This document shows, piece by piece, positions 1 to 64,000 of a stretch of DNA of 64,000 nucleotides. The stretch comes from Aphrocallistes beatrix (Eukaryota; Porifera; Hexactinellida; Sceptrulophora; Aphrocallistidae). The notes below the pieces were generated by a model. The model saw only the letters and a list, made by a program, of their open reading frames with translations. It ran no database searches and was not told the origin of the DNA. The stretch's first letter is position 1. Every line of letters starts with the position of its first letter. Location: NCBI GenBank assembly GCA_963281255.1, contig OY725501.1, positions 821,882 through 885,881 on the forward strand. The letters run 5' to 3'. A program made the translations under genes and the position numbers.

Positions 1-389
1 TTCTTCAAAAAATTAGTTACAGATTCCGGCTTGCAGAGACTGCGTGTCCGCAGAGTAGCCTGCGGGTGCCTGGGAATATTTAAGAAACGGTCAATTACTT
101 TTCTAATTCCTTAGTAAAAAGATGTCGTGCATTTACGGCTATCCATGAATTCAGGACTGGAAAATTAAGATTATGATAAAAGGAAATTGCTTAAAATTAA
201 GCTAACTAATCCTAAATGTAATGTCAATTTGAAGCTACAAAGTTCACATTTAAAAGATTATTATATTTGAACGACTCAAACAACTTCAGTCGAGTAACTT
301 TAACAACAATCGAGGTATATGTTATGTGCTATAATCAATCATTTTGATCATAAAATCCTTACTATTAAAACTCGATTATTGTTTGTGTA

Positions 390-433
<44 letters not shown>

Positions 434-1317
434 CCTGTCACGAATTGATTGAAGAAACTGCCAGGCACAGAAAGCTGATTTTGCCATTTTTGGTCTTTTG
501 GCTATGGCTTCAGTAAGTTCTGAGCTCAGACGAAAATGTCGACTCATCATGGAATTATGACGTCATTGTCACATTTTTAAAAGTTAAGCAATACAGTTAT
601 TCGAGCATAACTCAGCCATTATAGGAGATAGAAGGCTCAAATTTTAATTGAATCTGTATACTAACATATTCCACATATGGTACAACTCTCATCCAAATAT
701 GATGACTCATCACTCTGTTATGACGTCATCATTACTCGTCAAAATTTTAAAAATTGACAAATTCGGTAATTTTTCGTGCGAAATCGATTATACCAGTAGG
801 CCAGACATATTTAGAGATGCTATCTCCCTTATAATTAACCAATGTGGCCCCAGGCGACCGAAGGGAGCCTCCGGCGGACACAAAGTGTCCGCCAGCCGCG
901 CAGCGCAAGCAAGCGAAGCGCGCTTGTAACTATTAACAATCAAATAATAGATTCAAAATAACTGTATTCAATCATTTAAAATGAAATAGAATCGTGTAAA
1001 TCGCATTATAAAACCTGATAATTGATTGGTTCTCGCTTGAACCAATCACAAATAGTCCCTTCGATTGTAGGCATTGCAAATGTATTCACTACTGTTTAGA
1101 TCCCAATGTATTTGTATGATAAAAAATTGAATTTGATTAGTCAACACAATTTGTCATCTATCTCAGCGAGGTGTGAAGCTTTCGCTTAGATATTCGAACC
1201 TTAATCGTAGACTCATTATTATTTACCTGTGTGCCAAATTTCACATTTCTAGCACCTCCCATTCATCAATCAATTCTGGACAGACAAACAAAAAAACCAT
1301 TGTGTTTTAATATCTTA
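1..1317 (+). mobile_element. R2 repeat, copy 1, interrupted by an R1 element
   Basis: This is a non-autonomous element whose GC-rich start (a degraded GGACAC..GTGTCC hairpin near 27-60) is followed by the same internal sequence as the copy at 1318. The R1 element at 356-927 splits it. Joining the flanks (..GATCATAAAAT and AACTATTAACAATC..) restores the uninterrupted order seen at about 1625-1660. It ends with an ACAAACAA run and GTTTTAATATCTTA, directly before the next R2 copy. No coding sequence is seen. Confidence 0.75.
356..927 (-). mobile_element. R1 repeat, nested in R2
   Basis: It begins TCCTTACTATTAAAACTCG, has a TG/TA microsatellite, then a conserved body (CGAATTGATTGAAGAAAC.., two ATGACGTCAT motifs) and ends in the hairpin block GGCGGACACAAAGTGTCCGCC followed by AAGCAAGCGAAGCGCGCTTG. 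About twelve further copies or pieces lie in the window. No reading frame is conserved among them, so it is non-autonomous. No target duplication is evident at the R2 insertion site. Confidence 0.85.
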
Positions 1318-1905
1318 CAAGCGCGCTTCGCTTGCTTGCGCTGCACGGCTTGCGGACACTGTGTGTCCGCAGTTTTACTCAGTGAGAGCCTGGGGATATT
1401 AGAGAAACAATACGTCGCTTTCTTGTTCTCTACTAAGTATGCTGAATTGTCATGTGTCTGCAGTTACATTAATGAAATCAGAACTGTAAACTAATCCTGA
1501 ATGTGAGGTCAATTTGAATTCACAAAGTTCACATTACTAAATATTATTATAATCGAATAATCAACAAAATTCAGCCAATGTCGTTAACAACAATTAAAGT
1601 GTGTTATATGCTATGATCAATCAATTCGATCATAAAATAACTTTTAACAATCAAATTATAGAGTTCTCACGTGAACCAATGAATTTCAATCACAAATAGT
1701 CCTTTTGATTGTATGGAAAGTCACTATTGTTTGATCCTAATGTATTTGCATTATTAAAGAAACGAAATTTATTGGTCAGCACAATTTGTCACCTATCTCG
1801 GCGAGGTGTGAAGATTTCGCTTAGATCTTCGAACTTAATCGTAGAATCATTATTATTTACCTGTGTGCCAAATTTCACATTTCTAGCACCTCCCAGTTCT
1901 TCAAA
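1318..1905 (+). mobile_element. R2 repeat, copy 2
   Basis: It starts CAAGCGCGCTTCGCTTGC immediately after the end of copy 1, so the two R2 copies are head-to-tail. The internal sequence matches copy 1 and the copy at 25193, including GGCGAGGTGTGAAGATTTCGC and the block around ATTTCACATTTCTAGCACC. The usual ACAA-rich 3' end is missing, so it is truncated at about 1905. Confidence 0.75.
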
Positions 1906-2194
1906 GTTTTTTTAACTTTAGGTGGTCAAATATCAATGTACAGCAATAGTAGCATACTCAAGTTTTCCTCTATCGAATCTAAATGGAAATCCTCTATCGA
2001 ATCTAAATGGAAACTCGAAGCTAATGTTGGAGTATTCGTCTCAAATAAAGGAATAATTGTTACACTTATGGATTAATCTAAATCAGATCTGATGAAATCA
2101 TTAAACACGGAATGATTGAATTGAAGAAAGAAGTATCTTAGTAGATATCATTGGAATTGAGAAAATAAACTCATATAATTGAGGGCTAAAGTTC

Positions 2195-2304
2195 ACAAAT
2201 CTGGGGGGCTAGACCCAAATAGCTCCCCCGTAGATCAATTCGTAAAATTTTCAGGGGGGGCCATGGCCCCCCTGGACTCCCCTGTATCCGCCCTGTATCC
2301 GCCC
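2195..2304. mobile_element. Right-end fragment of a GC-rich hAT-type element
   Basis: A G/C-rich island in AT-rich DNA ends with ATCCGCCCCTG, the complement of the CAGGGGCGG start seen in the intact element at 63270. No left end or 8-bp duplication is visible. It abuts the inverted duplication that starts at 2305. From 1906 to 2195 there is only AT-rich sequence with a short direct repeat (CCTCTATCGAATCTAAATGG twice). Confidence 0.4.
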
Positions 2305-2759
2305 CTGCATACAACACTAGTGTATTACAATAATGTTTTGTTTTGCTGCATATTATTTCTATTACTCATTTATAATACCTCACTTGACACAACACTAATT
2401 GCATAAATCATTATTTGGACGAGATGTCTTGTCTCGCGCCTGACTCGACTTCTAATTACAGAGGAGTGGAACACTTCATGAAGTTTTTCAATTTCCCAAA
2501 GATCGTGCTCTTCGTGAAAATGGTATTGAGCCATTCCAAGACGTGTGAATACTACCAGATCAACAAAATCCCGGGTGAGTGATTTCTGAAGTAATGTAGT
2601 TAATTTTTCTAGAATCATGCATATAGTACATACTCAAGTTGGGTAGAAACAATTGACTGAATTTAAAAGACTAAGAAAAAGTGCTGCCTTCCCCAAATTT
2701 AGTAAATGCAATCCTAGTTACTACAAAAACGTGGGCATAAGTACCTTTTTTAAAATTCG

Positions 2760-2969
2760 GATAAGTGCAATTTATCTAAACGTGCTCCAAATTAACATCG
2801 GGACATTTTGCCTCGCCTTTCCAACCTGACAAGCCCGCTGGTTGTCAGGTTGGAAAGGCGAAATGTAATTTTGGCCCTTAATATTTTCCATTAGTCAACT
2901 TCAGCCGGACTGTTAGCTTATATAATGGATAAGAACAGTGTAGACCAGAACTAAACTGTTGAGTTCTTG
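2760..2969. mobile_element. 210-bp insertion with a strong hairpin
   Basis: The segment is absent from copy B of the inverted duplication and is flanked by AAATTCG on both sides (2753-2759 and 2970-2976), consistent with a 7-bp target duplication. It contains a hairpin at about 2815-2861 (CGCCTTTCCAACCTGACAA paired with its complement around a short loop). Confidence 0.55.
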
Positions 2970-3040
2970 AAATTCGTTAATGGTGTTTAGAAAATGATCA
3001 ATGTGAATTGGGTAGGGAAGAATAGTCGTTCAACGACGAT

Positions 3041-3194
3041 CATAGGCGTAACTATTTTGTTTTTTTTCACGGTTAGCTGGGGTGGCGAGATTTGTAAACA
3101 TATATCAAACTAATGTGGCATGTCACCCCAAGTCAACATAACATTTAGGTCTGGGTGGCACGCTACCTCTGCTACCCCTAGAGTTACGCCTATG
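3041..3194. mobile_element. Short hAT-type MITE
   Basis: Ends are CATAGGCGTAAC and GTTACGCCTATG, a 12-bp inverted repeat. Flanks ACGACGAT and AAGACGAT differ at one base, as expected for an 8-bp hAT duplication. The matching position in the inverted copy (about 61215) lacks the insert. Confidence 0.7.
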
Positions 3195-3325
3195 AAGACG
3201 ATGTATCTGCACCCTCAGCAGAAATTTAAAGATTTATTCTGGCTCTTCCCGTACTAATATTATTCATTTGGCATGTGCTACTATGGAACTAGAACATTGT
3301 ACACTTCTAATAAAGTTAAGACCTA

Positions 3326-3803
3326 CAGTACCCGGACAAAAGTATTCGACCACCACGAAAACCTCATACAAATAGTATTAAAGTGGGTCTATTTATAATG
3401 GAATTTTTACTAAAACTGTAAGAAATATTTCATTTTTGATATCTAATTCGTAAACTACTATCCGAATTACCCATTTTTGAAACTTTCAACACAAATTCTC
3501 ATTCCCATGTAGAAAATTATCAACCTGTGCCACTATGCACCATGAATCGTCATCATATTTAATGGCCCTGACTAGAGACAAATAGCATCAGGTATAGGAG
3601 TTAGAATTTGTTTAACTTGGGAGTTAGTAATTGAGTTGAAGCTCTAAATTGTGAGTAATTAGAATGTGTAGATTACGAATTTGAAATCAAAAGTAGAGTA
3701 TCTCTTAGAGTTTGAGTACACATTCCATTGTGGATAAACCTACTTTAATACTATTTGTATGGCGGTTTTTTCGTGGTGGACGAATACTTTTGTCCGGCTA
3801 GTG
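3326..3803. mobile_element. Tc1/mariner-type MITE
   Basis: Long inverted ends begin CAGTACCCGGACAAAAG and CACTAGCCGGACAAAAG, extend about 70 bp, and are flanked by TA (3324-3325 and 3804-3805). No transposase is present. Related elements lie at 4670-4975, 9233-10049 and 54131-54920. Confidence 0.75.
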
Positions 3804-3974
3804 TATATATAATGCACTAGTATTGAAACAAGAGAATAGTAAACTGACTAAATTCAAGAACTAATTTAATATATTCTTTGTTTATTTAGCCGACTTCACA
3901 GACTGTAGAAGTCCGGAATGTGTGAATATATCCTATTGAAACAAGGCCGGAGTGTGGTTGTTCCCTTATGATGC

Positions 3975-4380
3975 CTCAAGTCTCAGGTCTCAAGTCAAGT
4001 CAAGTATGTCCCTCAAGCTAAGTCAAGTCTGTCTCTCAAGCTAAGTCAAGTCTGTCTCTCAAGCTAAGTCAAGTCTATCTCTCAAGCTAAGTCAAGTCTG
4101 TCCCTCAAGCTAAGTCAAGTCTCTCTCAAGCTAAGTCAAGTCTCTCTCAAGCTAAGTCAAGTCTATCTCTCAAGCTAAGTCAAGTCTCTCTCAAGCTAAG
4201 TCAAGTCTGTCCCTCAAGCTAAGTCAAGTCTGTCTCTCAAGCTAAGTCAAGTCTGTCTCTCAAGCTAAGTCAAGTCTCTCTCAAGCTAAGTCAAGTCTGT
4301 CTCTCAAGCTAAGTCAAGTCTCTCTCAAGCTAAGTCAAGTATATCTCTCAAGCTAAGTCAAGTCTGTCCCTCAAGTCTCA
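3975..4380 (+). repeat. Minisatellite, unit about 18-23 bp
   Basis: About eighteen tandem copies of CAAGCTAAGTCAAGTCTGTC with variable TCTCT spacers. The inverted copy near 60560-60800 carries a shorter, more diverged array, so copy number has changed since the duplication. Confidence 0.9.
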
Positions 4381-4385
4381 ATATT

Positions 4386-5549
4386 GTGATTAACTATTCT
4401 TTTGATATTTTGTATGTATAAGTATTAAATAATTCGACTATGTGCATTAAAAACCAAATAATATATCTCATTTCAATTGTTCTGATATAATAGTTAGTTT
4501 GTCAGGGTGGGTGAATGCCTAAATTGATGGAAAATTGAAATATCTACAATTAGTACAATATCAAAATTATTGGTTTTGAAGTATTTAACTAATCCATGGT
4601 ACTAATTTTTGGGTGAGTGCCATTGCCTTAGTATATAGAATGCTATGGCTACAGGTTAATTTTTAATCATTCATTCCTAACTTTTTGTAATTATCAATAG
4701 TGCCACCTTGTGCCACATACACCCATTTTGACCACTATACATGATGGCAATGAATTACCTATGGTGGCTCAGGCTGATAAGATTGTTCACTGAGTTGAGT
4801 AATTTATTAGTTATGTTTAAATATGACTAATTCGAATGTGTAGATTTTGAATCTGAAATCAGATTTTTAGTATCTCTGAATTTGAACGTATTGCCCTTCA
4901 TGAAAAAATCCGATTTAGTATTATTTGTATGGGAAAGAATCAAGTGTTGAAATATTATTGTCCGGTTGGTTATATATTCATCTCATTTATAACTTGATAG
5001 TACAATTTGTCACCTACATATCTTCCAATTAGTTTTTCTAACCATTTCTTTGCATTTTAAAATAGTGAGAAAGAACGATATTATGTATTATGGTAACAAA
5101 TTAAATGCTAAATGTCCAAGAAATTGGTTCAAAAAACGATTGTTAGAAATTGGGTATCAGAAAACGATTTCGATTGTACTGTATTTGAAAATAAACTTAA
5201 TTGAGTAGGAGAAAATCGAGTGAAAGAATTTGTACCTGTTACAGTTATGCATTAAGCTATATATTTGATTAGGCGGAACAGTAAAAAGTGAGTAGTATAT
5301 TTATCTTGCTATTTATCTTGGAAAAATATATCGTGCTATATTTGAGACCTATTTCACGAATATTGGCAAAAAAGCAGTTTATCAATGAATTTTGAAGTAG
5401 AGGGATAATAATTATTAGTGAGAAGGTTGAATCTCAAAATTTTGGACTAGGGATGAATTAGTGGATGGGAATTATTAGTAAACCACAACAATTAGTATGA
5501 AATTTGCATTGTATAAGCTCTACAAACTTTCAATTAACCACATACCAGT
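4386..5549. other. Gene-free AT-rich stretch with MITE remnants
   Basis: No gene is seen. A terminal fragment of the family described at 49606-52733 lies at about 4595-4652 (TGCCATTGCCTTAGTATA..GAATGCTATGG). Sequence at about 4670-4975 resembles the middle and right end of the Tc1-type MITE at 9233 (ACCACTATACATGATGG and TTGTCCGGTTGG). Confidence 0.5.
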
Positions 5550-5950
5550 TCGCACCAAGTCAACAGAAAATCCTGCCTTTCGCTGTGTTCTTACAGATAT
5601 CTCTCATCGAGTTGACTTAGTGCTTTTAGAAGAGTTGGTAGTTGGTTGACTGGTACTATGGAAACCACTGAAAGAATTTACTTACCGAAGATTGTGCCTG
5701 GTGAAGTCATAGCTTTTGATAATATAATCTCTATGAGAAGATGACTACGATTTTGTGTATTTCGATTGTCTACATGCAAATAGGCTGATAAGAAGGGAAA
5801 ACATCATAATACTAAAACATGTGGCAAGTCTCTAATACTTTGAATATAGTTAAAGGACACCTTGTTTTATACATCATTCTACTGAAATCATATTGAAAAC
5901 TCGGGATTCTCAATTCAGGTCTTGATGATAAGTTGCCAAGACTTTAGCTG
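5550..5950 (+). repeat. Inverted duplication partner of 15755-17600
   Basis: Landmarks such as AACAGAAAATCCTGCCTTT, TTCGATTGTCTACATGCAAA and AACTCGGGATTCTCAATTCA recur in reverse complement at 15755-16014 and 17367-17600. Here the sequence is uninterrupted. In the partner a 1.35-kb transposon splits it. No protein was recognised. Confidence 0.7.
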
Positions 5951-6204
5951 ACTACTTATAAAGTCGAAATATCTAATTTTAACATTTTTTTAACATAGTT
6001 ACAAATGAAACAAAATATTGTTGATCTGAATGATATTGAAAATTAATAAAAAGTTGAATTCAATTACATTGTTAGATTTAGGAGTAGATAATATCAGGAA
6101 ATGGAAGTATTGAGTGAATTAAATAGCTTATAAGCTAAGCAAATATATTTTTGAGGAAAACATGTTAAACTTGTTACACATAAATTCTGTTAGGTTCCAC
6201 TCTG

Positions 6205-7335
6205 TTAACATTGAACAAGGAGTGGATCCTGTATGTTGTCTCTATTGTATCTGTATATCTTCTTGGATGTTCCTCGTATCGACTTGTATGCTTTACTGAA
6301 CCAGATATATAATGTAATGCCTGTGAACGGAGATATTATTATAATTATCCCACAAACCGCGAATATGTGTGCCAATCTCCAGATGTAAGTTAGAACTCGA
6401 ATCAGTACTGCAATCTGATCTGGTTTCCATAAAATGGGATCATAATCTGGAATAAACCTGAGAAGGAATTGGCAATTCCTGTAGAATAAAATACTAGTTA
6501 GAAATCCTGGTAAATAGCCTAGTAATTTTGCCACCATGATGATGGAGTAACCACAACATACTGTCCGCATCGTATACTTAAAATGTTTGTACTGTCTAAA
6601 TCCACTTTTGTTTGGTCCGAACTGTATCAGTATTTCAATTGCACTCTGAAGTAGAGAGTATTCAAACTGTTTAACTGCTCTCAGGAATAAGTAAAAGTAG
6701 ATTAGTAGTACAGTTATCATTAGCAAACTAGCAAAGTACTCTCTCCAAGTTAGCCCAATTATAAAGACACTCAGCAGTGCAGTACTTATGAGAAATAATC
6801 TGAATTTAGGACTTTTTGATGGATACCTGGTGTTCTTTATTCTCTGTGTTAGATACTTCATCAAATTTATACTGAATATTAAGAGGAATAATTCAAGTAT
6901 GTTCTGTAGCGTTGAAAGAGTATTGAGGATAGGATTTGCCGCTTGATGATAATAGAATTTATCCAAATTTGGATTCTCAACTTTACTACAATTAGACAAT
7001 TTCAATAATACCTCGTTCTCAATATCAGGAAATGTAATGTAGTTAATATCTACAAATGCAGTTACAGGGAATAGGACTATGCAAAACGTTTCATTCAAAT
7101 TAATCAGGAGCAGATACGCATACTTTTTTATTTCAGTTTGGTAATGGTAACAAAACTGTTCGAAATTAGTACCTGAATCATCTGACTGTACAGTAAGCAA
7201 GTGCCTAGCTGCAACTCTCAAACACTTTTTAGACTGATAGATCCGATAACTAAACACTATCACCCAATACGTACTCAATGCATAAAAGATAGAGAGTAGT
7301 AATAAAATTGCAGTAATAGTACCAACATTAACCAT
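6205..7335 (-). CDS. Orphan seven-helix membrane protein
   Basis: A single-exon frame encodes 376 residues from an ATG preceded by an AT-rich leader. Hydrophobic helices can be placed at about 5-30, 72-97, 138-160, 178-196, 200-219, 257-283 and 312-345, giving seven spans. Loops are rich in Lys and Arg, and the C-terminal tail (about 346-376) is short and basic. No signal peptide distinct from helix 1, no DRY or NPxxY-like motif and no Frizzled KTxxxW motif was found, so assignment to a receptor class is not supported. Length and intactness in a stop-rich region argue that it is a real gene. It could be a lineage-specific chemoreceptor-like or transporter-like protein; the function is unknown. 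It has no visible partner gene within 3 kb. Confidence 0.7.
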   Translation of the reverse strand: MVNVGTITAILLLLSIFYALSTYWVIVFSYRIYQSKKCLRVAARHLLTVQSDDSGTNFEQFCYHYQTEIKKYAYLLLINLNETFCIVLFPVTAFVDINYITFPDIENEVLLKLSNCSKVENPNLDKFYYHQAANPILNTLSTLQNILELFLLIFSINLMKYLTQRIKNTRYPSKSPKFRLFLISTALLSVFIIGLTWREYFASLLMITVLLIYFYLFLRAVKQFEYSLLQSAIEILIQFGPNKSGFRQYKHFKYTMRTVCCGYSIIMVAKLLGYLPGFLTSILFYRNCQFLLRFIPDYDPILWKPDQIAVLIRVLTYIWRLAHIFAVCGIIIIISPFTGITLYIWFSKAYKSIRGTSKKIYRYNRDNIQDPLLVQC

Positions 7336-9232
7336 CTTTAAGTAGATACTTATCTTTTTTTTCAGTTTAAATTATTTGTTTTTATAACTTTGAATAACGG
7401 TAAAAATATGTAGAAGTTATGCTTTCCTAATTTTGATTAAGTTCAGATAAGTTTGAAATCGTAATTTTTCTAAGGAATAATGCCAACAAACTTATTCAAC
7501 ATTTTATATGCATTTAATCTCGTAGTTCTTGGAAACCACCATTACACTTATAAATTGGATTTTAGCATTTAGCACATGATTCATATTTCATCAAAGTTCA
7601 ATGTACTTTAACAATGTGGGCAAGCGAATTAATTATCAATTAAATTATGATACAGTAATATCTAGTTATATTTGACTTTTAGAATTGATTCGTGAACACA
7701 TCTGATGTTTATTATGTAACAGGGGCATAGATCAGGTGGGGTTAAATATATTCACCCGAGTTATTTGGTTCCCAAGCAATCCCAGGAACTAGCTTATTTT
7801 AATCACAATCTTCGCTCTTGATAAATCTGGAACCATAATCAAATTTTATTACTACATCGAGGTCGAGGCTATAATTTTGCATTCATTATTCATAATTATA
7901 GACAAACTGAATCTATTAAAGTCTAGAGGATACTGTAATCTAAGCGCATACTCAGTCGAATACTTGTAAAAAGTTTAATGAAACATTTATGGCAATATGT
8001 TACGGAGATAATCCACTGTATCTTTCTCGCCAATTATTCCTAGGATTTATAGCATAAGATTCAATCTTTAGGCTGTTCAAAAAAGGTTCCATCTAGTTGA
8101 GAAGGGGTGATATCTATTAAAACTGTTTTTCTACTACGGTTCTGGTATAGGAGATTCCTGTTGATATGGACAATGTACGACTTGAAATCTCATTGGTTGA
8201 CTTGTTTAATATGACTGTAAAAAATAAGTTCGTATCATGAAGCTAAAAAAGACTCCTAATTACTAATGGTTTTGAATACTATCAGAAATAAGTAGCAATC
8301 GAAGCTTTTCGCTTGGTCCTCTACGGACTAACACCAAGAATAAATATTCTACTACGTGTACCGTATTAGTATGCTATATGTACTATACACTTATTATGGG
8401 CCCCCCTAAATTAATACTGAATAATGGATCTATCCAATAGTTTTCTCGCCTATCTCCTACAAGGAACTGAGTTTTTATCACTGTGTTGACACAGAATGTA
8501 GTTCTGAATTCTAACCTAGCTAGATGGCAGACTTGATATAACAACTCTGCAGCATCAAATACTCTTACATTTTCAACTTTCTATGTTACTCAGGAAGGAG
8601 TGTACAAGACTACAAGTTCTACTTTTTTTAATTGGGATGGACAAGAAGTGATAAATTCAAGTCTATTTTGTATATCCTTGAATTCCTTTTTGCTCTTATT
8701 TTTTAAGGTCTAAACTACTGGTTTTTATTTATCTATAGTGAATCGTGAGCTTGGAAGAATTTGGGGCTACGTCCTATATAGAATTCCCCAACAATCACAT
8801 CATATCTCAAGACACGAATCTTTAATATATCACATATAACAACCATCCTTGAAGGTAGATTTAGCTGTAGTCAACAGCACTCAATACTATGTACAGTTAA
8901 TGTCACTATAAGAATCAGCTCTCTGCAAGTAACCATTGATACTCTAGGCTTTTTTACAGTACAAGGCGCAGTATGTAGTATAATACATTAAATCCATCGT
9001 GGGCAAATGCACGACCCTGGATTCATCTTGGATAGTTTCTTTTTACCAGGTTCTCCTGTTATCCACTGAACAACGGATCTATGCAATCATTTTATCTCCT
9101 CTTAACAAACTCTGCTACTGTCACTGTGCTGACACATAATGTAGTTCTGAGTAACCTACTTGCTGGGAGAAGACATAGACCTGATAACAACTCTTTAATA
9201 CTCCCTTCTCACTTTGAGGAGTATACAAGTTA
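7336..9232. other. Gene-free stretch with a direct duplication
   Basis: No gene is seen. About 190 bp at 8410-8605 recur as a diverged direct repeat at 9050-9232 (shared GGATCTAT.CAAT, CACTGTGNTGACACA.AATGTAG, CAGACTTGATAACAACTC-like order). The unit is about 640 bp and may be an old tandem duplication or two copies of an unnamed repeat. Confidence 0.5.
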
Positions 9233-10049
9233 AACTACCCGGACAAAAGAATTTGTGCACTTCATTATTTCACATGCATTTAATACTAAATGGGTCTATG
9301 TATGTATGAATACCAAAACTCCTAAAAGGTCAGTGATACAAGCAATCGGATTTCAGAGTCGAAATCTACTCATTCGAAGTAATTATAGTAGAATATTTCT
9401 AATCAATCATTAATTCCCAACGTTTTCAAAGTATCAATCACTGCCACTTTGTATCATATATATCCCTATTTACCACTATACATGATGGTGATGAATTACC
9501 TCTTGTGCCACAAGTTGATAATTTTACTTCTTGGGTTGAGGAATTTCATAATACTGGAGGGAGTTTGCGGTAAAAAAAATCAATATTCGGGATTTCATTC
9601 AAAAATGAATACTGATTTATACCATTTTTGTTTGGATTTTGCTCAATGGAGTCGGACACCCCGAAAAGTAGACTAACCTCGTGAAACGTAATAAATTTAT
9701 CATTCATGTAATAATGGTTAAGGATTCTCCGAGAAGCGGACATCTCTATACAACGGACAAAAGTCATAACCTCAATGTGTCAGTGACTCGGAGACTCCAC
9801 TGTATGTGAAAATACGGACTCAAATTCTGTTGTGCAATAGAGGTAACAACTGTTTTATTTGATATAATAATTAATTAGAAAAATTCTTCAACTGTGACAA
9901 ATTCGGATGTGTATTATTCGAGTCTGGAATGCGATTAGTTGTATCCTATATCGTTTGGAAGTAATCATCTCTTCATGAATATACCCACTTTAGCACAATT
10001 TGTAGTATGTGAAATAATGAAGTGTTCAGATACGTTTGTTCCCTTAGTG
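9233..10049. mobile_element. Tc1/mariner-type MITE, 0.8 kb
   Basis: The left end contains ACTACCCGGACAAAAG and the right end, reversed, CACTAAGGGAACAAA; both are followed by CACTTCATTATTTCACAT and an ACTAAA-type block leading to GGGTCTAT or GGGTATA. TA lies at both edges. Its middle matches 4670-4975. A fragment of the same inner end occurs at about 28146-28200. It has no transposase. Confidence 0.6.
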
Positions 10050-10064
10050 TACTATTATGCAGTT

Positions 10065-12200
10065 CAGTCACAGTTTGAGGTCTTCTAAATTCCTTCATTC
10101 TAGGTACCCTTTCAAGAGATTTCTTCCAGACGGGACACCCAATGCCATAGGAATTCTACGACTTCATACTCCAGTTAGCAATTATCTCAACCTTAATCCT
10201 GCATTCGACAACCGTTCGAATACCCGTGTGAGATGTTGCGCGTGCTCGTTGAAAGTTCGCGAGTATACTAGTATGTCGTCCACATAACTTTCGACATTGT
10301 TAAGTCTGTCGAGAGCCTGGTCCATTAGCCTCTAGAACATTGCTTGGCTATTACAGAGTACAAAAGGCATCACAAGCATCTCGAAAAGCCCACGCGGCGT
10401 ATGAAATGCTGTCTCATCAGTGTCTTGAGGCGGTATCGGGATTGTCCAATACGTTGAGGCTATGTCGAGTTTTGAGAAGAATCTACCCATGCAACTTGTC
10501 AAATATGCTGTGGGAGTAGGGCAGACTATACTCATTCCGTTTAGTAACAGCATTTAGGCGGCGGTAGTCAACAGCAAACCGTAGATTTCCGTCTTTCTAC
10601 TTTACAATGACCACATAGGATGCCCAGGGCGAGTAGGTAGGTTTAATTATCGGAGGGTCGGTTGCGAGCATCTCTAGCTGCCGGTTTATTTCCCTTTTCA
10701 CGTATCGGGGGTACTCTCCGTGGGCGACTTTTCTGAGGTTGTGCCCCTTCGGTTATAAGAGCGTATCGTGTCGGGAGTGTAGTCTGCAAGTGACTCTTGT
10801 GTTTCGCGCGTACGCAACATCGAATCGCCCAGTCAATTTCTCTAGGCTTTCATTATTTTGATCGGGCAATTGAGGATTTATGAGGGGACGACCTGCCCTG
10901 TGATCATTTTCTAGCTCTTACTAGTATCCTGCTTAACCACCTGGGCACGAACAATGGGTTGCTCCTTGTACTGCTGCTTCATACTGCTCCCAAGTGTTTC
11001 CCACTTTGATTCTGCTACTAAAAAAATCGAAAGTAACTCTTCGTAAGCGTTTCATTTGCTGCCGTTCTAACAGAATTGTCGGCTCTTCGCTGTCCAACAC
11101 CTGTACCTTCTATATTATTGGTCCTAGCGTTTCCACTCTAATATTTTCCATCGCAAACCAAAGCACCTTGACGGGATTATTGCATAACCAATACACCTTG
11201 ATACGTTCCTGAACTATCGTCTTATCGATCCCGAGGTTATTTGCTGTACATTTGTCGATTACACAAGGCGTAGCCCTGGTGTCTAGTATCGCGGCCACTC
11301 TTTGCCCTCTATCGTTACTTTGAGAATCACTGCCTCCTCGCTACCTGACACCTGGTATACGTCTCTAAAGTTCTGTGGTGCCTTGCTCGCATAACGTTGT
11401 CCACCTTTGCTACGACAAAGAATGGCACGATGCCCCCAGCGACCACAAGTTGTACACTTTCTTTCCTCGGGAAAGGTACGAATTAGGTGCCCCGGCTCTC
11501 CACAACCAAGACACTTGGATTCCGCATACTCTGGTTGTTTTTCTCCCAACCCCTTTGACACCGCATATGCTACCTGCTCATCCTTGCTGCTCTGGACTGC
11601 CATCTGGTGTTCCTCAGGCAACTTTTCCTTCGACTAGTCTACGTCGAATACCTTCTCTCAATAGAACCTCTATACCCCTTGTCGAGGGGGATACCTTTGC
11701 CTAGTAGGACTTTTCGTATCTCCACTGTCATTTTCAACACTCCGTCTTCTGATAGTTCAACAGGCTGTTGTCCGAGCCACTCTTTCAGCTTCGGTTGTAC
11801 TTCTTGTAGCAATTGAGTAATCATGAAGCTGCATATCTGCTAGGCTGGAGCTGTGCAACTTTTCCCTCTTCAAGATACCTAACGAGAAAATCTGTATCCC
11901 GATTCATCCGGTGGCCATGCCATTAGTCGGAACCTCAGCGGATGCGTATTCGTCCATCTCAGGTCTAGATGCTCAATGAGGTAAGTGAATGCCTCTTCAA
12001 ACGATTCCTTCTCCAGCGTCTTTAGAACAATTATGCATTCCATTTGTCCTCTGTTTAAGTAAGCAGGTAAGAGTCTAATAATTGGTTTGCACCCTTCCTC
12101 GCATTGTATCAGCGTGAATACGGGCTGCCTCAAAGAGTGGTCTCCAGGAGCTAATAGTTTGGCCCTCACGTGGGGGAGGGACACCGATAACAAATACAAA
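10065..12200 (-). pseudogene. Gypsy-type retroelement, gag-protease-RT remnant
   Basis: Read on the minus strand, frames follow the order expected of a Ty3/Gypsy-like element. A gag-like region is at about 12200-11640. A zinc-knuckle pair is at 11560-11410; the second knuckle is intact (C-x2-C-x4-H-x4-C) and the first has lost its last Cys. A protease-like LDTRA motif (normally DTGA) is at about 11290. Reverse transcriptase runs from about 10720 to 10080, with RFAVDYRRLN, KLDIASTYW and a YVDD active site near 10275. Stops and frameshifts break every domain. RNase H, integrase and LTRs are missing; the 3' side stops next to the MITE at 9233-10049. A dead copy. Confidence 0.8.
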
Positions 12201-12391
12201 TAAGTATATATACTACTGACTACTTTACCCCAGTCACAATCTACTCAATATAAGGCCTGGTACCAAAAATGTACCATGGATGAAGTAGAGGATTCTTAAA
12301 AAGATATCTCATTTGCTTACAAGCTATTTAATGTCCTTAAGACTTCCATTTTCTGATATTATTTACTCATAAGTCTAACAATATACTATGG

Positions 12392-13400
12392 GCATTCAAT
12401 AAGTTCCAGGAATGATACCATTATTAGCAAAGTATGGTTCAAAATAAGTATACAGAAGTATTAATTATTCGAAGTAGTCACCCTTATTATCTATACAAAG
12501 TTGAAGTCTTTCAAGCCACTTGTAAAAGGTCTTTCTGTACTCATCTTTGGGGATATCTTGGAGGCACTTATAAATCGCCGTTCCAACTTGGACATTGTTA
12601 TCAAAATGTCTCCCAGTGACTTTTTGAGGATATCGAATAGCCAAAAATCGCAAGGAGATAGGTCAGGGCTATAGGGTGGATGTTCTAACTCGATTAGCCC
12701 CATGTTCTGTATTTTCTCCTTGACTTGGCTAGTCTTGTGAGGCCTGGCGTTATCATGGAGTAATCGCATACCCTTACAAGCACGTGAAGGCCGTATGCTC
12801 TTGTACATTTTTTCCACCGCAGGTAGGCATTCAGTCGCGTAAAAGTTCCCAGTTACTGTCTTCCCACGAGGAACAATTATTTGAACCACGTTTCCCATTC
12901 CGTCAAAGAAAATAGAGTACATAATTTTCTTCCCGAACCGATCGGGCCTCGGTTTTTTCAATGGGGGAAACCGGACACCATCGGAATATTTTCCAGTCCA
13001 ACTCTTAGATTGAGCTTTGCGAAGTGGTTCACTATCTCCATCAAGCGTCGAGAGTCAGCGGATTCGTAGATTTTCAGTGTATCCTTCGCGATTCTTAATC
13101 GGTCCTGCATGTTCTTTTTTGATAGCCAATGAGGCACCCATCGAGCTGAAATCTTCTTCATCTCCAGAGATTGGGTCAAAATTGTCTGAGCACTTCCCGT
13201 TGAAATGCCAACCTCCGTAGCTACGGCCTCCACAGTTGAATGGGGATCATCCTCTATTATTTTCGCAACACAGGCGATGTTATTGTCATTGACGGACGTC
13301 ATCGGAGGCCCGCATCGAGGGTCATCTCCACACGAGTCACGTCCCTCACGGAATCGCTTCGCCCATTCGTAAACCCGTGAAGATGTATTCAACTTCATTA
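12392..13400 (-). pseudogene. Broken mariner transposase
   Basis: Three minus-strand frames match a mariner transposase. The N-terminal helix-turn-helix part (13398-12980) includes the WVPHWL motif. The C-terminal part (12961-12630) has HDNARPH and the mariner signature YSPDLSPCDFWLF. The last 60 residues are in a third frame (12653-12465). The first catalytic segment (normally GDETW) is missing near 12960, so the catalytic triad is incomplete. The first 45 or so residues are also absent. One end carries GCATTCAATAAGTTCC, resembling the terminal repeat of the intact element at 55269; no matching second end was found. It is a distinct, older lineage than that copy. Confidence 0.85.
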
Positions 13401-13623
13401 ATTTTCAATATCATTCAGAACAACTATAATTGCTTCCATTTGTAACAAACTATGTCAAAATAACAGTAAAATAGATGTTCGTGATAGCTCACTCTCATCT
13501 CTCTCGACACTTTAGCTCGTATTACTCTCGATCTCTTTGTCTTTGTCAATATTCTGTTTCCAACTCTTTCGTGGGTATGACGGCTTCAAAAAAAACTTTG
13601 AGGAAACCTGAATTAATGACCAC

Positions 13624-13868
13624 AAGCGCGCTTCGCTCGCTTGCGCTGCGCGGCTAGCAGACACTTTGTGTCCGCCTGAGGCGCCTGTGGTCACCATTGA
13701 TTAATTATATGGGAGATAACATCTCTAAATACGTCTGTCATAATGCTATAATCGATATCGCACGAAAAATCACCAAATTTGTCAATTTTAAAAATTGATG
13801 CGTAATGATGACGTCATAACAGAGTGATGAGTTTTTTGATAATAGTTGGGTCATATATGAGGTATATT
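13624..13868 (+). mobile_element. R1 repeat, 5' part (3' tip at 15420-15469)
   Basis: It starts CAAGCGCGCTTCGC, keeps the hairpin block and about 245 bp of the R1 body, then stops at the foldback element. The R1 tip (GAGTTTTAATAGTAAGGAT after a TA/CA-rich run) resumes at 15420. About 270 bp of R1 body is missing, so the foldback replaced or deleted part of it. Confidence 0.75.
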
Positions 13869-15419
13869 AAAGTATTCGTACACCCCATAATTCCCCATAC
13901 AAATAGTTATAATACTGAATTATTTAGCGAGTCAATGTATTTAATTGGTAAGAGCATAGCCTACTATACATAAGGCCTCACAACTGATTGTGGATTTTGG
14001 ACCAGGGATGCGGAGGAAGACCGTTGAACTAATGCATGAGCTGCCTTAAATCATTTACAAAGCACAATAGAGCTTAGGAATATATTATCAGCATATATAA
14101 ATATGGTGTCAAAGTACCCATATCTATTGTTAAAAATTTGATTAGTCACCATATGGTTGCGCATAGGTTATATTTGTGACAAATTTTGTGATTTTCAGAG
14201 GCCGTTTAGGGGCACTTCTAAGTGTTTTTACTGTAAAATTTTTCGCATAGAACTGAGATATGAATGGGTTAATACGAAAATTTTGGAATTTTTTCATGGA
14301 ATGTTGGTACATTCCAGTGTTGCTATGGAAACGTGTTTTGGTCAGTTTGGGTCATATCTTGAAAACCACAAGAGCTAGACATTTAAATATAATTCCATTT
14401 GATTGGAAATATACTACTTCCTATTGAGTGATAATATAATTTCAACCTCTAAATTCAAAGGTTTATGAGATAATCGACAAATTATCAAATGTGACCAATA
14501 TGGTACATTGTCGAATATCTCATAAACTATTGAATTTAGAGGTCGAAATTATAATATCACTTAATAGGAAGTAGTATATTCGCTATCAAATGGAATTACA
14601 TTTGAATGTGTAGCCATTGCAGTTTTCAAGATATAACGCCAACTGACCAAAACACGTTTCCATAGCAACACTGGAATGCACCAACATTCCATGAAAAAAT
14701 TCCAAATTTTTCGTATTAACCCATTCACATCTCAGTTCTATGCGAAAAATTTTACAGTAAAAACACTTAGAAGTGCCCCTAAACGGCCTCTGAAAATCAC
14801 CAAATTTGTCACAAATATAACCTATTGCGCAACCATATGGTGACTAATCAAATTTTTGACAATGGATATGGGTACTTTGACACCATATTTATATATGCTG
14901 ATAATACATTCCTAAGCTCTATTGTGCTTTGTAAATGATTTAAGGCAGCTCATGCATTAGTTCAATGGTCTTCTTTCGCATCCCTGGTCCAAAATCCACA
15001 ATCAGTTGTGAGGCCTTTTGTATAGTAGGCTATGGTAAGAGATACACTTAATTTGACTCTTCAAATTCGAATTCTCCACATTCAAATTACCCACTTTATA
15101 AGTTTTTAACTTAGTTACTCTTCTTCAAGATTAAGTATTTTCAGCATTTGCTTTCCTATGCCACATGTCACGAGTGATCACTATTGTATATGATGGCATT
15201 GGTGGTATGAGGTGGCGCAGTTTGAAAAATTTTAACCTTGTGGAGTGTAAACAAGTTGAAAGATTAAAAAGTGAGTAATTCGAATATGGAGAATTCGAAT
15301 TTGAAGTTAAATTAAGCGTATCTCTTACCAATTAAATACCTTGACTCGCTAAAAAGTCAGTATTATAACTATTTGTATGGGGAATTATGGGGTGTACGAA
15401 TACTTTTGTTCAGGCAGTG
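13869..15419. mobile_element. 1.55-kb foldback element with near-perfect palindrome
   Basis: Two arms of about 550 bp (roughly 13945-14490 and 14500-15045) are almost exact reverse complements, outside which lie Tc1-like ends. The right end reads, reversed, CACTGCCTGAACAAAAG; the left end lacks its first 16 bp. A shorter copy lies at 46423-47129 and a fragment at 48215-48350. Open frames in the arms (for example 14157-14378) are not conserved as proteins. Read-through RNA would form a very long hairpin. Confidence 0.85.
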
Positions 15420-16481
15420 TATATACACATACACACATACATATTAATCGAGTTTTAATAGTAAGGATAATGTCACAACAATTTCCTATAACTAGCATGA
15501 ATCCACTCGTTTTAATTTGAGATCAGAGAACTGTGGCTTCGATCAGTCGACAAGTTGCTAAATTTAGATGAGTGTGTAGCTTACGTTCAAAACCTTACTT
15601 TCGAGTACAAAATCGACTTAATAAGTAGTCAGCTAATACCTCCAGCATTGATTACTTTCAATACAACGTACTTCTCGCGCGCCAAGCTGTATGGACTTCT
15701 TTCCTCTGGACTATCGTGTTGCTGCGATGTCTTCATTCTTCTCACACCGTACTAGACAGAATTGTTTCTACAGTAGTGAAAGTCTTGGCAACTTTTTATC
15801 AAAAGCTGAATTGAGAATCCCGAGTTTTCAAAATGATTTCAGTATATTGATTTATGAAACATGGTAATGAATCCTTAACTATATTCCAAGTATATTAGAG
15901 ACCTTTCCACATGTTTTACTATGATCTTTTCCCTCTTTATCAGCCTGTTTGCGTGTAGACAATCGAAATATATACCTGATATCGTAGTAATCTTCTCATA
16001 GAGTATATAATCATTTATAGGCTGGGTCAAGAAATGCACAAATGGTCGGATCAACTTCTACCTAAGGGAAAAGTTGCCTTTTCTCCTTTCCAGGATTATA
16101 AGAAATTTTGACCCGAAAAAAAATTGATTCGACCCTTGCGGTTTTATAGTTTTGATGTGTCACTTCCACACAATTGACTTTAAATCGTCCGAATTGTCAA
16201 AATCCTTTGACTTGCCCCCTTTAAATATATTAATTGTTAATAGTAAGTCGCCAATTTGCAGTCGAATGGTATATAAAGCTAATCTCTATCTCTTAGGATA
16301 CTAAAGTTATACAGATATTTTTTCCGTTTTCTTTCATACCCTTATTATATCACCTGCCCCCTTTCTTTCCCAAAAATTTAAAATGTACAACACAAGCTTT
16401 TGATCAATTGTTGAATAGATCAAGATTCAATAATTTCATATTCAGTTAATTTAACATTAATAATCTTATTTTGACTCAAAA

Positions 16482-16694
16482 GCGCAGGGGCATGCCTAAT
16501 TTCCGGGACGAGACCATCCCGGAAATTAGGTATCTAGATTTTCCAGGATGGTCCCGTCCCGGAAATTAGGCATGCCCGTATAATTAGGTATTTTTATCCC
16601 GTCCCGCAAATTAAGTACTGACAAAGTTTCCGGAATGATCCTGTTCCGTCCAGGAAATTAGGCATCTTGACCCGTCCCGTCCCGGAAATTAGGC
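16482..16694. repeat. CCGGAAATTAGGCAT inverted/tandem cluster
   Basis: About five copies of a motif CCCGTCCCGGAAATTAGG in both orientations, bounded by GGGGCATGCCTAATTTCC and its complement. It sits just after the codons for KMPAF in the protein remnant, so it looks like a small MITE that inserted into that gene. Confidence 0.6.
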
Positions 16695-16699
16695 ATCCC

Positions 16700-17226
16700 C
16701 CAAAAGCAGGCATTTTTTCTCTCGAGGTTAGTGTTGAAAGAATTAATTCATGTCTCGCCTCTTCCCCTGTTACTGAATACGAAGCTTTAGTAACCAGTTG
16801 AATAGCTCTTTCAATAGCTTGTGTTTGGCATGGATAATCTGGAATTTCCATAGGAATACACACAATATTGAGTAGTATTTCTTTTGAGAAGTGTTTTGTA
16901 AAAGGCGGTTCTGTGATAAGTGATAAGAACAAGTCGGTCATGCGTCAATCCTATTTACGCATGTTCAGCAGTGAACCTTAATGAAGGAGTTTTAAATGGA
17001 CTAAATGATGAATTGTTGGTGCGGATATCTAAATAGTTTTCACTGCTTTTTGTCTAATTTGCACAATATCTGCAAGCATCGATAACAGAAATTTTTCTGG
17101 ATGACAAAAACATGCATTTCTCTGTAGAACATCACAATTTACTACTTGATCATACTCGGGTAACTCTCGCAGTAAAGATATTGCATAAAACATGTTTCTA
17201 GGTCCATATGTGAATATCAACAACAA
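16700..17226 (-). pseudogene. Fragment of a transposon-borne protein of unknown function
   Basis: Two minus-strand frames, 17226-17029 and 16941-16700, belong to one protein. The first has a GPRNMFY start and HPEKFLLSMLADI with RQKAVKTI. The second has IPDYPCQTQAIERAIQLVT, ending SREKMPAF. From family memory, this HPE..LLxML / PCHTQAVER / SRxKMP pattern occurs in many uncharacterised invertebrate proteins. Here it lies inside a TIR element, so that family may be transposon-encoded; this is inference. The N-terminal half is absent, the frames are shifted between the two blocks, and a small repeat replaces the C-terminus. Confidence 0.55.
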
Positions 17227-17639
17227 AAACTATAAGACCGCAAGGGCCAGATCAATATTTTTTTCGGATCAAAATTTCTTATAATCCTCGAAAGGAGGAA
17301 AGGCAACATTTCCCTTAATTAGAAGTTGATCTGACCATTTGTGCATTTCTTGACCCACCCTAAACCTAATCATGCATCAATTGCAATGATTCACCAGGTA
17401 CAATCTTCGCGGGAAGTAAATTCTTTCAGTGGTTTCTAAGGGAACAAGTCAACTCATCCCAAATACCAACACTTCCAAAAGCAGTAAGTCGACTCCATGA
17501 GAGATATCTGTAAGAACACAGCAAAAGGCAGGATTTTCTGTTGACTTGGTGCGAGTTGGCAGTGGTACGAGTTGACTGGCATTCGTTTCTAAGGTATGTT
17601 TGAAGGTTTTATTCATCGTCACAGGAGGCAGGCTTTACA

Positions 17640-18130
17640 AAACTCTAGAACATCACTTCTTAAAATTTCCTCAGTGTGAACGTAACAGGATCGAAGAGGA
17701 TTAATTGCTCGAAGACCTCCCTGAGATCGGAGAGATAATCCTCAAATGTACGTGAGTATATAATGCAATCGTCGATATACGACTCTGTATGCTCCAGGCC
17801 TTTCAATGTATTGTCCATCATCTGCTGTAAAAGTCGCTTGAGAATTCACCAAGTCGAACGGCATCACAGTCATTTCATTAATTCTCTAGGCGTATTGAAT
17901 GCCGTCTTTTCTACATCACACTCGGGGACCGATACACACCAATACGCAGGGGATATGTCGATCACCGAAAAGAAACTGTACCCATGCAACTTGTCGAAAA
18001 TCGATGAATCTGAGGGATGCAATACACATAAGCGACGAGCCCGGGGGGATCGAGCTCCTCCTGGATTCGAAGTTGGTCCATAGACACAATACAAAATTTA
18101 GGGCTCAGTCCCCCCTGGAACCCCGAAATT
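17640..18130 (-). pseudogene. Gypsy-type reverse transcriptase fragment
   Basis: On the minus strand, 18094-17870 reads IFDKLHGYSFFSVIDISPAY and continues to FNTPRELM; a frame shift later the active-site block with YIDD appears near 17760, followed by the typical post-YIDD helix to about 17640. It is the same domain as in the remnant at 10065-12200 but clearly diverged from it. Neither protease nor RNase H is attached. No LTR was found. Confidence 0.7.
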
Positions 18131-18474
18131 GTCCTTAGATTTCGAAAAGTTCGAAAGACGAAACTTTTCTCTTCCAATAGCCACGAACACAATTTATCAA
18201 ACATTTCATATTTTACAGATTTGAATACAAGTAAGCTCCTTCCTTTCTACAACTGATGTAATCTTTATTAATTAATCTACCTGTATATTTATGTTTGTTA
18301 AAAAGATGGTAAATCTATCTTTAGTTTGCTGACTAATAAAAGTGACTATACTTTGTACAGTGGTGTAATTCTTAGATTTTTACTCTGTAACGTATTTCAG
18401 AAAAATGAGTTTAAGGAAAATTAGAACCAAGATAAACTGTTTACGGGCTCGGCGCGTTTAAATATGTTATAGAA

Positions 18475-18673
18475 CAGGGCTTCTTAACGTTATGCCAAAC
18501 GTTATGGGGTATGGCGATTCATTTTAGGGGGTATCCAATCAGCTGGTAAAACTAAAATGTACTTGATTATTTGAAATAATAATTACTCCTTATAATAATT
18601 TGTTTTGAATGATTAATTTTTTGGCGCAGCAGAGCTTTGGGGAATCGAGGTCTGAAAAGGTTAAGAAACACTG
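18475..18673. mobile_element. hAT-type MITE
   Basis: Ends are CAGGGCTTCTTAAC and GGTTAAGAAACACTG. Flanks TTATAGAA and TTATAGAC agree at 7 of 8 positions, as for an old hAT duplication. The rest of 18131-19022 shows no gene. Confidence 0.65.
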
Positions 18674-19022
18674 TTATAGACTAAAGTAAACGAGTATATA
18701 CCTGCACCTGTTTATTACAAATAATTGTAGATCAGAATGTAGGTGATTCCAAAATTAATTGAACAAATTTCGTTTAGCAACAATAAAATAAACGTTGTCC
18801 TTGATGAAGGCAGTGTCACGATCGAATCTGTTTGAACACTACTCACTGTGATTAAGGTGAAATCAGCGGAATAGGAGAGTGGCCTAAATGAAATCGACTT
18901 CCTGCGATATATTCATAAGAATGTTCACCACCAAACCGTTGAAATAGTTTACTTTAAGTCAATCGTGTCCACGAGTCCGAGTAAAGAGAATTCCATTTTG
19001 GGCTTGACCAGCAACCTCGATT

Positions 19023-19240
19023 GTGGGAAGAGCTTTCTCAGCAAGCCTTTCGCCCTATTTATATCGAATCCACTCCCTGAACAATTACAGCTACGCCCTC
19101 TCTATTCCTCCTCGTAGCGAAGAGTGGCAAAAACTGGTAGAAGCGAGACACAAAGCGGGAATTCCTTTCGACGAGGAGTACAAGCAATCAGTTCGCTGTA
19201 ACTTTCCTTGTCATTTGGCTCCAAGTTGACCAAATCCCTG
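19023..19240 (+). pseudogene. Gypsy gag fragment
   Basis: The plus-strand frame contains RHKAGIPFDEEYKQSVRCNF, which resembles LGKGIPLDKGYRGSIERRYS in the gag part of the minus-strand remnant near 11650. It is on the opposite strand to the RT at 17640-18130, so the two pieces are rearranged or come from separate insertions. No start or C-terminal zinc knuckle is present. Confidence 0.4.
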
Positions 19241-20608
19241 ACAATATTTATTGAGATCCGACGGAGACAGCCTTTTTATTATCCTTGACAACGTGGATTT
19301 GTTCACGAGGAATGGTCCTCACGTTTAGCACCATTCTGGTGACAAGTGGTCCAAGTGAATAGTCAGATCTGAGCTTTGACTACGGCTCCGTCCATAAGAT
19401 ATTCTTCCGCCACAAAGAATTTGAGCTATTCCACTCATCCCAGTGAATTCGAGCTTGTTCACTTCACTGTTCAATAATTTCGATTCGATCTTCACTACCA
19501 CCCTTTTACACTTCTACACACAATTAATCGTGTACATTATTCGATGCCAGTTGTCCAGGGTGTGTCTTGATGAACCAAGTGGTGTCCGTGAACTATCTAA
19601 ATTCCATCCCGGATTTAGGAAATGCATTCGTGCCATTGGAAAGGAAACGAAACAAGGGATTTTTGATCGAGACCTCACATCCGATTAGAATATTCCATTA
19701 AAGATCAGAGATACAGTATAGAACAGCGAACGACTCGGTCTGATGCATGCGCATATCAAAGTGATTTCTGTCATCGTGTGATGGTGTGGACCTTTTGGCA
19801 CCTAATCATTCAGGAGTTTATGACTGCACTACACATCTACACCAACTCTTGGGTAAATAAATGCTTCATTATCCGGGACATAAGTCCTAGTATCCAGTAC
19901 CTGTCCATCTATAAGATGGTAATTCGATTTGTGAGTGGCATCTTGAGACAGAACTGAAGTCGCATCACGTATATTGTCTGTAGAGATGTAGTGCTTACTC
20001 CATTGTCTCTTTCCGAAGTGGCGATCAGCTGGGTTATTTCACAGAATTTGTTGATGTTTCAGGTTGGACTGAATTCATAAATCATTCCTCCTGTTATCCA
20101 TTCTAATTAGCTAAATGAATTGTGATTTCATTAGTAAACATTTCGCCTATCTTGAAGGACAGTTTGCTTACTAGTTGGGCACCAATACAATTGTTCATTT
20201 TTTGATACAAGCATGAAAATTAGTAAAAAGATATGGAGGTATCACGGGCATCGTTTTTTCCCGGTCTAGCAGCACAGATTAACCCCCCTTTTTAGGATAT
20301 ACCCAGGTATAATCTGGGCTAGACTATTATTACACCCCGGGGTATAAACTAGACTAATCCAGACTATACCCCTTGGTCCTAGATTAACTCCACAAGATAT
20401 ACACTAAGCTAGGCCACATTATCCCCTGGAGTATATATAACCTAGCTTAGAGTATACTTCTTTGTCCTAGATTATCTTATTATTAGTATAAATTGTCAGG
20501 AACTTGGTATCTATTATAGCAGTTAATGTGATCCCATGCAAAAGTGAATGTTTAGAGTAATACCTGATTCACCACTACGGCACTACCCATCATTATCCAT
20601 TACATACA
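19241..20608. other. No recognisable gene; degenerate TATACCC repeats
   Basis: Short open frames here (for example 19443-19688) have no recognisable motif. At 20270-20480 the sequence is a degenerate palindromic repeat built from GATATACCC, GGTATAATCTGGGCTAGA and TCCTAGATTA-type words, probably one more small inverted-repeat element. Confidence 0.4.
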
Positions 20609-20616
20609 CTGATGTC

Positions 20617-20910
20617 CAGCGGTGTTTTGCCAAAAATAGAAGTGCGGGGGGCGCTTCCTTCCCGTAAAAAAGTTATATGTTTTTTCGTGAAACTTTAATC
20701 CCCTGATGGTATAGAAATGGTGATAATAAGAAATAGAAAAAGAATATGGTTAGTTTAAAATGGCAACAATTGATCTGAATTTGTTATGCTACGTAATACA
20801 TTCTAAGGCTAAAATTAAAATGGTAGTCAGCATGAGGTAAGGAGTGCCCCCAAGCGAAAAAAGTGGGGGGGGCAGCGACACCCCGCGCCCCCCCCCCCAA
20901 AACACCACTG
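20617..20910. mobile_element. hAT-type MITE
   Basis: Ends CAGCGGTGTTTTG and CAAAACACCACTG are inverted repeats and the 8-bp duplication CTGATGTC is exact (20609-20616 and 20911-20918). The middle contains G- and C-homopolymer runs. Confidence 0.85.
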
Positions 20911-20918
20911 CTGATGTC

Positions 20919-21000
20919 TAAGTTGACTAATTCATGAATTAATGAATTATTCGAATAATTCATAATTCTTTGCCATTTTTTAATGAATTAGTCAACTTAG
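20919..21000. repeat. Short AT-rich palindromic repeat
   Basis: TAAGTTGACTAATTCAT is mirrored by ATGAATTAGTCAACTTA around a core GAATTATTCGAATAATTC. A diverged relative lies at about 48470-48570. Confidence 0.6.
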
Positions 21001-21049
21001 AGTCTGATGTATACATGGATGTGAAGTTAGCAGCACGTTCAGCAGCGAA

Positions 21050-22170
21050 AAGTGAGCAGGGTATAATTGATTATAACTTGGCAGTTCCTCATAGGATCTT
21101 GATCAAATTTGAAACAGAACATCACGAGCGAGGTAGTTTTGTGCTATTTTAATATCTAATGCCTCCCAATTATAACCACATGACAATGACGATGCAAATT
21201 TGATGAAATTTCTATAGGATTTCTGTATAGCTCAAAGTGAGCAGGGTATAACTAGTTCTAGTTTCACAGTGCCTTGTACGATCTCGATAAAATTTGAAAC
21301 AGAACATTATAAGCGAGGTAGTTTTGTGCAATTTTAATATCTAACGCCTCCCATTTATAACCACATGACAATGACGATGCAAATTTAATGAAATTTCTAT
21401 AGAATTTCACTATAGCTCAAAGTGAGCAGGGTATAACTAGTTCTAGTTTCACAGTGCCTTGTACGATCTCGATAAAATTTGAAACAGAACATTATGAGCG
21501 AGGTAGTTTTGTGCCATTTTAATATCTAATGCCTCCCAATTATAACCACATGACAATGACGATGCAAATTTGATGAAATTTCTATAGGATTTCTGTATAG
21601 CTCAAAGTGAGCAGGGTATAACTAGTTCTAGTTTCACAGTGCCTTGTACGATCTCGATAAAATTTGAAACAGAACATTATGAGCGAGGTAATTTTGTGCC
21701 ATTTTAATATCTAATGCCTCCCAATTATAACCACATGACAATGACAATGCAAATTTAATGAAATTTCTATAGGATTTCACTATAGCTCAAAGTGAGCAGG
21801 GTATAACTAGTTCTAGTTTCACAGTGCCTTATAGGATCTTGATCAAATTTGAAACAAAACATTATGAGTGAGGTAGTTTTGTGCCATTTTAATATCTAGC
21901 GCCTCCCAATTATAACCACATGACAATGACGATGCAAATTTAATGAAATTTCTATAGGATTTCACTATAGCTCAAAGTGAGCAGGGTATAACTAGTTCTA
22001 GTTTCACAGTGCCTTGTAGGATCTTGATCAAATTTGAAACAAAACATTTTATGAGTGAGGTAGCATTATGTTATCTTAATATCTAACACCTCCCGATTAA
22101 AACCACGTGACAATGATGATGCAAAAAATGGACATTTCTATTTAACTCACTATAGCTAGTGAGCAATGTG
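21050..22170 (+). repeat. 185-bp tandem array, left arm
   Basis: Six units start with AAAGTGAGCAGGGTATAA at about 21050, 21236, 21421, 21606, 21791 and 21976; a diverged seventh starts near 22158. Each has ATTTGAAACA.AACATT, GCGAGGTAGTTTTGTG and CCACATGACAATGACGATG. The right arm is the reverse complement. Confidence 0.95.
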
Positions 22171-22249
22171 CAACTATTGAATTGATTACTGACTAACAAT
22201 ATAACACATTTAGATTATTCTATAGCTTCTACTTTCACAATACGCTATC

Positions 22250-23020
22250 CTAATGTATGTCAAGGCTAATCCTTGTATAAGTAAATATCGTTAACCAACA
22301 TTTTAATCCAAAATGATCAATTAATTTGGTTTGTGATCCAATTTGTATGCTTCCAACTTCTTTCACCTGTATTACTGGTTGAAAATGATCTCTAAACAAT
22401 CTCAGGTAAATCCTAGTCTCTGTCAGGTTATGAGAAGAATGTTTCTCATTGAACCCATACGCTGAAAATTTCATCTAACATTTGCTTTCATCTTTGTAGA
22501 CAAAAATGTCAGTACCTAGGATCTGTGCTGCTAAGAATATTTCTAAGTCAGTACCCCAAGATCCTAATCGGTCCATCAAGCTTATTTTTAGATATTCTTC
22601 TATTGTGTTGCAACGCGCTTCGGGTAGCAAATCATTTCGAGCGTTACAATACTTCGAGCATGTTTCTCTATATTCTCCTTTCATTTTTTGTATTAAGAGC
22701 CCTCTTATTTGTTGGTGATAGCTATCTGTCCCTGCAATTACGTAAGACAGTGATCTAAATAGGCTATTGCCATCTGCTGGTGAGATTCTGTTCTCTCTAG
22801 AAGGTATTAGCTGTCGAATTTCTAGGGATTTTTCAATAGCTTCGTTCTCATACAAAACACCCTTTGTATACGTCATTTGCAGAAATTTGCATTTTTCTTT
22901 CTGCCAGCTTTGTATTACTGGCTTGAAATTTCCGTGATAAAAAAATGTAATCCCTTCAACGGAGATAGGTTCGTCATCAAGACTATCATCATAATGCATT
23001 GCTCCATTTTTTCCATTCAT
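22250..23020 (-). pseudogene. OTU-domain protein, inactivated
   Basis: A 181-codon frame (23020-22475) contains an OTU-type fold signature: SPADGNSLFRSLSYVIAGTD, then a helix (YHQQIRGLLIQKM) and LGSWGTDLEIFLAAQILGTD followed by IFVYKDES. A stop at 22477-22475 interrupts it where a Trp codon would fit. The next frame (22474-22250) continues the domain with TRIYLRLFRDHFQPVI, which carries the expected His. OTU proteases remove ubiquitin using Cys and His. Here the Cys of the usual DGNC is Ser86, so catalysis is not expected. The relative at 59281-59995 keeps GNCLF. The upstream coding part (23021-23910) is frame-shifted. Confidence 0.75.
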
Positions 23021-23910
23021 CTTTTCACCTGCGTATGACAGTATTTTTAAAAGATAGTTGGGTACTGACTATGTCTTGCCACATGTCATTGTTAAACCTG
23101 GATTTTGACATGTGTTAGGATTTTACTTTTCTGAGTACATCAGTTGAATGCAAAGAATTAAAGTTACCATGTTTCGCAGCAGTAAAAATGTCAGGTTCAG
23201 TGAACAGAGAATAATGGAAATTTGAAACACTTTTATTCTGAGTTGTTCTGATATAGTTTCCCTTCTCTCGCCTGCTAAATGACGACTTTGTGATACTTGA
23301 TTCGCGAAATGATCTATTGAAATTGTATTCTGGTTCTAATTTGTTCTTAATTTCAAAAAACGATTCTTAACCATTCATGCACAGGGATGGTGAAAATGCT
23401 GTTAACAGCTCACAATTGGCTGTTAACAGCTACAATTTCCAGTCTAATATAAATAGATAGACAGATATAAATTAAAATTTTGCGATAGCTGTTCACAGCC
23501 ACAATTTTGCGTTGGCTGTTAACAGCTTAGCTGTTTCCATCCCTGTTCATGCATTATTAAATGAATCTCGCCTTGTTCAATCTCATGGGTTGAATCATTC
23601 CTATTTGATAAGTTAGCATCATCACGAAAATTATTTTCTGCTAATGGACACGATATACTTACAAAATCTGATAAAACTTCACACGGTAGATCAGAAAATT
23701 TAATACTTATAGGTAAGGATGTAGTGATAAAATTTGTTTGAACCTGTGATTGAATGTTGTATCTGTTGTTGCGCCATATATTCATAAGCTTTGCTCGTAG
23801 TTCTAGACGATTTCGACCATATACCATTTTGCGAGCTTTCCCAAAAACCAAACGGATTACGCCAATTTCTAGTCATGTTAAGATTTTCCAGTACAGTGAA
23901 TTTACGCAAT
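23021..23910 (-). pseudogene. Upstream remains of the OTU-element gene
   Basis: Minus-strand frames at 23909-23545 and, after the hAT insert at 23382-23544, at about 23330-23040 look like decayed protein sequence, including SRFNNDMWQDIVST near 23100. Copy 2 has a matching RFTDDMWQDIIVT near 57700. Stops and frame changes occur throughout. No domain other than the downstream OTU is recognised. Confidence 0.45.
23382..23544. mobile_element. hAT-type MITE
   Basis: Ends CAGGGATGG and CCATCCCTG with an exact TTCATGCA duplication (23374-23381 and 23545-23552). The middle is made of GCTGTTAACAGC palindromes. It interrupts the coding remains of the OTU element. Confidence 0.85.
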
Positions 23911-24195
23911 TCAAATCTCGATAAAGCATTTAGTATCTTCGAAGGTAGATTCTGACAAATGATAAATTTGTTATCACCATTTTCTAAAATTTTAAAAAAA
24001 ATCTATTCAGCTGTGATGGAAACCCTAAGAATAAAAAGTGACCATTCGAGTAATCTGCACACATCAAATGAACCAAATCGATTTGTTAACAATGAATTGT
24101 ATAAGTAGCAAATAGTGATTTTAGATAGTTTTATCATTTAAATATTACTACAAGTATAGTATTTTGAAAATATCATCATTCGAAACCATATTACA

Positions 24196-25008
24196 CAAGC
24201 ACGCTTCGTTTGCTTGCGCTGCGCGGGTTGTGGACACTGCGTGTCCGCAGAGTCGCCCTCGGACGCCTGGAGTTACTCAATCTAACATATTTTGGAATTT
24301 TTTTATATAAATATCGTAAACAAAGGTCAACGAATAATTTCTCATATGGATCCGAAAATATAATATTCGAAATCTAGAGCACTAAAAATCCCATGTCAAC
24401 CGTTGGAAGCTAGTCTCTAACCCATTTTTGTGATTTGTTTACTTTATGTATCTATTGTAAACAAAAGTAAACAGATTGATCGTCAAATTTACTCGAAAAT
24501 ATGATATTCGAAATCTACACCCCTGAAAACCCCATGTCACCCGTTGGAAGCTAATCTCTAGCATTATTTTCAAAATTCATCAAATGGTGTGACAATATGT
24601 ATATAAAGGTGTGAAAATATGCACATAATCTTTTTTATTGCCATACACTATAATGCATTTAAGACATCAAGCATAAGTTGCTTTGAAGTATTAATAACAA
24701 TGACGATCTATTTATTGTAGTGTCGTACTTGTACAATGATTTCTATTGTGATAGTGTAGTCATATATTTTGTATAGAAAGGTGTGAAAAATTGTTTTACA
24801 TTTTTTTTGCAGAGGTGTGGAAATTTCGCTTAGATCTTAGAACTTAATCCTAGATTCATCATTTGACACCTACATGCCAATTTTCGTATTTCTACGACTT
24901 GCCAATTCTTCAATCAATTCGGACAAACAAACAAACAAACAAACAAACAAACAAACAAACAAACAAACAAACCAAAAAAGATCCTAGCATTTTAATATAT
25001 AAGATTTT
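24196..25008 (+). mobile_element. R3 repeat
   Basis: It begins CAAGCACGCTTCGTTTGC with the GGACACTGCGTGTCC hairpin and ends with an (ACAA)n run and CATTTTAATATATAAG, like R2. The middle differs from R2 (paired blocks with TGTAAACAAA and CCGTTGGAAGCTAGTCTCTA). Fragments lie at 39411-39730, 42770-43070 and possibly, reversed, at 35610-35790. Confidence 0.8.
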
Positions 25009-25192
25009 ATAATTATTGTATAATTATTATATAATTATTATATAATTATTATATAATTATTTTATAATTATTATATAATTATTTTATAATTATTATATAA
25101 TTATTATATAATTATTATATAATTATTTTATAATTATTATATAATTATTATATAATTATTATATAATTATTATATAATTATTCAAGCGCGCT
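25009..25192. repeat. 11-bp satellite (TATAATTATTA)n
   Basis: About 16-17 tandem units, some with TTTTA for TATTA, sit exactly between the end of R3 and the start of R2. Confidence 0.9.
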
Positions 25193-25770
25193 TCGCTTGC
25201 TTGCGCTGCGCGGCTTGCAGACTCTACGTGTCTGCAGATTTCCCCAGTGGGCGCTTGCGGATATTAGAGAAACAATACGTCGCTTTCCTGTTTTATACTA
25301 AGTACGCTGGATTGTCATTTGTCTACGGTTACATTTATGCAATCAGAACGGTAGTAGAATAATTGTTGTTAACAATCAAATAATAGACTCAAATAGCAGT
25401 ATTCAATCATTTATATGAAATAGAATCGTGTGAATGGCATTATAAAAGGCTGATAATTGATTGGTTCTCACATAAACCAATTAATTTCAATCACAAATAG
25501 TCCTTTTGATTGTATGCATAAGTCACTACCATTTTATTCCAATGTATTTGCATTATAAAATAATCGAATTTGATTGGTCAGCACATTTTGTCACCTATCT
25601 CAGCGAGGTACAAACATTTCGCTTAGATCTTCGAACTTAATCCTAGATTCATCATTTGACACCTACATGCCAATTTTCGTAGCTCTACGACTTGTCAATT
25701 CTTCAATCAATTCGGACAAACAAACAAACAAACAAACAAAAAAATCCTAGAGTTTTAATATATAAGATTT
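25193..25770 (+). mobile_element. R2 repeat, full-length copy
   Basis: It starts CAAGCGCGCTTCGCTTGC, has a GACTCTACGTGTCTGC hairpin, the R2 body (GAGAAACAATACGTCGCTTT, GTCACCTATCTCAGCGAGG) and ends with an (ACAA)n run and GAGTTTTAATATATAAGATT. It is the most complete R2 here, 578 bp, and has no coding frame. Confidence 0.85.
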
Positions 25771-26049
25771 ATTTTCGCATTGGTTAATCACAAGTGATAT
25801 CAATTAATTAGTTATATTGTATTAGTACATATTCATCATCATCCGCGTAAAACTAAGTTTTGGTTTCACTGGATGTTAATCTTAGCTCTGTGGTGAATTC
25901 ATCAAATTGTTGGACAATAATCGTAACAGGTTTGACCAAGACTCGAAATCATCGCATTAAACTGTATGGATTCCAGGTTTCCTCTGTACATTGAAATTCC
26001 AGAAGATCGGAGGCACTATTATTAATTTGTAAAATTTAATATTATGAAT

Positions 26050-27540
26050 TACCACTTATAGTATATTCTATTCTAATGTTCTGTTTCAAATTTGATCAAG
26101 ATCCTACAAGGCACTGTGAAACTAGAACTACAGGGTGATCCAAAAGTTCTGCAACAAATTTTGCTGAACTATTATACTTGTACACATGAGGATCTAACAT
26201 CCGACATTTCGTTTTATTTGAAAATTATAAGGGTTATTTCAATTATTTTGCAATCCAATTGCCTGTATTTCCTAATATATTTGCTAAGGTGGATCATAAA
26301 TGTTTGTGTGTCTAGCAAAAAGAGAAAAATCAAAAGAAAAAATCTCGAATGCTTGGTACATTCTATGAATATACTTTAACAATTGTTGTTCTTATTGGTG
26401 ATTCCCGGTCAATAAACCAAAAGAAATAGTCATATTTTAGTATTTTGAATTAATAACTGACTTTAGGAAGATAAAAATAGTGGTAGATTCCATAGATGCA
26501 AACCGATTTAAAGTTAAACTAAATTATCAATGAAGTAGAATTTATAGTTGCAGAACTTTTGGATCACCCTGTAGTTATACTCGGCTCACATTGAGCTATA
26601 GTGAAATCCTATAAAAATTTCATCAAATTTGCATCGTCATTGTCATGTGGTTTTAAGTGGTAGGCGTTAGATATTAAAATGGCACAAAACTACCTCGCTC
26701 ATAATGTTCTGTTTCAAATTTGATCAAGATCGTACAAGGCACTGTGAAACTAGAACTAGTTATACCCTGCTCACTTTGAGCTATAGTGAAATCCTATAGA
26801 AATTTCATCAAATTTGCATCGTCATTGTCATGTGGTTTTAAGTGGTAGGCGTTAGATATTAAAATGACACAAAACTACCTCGCTCATAATGCTCTGTTTC
26901 AAATTTGATCAAGATCGTACAAGGCACTGCGAAACTAGAACTAGTTATACCCTGCTCACTTTAAGCTATAGTGAAATCCTATAGAAATTTCATCAAATTT
27001 GCATCGTCATTGTCATGTGGTTTTAAGTGGTAGGCGTTAGATATTAAAATGGCACAAAACTACCTCGCTCATAATGTTCTGTTTCAAATTTGATCAAGAT
27101 CGTACAAGGCACTGTGAAACTAGAACTAGTTATACCCTGCTCACTTTGAGCTATAGTGAAATCCTATAGAAATTTCATCAAATTTGCATCGTCATTGTCA
27201 TGTGGTTTTAAGTAGTAGGCGTTAGATATTAAAATGACACAAAACTACCTCGCTCATAATGCTCTGTTTCAAATTTGATCAAGATCGTACAAGGCACTGC
27301 GAAACTAGAACTAGTTATACCCTGCTCACTTTAAGCTATAGTGAAATCCTATAGAAATTTCATCAAATTTGCATCGTCATTGTCATGTGGTTTTAAGTAG
27401 TAGGCGTTAGATATTAAAATGGCACAAAACTACCTCGCTCATAATGTTCTGTTTCAAATTTGATCAAGATCCTATAAGGCACTGTGAAACTAGGACTAAT
27501 TATTCCCTGCTCACTTTTCGCTGCTGAACGTGCTGCTAAC
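26050..27540 (-). repeat. 185-bp tandem array, right arm
   Basis: Reverse complement of the left arm. Unit junctions (CTGCTCACTTT..GAGCTATAG) recur at about 26769, 26953, 27138, 27322 and 27507. Units within this arm resemble each other more than those of the left arm. The first unit is split by the MITE at 26131-26571. Confidence 0.95.
26131..26571. mobile_element. Tc1/mariner-type MITE in the array
   Basis: Ends CAGGGTGATCCAAAAGTTC and its complement, flanked by TA (26129-26130 and 26572-26573). Removing it with one TA restores the satellite unit (CTAGAACTAGTTATAC). The 95-codon open frame across its left edge is chance. Confidence 0.85.
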
Positions 27541-27779
27541 TTCACACCCATGATGTATACTTGGTATGCATATGATTGTTACACCTTTAAATCTAACCTG
27601 AATGGTTTCATCTAAAGATTAAAACATTTGAATTTTTTGACGCACTCAATAGTATACATAATTACAATTGGTAAAAATCGATAAATTTGAAGATAATACA
27701 ACCAGCAAAGTAACCTCACAAATAATGGTTGTAATTTACGAAAATTGATACCATAACAAAAAGTTTGGTTTTAGGGGTC

Positions 27780-28090
27780 CCCAACAGGGTTACCGTGGGA
27801 ATGGGAATCCCCATACCCATGGGATGGGAATGGGAATGATGTTTTCCCCCGTGGGGAACCCCATAGAATTCCTATGGGGATTCCTACAGCGTTCCTATAG
27901 GATTGCTATAGGGATCCATGGGAATTCCCATAGGGTCCTATAGGAATCCTCATGGGGATTCCCACAAGATTCCTATAGGGATTCCCATAGAATTCCTGTG
28001 GGAATCCCCATGGGGATTCCCACAGGAATTCTATGGGAATGGGGTGGGAATGGGAATTGAAACTTCATTCCCACGGCAACCCTGGTCCCC
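27780..28090. repeat. Low-complexity GGGAATCCC repeats
   Basis: Degenerate tandem copies of GGGAATCCCCATAGG and ATTCCTATAGG words, partly palindromic, bounded by GTTACCGTGGGAATGGGAAT and its approximate complement ATTCCCACGGCAACC. It may be a small inverted-repeat element. The 27551-28500 interval otherwise shows only a Tc1-MITE end (28146-28200). Confidence 0.7.
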
Positions 28091-28500
28091 AATCCCAAGC
28101 TTTTTGGTCTGATACCTAATAAATATTCTCTTCTTAAATCGAGACGTCGATTTTAGTATTAAATGCACGTGAAATAATGAAGTGTACAAATATTTGAGTT
28201 GTGTATGTAAGTGTAAAATATTTCAAATATATAATATAGACTTATAGAGGATATTATAAGTAATTAGATGAATCAGGATTTTTTTGCTTCGTTGTTTGTT
28301 ATTGTGCAACGCTGATGAAATCAAATATTATTCTGACAAAGCTGATGAAGTTAATATCATTTGAACCTCGGGTATGTGTTATGGTATGTCAACTGATTAA
28401 ACCATAATTTTGCTGGAAGAACAATAAGTGTGAGTTTAAATAGAGAATTTAAAAGCTATTCGATTAGGAATTTTGAAGAAATTGTTTATCTTGTAGTATT

Positions 28501-29922
28501 ATGCAGCAGGAATCACACACTCGCAATGAATTAGAACCAAGAACTGATGGACAAAGGTTCGCGAAAAATCAGGCTATGAAGTCTAAAAATAGTTTAATAT
28601 TAGTGAAAGTCTGTTTTACGTTTGTTCTGATTGTTGCAATAGTAATAATATGGACCAGCCTCCTGAGCCCTCTAATCATCGCATTCTTCGCCAGACCATC
28701 CTTAGACAATATCACAAGACCTTACTACGACCTACTTAACAGTCAAACTTTCCTAAAGTGTAACGGATCCGATTCAAGTTTCGAGGGAAAGGGAGATAAT
28801 ACATCTTGTCCTGATCAATACGTGTTTAAATGTCCGACGTGTCTTCCAATTTGTGGCATTTGGCATCCTTTTGGTGAGTCTTATTTCAAAGCATATAGAG
28901 TCATCGCAATCATCATCAGTATAGTCGTTTTTACATTCTCTACTGTTGGTATAATCATATTCGTTCGCGTTCCTTACAGCTTAAGCTTCCCTAAAATAAT
29001 CTATTTTTTCCTTTTCCTTTCCCTCGTAATTCTAAGTGTCCCTCTGATCGTAGTAGCCATCATGGGACCTCATAGATTCTTTTGCGCACTTAGAAATGAT
29101 GATTTCGAAACGGTGGCCAGGAGTCCATCTCTCCTAGTGACTATCTTCGGTGCTATAGCCCACTACTCTTTCGTTGCTTTTGATTTTTGTTTCTTTGTTG
29201 CTGCATTCAATATTTTCATTATTATTTTTTTCCCTCACTGGCAGATAATGGACTCGGTAAAGAAGACGCGTTATTTCTTGATTGGAGAGGTTATATTCTG
29301 CCTGTTCGTTCCATTACTTTTCCCCATTGCACAGCTTGCCATCTACCGACAATATTCTTTCACACGGCTCCCATTGCTACCATTCCCACTGGGTGACCAA
29401 ATTACTCCGTTTATTATGGCGCTTGGCCCTCTTTTAATTCTTACCGGTATAGCACTAACCCTAATCGTCATCACCATCTACCGTGTGCAACTTATGAAGT
29501 ATTTTATTTACAAAACAATAATCAAGTTTAAGAGCTATGAAATTAGACACATCATTTTCGCTATCCAAGTTGGATTCACTGTTTCCTTCACTTTTATTGA
29601 GATATCCATTCGGTTCACAAATGAAGCCATCACTGATTACCTTCTCGAGGAATTTTGGGCATGCATAACTCTCCAAAACAACCCACAATTTCTTTCTAAC
29701 CAAACGCTAGCTCCAATTCAATGTCCTGCATCTTACAAGACCTATATCCATCCCATTTTGATGATGCTAGGGTATCTCACTACTGGAATATCTGCAGTCG
29801 AAATTGTGGTAATCTTGACTACCAAAGAGACTTATGATGCTTGGGCACGTTCCTTTAAACATGTTCTTAAGACCATGAGTATTAAGACCACCAGCATCGG
29901 ACAGACTGCTTCTAAGAGTTAA
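28501..29922 (+). CDS. Frizzled-like multi-span membrane receptor (divergent)
   Basis: A single-exon frame of 473 residues. A first hydrophobic span lies at about 32-64, followed by an outside segment with Cys at 87, 103, 111, 114 and 118. Seven more spans lie at about 132-156, 166-190, 210-245, 258-282, 302-328, 349-373 and 415-440. The C-terminal part resembles Frizzled receptors: FWACIT, a spacer with Cys408, then YLTTGISAVEIVVIL followed by KETYDAW (442-448). Frizzleds have a G-I-T/S stretch and KTxxxW at this place; here one residue is inserted. There is no full Cys-rich Wnt-binding domain. The extra N-terminal span would act as anchor or signal. I infer a divergent class-F-like receptor at the plasma membrane; another family remains possible. 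Confidence 0.6.
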   Translation: MQQESHTRNELEPRTDGQRFAKNQAMKSKNSLILVKVCFTFVLIVAIVIIWTSLLSPLIIAFFARPSLDNITRPYYDLLNSQTFLKCNGSDSSFEGKGDNTSCPDQYVFKCPTCLPICGIWHPFGESYFKAYRVIAIIISIVVFTFSTVGIIIFVRVPYSLSFPKIIYFFLFLSLVILSVPLIVVAIMGPHRFFCALRNDDFETVARSPSLLVTIFGAIAHYSFVAFDFCFFVAAFNIFIIIFFPHWQIMDSVKKTRYFLIGEVIFCLFVPLLFPIAQLAIYRQYSFTRLPLLPFPLGDQITPFIMALGPLLILTGIALTLIVITIYRVQLMKYFIYKTIIKFKSYEIRHIIFAIQVGFTVSFTFIEISIRFTNEAITDYLLEEFWACITLQNNPQFLSNQTLAPIQCPASYKTYIHPILMMLGYLTTGISAVEIVVILTTKETYDAWARSFKHVLKTMSIKTTSIGQTASKS

Positions 29923-30420
29923 CCAATCAATTTGCTTTTCAACAATCCCTGCTCCATACTATAACAACCTCCGCTCCTAAGTATACTCCATATAACAGTG
30001 TACAAGTATTTAGTTCATTTATCAATTAAGTAGTCTGTGTATTGTAAACTATTCATGATTTTTGTTTTGATAAAATTCTGAAGTTCAATCTGAGTTTGGT
30101 CATCTTAAAAAATGTATTTTAAGCATTGGGAACTTATTTCGGTATTTAAGTGGTTTTCAGGGAAAAATTCTGTAATTTTTCTTCACGAATGGTCCCCTAG
30201 AAAAATTTTGAAACTATCAATCTAGAATTTAGATCTTAGACCAAATGAAGTATCTAGTATAAATTTTATATTCAATTAAATACAAAATTATTATTCAAGT
30301 TCATAGTCAAGTAAGCACTTAACCATACATACAAGAAATACATTGAAACAAGTACAAGTAGTATTGACAGCCTTACTTTACTATTAAAACTCGATTAATC
30401 TATATGTGTGTATATATATA
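29923..30420. other. 3' flank of the receptor gene, no further gene
   Basis: AT-rich sequence without a clear gene. At 30371-30420 an R1 tip (CTATTAAAACTCGATTAAT plus TA repeats) stands just before the foldback element, so R1 was present before that insertion. Confidence 0.4.
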
Positions 30421-31100
30421 TTAGGGTGCTCCAAAAAATTCTAAAGTTTGAATCTTTAATGCACACTCTTCAAATAGTTTACCTTGAGCACCAGGTATTC
30501 ACCATAAAATTTTCATGCAATTTGGAGATGGTTTAGTGGTCGCGCAAGGTAGCCTCCCCCTCGTGCTAATTTATAATGGGACATGTCCGGGTTGAGGCCA
30601 GAAGTTGTAAAAAGCGAACTTCTGACATTTAAATATACTCGTAGCTTGATTTTTGTGATATTTGAGGGTGATTTTATATCAGCTAATAATACATTTTAAT
30701 AACCTAAAATCTACCGGTACCGAGATATTGGTGAAAACAGTTGGGACCAGCCTTCATACTTGAAATTATTAATGGTCCCAACTGTTTTCACCAATATCTC
30801 GGAATCGGTAGATTTTATGTTATTAAAATGTATTATTAGCTGATATAAAACCACCCTCAAATATCACAAAAATAAAGCTACGAGTATATTTAAATGTCAG
30901 AAGTACGCTTTTGACAACTTCTGGCCTCAACCCGGACATATCCCATTATAAATTAGCACGAGGGGGAGGCTACCTTGCGACCACTAAACCATCTCCAAAT
31001 TGCATGAAAATTTTATGGTGAATACTTGGTGATCAAGGTAAACTATTTGTCTAGTGTGCATCATAAGATTCAAACTTTGGAATTTCTTGGAGCACCCTAA
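30421..31100. mobile_element. 680-bp foldback MITE
   Basis: Two arms of about 325 bp (30421-30757 and 30776-31100) are near-perfect reverse complements, starting TTAGGGTGCTCCAA. TA flanks both sides. It sits in the TA microsatellite of an R1 element. There is no coding frame. Confidence 0.85.
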
Positions 31101-31102
31101 TA

Positions 31103-31579
31103 TCCTTATTATTAAAACTCGATTAATATTTATAGATATATATCTGTAACGAATTGATTGAAGAAACAGCCAGTCACAGAAAGCTGATTTTTGGCATGTG
31201 GGAATTTTTTGGCTATGGCTCCAGTAAGTTCTGAGCTCAGACGAAAATGTTGACTCATCATGGAATTACGACGTCATTGTCACATTTTTAAAAGTTGAGC
31301 AATACAGTTATTCGAGCATAACTCAGCCATTATAGGAGATACAAGGCTGAAATTTTAATAGACTATGTATATTAATATATCTCAGATATGGCACAACTAT
31401 CATCAAAAAATGATGACTCATCACTTTATGACGTCATCATTACTCATCAAAATTTTAAAAATTGAAAAATTTGGTGATTTTTCGTGCGATATCGATTATA
31501 ACAGTAGTCCAGACGTATTTAGAGATGTTATCTCCCTTATAATTAATCAATGTAACCACAGGCGACCGAAGGGAGCCTC
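31103..31579 (-). mobile_element. R1 repeat lacking its hairpin end
   Basis: It reads TCCTTATTATTAAAACTCG through both ATGACGTCA-type motifs (the second as TATGACGTCATC) to GACCGAAGGGAGCCTC, where the GC-rich hairpin should follow but a new TA run begins instead. Confidence 0.8.
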
Positions 31580-31729
31580 ATATATATATATGTAACGAAT
31601 TGATTGAAGAAACTGCCAGGCGCAGAAAGCTGATTTTTGGCATGTGGGAGTCTTTTGGCTATGGCTCCACTAAGTTCGGAGCTCAGATGAAAATGTCCAT
31701 TCATCATGGAATTATGACGTCATTGTCAC
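31580..31729 (-). mobile_element. R1 fragment in tandem
   Basis: A second R1 start (TA run, CGAATTGATTGAAGAAAC..) follows directly and breaks off after ATGACGTCATTGTCAC. This is another head-to-tail pair, here with the intervening hairpin lost. Confidence 0.75.
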
Positions 31730-32468
31730 CTCAGCCATTTTCTATTGGTGCGTGGTGTTTGAAATATAAAACACCATAACTCTAAGAAACGGCCTCGTAT
31801 CTAATATATGAGCAGGCGAGGTGAAGAGATTCAGGAGAGCATGAAAGCTCGCTGAGTTATGGTTCCACAAAGGATTGGGGCTGGAAATTTAAAAAAAAAA
31901 TAATTTGCAAATTGTTCCCCCATGTGACAATTTTGGCACCCCAAAGCCTGAAGGTTTTTTTGTGTTTTTAGTTGAGAATAAGAAATTTTAACAACCCCTT
32001 TGCCCAAAAGGGGAAAAAAAGTTTTTTGGGGGGAATTTTCAAAATCGACCGTTTTTGCCAATTGTTAACCTTACTGCTAATTTGTGGGTGTTTCAAGAAA
32101 ATAAACTTTATTTTTTGTCAGAATAACGTGGTGAAGATTATTCATTATAGATCACATATAGTACACCGCAAATTATTTCCACACCTGGTTGGTGTTCTCC
32201 TTTAGTTACTATGTTAACCAATTTTGTTCAACATGTTTCAGGCTCAAAACACAGAGTTAAGTTTTATACATTGAGAGCAGTGCATGTTAGGATTGGGTAT
32301 CGCTGGATTGATATAGCAATTTAATAAGTGATATTATATAAGTATGTATACAAGTAAATCTACTTGTACGTATAATCTATTAATTAAGCGGATATTGCAA
32401 TACTCTACAAACAAAAAAGAAGTTTGATAACATCGAGTGTTTAGCTTGAAAAATTGCGTGAATCAGAA
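31730..32468. other. No gene seen
   Basis: AT-rich sequence with homopolymer runs. Short open frames at 31831-32061 and 31972-32205 oppose each other and lack motifs. It would contain the 3' end of the SAM-protein transcript. Confidence 0.35.
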
Positions 32469-32891
32469 CTAGCATTTTGGCTTTTCAGAGCCTTCTTGAG
32501 AGGAATGAGAGAAATTTAATTTATCTGAAAGTATTCCACTCCTGCTTTTCTGTTCCAAAAAAGTTCCCAATTCACTTCTGGGAGGTAAACATACACTGCG
32601 CCTCCAATTCGGATCCTCAATGCCAAGAAGTTTTCGTATTGCCTTAGAAAGAGACAAAATATCTTCAATTTTCTGTACTCCGATAGAAGGCAGAGTAGAA
32701 GAACTAATATGAATTAACCTTCTTCCAGTAATATTGTTATGGACAAAACAGGGCGAGTAATACGCGAAGCCAATGCTAGAGAGCCACTCGCCTACTTCCT
32801 CAGTACTCCAGTCCAGACAAAATGGTGATTGAGATTCTGCTCCAGACTCAGAATCAAAACAGATAGGGTTAGATGCTTTGAGGCAGGACAT
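32469..32891 (-). CDS. SAM-domain protein, SAMD15-like
   Basis: A 140-residue frame. Residues 26-92 form a sterile alpha motif: LDWSTEEVGEWLSSIGF, then ITGRRLIHISSSTLPSIG and KIEDILSLSKAIRKLLGI. The tail NWRRSVCLPP followed by GTFLEQKSRSGILSDKLNF corresponds to the segment that follows the SAM domain in SAMD15, from family memory. SAM domains mediate protein-protein binding; the role of SAMD15 is poorly known. It is much shorter than the vertebrate protein, which has a long N-terminal region. A good splice acceptor (TTCTCTGCAG) lies just upstream of the ATG on the minus strand, so a 5' exon may exist and the start is uncertain. Confidence 0.75.
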   Translation of the reverse strand: MSCLKASNPICFDSESGAESQSPFCLDWSTEEVGEWLSSIGFAYYSPCFVHNNITGRRLIHISSSTLPSIGVQKIEDILSLSKAIRKLLGIEDPNWRRSVCLPPRSELGTFLEQKSRSGILSDKLNFSHSSQEGSEKPKC

Positions 32892-33994
32892 TGTCTATGC
32901 TGCAGAGAATTAAAGATTAATGAATATACAATTTTTCAATATTTACATCGTCATCATGCCACATTTAAATTCGATAGAACTTTTTACACCCAAACCTATA
33001 TTCTTATAATGCATACATAAAATATTCTTAAGAGGATTACTAGAAAACGATTAAAAAATCGCCTCTAGGAGAACAGTCTATCATTTTTAAAGGGGTGACA
33101 CTAATCCCACATTTATCAATTATTTAGTAATTGAAATATTTCCAGAACTCTATGGGAAGGTATATCTTATATTTTTTAGTTTCAACTTGATGAGCTCATT
33201 TTACGGCCAACACAAAGGGAAATCATTCTCCATGAGGCCTCTGCATAAAGTTAATTTAGTACCAAGTTCTTTAACAAATTAGCCTGACTCCCCTATATCA
33301 GTACTAATCAAACATTTTAATGTTGCAGAGCAGTAATCTCTTTATCAATATCAACATGACATTTTCGCACAATCTATGTAATGATTCAAATACAGTTATT
33401 TTTAACAAACTATCAATTGTATGTAATTGCAGTTATAATGAACACTTCTAATTAATGTGAACTGTGGGCCTGCTTCGATTTGACTAGCTTATCTAGTCTT
33501 GGCTCGATTGTGGATTGTGGAGAGTGCGACAAATAGTGGGGATCGAATATCCAGAGTATTTCTGTACTTTGTTTTTACTATGATACTGATAGTAGAAAAC
33601 CTCATTTCACAAAGGGATGTAAGATGGAAATGGGAGAATAATTTTCAGAGACAATTCGCAAATATCTGGATATTCAAGTCTCGCTTTTACTCAAAATTCA
33701 GCGAGTGTTACTTTATTCTCAAAAATATTTTTTAGTCCTTCATCACCAGCAAAGTACTATTTATACAATTGTAAACCTAACAAATTTGTTACTTAATTAG
33801 TGTTTGCATTTCAAGCTCACTGTTTTATATCTGTGGGGTTGATGAAATTATCAACAGCATTCCGGGAAGTAAAATAAATTCTAGTTGTTAATTTCTAGAT
33901 GAAACAGACTGGAATTTCGCTTTATCGTTGAAATTACTTTCAAATCTATTGTACATGTAGTCATAATTTTATTGTAAGGTTAGACCCAGGGATG
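32892..33994. other. No gene seen
   Basis: AT-rich. The frame at 33499-33735 has no recognisable motif. An upstream exon of the SAM gene could lie here but none can be picked out by eye. Confidence 0.3.
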
Positions 33995-34095
33995 CCAATC
34001 CAATCCAATCCAATCCAATCCAATCCAATCCAATCCAATCCAATCCAATCCAATCCAATCCAATCCAATCCAATCCAATCCAATCCAATCCAATC
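33995..34095 (+). repeat. (CCAAT)n microsatellite
   Basis: About 20 perfect tandem CCAAT units with no interruption. Two related GATTGGATTG words follow at 34136-34160. Confidence 0.95.
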
Positions 34096-34446
34096 GACCA
34101 CTGATGCTTGATTTGTTGATTGCTATTTTTTCCCATCGATTGGATTGTCGATTGGATTGCATGACCACCCTCCTATACAAATTCCAATAGAAATAAACAC
34201 ATTGATGAGAAATTACTTCAGGGGGGAATCTTTTACTGGAGTAAACTTTCGGGAGAAAAGTTAATTCGTACTAATTTCGTAGTAGGTTGTCTCCCAAACA
34301 GTTTTTTAAATTTTTGTTTCGGTACAGGTGCTACCTATGTGTGAAACATTTTAAAGTGTTTACAAACTCGATAATTTACAATAATCAATGCTACTCAAAT
34401 ACTAGAACCTAACAAATCAAACAAAAACAAGAATAAGGAAATCTCT

Positions 34447-35163
34447 TTATTCTGTTTTCTTATCAGCATTGATCGATTTCCTCTCCCAATACCATAAAAT
34501 CTGTGAGAGAAGAATGAAATTGAGTATCGCTGATAATATGTAAATAAGCAGAGAGAGAGAATCGCCTGTTTCTTTTAAAGTTGTGAATATCCTAATAATA
34601 GTCCCCAACAGCAGTAAGGAAGTGGTGATGAGAGAAAGCTGTCCAGTGCTGGAGTTTGAATAGTTTTCCTGAATCTGCTTTAATTTACCAAATATCGCAA
34701 GCGGGATCACGGAAGACTGTAAATAAAAGTATATATGAGGAGGCAGTTGATCTGAGAGGAGCAGAGAGAGCGTGCTACCTAATAGCAGAGGAAACAAAAT
34801 CAAAAGGAGATAATTGCGCGCATAGATATAGCTCAGAAGGATGATACAAAAGTTTTGCAAAGTCAAGAACATGCTCTCTCCCCAGGTGGTAAAGGGGAAA
34901 TTTTCGTGGGCAGAGTAACTCCATGTGAATATAAAAGCTAATAGTTCTGCAAACAACGTAAATTGGCTAAGTCCTTTTGTACTATTTGCTACCAGTATAG
35001 TAATCAATTGAGGTAATTTCACGAGACTTGAACCGAAAACAATGCTGATACCGAGAAACTTTGATAAAGCTAAGCTGTTGCATTCTTGATTGGAAAAATC
35101 ACCCTCCTCCAGAAGTATATAATAACAGTGATTGCCAAGCTGTGATGAGAGATAACTTTGCAT
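34447..35163 (-). CDS. MPDU1: Mannose-P-dolichol utilization defect 1 homologue
   Basis: The 238-residue single-exon protein matches MPDU1 along its length: GISIVFGSSLVKLPQ (39-52, first PQ-loop), STKGLSQFTLFAELLAF, ENFPFTTWGESMFLTLQNF, the second PQ-loop region IPLAIFGKLKQIQENYSN with SSTGQLSLIT, then ARIFT-like IIRIFTTLKETGD. MPDU1 lets the ER use dolichol-phosphate-mannose and -glucose for glycan and GPI-anchor assembly. About seven membrane helices are present. It ends KKTE, a dilysine-type ER retrieval signal, as in the human protein. The ATG at 35163 gives the family's usual length. Essentially certain; human MPDU1 is split by introns, this copy is not. Confidence 0.95.
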   Translation of the reverse strand: MQSYLSSQLGNHCYYILLEEGDFSNQECNSLALSKFLGISIVFGSSLVKLPQLITILVANSTKGLSQFTLFAELLAFIFTWSYSAHENFPFTTWGESMFLTLQNFCIILLSYIYARNYLLLILFPLLLGSTLSLLLSDQLPPHIYFYLQSSVIPLAIFGKLKQIQENYSNSSTGQLSLITTSLLLLGTIIRIFTTLKETGDSLSLLIYILSAILNFILLSQILWYWERKSINADKKTE

Positions 35164-37296
35164 CTTCTAATTCAATTAAAAGATAAATATATAATATACG
35201 TATAGGGTTTCCCAGTGTGTACTTTTTTCGAATCCGTCGTAGGGATATTAAATTAGCATGTAGGTGTCAAGGGTATCGGTCACTTCGTACCCAATACTCT
35301 TTCAGATTAAGGTATTCAATATGAAATAGGTCCAAAAAAGTATTCATTGTAAACTAAAACAAAAAACTATCTATTCTGAAATAGGTCCGTTCATGTGGCT
35401 AACTGCTCTTAGTAACTGGGACGTGGAGATCTCCTTGTCCTGATAGCGTCGCCAAAGTTGAAATACGAAATCGTGTTTTAAATTGTGTTTTTATAAATAC
35501 GAAATTGTGTTGTAATGAGTACGAAATTGTATTAGGTACGAAATTGTGTTAGGTACGAAATTGCAATTAAGTACGAAATGGTTTAGATGCGAAATGACTT
35601 GTATTCGGTGTCAAAATGCGTCTACGATTTTAAGTTCGAATATCTAAGTGAAATTTTCACATCTCTATACGTTATATGTGGCTGCACTCCTCCAATATAT
35701 ATCATTGTACGACACTAGAATAAAAGGTCGTTGTTAATATTATGTCACAACAATAATTTCTGCACATATGTTAATTTCGTTATAGTGTAGCAATCAGTGA
35801 TGTACACAGGGGCCCAAGAAACTTTCCTATACCATGCATAAACCTATCATAACTCGGGGCGGCGAGAATACCCCACTTTTCAGGAGTGTTAAGATTTTTT
35901 ACCCCTGCAAATTCTTTTTTTAACTCTAATCTTAGTAAGTAGGGCACTATTTAGTTGATCCTGAATAAATTCATTTTTTACGTTATCCATATACTGCTCA
36001 GTGTTCATTTGTATCATTGTAACAAATCACTAGGTCTCATCTTCTAGCCAGAATCATCCCTAATTCCGTAAATAATGTAAATCCTTTCTTAAATATTTAA
36101 AATATTCACACAAAACAGTAAGCAGCTTCGGTAAATTTTAAATTGCTATGAGCACAAAGAGGCTGCTTCCGTTTCGGTTACATAACTTAAGAAACTTGAA
36201 ATTTAACTTTTTACACTTACCATCCAATTTGCATAGTTTTTCGCCATTGACGCAACATATTTGTAGGTTGATATATGTGCGGGTGCAAGCCCCCCTAGGA
36301 CCCTATTAAACGCTCCTCCCCACTTTTACAAAAAAAAAAACTAGGAAATATTGAACTTACGATACAACTAGACACGATTACAATTGACACTATCATCATT
36401 GAATATATTGGGATTGAGGAAATTTTCGTTATAATCTAGATTTCGTTATCTGGATGTAACAATTATCCATCTGGAGACAACTCTTGATCTAGAAAAGTGA
36501 AAAGTACTCGTACAATGTGTCATAGATTGTTTGTATAATAGGGGGAAAGCGGAATAAGGCTGAATATTCAACACTATAATAAGGCCGAATTTTCAAAACT
36601 AGAATAAGGTGGAATTTTCATTTTGGATCTAGAGGAAGAATGGTTTCTAATTTGTGAACAAAAGAATGGATGGTCCATTGTGAGCATTTTTTTGTTTGTT
36701 GGGAAACAGGGGAGATTTTAAGGGTTTTTGACATGGAATATTTTTAAAATTCGATGTGTTTTTAAGCAAAATGTATATTCAACTTGTTTGTCACTTATTT
36801 ATTTCAGTATTACGCACATATCACTCGACTCATCCAGTTGTGAAAATTTGGCCCTATTCCAGTTGTGATAATTCGACCTTATTCCAGTTTGAATATTCGG
36901 TCTTATTCAGTCAACCATAATATGATATTAACGAATTGATGCAAGAAACAGTCAGACGGATAGAGCTAATCTCATCATAAGTTCTAGTCCCAGACAGGGC
37001 CGTAGCCAGTCAATCCGATCCGGGCCTGCGGAGGCCCTGCAGCAGCCCAAAACGAAAAATCTACGCGTCCTGGAGGGCCCTTCTTTAATGTAAGATATGT
37101 ATTCTATTAATACAAATAACATTTGAAACAACACATTAAATCAACTTGTGGAAGCAAAGTACTGAAACTCAAAGTGAGGGCTAGTGGGAGATAATAATAA
37201 AGCGACACCTTGTAGTTATGTCACTTTAAAGATGAAAAAAGCGGTCAGAAAGGTATTCTGATTAAAATTGGATTCCCAATAAGCACAAAACATATA
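35164..37296. other. Gene-free stretch with several repeats
   Basis: At 35465-35590 a degenerate TACGAAATTGTGTTA unit repeats five or six times. At 35610-35790 sequence resembles reversed R3 (TTAAGTTCGAATATCTAAG). At 36540-36912 an inverted repeat is built of GGAATAAGG.CGAATATTC words. At 36990-37080 GC-rich AGGGCCGTAGCCAG resembles a hAT left end. No gene is seen. Confidence 0.4.
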
Positions 37297-40200
37297 TCAC
37301 GATAAATCATCATCCTTTAGTGGACTCAAAAAAGGATGCACATGGGTACTGATACTTTGCTTCATAGTTTCGGGAGATTGTGTATCATGTGATTGGGTTG
37401 CAAACGGGTAGAGCTGAGATTTCACTTCATCCAAATCTTGAGTCAATTTGGTATCACAATGTGACAGTGAGCGCGCGTCTGGTGTCCTAGTTATATTATC
37501 CTTTGATTGGAATGCAGAAACTTCGTCAAACGCTTCTATTGGATCATCAAAATATTGTGGTTCTGTTTCATTAGGATCGTTAGACATCATGGCAGTTGAA
37601 ATCTTAGTAACTAAATCATCGAAAATTTGATCTTTTGTTTTAGTAGCTTTCCTTATTTTTGCACATTTATTCGAGTCTTCGACTTTTAGAAAATTAATCT
37701 CTCTTCCTTGTTTCGAGTCTTTGTCTTCGATAAGTGGTGTAGTTCTTTCTGGTTCAGAAATTTCACCGGGGAAATTATTTTGTGACAATCTAGTTTGTTT
37801 GGATTTTGTGCAATCGTTCAATGCGATACCTGATTGATTTATTGGTAAAGTGTTAGCGGGATGTCTGAATTTAGTAGCACCATATTGAGGAGTTTTATCG
37901 TTATTAGTTGCAAAATCTTCACGAAATAACTCGTCCGAAGTAGGATTAAATAATTCTCCCATCATTTGATCAAACTTCTCAGCTAGATTTGGAGGGATCA
38001 AGAGATTGGATATGTGAGATTCCTCACAATCCATTAGTTCATCTTGTAGAATTTTAATCCTGTTCGTATAGTGTTCGATATCTCTAGGTTCATGTTTCAA
38101 AGTAGCCATTTCTGATTGGATAGTGAACAAAGTTAGAGCACTACTACTGTTGGTCTCAATATTCTTCATTCGTATATTCCATTTGTCAAATATTGACCCA
38201 CTATTCTCCTGACACAATACATCATCGGTCGTAACGAGTGATAACTTTCCTAATTGTAAATAAGGACCGAAACATATTGCATCTGTATCGGAATAAATTG
38301 CTCCAATGCGCCCGTTTCTATACAATTTTTCATAGGAGCTAAGAATAGGATTTTCTAACTTGATATCTAGTTGATTGCCATCGATTAATTTCGCTTTGTC
38401 ACCAAATGAGAGAGTATTTTTAATGTCGTCACAAAATAGAGCAAACTTCTCCAATGACTTTGTCAGCTGGGACATCTACAAGGTAAGGATTGGATTAAAA
38501 TTTCAAACAAAAAAGTAGAAATTATTTAATACTTGCGTAAACAATAAAATACCAGATGGCGGGAGTTTTTAATCAAGAATGTTGGTTAGACAAATTTAAA
38601 TATCCTCGAATCCGTCAAACACGTCCTATTTGATTTATTTTGTTCCTTCATTCATTTTATCGACTTCAGACTTCAGGATACAAGGCCACATTTGGAAGTT
38701 ATGTTGTTTTTAATTTGAAAATCGACATAATTTGTGGAAATTTTATTTTTAAGCAATAACTTTCAAATTGAGAACATGTACTGTTATTTTGAAATAAGCC
38801 AAATAAGCCTCAAAAAGTTTTTCTATTCCCAACAGGTATCAATTGATGAGTTTGAAGGAGCCAATTCGGGGTCAGAAATGATTACCTATGTATAAAACTA
38901 ACGATATTTTTATTAAAAATCCCTTACAGGGGAGCCTATTTAGGTGTTTGTAAACAATTTTAGAAGATCGATCCTTTAGCCGCAATATACAGTTAACACT
39001 ATACTAGATCCATGGTTTTGGTACCTGCGAAGAAAGGGAATCAATATTAGATAATAGTTCTGGGAGACAGCGATCACTACTTCTCTTACGTACATCATTC
39101 TCAGGAGGTAGAACTGATAACTTTTCATTTATTATCTTTTGGCACTCCCTATTACTTTTCCTCAAATTCTTAATCTCATTACAATATTCCTGACTGCTTG
39201 CTAAGCAGGTAGTATTTAATTTGTGTTGTTGTGCAAGCCACCATAGAAACTGTCGCATATTGTCGATTGTCATAGCTTGTGAAGCTCTCATTGCACCATT
39301 AGTAAGAATTCCGGGTTTGGATTCGTTTCCAGGAAATGGTATATTCGGAATAGCATGCTTGTACCTATAAAGATTTAAAATATAAAAGTAAGCAATTATA
39401 TCGAAAAATACAAGCACACTTTGCATACTCGCGTAGCGCGGCCAGTGAACACTTCGTGTCCGAGTTGCCCTGCGGGACCCTGCTTGTAATGTCAACGAAT
39501 TCAGTCCTAAGTCCTACGGGTGCTAAATATTGATTATTTTTCACTATTCAATTTCAAATTTGCTTACTCTTTAAATCTATTGTAAACAAACAAATTATCA
39601 GGATAAAATCGAAAATACGATATTCGAACTACACCCCTAAAACCGGCCAACAGTTGTAAGCTAGTCTCTAGCCTATTATGATATTTGTTTACTTTATGCA
39701 CCTGTTACAGTAAATAGGACAATAGTTTTACTTCACTACCACAATGCTTGTACACAAGTCAAGTTCAACCAGTGCCGCTACAATTCCACAGTGGCACGAA
39801 ACCTCATTTTGGTGGTATTGACACTTTTTGTTGATGATAGGGTATAAAAAAGTATTATTGACCTATAGGTTATCGAACCTATTAATTCGATTGAGATGTT
39901 CAGAAATTTTGTAAGGCTTCAGATTCGCAAAGTATGACGTCATCGAAGTTATGCTACAATTTACAAAATATTTGTAAATTACAATATATCCAAAATAATG
40001 AGATGTTTAATCATCTTCTGGCAAGATAAGTGAATTTACAAATCACTAATGTCTTCAATTAAACACGCTAGCGTCTGGGATTGATTTTTTAACATTAATT
40101 AAATAAGAGGAGTGGGTCATTCTGACCAGTAATCGTGTAAAATATCCTCAATGTTATCTTCAAGGATGTACTTGTGAGATAAAATTTCTCTATATCGACG

Positions 40201-40314
40201 GAATAACTTACTACTCACTTTAAGACCTTCTTCCGATAATCGTTCTAACTCTAATCCATTATTGAATCTTGAGATTATGTCTGGTGTGTGTGCTAGTCTT
40301 ATAATTTCCAATTG
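37297..40314 (-). CDS. Partial multi-exon gene, possibly HAUS6-like
   Basis: Three minus-strand exons have compatible phases: 40314-40127 (acceptor GATTAG, weak donor TG|GTCAGA), 39364-39025 (acceptor TTTATAG, donor CAG|GTACC) and 38475-37297 (acceptor CCTTGTAG, ends at a stop). The junction between the last two reads SLSSQ|MSQLTKSLEKF, a continuous heptad pattern, so coiled coil is likely. The C-terminal 180 residues are polar and look disordered. Short stretches (LFNPTSDELFRED; NITRTPDARSL) resemble parts of augmin subunit HAUS6, which recruits gamma-tubulin to spindle microtubules, but this is weak. The 5' exons were not found. The last exon alone (392 codons) is firmly coding. Confidence 0.5.
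39411..39730 (+). mobile_element. R3 fragment in an intron
   Basis: It begins CAAGCACACTTTGC with a degraded hairpin (GAACACTTCGTGTCC) and includes the R3 block with TGTAAACAAACAAATT and GTAAGCTAGTCTCTAGCC. It lies in the intron between 40127 and 39364 of the multi-exon gene. Confidence 0.6.
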
Positions 40315-40928
40315 CTAATCAACCATAAAATAAAATTTGGAAAATTTTCAACCTGTTTTTGAAGGATTTAACGGCGGTCGATTGAAAAAAAACATTCAAA
40401 TGGTTATTAGGGCAAACTCCGGTAGGGCTGGAAATCATTTTATTTATTCGAGATCGACTACTCAAAAATAAAATATCAAAGTTTCAACTCGCAACAATAG
40501 GCAAAATTAGTACTGGTACTTTAAGAGATGATGAAAAAGAATTGAATTCATAAAAATTACAATGGTTTCATACTAAAAATATTTGCATCCCACTGTACAT
40601 TCTTGTTTATTTATGTATTGCATCTTAAAGAGAGCTCAAAATAGTACATAGTTGATAGCCCATAATCATGCCTTGACTCAATTTTCGTTGAATAAGAATT
40701 TGAATTCCAAACTCAGTTTTTGAACACTAAGAATTTCTAATTTTATCTATTGTGTTACCTGACTTTGGAATGCCAAATTAAAGAACAAGACTGTCTAAAG
40801 CAAATAGTTTTGATGAATTTCTGGGTTCTCATATTATTAGAATATGGTAAACAGCTTTTTAGACAAATTGAAGAGTATGAAATTTCATGCTAATGCAACC
40901 CATCGTGCCATTGTGAATTCTTAGTTAT
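40315..40928. other. No gene seen
   Basis: AT-rich sequence upstream of the first recognised exon of the HAUS6-like candidate. Earlier exons may lie here but no confident one is visible. Confidence 0.3.
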
Positions 40929-41237
40929 ATCGTATTGCTTCGAATAAGTGCACGGGCGCTTATTTATTTCGTGCACCCTTTAGACCCGGCGCTTATTTTT
41001 TTCATTCGCTATTTTGACTCGGCGCTCTTTTTTTTGTATACTACATTGACTGGCACTTTTATTTTGCCACAACTGAGAATGTTAGTTATAATAAAAAAGG
41101 ATATTGTAATGTTTCAAAAAGCACTTGTATCTATGTCACTACTGAGAATACTAGTTTGATATGATGTTCAGAGAACTAAAATGCCCCGGCATCCGACGCT
41201 TATTCGAGCCCCGGCGCTTATTCAGGGAAATACGGTA
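40929..41237 (+). mobile_element. GCGCTTATT-type MITE, short copy
   Basis: Begins CGTATTGCTTCGAATAAG and ends TTATTCAGGGAAATACGG. The middle matches the copy at 41308 in inverted orientation (AACTGAGAATGTTAGTT, TTTGAAACATTACA-type block). Confidence 0.75.
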
Positions 41238-41251
41238 TGTAGATTGAATAA

Positions 41252-42185
41252 TCCTTATTATTAAAACTCGATTAATGTATATTTATTCATTTATTTATAT
41301 ATACGTATACCGTATTTCCCTGAATAAGCGCCGGGGGCTTGAATAAGCGCCGGTTTGAATAAGCGCCGGGTCTAAAGGGTGAGCGAAATAAATAAGCGCC
41401 GGGGCTTGAATAAGCGCCGGGGCTTGAATAAGCGCCGGGGCTCGAATAAGCATCGGACGCCGGGGCATTTTAGTTCTCTGAAAATCATATCAAACTAGTA
41501 TTCTCAGTAGTGGCATAGATACAAGTGCTTTTTGAAACATTACATTATCCTTTTTTAATAGAACTAACATTCTCAGTTGTGGCAAAAATAAAAGTGCCAG
41601 TCTATGTAGTAAACAAAAAAAAGAGCGCCGGGTCAAAATAGCGAATGAAAAAAATAAGCGCCGGGGCTTGAATAAGCGCCGGTTCGAATAAGCGCCGGGT
41701 CTAAAGGGTGCACGAAATAAATAAGCGCCCGGGCGCTTATTCGAAGCAATACGGTATATATATATATGTGTGAAGTTCTGAGCTCAGACGAAAATGTCGA
41801 CTCATCATGGAAATATGACGTCATTGTCACATTTTTAAAAGTTAAGCAATATAGTTATTCGAGCATAACTCAGCCATTATAGGAGATAGAAAGCTGAAAT
41901 TTTAATAGAATCTGTAAACTAATATAGCTCACATATGATGCAACTATCATCAAAAAATGATGACTCATCACTTTGTTATGACGTCATCATTACTCATCAA
42001 AATTTTAAAAATTGATAATTTTGGTGATTTTTCGTGCGATATAAATCAAAACAGTAGGGCAGACGTATTTAGAAATGTTATCTCCCATATAATTAATCAA
42101 TGGTGACCACAGGCGCCCAAAGGGCGGCTCCGGCGGACACAAAGTGTCCGCTAGCCGCGCAGCGCAAGTAAGCGAAGCGCGCTTG
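41252..42185 (-). mobile_element. R1 repeat split by a MITE
   Basis: The tip (TCCTTATTATTAAAACTCG) lies at 41252-41307 and the body and hairpin at 41757-42185. The MITE at 41308-41756 sits in its TA microsatellite. The first part of the body (CGAATTGATTG..) is missing. The hairpin end joins directly to the next R1. Confidence 0.8.
41308..41756 (-). mobile_element. GCGCTTATT-type MITE, long copy
   Basis: Ends TACCGTATTTCCC and GAAGCAATACGGTA. It has several more GAATAAGCGCCGGGGCTT repeats than the copy at 40929, which lies in opposite orientation only 70 bp away. Inverted pairs like this can fold back. Confidence 0.75.
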
Positions 42186-42691
42186 TCCTTACTATTAAAA
42201 CTCGATTAATATATATATATATACATCTATAACGAATTGATTGAAGAAACTGCCGGGCGCAGAAAGCTGATTTTTAGCATGTGGGAGTATTTTGGCTATA
42301 GCTCTAGTAAGTTCTGAGCTCAGAGCAAAATGTCGACTCATCATGGAATTATGACGTCATTGTCACATTTTAAAAGTTAAGCAATATAGTTATTCGAGCA
42401 TAACTCAGCCATTATAGGAGATAGAAGGCTGAAATTTTAATAGAATCTGTATACTGACATATCTCACATATGATGCAACTATCATCAAAAAATAATGACT
42501 CATCACTTTGTTATGGCGTCATCATTACTCCTCAAAATTTTAAAAATTGATAAATTTGGTGATTTTTCGTGCAATATAGATTATAACAGTAGGACAGACG
42601 TATTTAGAGATGTTAATTCCATTATAATTAATCGATGGTGACCACAGGTGCCCGAAGGGAGCCTCTGGCGGAAGCAAGCGAAGCGCGCTTG
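42186..42691 (-). mobile_element. R1 repeat, head-to-tail copy
   Basis: It starts TCCTTACTATTAAAACTCG directly at the previous R1's GCGCGCTTG. The hairpin block is partly deleted (GGCGGA joins AGCAAGCG). Confidence 0.85.
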
Positions 42692-42769
42692 TAGTATTTA
42701 TATTACGTATTGTTTTCAACTCAATTATCAAACATACATTCGTACGATATCCTTAGCGTGTAGTAGGGA

Positions 42770-43070
42770 CGTACTAGTAAAACATATCTATTATAAACAA
42801 AAACAAACAAATTGTTTGCCTTCATAGCTTCAAAAATACGATATTGGGAATCTACACTTCTAAAAACAATTGTAAAAACAAAAATAAACATTTTTATCAT
42901 ATCGTTTCGAAAATATGATATTCTGGTTCTATACTATAAGCCTCCACGTTAACTGTTGAAAGCTAGCCTCTAGCATATTTTGAAAATTCGTTAAAAGCTG
43001 CGTTAATATGTATATAAAGGTGTGAAAAAATAAACTCTTTTATTACCATACACTATAATCATTGCCGTCG
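42770..43070 (+). mobile_element. R3 fragment
   Basis: It contains AACAAAAACAAACAAATTG, AAAATACGATATTGGGAATC, GTTGAAAGCTAGCCTCTAGC and GTATATAAAGGTGTGAAAAA, in the same order as 24430-24650. Both ends are missing. Confidence 0.6.
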
Positions 43071-43369
43071 GGAGCTTACAAAAAGTGTTAAGGCTCATCT
43101 ACCTTATCGCCCATAGAACTAATACAGTTTTTTAAAAAGTGCCAAGTCCATTTTTCTACATCATCAAATAATGCACAAAGAATGACTCTGCAGGGGAGAG
43201 GCGTGGACTTTAATTGTATCTCCAAGAAAATAACATAAATAGCTGCGAAAGTTGTGATAGTATCTGACCACAATCCTTTGCAGTGGTAGAGGAAACAGAA
43301 AGACCATCGAAGAAAATTCGCCCTCCCGAAATCCCAGGATTAAAAAATATGCCTGGGATTGTAACCTCT

Positions 43370-43941
43370 ACCTACTACTCTAGAATGTCAGAATGTTCAT
43401 GTAGTACCCCGCGTATTTAATGAATCAACATCTGCAGCTCTTAGAATTCAGAACGATACCCGTCCAATATTAAAAAATGACACTCCATACTTCGTAGATG
43501 TTATCAGCAAAATTTGGAAAATTTTCAATGTGAATACACTCTCCAAAGAAGTACACTTGAATGACGAATTTTCAAGTCCGCTCACGGGAGACGACTGGCG
43601 TTTCATTTCCCTCAATTTCTCTAAATGGCTTGGCAGATGGAGTTCGACCGATTTAAAGGGTGGCAAACTTATCCACAAACCTTTGTGAGTTTTCGCCATT
43701 CTTGTTTTCCGACTTCCCGACTCCAGAAAGCCCGAATAGGGCACCAATTCGGACTGTATCAAATGATGAGTGGAGCTCAATATAAAATTTCTTATCTTCG
43801 AATATTAGAAAGTCAACGCCAACTCAAGGTGTCGAATATTCTCAAATTGTTCTCACAACAAAACGAAAGTGAATTATCTTTGAAAAGATTTATTCAAACA
43901 TTTACGCTATCTTTAGAAGAAAGTACAGAAGTATCTTGATG
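43370..43941 (+). pseudogene. P-element/THAP9-like transposase fragment
   Basis: Frame one (about 43385-43688) reads NVHVVPRVFNESTSAALRI, then a D/T-rich region and WRFISLNFSKWLGRW. After a frame shift near 43685 the second frame reads ARIGHQFGLYQMMSGAQYKI followed by SYLRILESQRQLKV. The order, ending in the R/QFGxYxxxSGxxYxIS..xILExxR block, is the C-terminal half of P-element/THAP9-type transposases (family memory). The THAP zinc finger and the N-terminal catalytic region are absent, and there is at least one frameshift, so it is a dead fragment. No inverted repeats were matched to it. Confidence 0.6.
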
Positions 43942-44535
43942 CTATATATGATCTAAATTCAATCATAGTCGATGTTTCAACTCTTCAGTCTATTGTCTTT
44001 ATCAGTGGTAATTATGTTCATTATCAAACTACTAAATGTCAGCTTTGTCTTGAGTTCCTTTTACAGAACAAAGATTTAGAATTAATAAACGCTACTAGAT
44101 TTGACTTGGTGAGGTATGTGGTGTAGGGTTTCATTTGGGGGGACTCCCCCCCATTTTTCAAATTTATGGCTTCGATTTAGGGGAGCCTCCCAAATTTAAG
44201 GAAGATTCGTCACGGAAACCAAAGTTGTATGTACAATGTGTAAGAAGTTGGTGCTTTTAGGTGTGGGAATATGATGAGGGGCCAAAGGCCGATTGTATTT
44301 GAAAGGAGGAATGGAGCTCGAAACCAGATGTCAAAGAGCCTTTTTTGAGTTGGAGAATTAAAGTAGTCACGTGATATCATGGCAATTTAGGCGCATGATA
44401 ATGGAATCATGGGACCTTGCACCACAGCCGTAGCTTATGTACAAGCTTGTACTGTCTGTAGATGTCTTGATTTTAGCCGCTATGACTCGAAATCATCCGA
44501 AAATGGAAATACACTGGATGCAGGTTATATGCTTA
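43942..44535. other. No gene seen
   Basis: Mixed AT-rich sequence with a small G/C inverted stretch near 44135-44190 (GGGGGGACTCCCCCC and GGGGAGCCTCCC). Confidence 0.3.
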
Positions 44536-45067
44536 TCCTTACTATTAAAACTCGATTATTGTATATCTATATATATACAAGCGCGCTTCGCGCTTGCTTG
44601 CGCTGCGCGGCTGGCGGACACTTCGTGTCCGCCGGAGGCTCCCTTCGGTCGCCTGGAGTCACATTGGTTAATTATAAGGGAGATAACATCTCTAAATATG
44701 TCTGTTCTACTGTGCTAATCGATATCACTCGAAAAATCACCAAATTTGTGAATTTAAAAATTTTTGATGCGTAATGATGACGTCATAACAAAGTGATGAG
44801 TCATCATTTTTTGATGAAAGTCGCATCATATGTGAGGTATGTTAGTATATAGATTCTATTAAAATTTCAGCCTTCTATCTCCTATAATGGCTGAGTTATG
44901 CCCGAATAACTGTGTTGCTTAACTTTAAAAATGTGACAATGACGTCATAATTCCATGATGAGTCGACATTTTGCTCTGAACTCAGAACTTACTGGAGCCA
45001 TAGCCAAAAGACTCCCACATGCCAAAAATCAGCCTTCTGCGCCCGGCAGTTTCTTCAATCAATTCGT

Positions 45068-45113
<46 letters not shown>

Positions 45114-45649
45114 CATCGAGTTTTAATAGTAAGGATATATATATATGTATATCTCTGTAACGAATTGAATGAAGAAACTGCCGGGCGCAGAAGGCTGATT
45201 TTTCGCATGTGGGAGTCTTTTGGCTATGGCTCCAGTAAGTTCTGAGCTCAGACGAAAATGTCGACTCATCATGGAATTATGACGCCATTGTCACATTTTT
45301 AAAAGTTAAGCAACACAGTTATTCGGGCATAACTCAGCCATTATAGGAGATAGAAGGCTGAAATTTTAATAGAATCTGTATCCTAATACATCTCACATAT
45401 GATGCAACTATCATCAAAAAATGATGACACATCACTTTGCTATGACGTCATCATTACTCATCAAAATTTTAAAAATTGACAAATTTGGTGTTTTTTCGAG
45501 TGATATCGATTTTAAAACTAAGATGGACGTATTTAGAGATGATATATCCCGTTTAATTAACCAATGTCACCTCCAGGCGACCGAAGGGCGGCTCCGGCGG
45601 ACACAAAGTGTCCGCCAGCCGCACAGCGCAAGCAAGCGAAGCGCGCTTG
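44536..45649 (-). mobile_element. R1 repeat split by another R1
   Basis: The tip lies at 44536-44577 and the rest (CGAATTGAATGAAG.. to GCGCGCTTG) at about 45137-45649. The interrupting R1 (44578-45136) lies inside its TA microsatellite in opposite orientation. Confidence 0.85.
44578..45136 (+). mobile_element. Full-length R1 nested in R1
   Basis: Complete: CAAGCGCGCTTCGCGCTTGC, the GGCGGACACTTCGTGTCCGCC hairpin, both CRE-like motifs, a long (TA)n and GAGTTTTAATAGTAAGGAT. It is 559 bp. Confidence 0.9.
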
Positions 45650-45677
45650 TCCTTACTATTAAAACTCGATTATTGTA

Positions 45678-45746
<69 letters not shown>

Positions 45747-46212
45747 GTAACGAATTGATCGAAGAAACTGCCGGGCGCAGAAGGCTGATTTTTGGCATGT
45801 GGGAGTCTTTTGGCGGTTCAGAGCAAAATGTCGACTCATCATGGAATTATGACGTCATTGTCACATTTTTAAAAGTTAAGCAACACAGTTATTCGGGCAT
45901 AACTCAGCCATTATAGGAGATAGAAGGCTGAAATTTTAATAGAATCTGTATACTAACATACCTCACATCTGATGCGACAAAAAATGATGACTCATCACTT
46001 TGTTATGACGTCATCATTACGCATCAAAAATTTTAAAATTGACAAATTTGGTGATATTTCGAGTGATTTCGATTTTAAAACTAAGATGGACATATTTAGA
46101 GATGATATCTCCCTTATAATTAACCAATGTCACCTCCAGGCGACCGAAGGGAGCCTCCGGCCGACATAAAGTGTCCGCCAGCCGCGCAGCGCAAGCAAGC
46201 GAAGCGCGCTTG
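45650..46212 (-). mobile_element. Full-length R1, head-to-tail copy
   Basis: TCCTTACTATTAAAACTCG follows directly on the previous GCGCGCTTG. It contains an (AT)n run of over 70 bp and ends AAGCAAGCGAAGCGCGCTTG. The ORFs that cross the (TA)n are repeat artefacts. Confidence 0.9.
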
Positions 46213-46422
46213 TTTAGGCATTAAATACGATAGCGACGAATTTTCCGGCGATGAATTTCCGTCATTCTTTTAATCAGCTTAATCAGTTTACATGTCTTTA
46301 GATTTTAACTGTAGAATACCAGTATTTATATGGCTTCGCACTTTTATGACCATTCTGTGGTTAAGAATCTTAAATACAATTCAGCCTTTTTGATTTTATA
46401 TTCTTTAGTTATATATGTTAGT

Positions 46423-47129
46423 GCATAGCCTACTATAATAAGGCCTCAGAGTAACTTGCGGATTTGAGGATTTTATGGTTGAACTAATACATGAGCTGCC
46501 TTAAATCATTAACAAAGCACTATAGAGCTTAGGAATGTATTATCAGCATATATAAATAGGTGTAAAAGTACCCATATCCGTTGTTAAAATTTAGATTGGT
46601 CACCAAATGGTTGCGCGCAATGGGGTATATTTGTGACAAATTTGGTGATTTTCAGAGGTCGTATAAGGGCACTTCTAAGTGTTTTTATTATAAAATTTTT
46701 CGCATAGAACTGAGATGTGAATGGGTTAATACGAAAAATTTGGAATTTTTTCATGGAATGTTGCTACATTCCAGTGTTGCTATGGAAACGTGTTTTGGTC
46801 AGTTGGGATTATATCTTGAAAACCGCGATAGCTAGACATTCGTAAGTAGTTCAATTTGATAGCCAATAGACTATTTCCTATTAAGCGATAGTATAATTTC
46901 GACGTCTAAATTAAAAGGTTTACGAGATATTCGACAAATTACCGAATGTGACCAATATGATAAATTGTCTAATAACAAATAAATTATATTATCACTTAAT
47001 AGGAAATAGTTTATTGGCTATCAAATGGGATTACTTACGAATGTCTAGCTATCGCGGTTTTCAAGATATAATCCCAACCGACCAAAACACGTTTCCATAG
47101 CAACATTCCATGAAAAAATCCAAATTTTT
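46423..47129. mobile_element. Foldback element, truncated copy
   Basis: The left arm (46423-46930) matches 13945-14480, starting GCATAGCCTACTAT. Only about 140 bp of the right arm (46990-47129) remains, ending at TTCCATGAAAAAATCC. The outer Tc1-like end is absent. Confidence 0.8.
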
Positions 47130-47239
47130 GAAAATTGCAAACGCAGCCATTCCCCCCCCCTCCATTTGGGAACCGCTGATGTAGTGTATGCATGAACGTA
47201 TGTATATGTATGTATTTTTGTATTGTAATGTATGTATAG

Positions 47240-47350
47240 GGTGCAGGGTTGGCAGGTTTTGTCCACTTGGACAAAACCTAGTGGTTTTAACCAGGTTAAA
47301 ACCGTCCTGTCCAAAACCTCTTGGGTGGACAAAACTGGACAAAACCTCAA
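47240..47350. repeat. GTTTTGTCCA inverted-repeat cluster
   Basis: Words GGTTTTGTCCACTTGG and TTGGGTGGACAAAAC are inverted around a GGTTTTAACC/GGTTAAAACC core. It is probably a small MITE. A long C-run lies at 47150-47160. Confidence 0.5.
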
Positions 47351-47426
47351 AATTTAATTCATATTCCTCATTAACTGGAAGTCTGGAACCATCAGTAAAC
47401 TATTGTTAGTCTAAAATCACTGTTCG

Positions 47427-47626
47427 NNNNNNNNNNNNNNNNNNNNNNNNNNNNNNNNNNNNNNNNNNNNNNNNNNNNNNNNNNNNNNNNNNNNNNNNNN
47501 NNNNNNNNNNNNNNNNNNNNNNNNNNNNNNNNNNNNNNNNNNNNNNNNNNNNNNNNNNNNNNNNNNNNNNNNNNNNNNNNNNNNNNNNNNNNNNNNNNNN
47601 NNNNNNNNNNNNNNNNNNNNNNNNNN
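47427..47626. other. Assembly gap (200 N)
   Basis: All N. The left part of an R1 element is hidden here, since its TA microsatellite starts at 47627. Confidence 1.
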
Positions 47627-48145
47627 TATATATATATATATATATATATATATCTGTAACGAATTGATTGAAGAAACTGCCGGTCATAGAAAGCTAATTT
47701 TTGGCATGTGGGAGTCTTTTGGCTATGGCTCCAGTAAGTTCTGAGCTCAGAGCAAAATGTCGACTCATAATGGAATTATGACATCATTGTCACATTTTTG
47801 AAAGTTAAGCAACACAGTTATTCGAGCATAACTCAGCCATTACAGGAGATAGAAGGCTGAAATTTTAATAGAATCTGTATACTAACATACCTCACATATG
47901 ATGAAACTATTATCAAAAAATGATGACTCATCACTTTGTTATGACGTCATCATTACTCATCAAAAATTTTATAATTGACAAATTTGCTAATTTTTCGTGC
48001 GATATCGATTATAACAGTGGGACATGCGTATTTAGGGATGTTATCTCCTTTATAATTAATCAATGTGCCCCCAGGCGCCCGCAGGGCGCCTCCGGCGGAC
48101 ACAGTGTCTGCCAGCCGCGCAGCGCAAGCAAGCGAAGCGCGCTTG
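47627..48145 (-). mobile_element. R1 repeat, tip in the gap
   Basis: TA run, CGAATTGATTGAAGAAAC, both CRE-type motifs (one as ATGACATCAT), then the hairpin block with GGCGGACACAGTGTCTGCC and the GCGCGCTTG end. Confidence 0.85.
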
Positions 48146-48214
48146 TCTAATAAAAATGGCTTAGGAAGCAGTCGGCACTATAATCGTGAAAAAAGCTAAA
48201 TATTCAATGAAATA

Positions 48215-48590
48215 CCATAGCCTACTACATATAAGGCCTCACAGTAACTTGCAGCTTTTGGACTAGGGATGCGGTAGATGGTTGAACTAATACATGAGCT
48301 GCCTTAAATCATTAACCACGCACAATAAAGCTTAGGAATATATTACTAAGCATTATTGTGCGGTGATATTTGTAGTTTTTACAAGAAAATATCATTATTT
48401 ATATGAATGAATCTTTCGAATAATTCATAATTCAGGAATTATGAATTATTCGAATTTTTCAATAATTCATGAATTAGTAAACCTAGCTTATGATTGACTA
48501 ACCATGCTTGAATTATGAATTATTCGAATAATTCATAATTCTTAGCCATTTTTTAATGAATTAGTCAACTTAGGTTATATCTTTAAGACC
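48215..48590. repeat. Foldback fragment and AT-rich palindromes
   Basis: At 48215-48350 the first 135 bp of the foldback family recur (CCATAGCCTACTAC.., GAGCTGCCTTAAATCATTAA). At 48410-48570 GAATTATTCGAATAATTC-type palindromes and the AT-rich repeat seen at 20919 follow. Confidence 0.65.
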
Positions 48591-48602
48591 TCAATAGCTA
48601 GA

Positions 48603-49115
48603 CCAGGGGTTCTTAAACTTTTTGACCCCCCCCTTGGCTAATCTGTGAATTATCACGCCCCCTACTCGGCGACACCTACACTTTTTCAGACTACCAAACT
48701 CGGCGAACACACCTATTTTCTAATATAATTAAGAATGGGCCGCCTGCATTAGATCGAATTCTTTAGTTGTCGATAGATCGAAAATTAACAATTGTCGATA
48801 GATCGACTCCATTCCTAAGGAGGTTGTCGATCTATCGACAACCTCCCTAGAAATGGAGTCGATCTATCGACAACCTCCCTAGAAAGGGAGTCGATTTATC
48901 GACAATTGTTAATTTTCGATCTATCGACAACTAAAGAATTCGATCTAATGCAGCGTCCCCTTGAATATCTATTTAAATCAATCAAATCTATCAATGTGAA
49001 GGATGTAACTGTTTCTTTTCAACAAGTTTCTTCACATTTTCATCCGATATTACGCACCCCTTACAATATCCTTCCGCCCCCTAGGGGGGCGCGCTCCCTA
49101 GTTTAAGAACCCCTG
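48603..49115. mobile_element. hAT-type MITE with nested insertion
   Basis: Ends CAGGGGTTCTTAAACT and AGTTTAAGAACCCCTG, with an exact AGCTAGAC duplication (48595-48602 and 49116-49123). A smaller relative at 53060-53307 lacks the palindromic insert at 48737-48960. Confidence 0.9.
48737..48960. mobile_element. Palindromic insert of GTCGATAGATCGAC repeats
   Basis: Outer ends read CGCCTGCATTAGATCGAATTC and its near complement. Inside, GTCGATAGATCGAC-type words and GGAGGTTGTCGAT recur in both orientations. The related hAT MITE at 53060 has no such insert at the matching point. Confidence 0.7.
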
Positions 49116-49123
49116 AGCTAGAC

Positions 49124-49240
49124 CATAGCATTCTATATACTAAAGCAATGGCAGTCACCAAAAAATTGGTACCATGGATTGGTTAAATACTTCAATCCTA
49201 AAACCGCTAATTAAATAACTGTTATTATCAACTATATAAT
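49124..49240. repeat. Terminal fragment of the CATAGCATTCTA family
   Basis: CATAGCATTCTATATACTAAAGC..ACCATGGATTGGTTAAAT, followed by sequence that matches, reversed, 61789-61895. The interval 49241-49605 shows no gene. Confidence 0.6.
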
Positions 49241-50960
49241 TATCTCATATTGTGAGTTCATGGTTGTTTAATAACCCTTGAAAGCATTTGGGATTTTTCT
49301 ATTTATAGTAGTAACCCTATTTATAGTAGTAACCCCAAACTTGTATGGCTTCCCCATTGAAAATGGCTTAAACCGGAAATGACGCAAAATATTCCAAACA
49401 TCTCACCCCTGATTATTTTCATGTGCCTAGCCATAACCCACTAGTAAATATGCAGCTAGACCTGTTGCATAAAACCTCAAAAAATAAGAGTACATACTGG
49501 CCTACTTAATACACTACCGTGTATGTCATCGAGAAGGCCAGTTTTAACACAGTTCAAAGTTTAATTAGACCGATAAATCAAAAACTGTATATGATAGACC
49601 ATAGCATTCTAATACACTAAGGCAATGGCGCAGACCTTTTTTTCTGGACCATGGATTGGTTAAACGAGCTATGTGAATTTTTCACTAATTATCAATTGAA
49701 AATATATTCGTTTTCTATTTGTGCACCACACTTACTAAAGTCATATCATTGAGTTCAAAAGGTTAAGTACTTATAAATGAGCGTTTATAATCATAATAAG
49801 TTCAATTTTAATTAGCAAACAAACAAATACATTCGAAATAGATTCATAGCACAGCACTGCAAGACTAACAATTAGACACTAAGTACGAATAATCATTATT
49901 GAAATGGTGAATTACATGAATTAAAATTAGTAAACTGAGGGATGTTATGAAGAGAAGATAATATTCTAAGATTAAGGAAGATCAAAACGTTGTTATTCCG
50001 TTAGAGATCACTTCTCTTTCTTCATCCTTTATCCGGTCTTGTCACACCATTCCTAAGAAAGAGAAGAATTATTATACTTTTGAAGTTTAGAGTCTGTTTT
50101 TGACATTAGAGCATTATAATTCCTACACATGGTTTTTAAAATTTTTATGAATATATCCCATCGTCATACATCACATTGTTAAATAGGTTAGATTTTTTGT
50201 ATAAGAGAAAACAGCACACCCAGCCACGTTATTTAGATACTAAATTTATGAATCATAAAATACAGGTCAGCAATATATTTTATCTCATTTGTAACAAACT
50301 CAAAATCAAAATCTATTAAATACATTTCTTCATTAAAATCCCTTCAAACTATTTAAATATTCTTTATGAGCTATGACTACTGTTAATAGTAAAGTTGTTT
50401 CAGCTCTAAAAAGACCTTTAGTGGGGATGCGGGCAGGCGTTATATCATGACCCAGGGCCGGCGCCACCAGGGGTGTCTTGGGTGTCCGGACACCCACTGC
50501 CTCCTATTTTATCTAATTAACAGTATGTATCCCTTCATAAATGGACACCCAGCTTCAGAGGAATCCCTCTTAGGACACCCACTGCCAATAAAACATGACG
50601 CGGCCATGTGACCATTATCTCATTATTTTATAATATAATCAAGGCTGCTAATTTGATATACGTATAATTGGCTACAAACATTCAATTCACGCATTGAAGT
50701 CTCAATAACCATCAATATATTTTGAAATGCTGGTATATCGACTGCATAACTCAATCTCTAGCAACAAATTCCCACGAAATATAATGGGATACTGATCCCA
50801 ATAATGACAATATATGCGGTAGCTAAATATTGATGCCGGCGAGGAGATACACAGTCCCAATTAACAGTCCAATACTAGGATTATTGGATTGTTGTTTAAT
50901 CGAAAAAAAATGTGAGATGATTGGATCACTATCCGAAATTTGACAATAAGAAATGTTATA

Positions 50961-51144
50961 CAGTCTGGGTCGCTTATTGTGAACCACCAGGGGACCAAAA
51001 AATCTGTTCATAATAGAGATACTTCATATTAAGCGAACTTGATTCTATACAAATCCTATCTAAAAAATGAAATTGGGACCAGGAGGTTAGTTCATAATAA
51101 ACGAAGTTCATATTAAGCGGGTTCATGATAAGCGACCCTGACTA
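50961..51144. mobile_element. Pogo/Tc1-type MITE
   Basis: Ends CAGTCTGGGTCGCTTAT and ATAAGCGACCCTGACTA, flanked by TA at 50959-50960 and 51145-51146. The interior repeats GTTCATAATA/ATAAGC words. The frame at 50823-51011 is not a gene. Confidence 0.65.
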
Positions 51145-51375
51145 TAGTTTGAACTAGATATCTGACAATATAAGCCGAAATGATGTTTTATTCAGTTTTA
51201 ATGGATCATTTTGTATTCGAGCCTGTTAGTAAATATAGGTTTCTGAAATAATTATATTAATAAAAAATAAAAAATAAAAAATAGTTTTGGATACATAAGC
51301 TATCCAGGCGTTTCGTAGGTCGAGCATCGAGGTAAGAAAGAAGATCTGAAAATGAACTAACTAAGAACTTATCTA

Positions 51376-52112
51376 CCTATTCTTCGTTGTCAGTTATGTT
51401 CTTAGAGTAGGCAGATTCCATCAGCAATCGTTGAGTGTGGTCCAAAGATAGTCTCTTAAGCCCACCATACACGATGCAACTTTGTTGCATGCAACCATTC
51501 AATTCACACGATGCAACATGTTGCATGCAATAATTTTTCGAGGAGCATTGTTGCATGCAACATTTTAACTCACACGATGCAACAAGTTGCTTGCAACAAT
51601 TTTTCGTGGAGCATAGATGCATGCAATATTGTTGCCTGAATTTTGTGCTTATTTAATAATTTTGATTCTATATACCTATTTGTGGAATCTTTTGTTTAAA
51701 TTGAACTAATTAGATCAAATTTATTCTGCATTTTTACATAATAATCCTGTGATAATTTATTAATTTGTGTGTATTGATTGTTGAATGACGTATTCAATAA
51801 ATATGACTTTCTATTGTCTATTTTAATGGCTTGATCGTATGTTTGATAATGCTTATCGTTATCGTTATCGTTATCGTAATAATTAATATAATTTTGATGC
51901 AGAATGTTGCATGAAAAAAGAACATGTTCTATTTCCATGCAATACTCGACATACACGATGCAACTTTGTTTCATGCAACATTTGTTGCATGCAAAATACT
52001 ATCATACACGATGCAACATTTGCATGCAACAAAGTTGCATCATGTATGGTGGGCTTAACAGTATGAAGTCCGTCATTGTAGGTAATGGTTCTCTCGATGT
52101 CATCTGGTTTAA
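51376..52112 (-). other. Possible small exon split by the TTAA MITE
   Basis: On the minus strand, a pyrimidine-poor acceptor (TTTTAAACCAG, near 52106) is followed by 57 bases, the MITE, then 80 bases ending in TAG at about 51378. Leaving out the MITE and one TTAA restores an open frame across the join (ITYNDGLHTVKRLSLDHTQR, then a stop after NEE). The frame is short, and a second frame is open for a while too. A possible upstream exon with a strong donor (AAT|GTAAGTAAG) lies near 52193-52237, but its phase does not fit this frame. Confidence 0.3.
51460..52054. mobile_element. TTAA-flanked (piggyBac-type) MITE
   Basis: Ends GCCCACCATACACGATGCAA and the complement, flanked by TTAA (51456-51459 and 52055-52058). 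The interior is rich in palindromes such as GTTGCATGCAAC and TGCATGCA. It is 595 bp and non-coding. Confidence 0.85.
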
Positions 52113-53059
52113 AATAATGTATACATATCAGAAGTGTAAATGTGACAATCAGTTAATACGTATAACACATAAATTATAGAAACTTACTTACATTAGCGTG
52201 TTTACTTCCTAGTCTTTCCGTGGGCGTGGAATTACCCTAAACGATTCTTTGGGAAATGAAAAGCAGAGGGATATTCTGCTTCACTTTTATAGTTGGGCTT
52301 GCAGCCTGGAACAACACAGGACATTGTCGTTCCTGAAGAGTAATAAAGATTGATGCTTATGTGGAGTGTTTCTGATCAACTTTGAGTCGTGTATAGGAAA
52401 ATACAGTGATTTGTAAAACTTCACAACAAGGTAGCAAATAAATATATAATTCATGTGGTTGATTTTAAAACAAAACAAGTAAGTTGTATGTTGGTATATA
52501 AGTAATATGGTTGCTTAAAATTAGTTTAACCACAAATTCTCTACAGTGCCATCCTCGAACCTTTTTGAAGAAAATCGATGTATAATTAATGAAAAGGATC
52601 ATTATATGTATAATATACGAAGTTATATACCAGCATCATCAACCATTTTCAGAAAAATTCACTTAGCTCGTTTAACCAATCCATGGTCCAGAAAAAAGGT
52701 CTGCGGCATTGCCTTAGTGTATTAGAATGCTATGGATATACCTTTGAAATTTATTATTACCATAATTCTGCCAACATCATGTCAGTGTATGCAATATAGC
52801 TGTCAAGAAGTTGATATGTCATCATGCAGTTGCTTTTTTAGAGGTTCTAGCTCAGTTTAAATATCGCTAATTGTATTTCCAAAGCTTTATGCACTGATTC
52901 TGCCCATAAAAATGATACTTACAACTTCTAATTTCAAAGCATATTACGCTAATTTGTTTTAAGAACTAATAGCAAATGTCTATAGAATTGATGGCAGAAA
53001 TATTTATTATAATAATTTAATTCGAATAAAAAAAAATTCAAACTTTCGAATGTATAGAT
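52113..53059. other. No confident gene
   Basis: Apart from the exon-like stretch at 52193-52237 and the inverted terminal repeat at 52650-52733, this is AT-rich without recognisable features. The frame at 52287-52478 has no motif. Confidence 0.3.
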
Positions 53060-53307
53060 CATGGGTTCTTAAACTAGGGGGCGTAATACCGGATGAAAAT
53101 GTGAAGAAACTTGTTGAAAAGTAACAGTTACATCCTTCACATTGATAGATTTGTTTGATTTAAATATATATTCTTAATTATATTAGAAAATAGGTGTGTT
53201 CTTCGAGTTTGGTAGTCTGAAAAAGTGTAGGTGTAGCCGCGTAGGGGACGTGATAATTCACAGATTGGCCAAGGGGGGCATGGAGTCAAAAAGTTTAAGA
53301 ACCCCTG
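53060..53307. mobile_element. hAT-type MITE, short copy
   Basis: Ends CATGGGTTCTTAAAC and GTTTAAGAACCCCTG, with an exact GTATAGAT duplication (53052-53059 and 53308-53315). It is in the opposite orientation to the relative at 48603 and gives the uninterrupted version of it. Confidence 0.9.
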
Positions 53308-53339
53308 GTATAGATACATATTATTAAAAGTCGGTTTAA

Positions 53340-53578
53340 CTGAATGGTGGAATCTAGTGGGACCCGTTGGAATCTGGTGGAATCAAGGATGACTGAATGG
53401 TGGAAACTAGTGGAACCTCTAAACATTGACTGATTGGTAGAATCTGATGGAATTTGACTGAATAGTGGAACTTGGTAGAATCTGATTGAATGGTGGGATC
53501 TGGTAAAATATGATTGAACATTTGAACTGAATGGTGGAATTTGGTTTTGTTGGAACTAGTGGAATTTGAATAAATCCC
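53340..53578. repeat. Degenerate GGTGGAATCTG repeats
   Basis: About ten irregular units of the type TGAATGGTGGAATCTGGTGG, AT-drifted. It is non-coding, despite an open frame on the minus strand. Confidence 0.7.
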
Positions 53579-54130
53579 CAATCCAAAATTTGGCTAAGCC
53601 ACTGCTTTAATGCTGGTCTCGAATTTAAATTCGCATCAAAATCTCTGGAGCCGCCACTGCCTACTGTTTCTCAATGGCGTTCCAAATTTTATCATCAAGT
53701 GATTAAGGTTAGCTCGCTTTCATTTTGAAATATGAACGATAATGATTGCAATTGTTTAAAACTCAAATGTTGGAATTTCAGTGTTCGAATCAATTTCATG
53801 GAACCAATTGGCGTAAAGAATTCTGCATTTTAATTCGAACGATACGAGTATTCGGATACTGTGCCGTTCATCTTAGTACTTTATTCGAAGCTAAATAATT
53901 AAGCTTCCAGATTGTAGTAAAACGATGTCAAGTTTCTAGATTGCCGCCACGAAGGGATGAAAGGGTTGCGGGCCAATGCATTGGGGGAGGGGCGGGCCAC
54001 ACAATTGTAAAGTTACGATTTCAATACCAATTAGTCTACTACAACATAAAGATACGGACTCGAACATTTTATTGATAATTTATTAATAAAAATTTTCAGA
54101 TTTCCGCCTCCCCGCGCCGCCCAAATTTAC

Positions 54131-54920
54131 CATCCCTCCATACAAATAGTATTGAAGTGGGTCTATTCATAAAGGAATATGTACTCAAACTGTAAGAATA
54201 GTTTATTTTTTATTTCAAATTCATATTCTACAATCTAATTACGCATAATTGAGATCCTCAACTCAATTACTTACTAACTCCCAAGTTTATAAATATCTAT
54301 CTTTGATACTTGGTGCAAATTGTCACTAGTCACGGCAGGGTTGTACGCGGGCCGAAATTTGTAACCGCGGCCCGCAACTAAATTATTCGGCCCGCAAGAA
54401 GCCCGCATAAATATTTTTGGCCCGCTTTGTAAGTTACTAACTATAGAGAGACACTTAGAGAATCCTTCTATGGGAGTGAGTTTCAAACACAAATGCAACA
54501 CAAATAAGTGAAAACTAACAAAGTTCCATTTACGTAAGTATTCCTTAATTTGTACCTTGTGTCAATTAAAAACATCATCTCGGTTGTCATCGCGGGGATT
54601 CCTGCCAAGATTTCCGGCCCGCGGAGCCCGCAACCTATTATATTCTGCCCGCGTGCAACTCTGAGTCACGGTCATTAAATATGATGGAGATTAGTGACAC
54701 AAAGTGGCAGATGTTGATAACTTTTACACGAGAATAGTATTTGCGCCGAAAGTTTCAAAAAAGGGTGATTCAGAATGTGCAGCTTACGAATTTGAAATCA
54801 AAAATAGAATATTTCTTACTTACAGTTTGAGTACATATTCCTTTATGAATAGATTCACTTTAATACTATTTGTATGAAGGTTTTCGTGGAAGTCGGATAT
54901 TTTGGATCGGATAGTATGCA
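54131..54920. mobile_element. Tc1/mariner-type MITE with a nested hAT MITE
   Basis: ATACAAATAGTATTGAAGTGGG at the left and CACTTTAATACTATTTGTAT at the right are the inner terminal repeats of the 3326 family. The right outer tip (TTTTGGATCGGATAG) is decayed and the left tip is lost. The region 53579-54130 shows no gene. Confidence 0.65.
54336..54663. mobile_element. hAT-type MITE
   Basis: Ends CAGGGTTGTACGCGGGC and GCCCGCGTGCAACTCTG, exact AGTCACGG duplication (54328-54335 and 54664-54671). It has GGCCCGC repeats inside. Confidence 0.85.
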
Positions 54921-55268
54921 TATATTCTCTAATATCCTTGCTCATTTCTGGTCAGAAATACTTCCGTTTTGCAAGCTTGATTGTGCTGTTGATACCAGGA
55001 TGTGCAGGACCGTTATAGTACAGTGTGATAACATCTGCAAATCGATTATAGCATACAACTTTGTAGGTATGCGATTGATTTCCGATCATCTCCACCTATT
55101 AATTAAAGTAATAATTAACAGTTTGGATATTGGAAATATGATTCATTGTACACTGTACAAAACCAATGTGTCAATTATAGAGTTAGGGATGTAGGTTATA
55201 TTATCATATGAAACAATTTACGAGTGTGAAGTTGGCAGCGAAAACAGCAGCGAAATCCATGCACACTA

Positions 55269-56573
55269 CCAAGTGTTCAATAAGTTCGCGGAATTTATAT
55301 GAAATTCAATGAGCAGGGTTAATGTAATTTAACCATTAGTAAAGCTATCAAATCAAAACTTGTATATGCAATTTCAACATTCTAACTAGCATACTTTTTA
55401 TATTATAGCCAATTTAGTCTAGTCATTTTCTCTTTTTTATTTTTCGATGGAAAATTTGAATAATAGGGATTTTCGAGCGATAATGTTTTACAACTATAAA
55501 CGTGGATTAAACGCTGCGGAGTGTACTGCTGAGATGTTTTCTGCTTTGGGGGAACTGGCACCAACCAAAACAACAGTTTACAAGTGGTACAGCCGATTTC
55601 GTTTGGGTTATATGTGCCTGGACGATGAAGTTCGAACCGGACGCCCGATTACGGCGGTCACTGATGAAAATATCGTCAAGGTGGAGGAACTGGTCAGAGA
55701 AGACAGACAAATTACTATCCGTCAGTTAGTTCATGATGTGTCAGTATCATCGGGAACAATGGAAACAATCCTACACCATCATCTTGGTCTAAGAAGGGTT
55801 TGTTCCAAATTAGTCCCACATTTGCTAACTTTGGAACAAAAAAACCGTCGGATCCAATTTTGTCACTCCATGTTACTGAAGTACTCGAAAACAGATTCTC
55901 GGCGGCATTCAGAAGTAATAACGGGTGATGAAACATGGATTTACTTCTATGACATGCGAACGAAGCAGCAGAGATCGAAATGGATCTTTGAAGATGAGGT
56001 ACCGGACACAATTCCAAAACAATTCATGGCGGTCGGCAAGCGAATGTTCGCAATTTTCTTCACCACAAGAGGTCTTCTTGAATTTGTGATGCTTCTTGCG
56101 AAGCATACTGTTACCTCAGCTTGGTACACCGAGATTTGCCTTCCAAAAGTGTTTCAAGCGGTGGAGAGGTTGAGACCAAAGTCCGGGGTCCGTGGGATGA
56201 AATTTCATCATGATAATGCTCCAGCACACACAGCAGGAAAGACAAAGGAGTTTCTCAGTCAATCAGGGTTAGAAATGATTGAACATCCTCCCTACAGCCC
56301 AGATCTTGCCCCCTGTGACTTTTGGCTGTTCCCAAATCTAAAAAGACACCTAAAAGGCAGGCGTTTTGAGTCAGAATCCGAGCTAATCGCTGCTTTTTTA
56401 GAAGCAGTGGAGTGCATACCAGCAAGTAGCTATTCTAAGCTATTTGACATGTGGCTACACCGCTGGCAAAGGTGTATTGATGCTAATGGGGAGTATTTTG
56501 AACATTTAGAACAGTAATTTGTTAGTTCACTGTAGTCAAAACATATTTTTCCGCGAACTTATTGAACACTTGG
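55269..56573 (+). mobile_element. Structurally intact mariner element
   Basis: It is 1305 bp, with 25-bp terminal inverted repeats starting CCAAGTGTTCAATAAGTTCG at both ends, flanked by TA (55267-55268 and 56574-56575). It carries an uninterrupted transposase frame. The intact frame and matching ends suggest a recent insertion. Confidence 0.95.
55447..56517 (+). CDS. Mariner transposase, full length
   Basis: 356 residues without stop or frameshift. Residues about 5-115 form the paired helix-turn-helix DNA-binding region (KTTVYKWYSRFRLG at 41-54, then DDEVRTGRP). VPHLL at 123-127 replaces the usual WVPHEL linker motif. The DDE/D domain has D161 in TGDETWIYF, D256 in HHDNAPAHT and D291 in YSPDLAPCDFWLF, giving exactly 34 residues between the last two, the mariner D34D pattern. 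It cuts and pastes the element by binding the terminal repeats, acting in the nucleus. Length matches the family. It sits 178 bp inside the left repeat. All catalytic residues are present, so activity is possible but not shown. Confidence 0.95.
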   Translation: MENLNNRDFRAIMFYNYKRGLNAAECTAEMFSALGELAPTKTTVYKWYSRFRLGYMCLDDEVRTGRPITAVTDENIVKVEELVREDRQITIRQLVHDVSVSSGTMETILHHHLGLRRVCSKLVPHLLTLEQKNRRIQFCHSMLLKYSKTDSRRHSEVITGDETWIYFYDMRTKQQRSKWIFEDEVPDTIPKQFMAVGKRMFAIFFTTRGLLEFVMLLAKHTVTSAWYTEICLPKVFQAVERLRPKSGVRGMKFHHDNAPAHTAGKTKEFLSQSGLEMIEHPPYSPDLAPCDFWLFPNLKRHLKGRRFESESELIAAFLEAVECIPASSYSKLFDMWLHRWQRCIDANGEYFEHLEQ

Positions 56574-56650
56574 TATAGTATGCGATTATTTGGAAACAGG
56601 TGCTGATATAAGGAATTCCTTTAACTCAAGTTAAGAATGCCTATGCTATA

Positions 56651-56756
56651 TTACTCAGTAAATATTGACTAAATCTGGCACTTGTCACCTCGTGATGACT
56701 TTGCAAAGCCATTTTCAAGGATTTTCTGTTTTTCTCAATATTTACTGGGTGTAACA
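56651..56756. mobile_element. Small inverted-repeat insert
   Basis: TTACTCAGTAAATATTGA is mirrored by TCAATATTTACTGGGTGTAA about 70 bp later. It is non-coding. Confidence 0.5.
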
Positions 56757-56853
56757 AATTAGTTCCTAATTAGACATATACTTTTAATCAGAAACTTTCG
56801 TGTTTACTCCCTTACTGTGTCATCAAATTTTTATATCAGCGAATTATTAGCTA

Positions 56854-57386
56854 CAAGCGCGCTTCGCTTGCTTGCGCTGCGCGGCTGGCGGACACTTTGT
56901 GTCCGCCGGAGGCGCCCTTTGGGCGCCTGTGGTCACCATTGATTAATTATAAGGGTAGATAACATCCCTAAATACGCCTGTCATACTCTCATAATCGATA
57001 TCGCACGAAAAATCACCAAATTTGTCAATTTTTAAAATTTGGATGCGTAATGATGACGTCATAATAGAGTGATGAGTCATCATTTTTGATAATAGTTCGG
57101 TCATATGTGAGATATATTAATATACATATTCTATTAAAATTTAAGCCTTCTATCTCCTATAATGGCTGAGTTATGCTCGAATAACTTTATTGGTTAACTT
57201 TTAAAAATATGACAATGACGTCATAATTCCGTGATGAGTCGACATTTTCGTCTGAGCTCAGAACTTCGTGGAGCCATAGCCAAAAGACTCCCACATGCCA
57301 AAAATCAGCCTTCTACGCCTGGCAGTTTCTTCAATCAATTCGTTACATATATATATATACATTAATCGAGTTTTAATAGTAAGGAT
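56854..57386 (+). mobile_element. Full-length R1 repeat
   Basis: CAAGCGCGCTTCGCTTGC, the hairpins GGCGGACACTTTGTGTCCGCC and GGCGCCCTTTGGGCGCC, both ATGACGTCAT motifs, a short (TA)n and GAGTTTTAATAGTAAGGAT. It is 533 bp. Confidence 0.9.
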
Positions 57387-57881
57387 TCTGAATCTCGGAA
57401 TTGTCATTTTATAACAGCACAAGTGATATGTAAATTTAATAGTATCTGTGGAAGTATTAGCTGAAGGTAATCTTTCAAATGAACATTTTGATCATATAAC
57501 TGCACATAGTCGCAATGTATCAGATGATCAACGAGAAGAATTAGGAAAAAAGATAACTTGCAGTTCTGCAATAAATTACCATTATGATCTCTTTAAAAAT
57601 TCACAAGATTTAACAGTTGCAAGCATGGAAATTTGAATTAATTACATTCACAAGAAGTTATACAGAAGGTAAAGTCACAATACATGGAAAAGCAGCGATT
57701 CACTGATGATATGTGGCAGGATATAATTGTAACCATAGGCGGCGATCCTCGGGGGCAAGGGGGGCGATTGTCCCCCCAATAATTTCTAGAAGGGACGAGG
57801 TCTGTTTTGTTTTCGCCCCCCCCAATAATATCTGAAGGAGGCGAGTATTTTCGCCCCCAAAATTTATTATCTACACCAACT

Positions 57882-59275
57882 ACTTAGGAAAAGTGAAGCG
57901 TGTCCGCCCACCTTGCTGAAAGGCATCTTGTTGAAAGACATTTTGCAGAAAGACATCTTGCCGAAAGGACATTTTGCCGAAAGACATCTTGCCGAATGCA
58001 TGTGGTTTAATGATTACTTATTATTACAATGAGAATCAGGCAAGTACAGTATCAAGCAAAAACATAATGAATCAGAGCAAGAGTGTTTAAAAATAACTAA
58101 TTAATTTGACGGAATAAAGAATAAATGAATTGTAATGTTGTTTATAAACAAACAATAAACCAGTTTAAAACCCCATAAATAGCTCGTAATTATTTGACTA
58201 AATATTATCCAAATATGGAACTAACTTCAACAATTTTCAGAAGAAAAAAGTTAATATATGATGGTTACATATATGTCAAGGATAAAGACTCAAAGGATTC
58301 GACCTATTGGCGTTGCTAGAAGAGAGGCTTATGCAATAGTCGTATGAAAACACATAGAGCAAACGAATCAGTACATCGCCAAATATAAAACAGAATTTAC
58401 GTACAGTAAAATTTTCTCTACCCTGAAGGAGCGTAATCCATCATTACAGCCTGAAACTCTTATGATTGATTTTGAAAGAGCTAGTCTAAACGCCCTAAAA
58501 GAGAATTTCCCAACAGCTGAACTTCAGGGATGCTTTTTTCACTTTAGACAAGCGATTTGGAGACAAATCCGGGGCCTCGGATTTCAACATCGCTATCAAA
58601 ATGAAGACGAATTTGCAGTGATTATGAAGCAATTTCGGGCCTTAGCGTTTCTTCCGGCTATTGATGTAATTGCAAGTTATGAAGAACTTATCGATTCACT
58701 ATCTGATGAGCTAGTTGATGACGATTTTCTCCATTATTTTGAGAAGACATGGATCGGTTTAGAACATCATGGAAGACGTCGCCCTTTATTCTCAATCGAA
58801 CTATGGAACGAACGCTTCCACGGACGAATAATTCTGTAGAGGGTTGGCATAGGGATTTCGATATTAGAATAAATACAACTCATCCTTCTGTCTCCAAACA
58901 AATAAAAATTATTATGGAACAGAGTAATAGTGAAATTACGCTGGAAAGAAGCGGACATCAACTGCCCCAATCAAAGAAGGAGTACCTCCAATTAAACAAG
59001 CGTGTAGAGAAGTTGGTTGATGAAAATATATACATTCCACATCTAGAATATCCGCGCGGCATATCACAAAACTTATCTTTCTAATATTTCTTTTTCTTGT
59101 TATTACTTCTTAACTCTTATAATAAACTTATTCCAATTATGAACTAGTTAATGCGACACTTAGTTGTTCATTATGATTATTACAATTTGATATTCAATGG
59201 CTTTCGACACAATGTACTTCAGCGAGATGTCCTTTCGGCAAGATGTCTTTCGGAAAGATGTCCTAGCACTTACGC
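57882..59275 (+). mobile_element. Internally deleted Mutator-like element
   Basis: Inverted ends are made of repeated GAAAGACATCTTGCC / GAAAGGACATTTTGCC words (57918-58008 and, reversed, 59205-59265). Between them lies a broken transposase with a FLYWCH finger. It sits inside the OTU gene of the surrounding element, between its DMWQDI part and its OTU domain. Confidence 0.6.
58235..59084 (+). pseudogene. FLYWCH-MULE transposase remnant
   Basis: A FLYWCH-type zinc finger is readable at about 58235-58360 (LIYDGYIYVK.., STYWRC, then a stop). After a deletion, 58462-58839 reads IDFERASLNALKENFP with GCFFHFRQAIWRQIRGLG and FLHYFEKTWIG, the conserved C-terminal half of the MULE transposase domain with one catalytic Asp. 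A frameshift near 58820 moves the rest (RTNNSVEGWHRDF) to another frame ending at 59084. The N-terminal catalytic Asp and much of the domain are missing. It cannot be active. Confidence 0.8.
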
Positions 59276-59280
59276 TTACG

Positions 59281-59995
59281 CAGAATATAACAAATAATGA
59301 AAAAATGGTAGCAAATCCACTAAAAAGGCCCAAATTTTAAAACCAGTAGGTAAGATTTTAGGTATTAAACGAAATCCAATTATTGAAAAGCAGACAAAAT
59401 CGATTATTCTTAAGAAAGACCAGTCGTCTTCAAAGAAGATGAATACCTCAGCACCTGTTATCGTTAGTTGTATCAATAGTGAAGTTTCAGGTGATTCTTC
59501 TCCGCTTGATATTACAATGCAAGAAGTTACGTATTATGATCACGGTGACTTCTCTCCAGTTAATCAATTTGGTAGAGAGAAAAGTGTAAATTCTTACAGT
59601 TAACATGCGTGTGGTATATTTACGAGAATGAATCAGCGGATAAAAATTCGCGTTAAGGCCTTCGAAAGAAAAAAGGATTTCTCCTGAGGGAAATTGTTTA
59701 TTCCGGTTAATATCATATGTTAAAACTGGGAGCGATCATTATCACCAAGAAATCAGAGAAATAATGGTTCAAATATGATAGGAAGATATAGAGAAGAATG
59801 CACTAAGTATTGTTACACACAAAATGACATACTGTTAGGCGGAGTTTGCTGTTCAATCGAACAATATTTACAGAAGAGCAAAATAGATCGTAATGGATCC
59901 TGGGGCACAGATCAAGAATTATTTATTTTCGTCTTCGTTTTCGTCTATCGTGATTCCCTATCCTCATGGATTAAGGTTGGTGTTTCCTCCCAGAA
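59281..59995 (+). pseudogene. OTU-domain protein remnant, catalytic Cys kept
   Basis: Coding pieces in shifting frames match the protein at 22250-23020. VTYYDHGDFSPVN (about 59525) corresponds to ITFFYHGNFKPVI. RISPEGNCLFRLISYV (about 59675) corresponds to RISPADGNSLFRSLSYV but keeps the Cys of the OTU active site. YREECTKYC and GSWGTDQELFIF follow. Several stops and at least two frameshifts are present, and the His-containing end is not readable. Upstream coding (57448-57735, including RFTDDMWQDIIVT) is cut off by the MULE insertion. Confidence 0.6.
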
Positions 59996-60130
59996 CTAAC
60001 TCAAAAAGTTTTCATTATTTTCTCCTGAATTTTTTGTGGAAACTGTTCTCGATGAGTTATCTGCAAAAATACACTTTTCGGGAGCTCAAGAAGCAAGAAA
60101 AAATTATTTTTTTTCTCAAATCACCTAATT

Positions 60131-60544
60131 TATAGAGGACATTCAAAGAATCTTCAATGCCTTATGTCTCTTTTAATCAATTATTCTTGCACGAAATGGT
60201 TGAATAAAGAAAATAATAGGAATAGAATTTCAATTTTAACTCAATTAATTTTTTCTTTCCAATTTCGTTGCTACAAAATTTAGAAGCAGATTTTCGTAAG
60301 GGAAAATATTTTAACGTTTTTCTAAAGTAGTAGAATATCGAAAATCTGAGTAGAATATCGAAAAACCGTCGAGTTTTTTACTCTACGACCTTTGTAACTA
60401 AAGATTCCTCCTTTGTAAAATTGATTTTTTTGAGTGCTAAAAACAGGCTACAAAGCAATTTTCTTTGGTAAGGGGCTTGATTTCCATTAGATTTTACTGT
60501 ATCTTAATATTAAATAACAGCAAACATCTTTAATCAACAACTTA
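60131..60544. other. No gene seen
   Basis: AT-rich, with a short local duplication (GTAGAATATCGAAAA twice near 60330-60365). Confidence 0.3.
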
Positions 60545-61703
60545 TAGTAGTACTTAACTTCCAAAAATGACTTGACTTAGTTTGAGAGACAGACTTGACT
60601 TAGTTTGAGAAACAGACTTGACTTAGCTTGGAGACAGACTTGACTTAGCTTGAGACAGGCTTAGCTTAGCTTGAGAGACAAACTTGACTTAGTTTGAGAG
60701 ACAGACTTGACTTAGCTTGAGACAGGCTTAGCTTAGCTTGAGAGACAGACTTGACTTAGCTTGAGATAGACTTGGCTTCGCTTGAGAGACAGACTTGACT
60801 TGAGGCGTCATAAGGGAACAATCACACACTCTGGCCTTCCAATAGGATATAGTCACATATTTCGGACCCCTACAGCATGATGAAGTTAACTACAAGTAAA
60901 TAAACAAATAATACAAGTATTATTAAATTAGTCCTTGAATTTAGCAAGTTTAGTTTACTATTATCATGTTTCAATACTACTGTAGTGCATTATATAGAGA
61001 TCTTAGCTAGATTACTTGTAGATAATGAACAGTTTATACAGTGAAAAAAAGCTTTGGTAGAATGTCAAACCGTGACGTAATACATGTGCAAAATGCCTCA
61101 AGTATACAATGTTCTAGTTCCATAGTAGCACATGCCAAATGAACAAGAATAGTATGGGAAGAGCCAGAATAAAGTTTAAAATTTCTGATAAGGGTGGAGA
61201 AACATCATCGTTAAAATGACTATATTCTTCCCTACCCAATTCACATTGAACATTTTTCAAACATCATTGATGAATTTCAATATGGTTCTTATGCACATGT
61301 TTCTGGAGTAACAAGGAAAGGTAAACACTTTTTCATAATCTTTTAAATTCAGTCATTTGTTTCTAACAAACTTGAGTATATATGCATGATTCTAGAATAA
61401 TTACATTACTTAAGTCTTAAGAAACCACTCACCTTTGGAATCTTGTTGTTTTGGTAGTCTTCACAGGTCTTGGAATGGCTCGATACCATTTTCGCGAAGA
61501 GCACCATCTTTTGGAAAGTTAAAAAAACTTCATGGAGTGTTATACTCCTCTGTAATTGGAAGTAAAGCCAGGCGCGACACAAGACATCTCGTCCAAATAT
61601 TAACTCATGCAATTAGTGTTGTCAATTGAGGCATTATAAATGAGTAATAGAAATGATATACAATAAAACAATACAAGTGTAATACACTAGTGTTGTATGC
61701 GAA
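60545..61703 (-). repeat. Large inverted duplication, copy B
   Basis: Reverse complement of 2305-4385 without the insertions found there. It starts with a GACTTAGCTTGAGA minisatellite (60560-60800) and ends at ATACACTAGTGTTGTATGC. A plus-strand frame at 61435-61629 corresponds in position to the minus-strand frame at 2370-2618, but in a different reading frame. Confidence 0.8.
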
Positions 61704-61788
61704 GTAAATATAAATATGGTGGTTACATAATATTTTCAAAATAAATATTTAATCAATCCATGAACATAAAATATGTAATAATTATATA

Positions 61789-61895
61789 GTTGATAATAAC
61801 AGTATTAATTTAGCGGTTTTAGGATTGAATATACTAAGCAATCCATGGTACTAGTTTTTTGGTGACTGCCATTGCCTTATGTATAGAATACTATG
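61789..61895. repeat. Terminal fragment of the CATAGCATTCTA family
   Basis: Matches 49124-49240 in reverse complement (TTTAGCGGTTTTAGGATTGAA, CAATCCATGGTACTAG, TGACTGCCATTGCCTTA). Confidence 0.65.
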
Positions 61896-61932
61896 TCCGT
61901 ATCTATAACTTTATTTGACTATGCCTTTATTT

Positions 61933-62556
61933 CAGGGTTGAAACCGAATAGTTGATTATTCGGTTTAATTAACCAAATATTATTTGCAAATAATTGATAT
62001 TTGATTTGTAACCAAATATCATTATTTGGTATTCGGTTGGGAACCAAATAATTTGGTCAACCGAATATTTGGCAACCAAATAATTTGGTCAACCGAATAT
62101 TTGGTCAACCGAATAATTTGGTCAACCGAATATTTGGTCAACCGAATAATTTGGTCAACCGAATATTTGGTCAAACAAATAATTTGCATGCTTTCCCAAT
62201 ACAATAACACGTTCTTACATGAGGTGGTCCGAACACAAATAAATCTAATAGACCTACTTATACTTGATTATATTTTTGTATAAATATTTATATAATAGAT
62301 AAAAATTTGTGCAAAAATATAATCAAGTATTATTTGGTTAACCAAATTATTCGGTTGACCAAATATTCGGTTGACCAAATTATTCGGTTAACCAAATTAT
62401 TCGGTTAACCAAATTATTCGGTTGACCAAATTATTCGGTTGGGCCATTATTCGGTTAACCAAATTATTCGGTTTGACCATTATTCGGTTAACCAAATTAT
62501 TTGGTCTGACCATTATTCGGTTAAAATGGTATTTGGTTGAAGCGGTTTCAACCTTG
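61933..62556. mobile_element. hAT-type MITE with inverted ATTCGGTTAACC arrays
   Basis: Ends CAGGGTTGAAACCG and CGGTTTCAACCTTG, flanked by CTTTATTT and CTTTAGTT (7 of 8 match). Tandem AATTTGGTCAACCGAATATT units (62035-62185) recur inverted at 62325-62530. The open frames across them are repeat artefacts. Confidence 0.8.
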
Positions 62557-62569
62557 CTTTAGTTTATTT

Positions 62570-62792
62570 TAGCTGAGCATGAATTCAGCTCAGCACTAAA
62601 TTTCCAGCTATTGATATATATATATTGACCATATTTTTAGAATATTTTGGTTGCCTGTTCCTAGCAACGGCCAGGAATGTGAAAAAATTCCTGGCCGTTG
62701 CTAGGCACGATCAAACAAAAATGTTTCCAAATATGGTCAATATATTTATTAAATTGCTGGAAATCTAGTGCTGAGCATGAATACAGCATTAA
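62570..62792. mobile_element. Short foldback element
   Basis: AGCACTAAATTTCCAGC and ATATTGACCATATTT are mirrored on the far side; the core CCTAGCAACGGCCAGGAAT is inverted around a short loop at about 62676. The region 62793-63197 shows no gene. Confidence 0.7.
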
Positions 62793-63197
62793 AAAGATGA
62801 TCTGGCACTGTTAAAAGAAGTTATAGCTGTGGGACATTTCGCATTTAAAATGTGTCGTTTTCAGAGCGACACCAGGTGATACAAGTTGCTCAAAGTGGCG
62901 AAATATTGGGGCTGGAGTTATAAAAATCGGAATTGATGTTTAATGTTTAGAGCCCCTATATGAATCTAAAAATGATAAAAAAGCAATTTGGGCACATTTT
63001 TAGTAAGAAACAATTTTCCAGTGGAAAACACCAACCTTAAATTTCCTCTTTCGACACGTCTTCTTCTTGGATTCAAGAACAAATGTGGGATGCACATCTT
63101 TAGTAAGGAAGCTCGAGATCACTTCTTATTCTTCAGTTAACATCTTAGGAGATTTGATCAAAAATTAATCTGATCTGTTTTGTGTTTTAATTATAAT

Positions 63198-63812
63198 AAA
63201 AGCGCTTCGCTTGCTTTCGCTGCCTGTGCTGCCTGGGCTCACATAGATTAATTATAAAGTAGTCTACATCAGGGGCGGTCACAGAAATTTTCCAAACCGG
63301 GGCGAGTCGGGGCCAAAGAAAAAAAATCCGGGGGCCTTAATATGATTTTGGCTTAGGTGTTTGAATGAAATCCGGGGCCGCAGAATCAAACTCGGGGCAA
63401 ATGCCCCGGATGCCCCCCCCCCCCCCTGGGACCGCCCCTGGTCTACATGTCTACATCACTGGAAAAATCAAAAAGTTTGTGATTTTACAATTTTTTGATG
63501 CATAATGATGACATCATAACAGAGTGATTCGTCATCATTTTTTTGATGAAAGCTTTATCATATTTGAGATACTTCAATATACACATTCTATTAAAAGTTC
63601 AGGCTTTTATCAACAAAAATGGTTGATTTTATGATGGAAAAACTAACATTTCTAATTATGAAAAAGCGACAATGACGTCATAATTCCATGATGAGTTGTT
63701 ATTTTCGTCTGAGGTCAGAACTTAGTGGAGCCATAGCCAAAATACTTCAACATGCCAAAAATCAGCTTTATGTGCATGGCAGTTTCTTCAATCAATTCGT
63801 TACATACACTAA
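63198..63812 (+). mobile_element. Degraded R1 repeat with a nested hAT MITE
   Basis: It begins AAAGCGCTTCGCTTGC with most of the hairpin lost, keeps diverged R1 body (ATGATGACATCATAAC, AATGACGTCATAATT) and ends CAATCAATTCGTTACATA. The tip is missing. It is the oldest-looking R1 here. Confidence 0.75.
63270..63440. mobile_element. hAT-type MITE
   Basis: Ends CAGGGGCGGTC and GACCGCCCCTG (with G between), exact GTCTACAT duplication (63262-63269 and 63441-63448). It has a long C-run. Confidence 0.85.
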
Positions 63813-63860
63813 TCAATTAGAAGTATTTGAAATCCTTCTATTTTCCATCATAATTAGTTA

Positions 63861-64000
63861 CAAGCGCGCTTCGCTTGCTTGGACTGCGCGACTGGCGGAC
63901 ACTTTGTATCCGCCGGAGCGCCCAAAGGGTGCCTGGGCTCACATTGATTAATTTTAAGGGAGATAACATCTCTAAATATGTCTGTCTTACTATTCGATAT
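63861..64000 (+). mobile_element. R1 repeat running off the window
   Basis: CAAGCGCGCTTCGCTTGC, a slightly mutated hairpin (GGCGGACACTTTGTATCCGCC) and the first R1 body block (AGGGAGATAACATCTCTAAA). It continues beyond 64000. Confidence 0.85.

Follow-up and report, generated by a model that had tools for sequence, protein, structure and literature searches.

A satellite-ended DNA transposon of Aphrocallistes beatrix with a putative DDE-type transposase fused to an OTU domain in its intact copies

We analyzed a 64,000-nucleotide stretch of the Aphrocallistes beatrix genome (hereafter, the window), in which a 6,537-bp element at positions 21015–27551 has a 34-bp inverted tip and inverted arrays of a 185-bp unit. 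This element very probably belongs to a family of cut-and-paste DNA transposons, of which it is a non-autonomous copy with internal deletions that spread in trans; the autonomous member would combine a DDE-type core with an OTU-family cysteine protease in a single protein. The first-pass annotation had suggested an undescribed system, which holds for the combination of domains only; the transposon itself is of a known kind, and the novelty extends no further than that combination.

The element is bordered by a 9-bp target site duplication, GATGTATAC, at 21006–21014 on the left and 27552–27560 on the right. A 10-bp duplication had been annotated, but this reading was rejected because the tenth right-hand base, T27551, is the final base of the inverted tip, and because 9 bp is also the size in other copies. 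The tips match each other, as annotated (ATGGRTGTGAAGTTAGCAGCACGTTCAGCAGCG), and are located at 21015–21048 (plus strand; ATGGATGTGAAGTTAGCAGCACGTTCAGCAGCGA) and 27518–27551 (minus strand). Adjoining them, the annotated inverted arrays of 185-bp units were found at 21049–22157 (plus strand) and 26593–27517 (minus strand), and the two arms are 92.9% identical across 981 bp. The earlier estimate of six or so units on each side is correct for the left array, which contains six full units, whereas the right array contains five full units and one split piece. The innermost, incomplete right-hand unit is split by a nested TIR insertion at 26131–26571, delimited by eye from its CAGGGTGATCCAAAAGTTCTGC ends and TA flanks, and a 60-bp piece of this sixth unit lies at 26071–26130. 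We take this insertion to be a mariner-type MITE. The interior includes, all on the minus strand, remnants of the frame upstream of the core (23014–23325) and of the N-terminal coding part with the 5' region (23546–24195), together with the 5' non-coding part of the element (25760–26068). A nested insertion of other repeats, consisting of an ACAA run, an 11-bp AT minisatellite, and dispersed repeats, occupies 24196–25759; copy L009 has an insertion at the same place and L012, L013, L014, and L017 have none there, and the flanks overlap by 8 bp, which suggests a duplication. A simple scan of the other inverted arrays of the window found no 8–10-bp duplication.

The same ends recur elsewhere in the 100.5-Mb genome. 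A 20-base tip pattern, with at most two mismatches allowed, occurred 178 times, compared with once for the reversed pattern, indicating that the window element is not a chance structure. Among the 100 of these 178 tips that were listed, 28 plus-strand tips had a facing minus-strand partner within 12 kb (two of the 28 have one partner in common), and the other arrangements were one divergent and four parallel. The first-pass annotation had proposed a mobile element, Foldback-like in build and with tandem repeats in its inverted ends, for which it expected further copies with these tips and duplications of 9–11 bp, and both were found: a perfect 9-bp duplication flanks 12 of the 14 two-ended copies (L016 and L023 lack it), and 1 of 13 joined flanks matches an unoccupied site. 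Among these 14 copies, the left array has between 2 and 9 full-size units and the right array between 0 and 5. In 7 of the 20 genomic stretches examined, the two tips were not both visible, and the ends of L039 are either cut or part of another repeat. When loci were compared with the 100 listed of the 178 tips, bearing in mind that some families have other tips, 13 of 21 OTU loci were flanked on both sides by listed tips, 5 were flanked on one side, and 3 on neither, and the corresponding numbers for 27 core loci were 15, 1, and 11. The OTU loci were picked by hand from 150 listed matches at an identity of at least 80%, with pieces of one locus merged and an 80% piece inside L014 (C17:1089852) omitted; the core loci are a hand-picked 27 of the 28 best-scoring of 95 matches, one at 39% identity having been dropped. 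The window element and its relatives, at sites independent of one another, show the terminal inverted repeats and the target duplication of constant size that characterize a cut-and-paste TIR DNA transposon.

The only frame of at least 150 amino acids within the window element, at 22475–23020 on the minus strand, matches the Pfam OTU domain (E = 4e-7). An OTU-type gene had indeed been annotated in the middle of the element, but what remains is a defective remnant, the C-terminal domain of the ancestral transposase–OTU protein. Relative to the intact copies, the catalytic C893 is replaced by Ser, one codon is added, and a stop precedes the His, and to judge from these changes, the OTU of the window copy is dead. 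The annotated lack of a transposase is likewise true of this copy, but it results solely from two deletions that six other copies also have; the junction at 23013–23014, at which the whole transposase-like core is gone (positions 2553 to 3926 of the reference element), is common to all of them. These seven copies lie at different sites, and their OTU sequences have lost the Cys and contain stops or indels.

The intact copies, on the other hand, carry the core in one frame with the OTU domain. The longer relative with both a transposase and an OTU protein, for which the first-pass annotation had recommended a search, is represented by a 1,041-codon open frame in five near-identical copies, in which a transposase-like core is followed by a C-terminal OTU domain; the autonomous member is approximately 6.66 kb long and has one main frame. 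This OTU domain has the fold and the catalytic Asp, Cys, and His of an OTU cysteine protease, and D890, C893, and H1019 are invariant in 8 of 8 families, which favors the purifying selection that was also to be checked. The fusion is kept in diverged families, down to about 32% identity, and those checked retain 8–9-bp duplications. Satellite arrays in inverted termini, a feature of Rehavkus elements, are present in three families, with units of 185, 187, and 186 bp, and the 186–187-bp arrays of the two diverged families are homologous. The pattern of conservation shows an OTU domain retained under constraint over long divergence and decaying in the non-autonomous copies.

We regard the core as a putative DDE-type transposase from its residues D389, D464, C509SAH512, and E695, of which the acidic residues and the C and H of the CxxH motif are invariant in all 10 aligned frames. 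None of the 10 frames had a Pfam match in the core, or a match to the Pfam MULE domain PF10551 at E ≤ 1, and NCBIfam gave no match for the 1,041-aa frame, the one frame tried. An hhalign comparison of the core with six MULE proteins encoded in this genome gave a probability of 0.1%, a weak test given that three of the six are near-identical. Searches of the PDB with phmmer and with a profile of the core retrieved OTU chains only. The AlphaFold models had mean pLDDT values of 45.5 for the core alone and 52.8 for the full length, the latter being good mainly in the OTU part and falling below a pLDDT of 50 wherever a DDE or CxxH residue lies; models of such poor quality do not demonstrate an RNase H fold. 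Viral contigs scanned with the protein alignment yielded 37 pattern matches, none of which was confirmed, and the absence of a transposase row from VIA-align is uninformative because its rows cover residues 834–1032 almost exclusively.

In the mechanism we propose, the transposase would recognize the 34-bp tip and probably also repeated sites in the 185-bp arrays, pair the two ends, and excise the element, and joining to the target with a 9-bp stagger would generate the 9-bp duplication. The OTU domain may act on ubiquitin conjugates at the transpososome, the target chromatin, or the repair site, for example by shielding the transposase from degradation. The lineage of the window copy would have lost the core by deletion, after which the OTU decayed, and it would have spread in trans through the intact copies by means of its ends only.

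Two readings that dispense with a transposase–OTU protein were rejected. A chance origin, in which a segmental inversion placed inverted satellite arrays around an unrelated OTU gene, could draw only on L016 and L023, which lack a target duplication; the same ends and duplications at many loci and the one empty site, together with the tip counts and the facing tip pairs, leave it a negligible probability. In the cargo reading of the first-pass annotation, an element without a transposase would have captured a useful OTU gene from the host, which fits the window copy taken alone, where the OTU is the only sizeable frame. However, the fused frame of the intact copies, its persistence in families at about 32% identity, and the decayed OTU of the seven core-deleted copies make capture very improbable. 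The OTU gene is thus part of the machinery of the element rather than captured cargo.

The affiliation of the transposon is a separate matter. Rehavkus is a Repbase group treated as a MULE or as a MULE outgroup. The chances are about even that our families belong to the Rehavkus group proper, within the Mutator-like order, with an OTU domain so far unreported for it. In the available part of its description, the 9.5-kb Rehavkus-1_TC of Tribolium has a 164-bp satellite in its inverted termini, mostly in runs of five and eight monomers (PMC10218199), and Table 1 of PMC6446971 lists 9-bp duplications, one ORF, a minisatellite, a PHD finger, and inverted ends of 26–400 bp for Rehavkus. The elements described here share the 9-bp duplications, the single main frame, and the tandem satellite monomers in inverted termini, with units of 185 bp. 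On the other hand, no PHD finger was matched in the 10 frames, some of which are partial, the 5' exon being undefined; the inverted ends are longer than those listed if the arrays are counted, and the likeness is one of description, not of protein sequence. OTU is not mentioned in the main text of either report. We lean against, but give some weight to, a separate undescribed DDE lineage within the C/DxxH group, whose inverted satellite ends and 9-bp duplications would have arisen independently. The core without a Pfam or NCBIfam match and without profile similarity to the six MULE proteins points in that direction, whereas the duplication size and array architecture fit Rehavkus and Foldback elements, and little weight attaches to the lack of a match in profile libraries. 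Also unlikely, in our judgment, is a distinct, undescribed DDE lineage in which the transposase obligately includes a fused OTU deubiquitinase and the inverted ends consist of satellite arrays with a unit of 185–187 bp, near one nucleosome repeat, a length kept across families despite sequence divergence. In that case the ends would be recognized as positioned nucleosomes, with ubiquitinated chromatin or the transposase itself as the target of the OTU domain.

A cut-and-paste transposon with an OTU-tailed transposase would join two things known separately, the satellite-bearing ends of Foldback/Rehavkus-type elements and transposases with an OTU tail, and it makes a role of a ubiquitin protease in eukaryotic transposition testable. 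One 100-Mb genome holds the five near-identical copies as an intact set, together with a naturally occurring non-autonomous set and relatives that have diverged. Furthermore, along with the transposase, the satellite has kept the length of its unit and some of the unit's sequence, which bears on the seeding of satellite DNA by transposons.

The closest described kinds are the Foldback/Rehavkus-type Mutator-like transposons. FB/NOF is a Foldback element whose long inverted ends are composite, with tandem units that vary in number, and the elements described here have the same structure. In the accessible parts of their descriptions, Tetris of D. virilis has units of approximately 220 bp in composite inverted ends and no coding copy was found (PMC4079207), and Tm1 of root-knot nematodes has mostly 9-bp duplications and units of 13–15 bp (PMC3169594); neither paper mentions OTU. 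Our families resemble both in their long composite inverted ends, variable numbers of tandem units, and duplications in the range of 8–10 bp, but differ from Tetris in having coding copies and from Tm1 in their 185-bp units. The 9-bp duplication also falls within the 8–11 bp given for MULEs in the consulted part of PMC6446971, and C509SAH512 conforms to the C/DxxH motif, which sits between the second D and the E according to the sections available of PMC10045372, although the MULE profile (PF10551 or its profile) was not matched. No OTU was found in the available text of a MULE survey (PMC13359780), and the literature covered, as far as its texts were accessible and with Repbase and most subscription papers outside it, describes no MULE- or Rehavkus-type transposase–OTU fusion.

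Proteases of this kind accompany other transposons. Helentrons, to our knowledge, are elements of the rolling-circle type that lack inverted ends and target duplications of this kind. Some of them encode an OTU domain (PMC6431247, in part), and our elements are likewise animal DNA transposons that encode an OTU cysteine protease. In the portion available of PMC2836005, the transposase of Ginger1 has a Gypsy-integrase-like core and, in the same protein, an OTU (or Ulp1) domain at its C terminus, and the element has CCGG/CCGT duplications and inverted ends of 44–270 bp. The C-terminal OTU domain in the transposase protein is common to both, whereas the duplication is 9 bp here and no integrase was among the Pfam matches of the 10 frames. 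The same source describes Mutator elements in which Ulp1, a ubiquitin-like-protein protease linked to SUMO, is tied to a Mutator-type transposase; the protease of the elements described here is instead OTU, a different domain from Ulp1.

The window element (21015–27551) was bounded by two inverted arrays of a 185-bp tandem unit, each capped by a matching 34-bp inverted tip with GATGTATAC flanking it on the outside, as the first-pass annotation had described. Repeat analysis placed six full units in the left array (21049–22157) and five full units and a piece of a sixth, inverted, in the right array (26593–27517). The duplication, previously given as 10 bp, is 9 bp, because the base that makes up a tenth match on the right-hand side is part of the tip. 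The sixth right-hand unit is partial and interrupted by a small nested element (26131–26571), which, judged by eye, lay between TA flanks and ended in inverted CAGGGTGATCCAAAAGTTCTGC sequences. Short palindromic units, such as CCATAGGAATTCC, run along 27868–28030, adjoining the element.

A DNA search of the assembly (100.5 Mb, 28 contigs) with a 240-base query from the left end yielded 164 matches. Both tips were found in 13 of 20 fetched stretches and not in the other seven. Among the 14 two-ended copies (the window, L009, L012–L014, L016, L018–L024, and L026), 12 had identical 9-bp flanks, which differed in sequence from copy to copy, whereas L016 and L023 had no duplication. A 20-base tip pattern (≤2 mismatches) occurred 178 times in the genome, against once for the reversed control, and among the 100 tips listed of these 178, at least 28 plus-strand tips faced a partner within 12 kb (divergent, n = 1; parallel, n = 4). 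The joined flanks of L013 matched window 35607–35299 across the junction (89.6% over 337 bp), so that this segment is an unoccupied version of the L013 insertion site; it is a copy of the repeat hosting L013 and includes a 17-bp minisatellite. Among the 13 joined flanks, which were compared with the window and the loci retrieved up to that point, no other matched such an empty site.

The tips listed flanked at least 13 of 21 OTU loci (≥80% identity) on both sides, five on one side, and three on neither; for 27 core loci, the counts were at least 15, one, and 11. The numbers of flanked loci are lower bounds because 100 of the 178 tips were listed and some families, such as L040, have different tips. 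In 0.2% of trials, a randomly chosen genomic point was flanked by tips on either side. Some OTU or core loci may truly lack ends. Short tip pairs of the ACGAGTGTGAAGTTAGCAGC type (1.3–1.7 kb) occurred genome-wide (e.g., C8:2271779–2273123 and C10:1261050–1262735) and are likely to be miniature non-autonomous relatives.

The longer, transposase-encoding relative that had been sought was represented by five loci, found by an OTU protein search, with a 1,041-aa open frame joining a transposase-like core to the OTU domain; in the core search, these same five were identical over 531 aa, with no stops. Thus, the earlier description of an OTU gene without a transposase holds for the window copy but not for the intact copies, which carry both parts in one frame. 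Four of them (L020, L021, L022, and L024) had duplications and were 99.8–99.99% identical, L021 being exactly one unit (185 bp) shorter than the others. In the fifth, L023, the left array holds a nested insertion with what looked by eye like a transposase frame. In this protein (P0001), an N-terminal part precedes the core, whose motif residues are D389, D464, C509-S-A-H512, and E695; the OTU domain lies at approximately 855–1025. The three acidic residues, the Cys, and the His named here were invariant in all 10 aligned frames, two of which (L037 and L045) are closely related to each other. Helices were predicted between D464 and E695 with fair confidence; the DDE and CxxH residues fell in stretches with pLDDT <50, so that we only infer a DDE fold, from the sequence. 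In ISCth4, of a family similar to Mutator transposases, the C/DxxH motif lies within a helical insertion domain and is said to be important for catalysis (PMC7780238).

Compared with the intact reference L020, the window copy lacked element positions 2553–3926 and 4235–4460. Because the core (aa 355–775) spans element positions 2659–3921, it is entirely absent from this copy. Both deletions were common to the window and six copies (L009, L011, L012, L013, L014, and L017), and their presence at different sites indicates that the scars were inherited together; shared scars are what spread in trans after core loss would leave. An insertion near reference position 5180 was in the same place in the window and L009 and missing from L012, L013, L014, and L017. 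A second nested insertion (window 23382–23545; reference 4513–4520), variable in length and with flanks overlapping by 8 bp, occupied one and the same position in the window, L009, L012, L013, and L017; L014 lacked it. The OTU catalytic Cys was lost in eight of the 14 copies aligned to the intact OTU, including all seven with the shared deletions: the codon is Ser in the window and L011 and Gly in L009, L012, L013, L014, L017, and L025. It was kept in L015, L016, L018, L019, L026, and L028; the alignment did not cover this codon in L027. The window OTU also contained an extra codon and a stop. The low level of non-synonymous change in this OTU (ratio 0.26; 8 and 8 changes) probably arose before the deletion. 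The window element is a crippled, non-autonomous copy of a real transposon family whose intact copies look recent.

Diverged families were also present in the genome. L037 was 58% identical to L020 over the frame, with 187-bp units and the duplication GAAGAGGAG; L038 was 49% identical, with 186-bp units; and L040 was 32% identical, with the duplication GTTTTTGTT and a doubled 321-bp unit on one side. Nine of ten further tip pairs had 9-bp duplications, seven perfect and two with one mismatch; the tenth, L038, matched at three of nine bases but had a perfect 8-bp duplication by eye. The 185-bp unit was homologous to those of L037 (score 117; highest among 500 mononucleotide shuffles, 31) and L038 (41; highest, 33); the L037 and L038 units matched each other more weakly (27, reached by 10 of 500 shuffles). 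The best conserved stretch, which is a candidate binding site, lay around AAATTTGAAACA...GAGCGAGGTAGTTTTGT. That the unit length is close to the nucleosome repeat is offered as an idea only.

Elsewhere in the window, a relic of the same transposase–OTU group (57456–57740 and 59290–60000; OTU match at C15:881374–881835) resembled L043 by eye. Interrupting it is a MULE insertion, recognized by a PF10551 match at 58381–58548, with inverted 15-bp repeats at its ends (57912–57996 and 59212–59264). Two inverted pairs of short tandem arrays, with 17/33-bp units (62042–62186 and 62329–62524) and 25-bp units (36552–36620 and 36833–36908), are possibly small foldback elements; a simple scan detected no 8–10 bp duplication at either. 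Arrays of a 23-bp unit lay in opposite orientation 56 kb apart (3988–4375 and 60569–60801), with similar flanks on one side. A mariner-like transposase frame (55447–56517, 356 aa, no stops) matched HTH_48 (2.3e-12) and DDE domains. The COX1 gene of the assembly had AGA at conserved Ser positions and ATA at conserved Met positions, evidence for the invertebrate mitochondrial code and hence for a bilaterian invertebrate.

The core matched neither Pfam MULE domains nor six MULE proteins from this genome, and the family was therefore not filed as a MULE. The literature searched contained no description of a satellite-ended element with an OTU-tailed transposase; one may be recorded in Repbase. OTU-tailed transposases are known from Ginger1, for which the authors suggest that such proteases contribute to transposition, through repair for instance (PMC2836005). 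Rehavkus-1_TC of Tribolium is 9.5 kb long, and its inverted termini contain a 164-bp satellite (PMC10218199); Rehavkus elements are described as single-ORF elements with a PHD finger, a minisatellite, 9-bp duplications, and inverted ends of 26–400 bp (PMC6446971). Tetris and Tm1 are built similarly to the window family, with 8–10 bp duplications. A possible member of Rehavkus, the family behaves like a Foldback/Rehavkus-type element.
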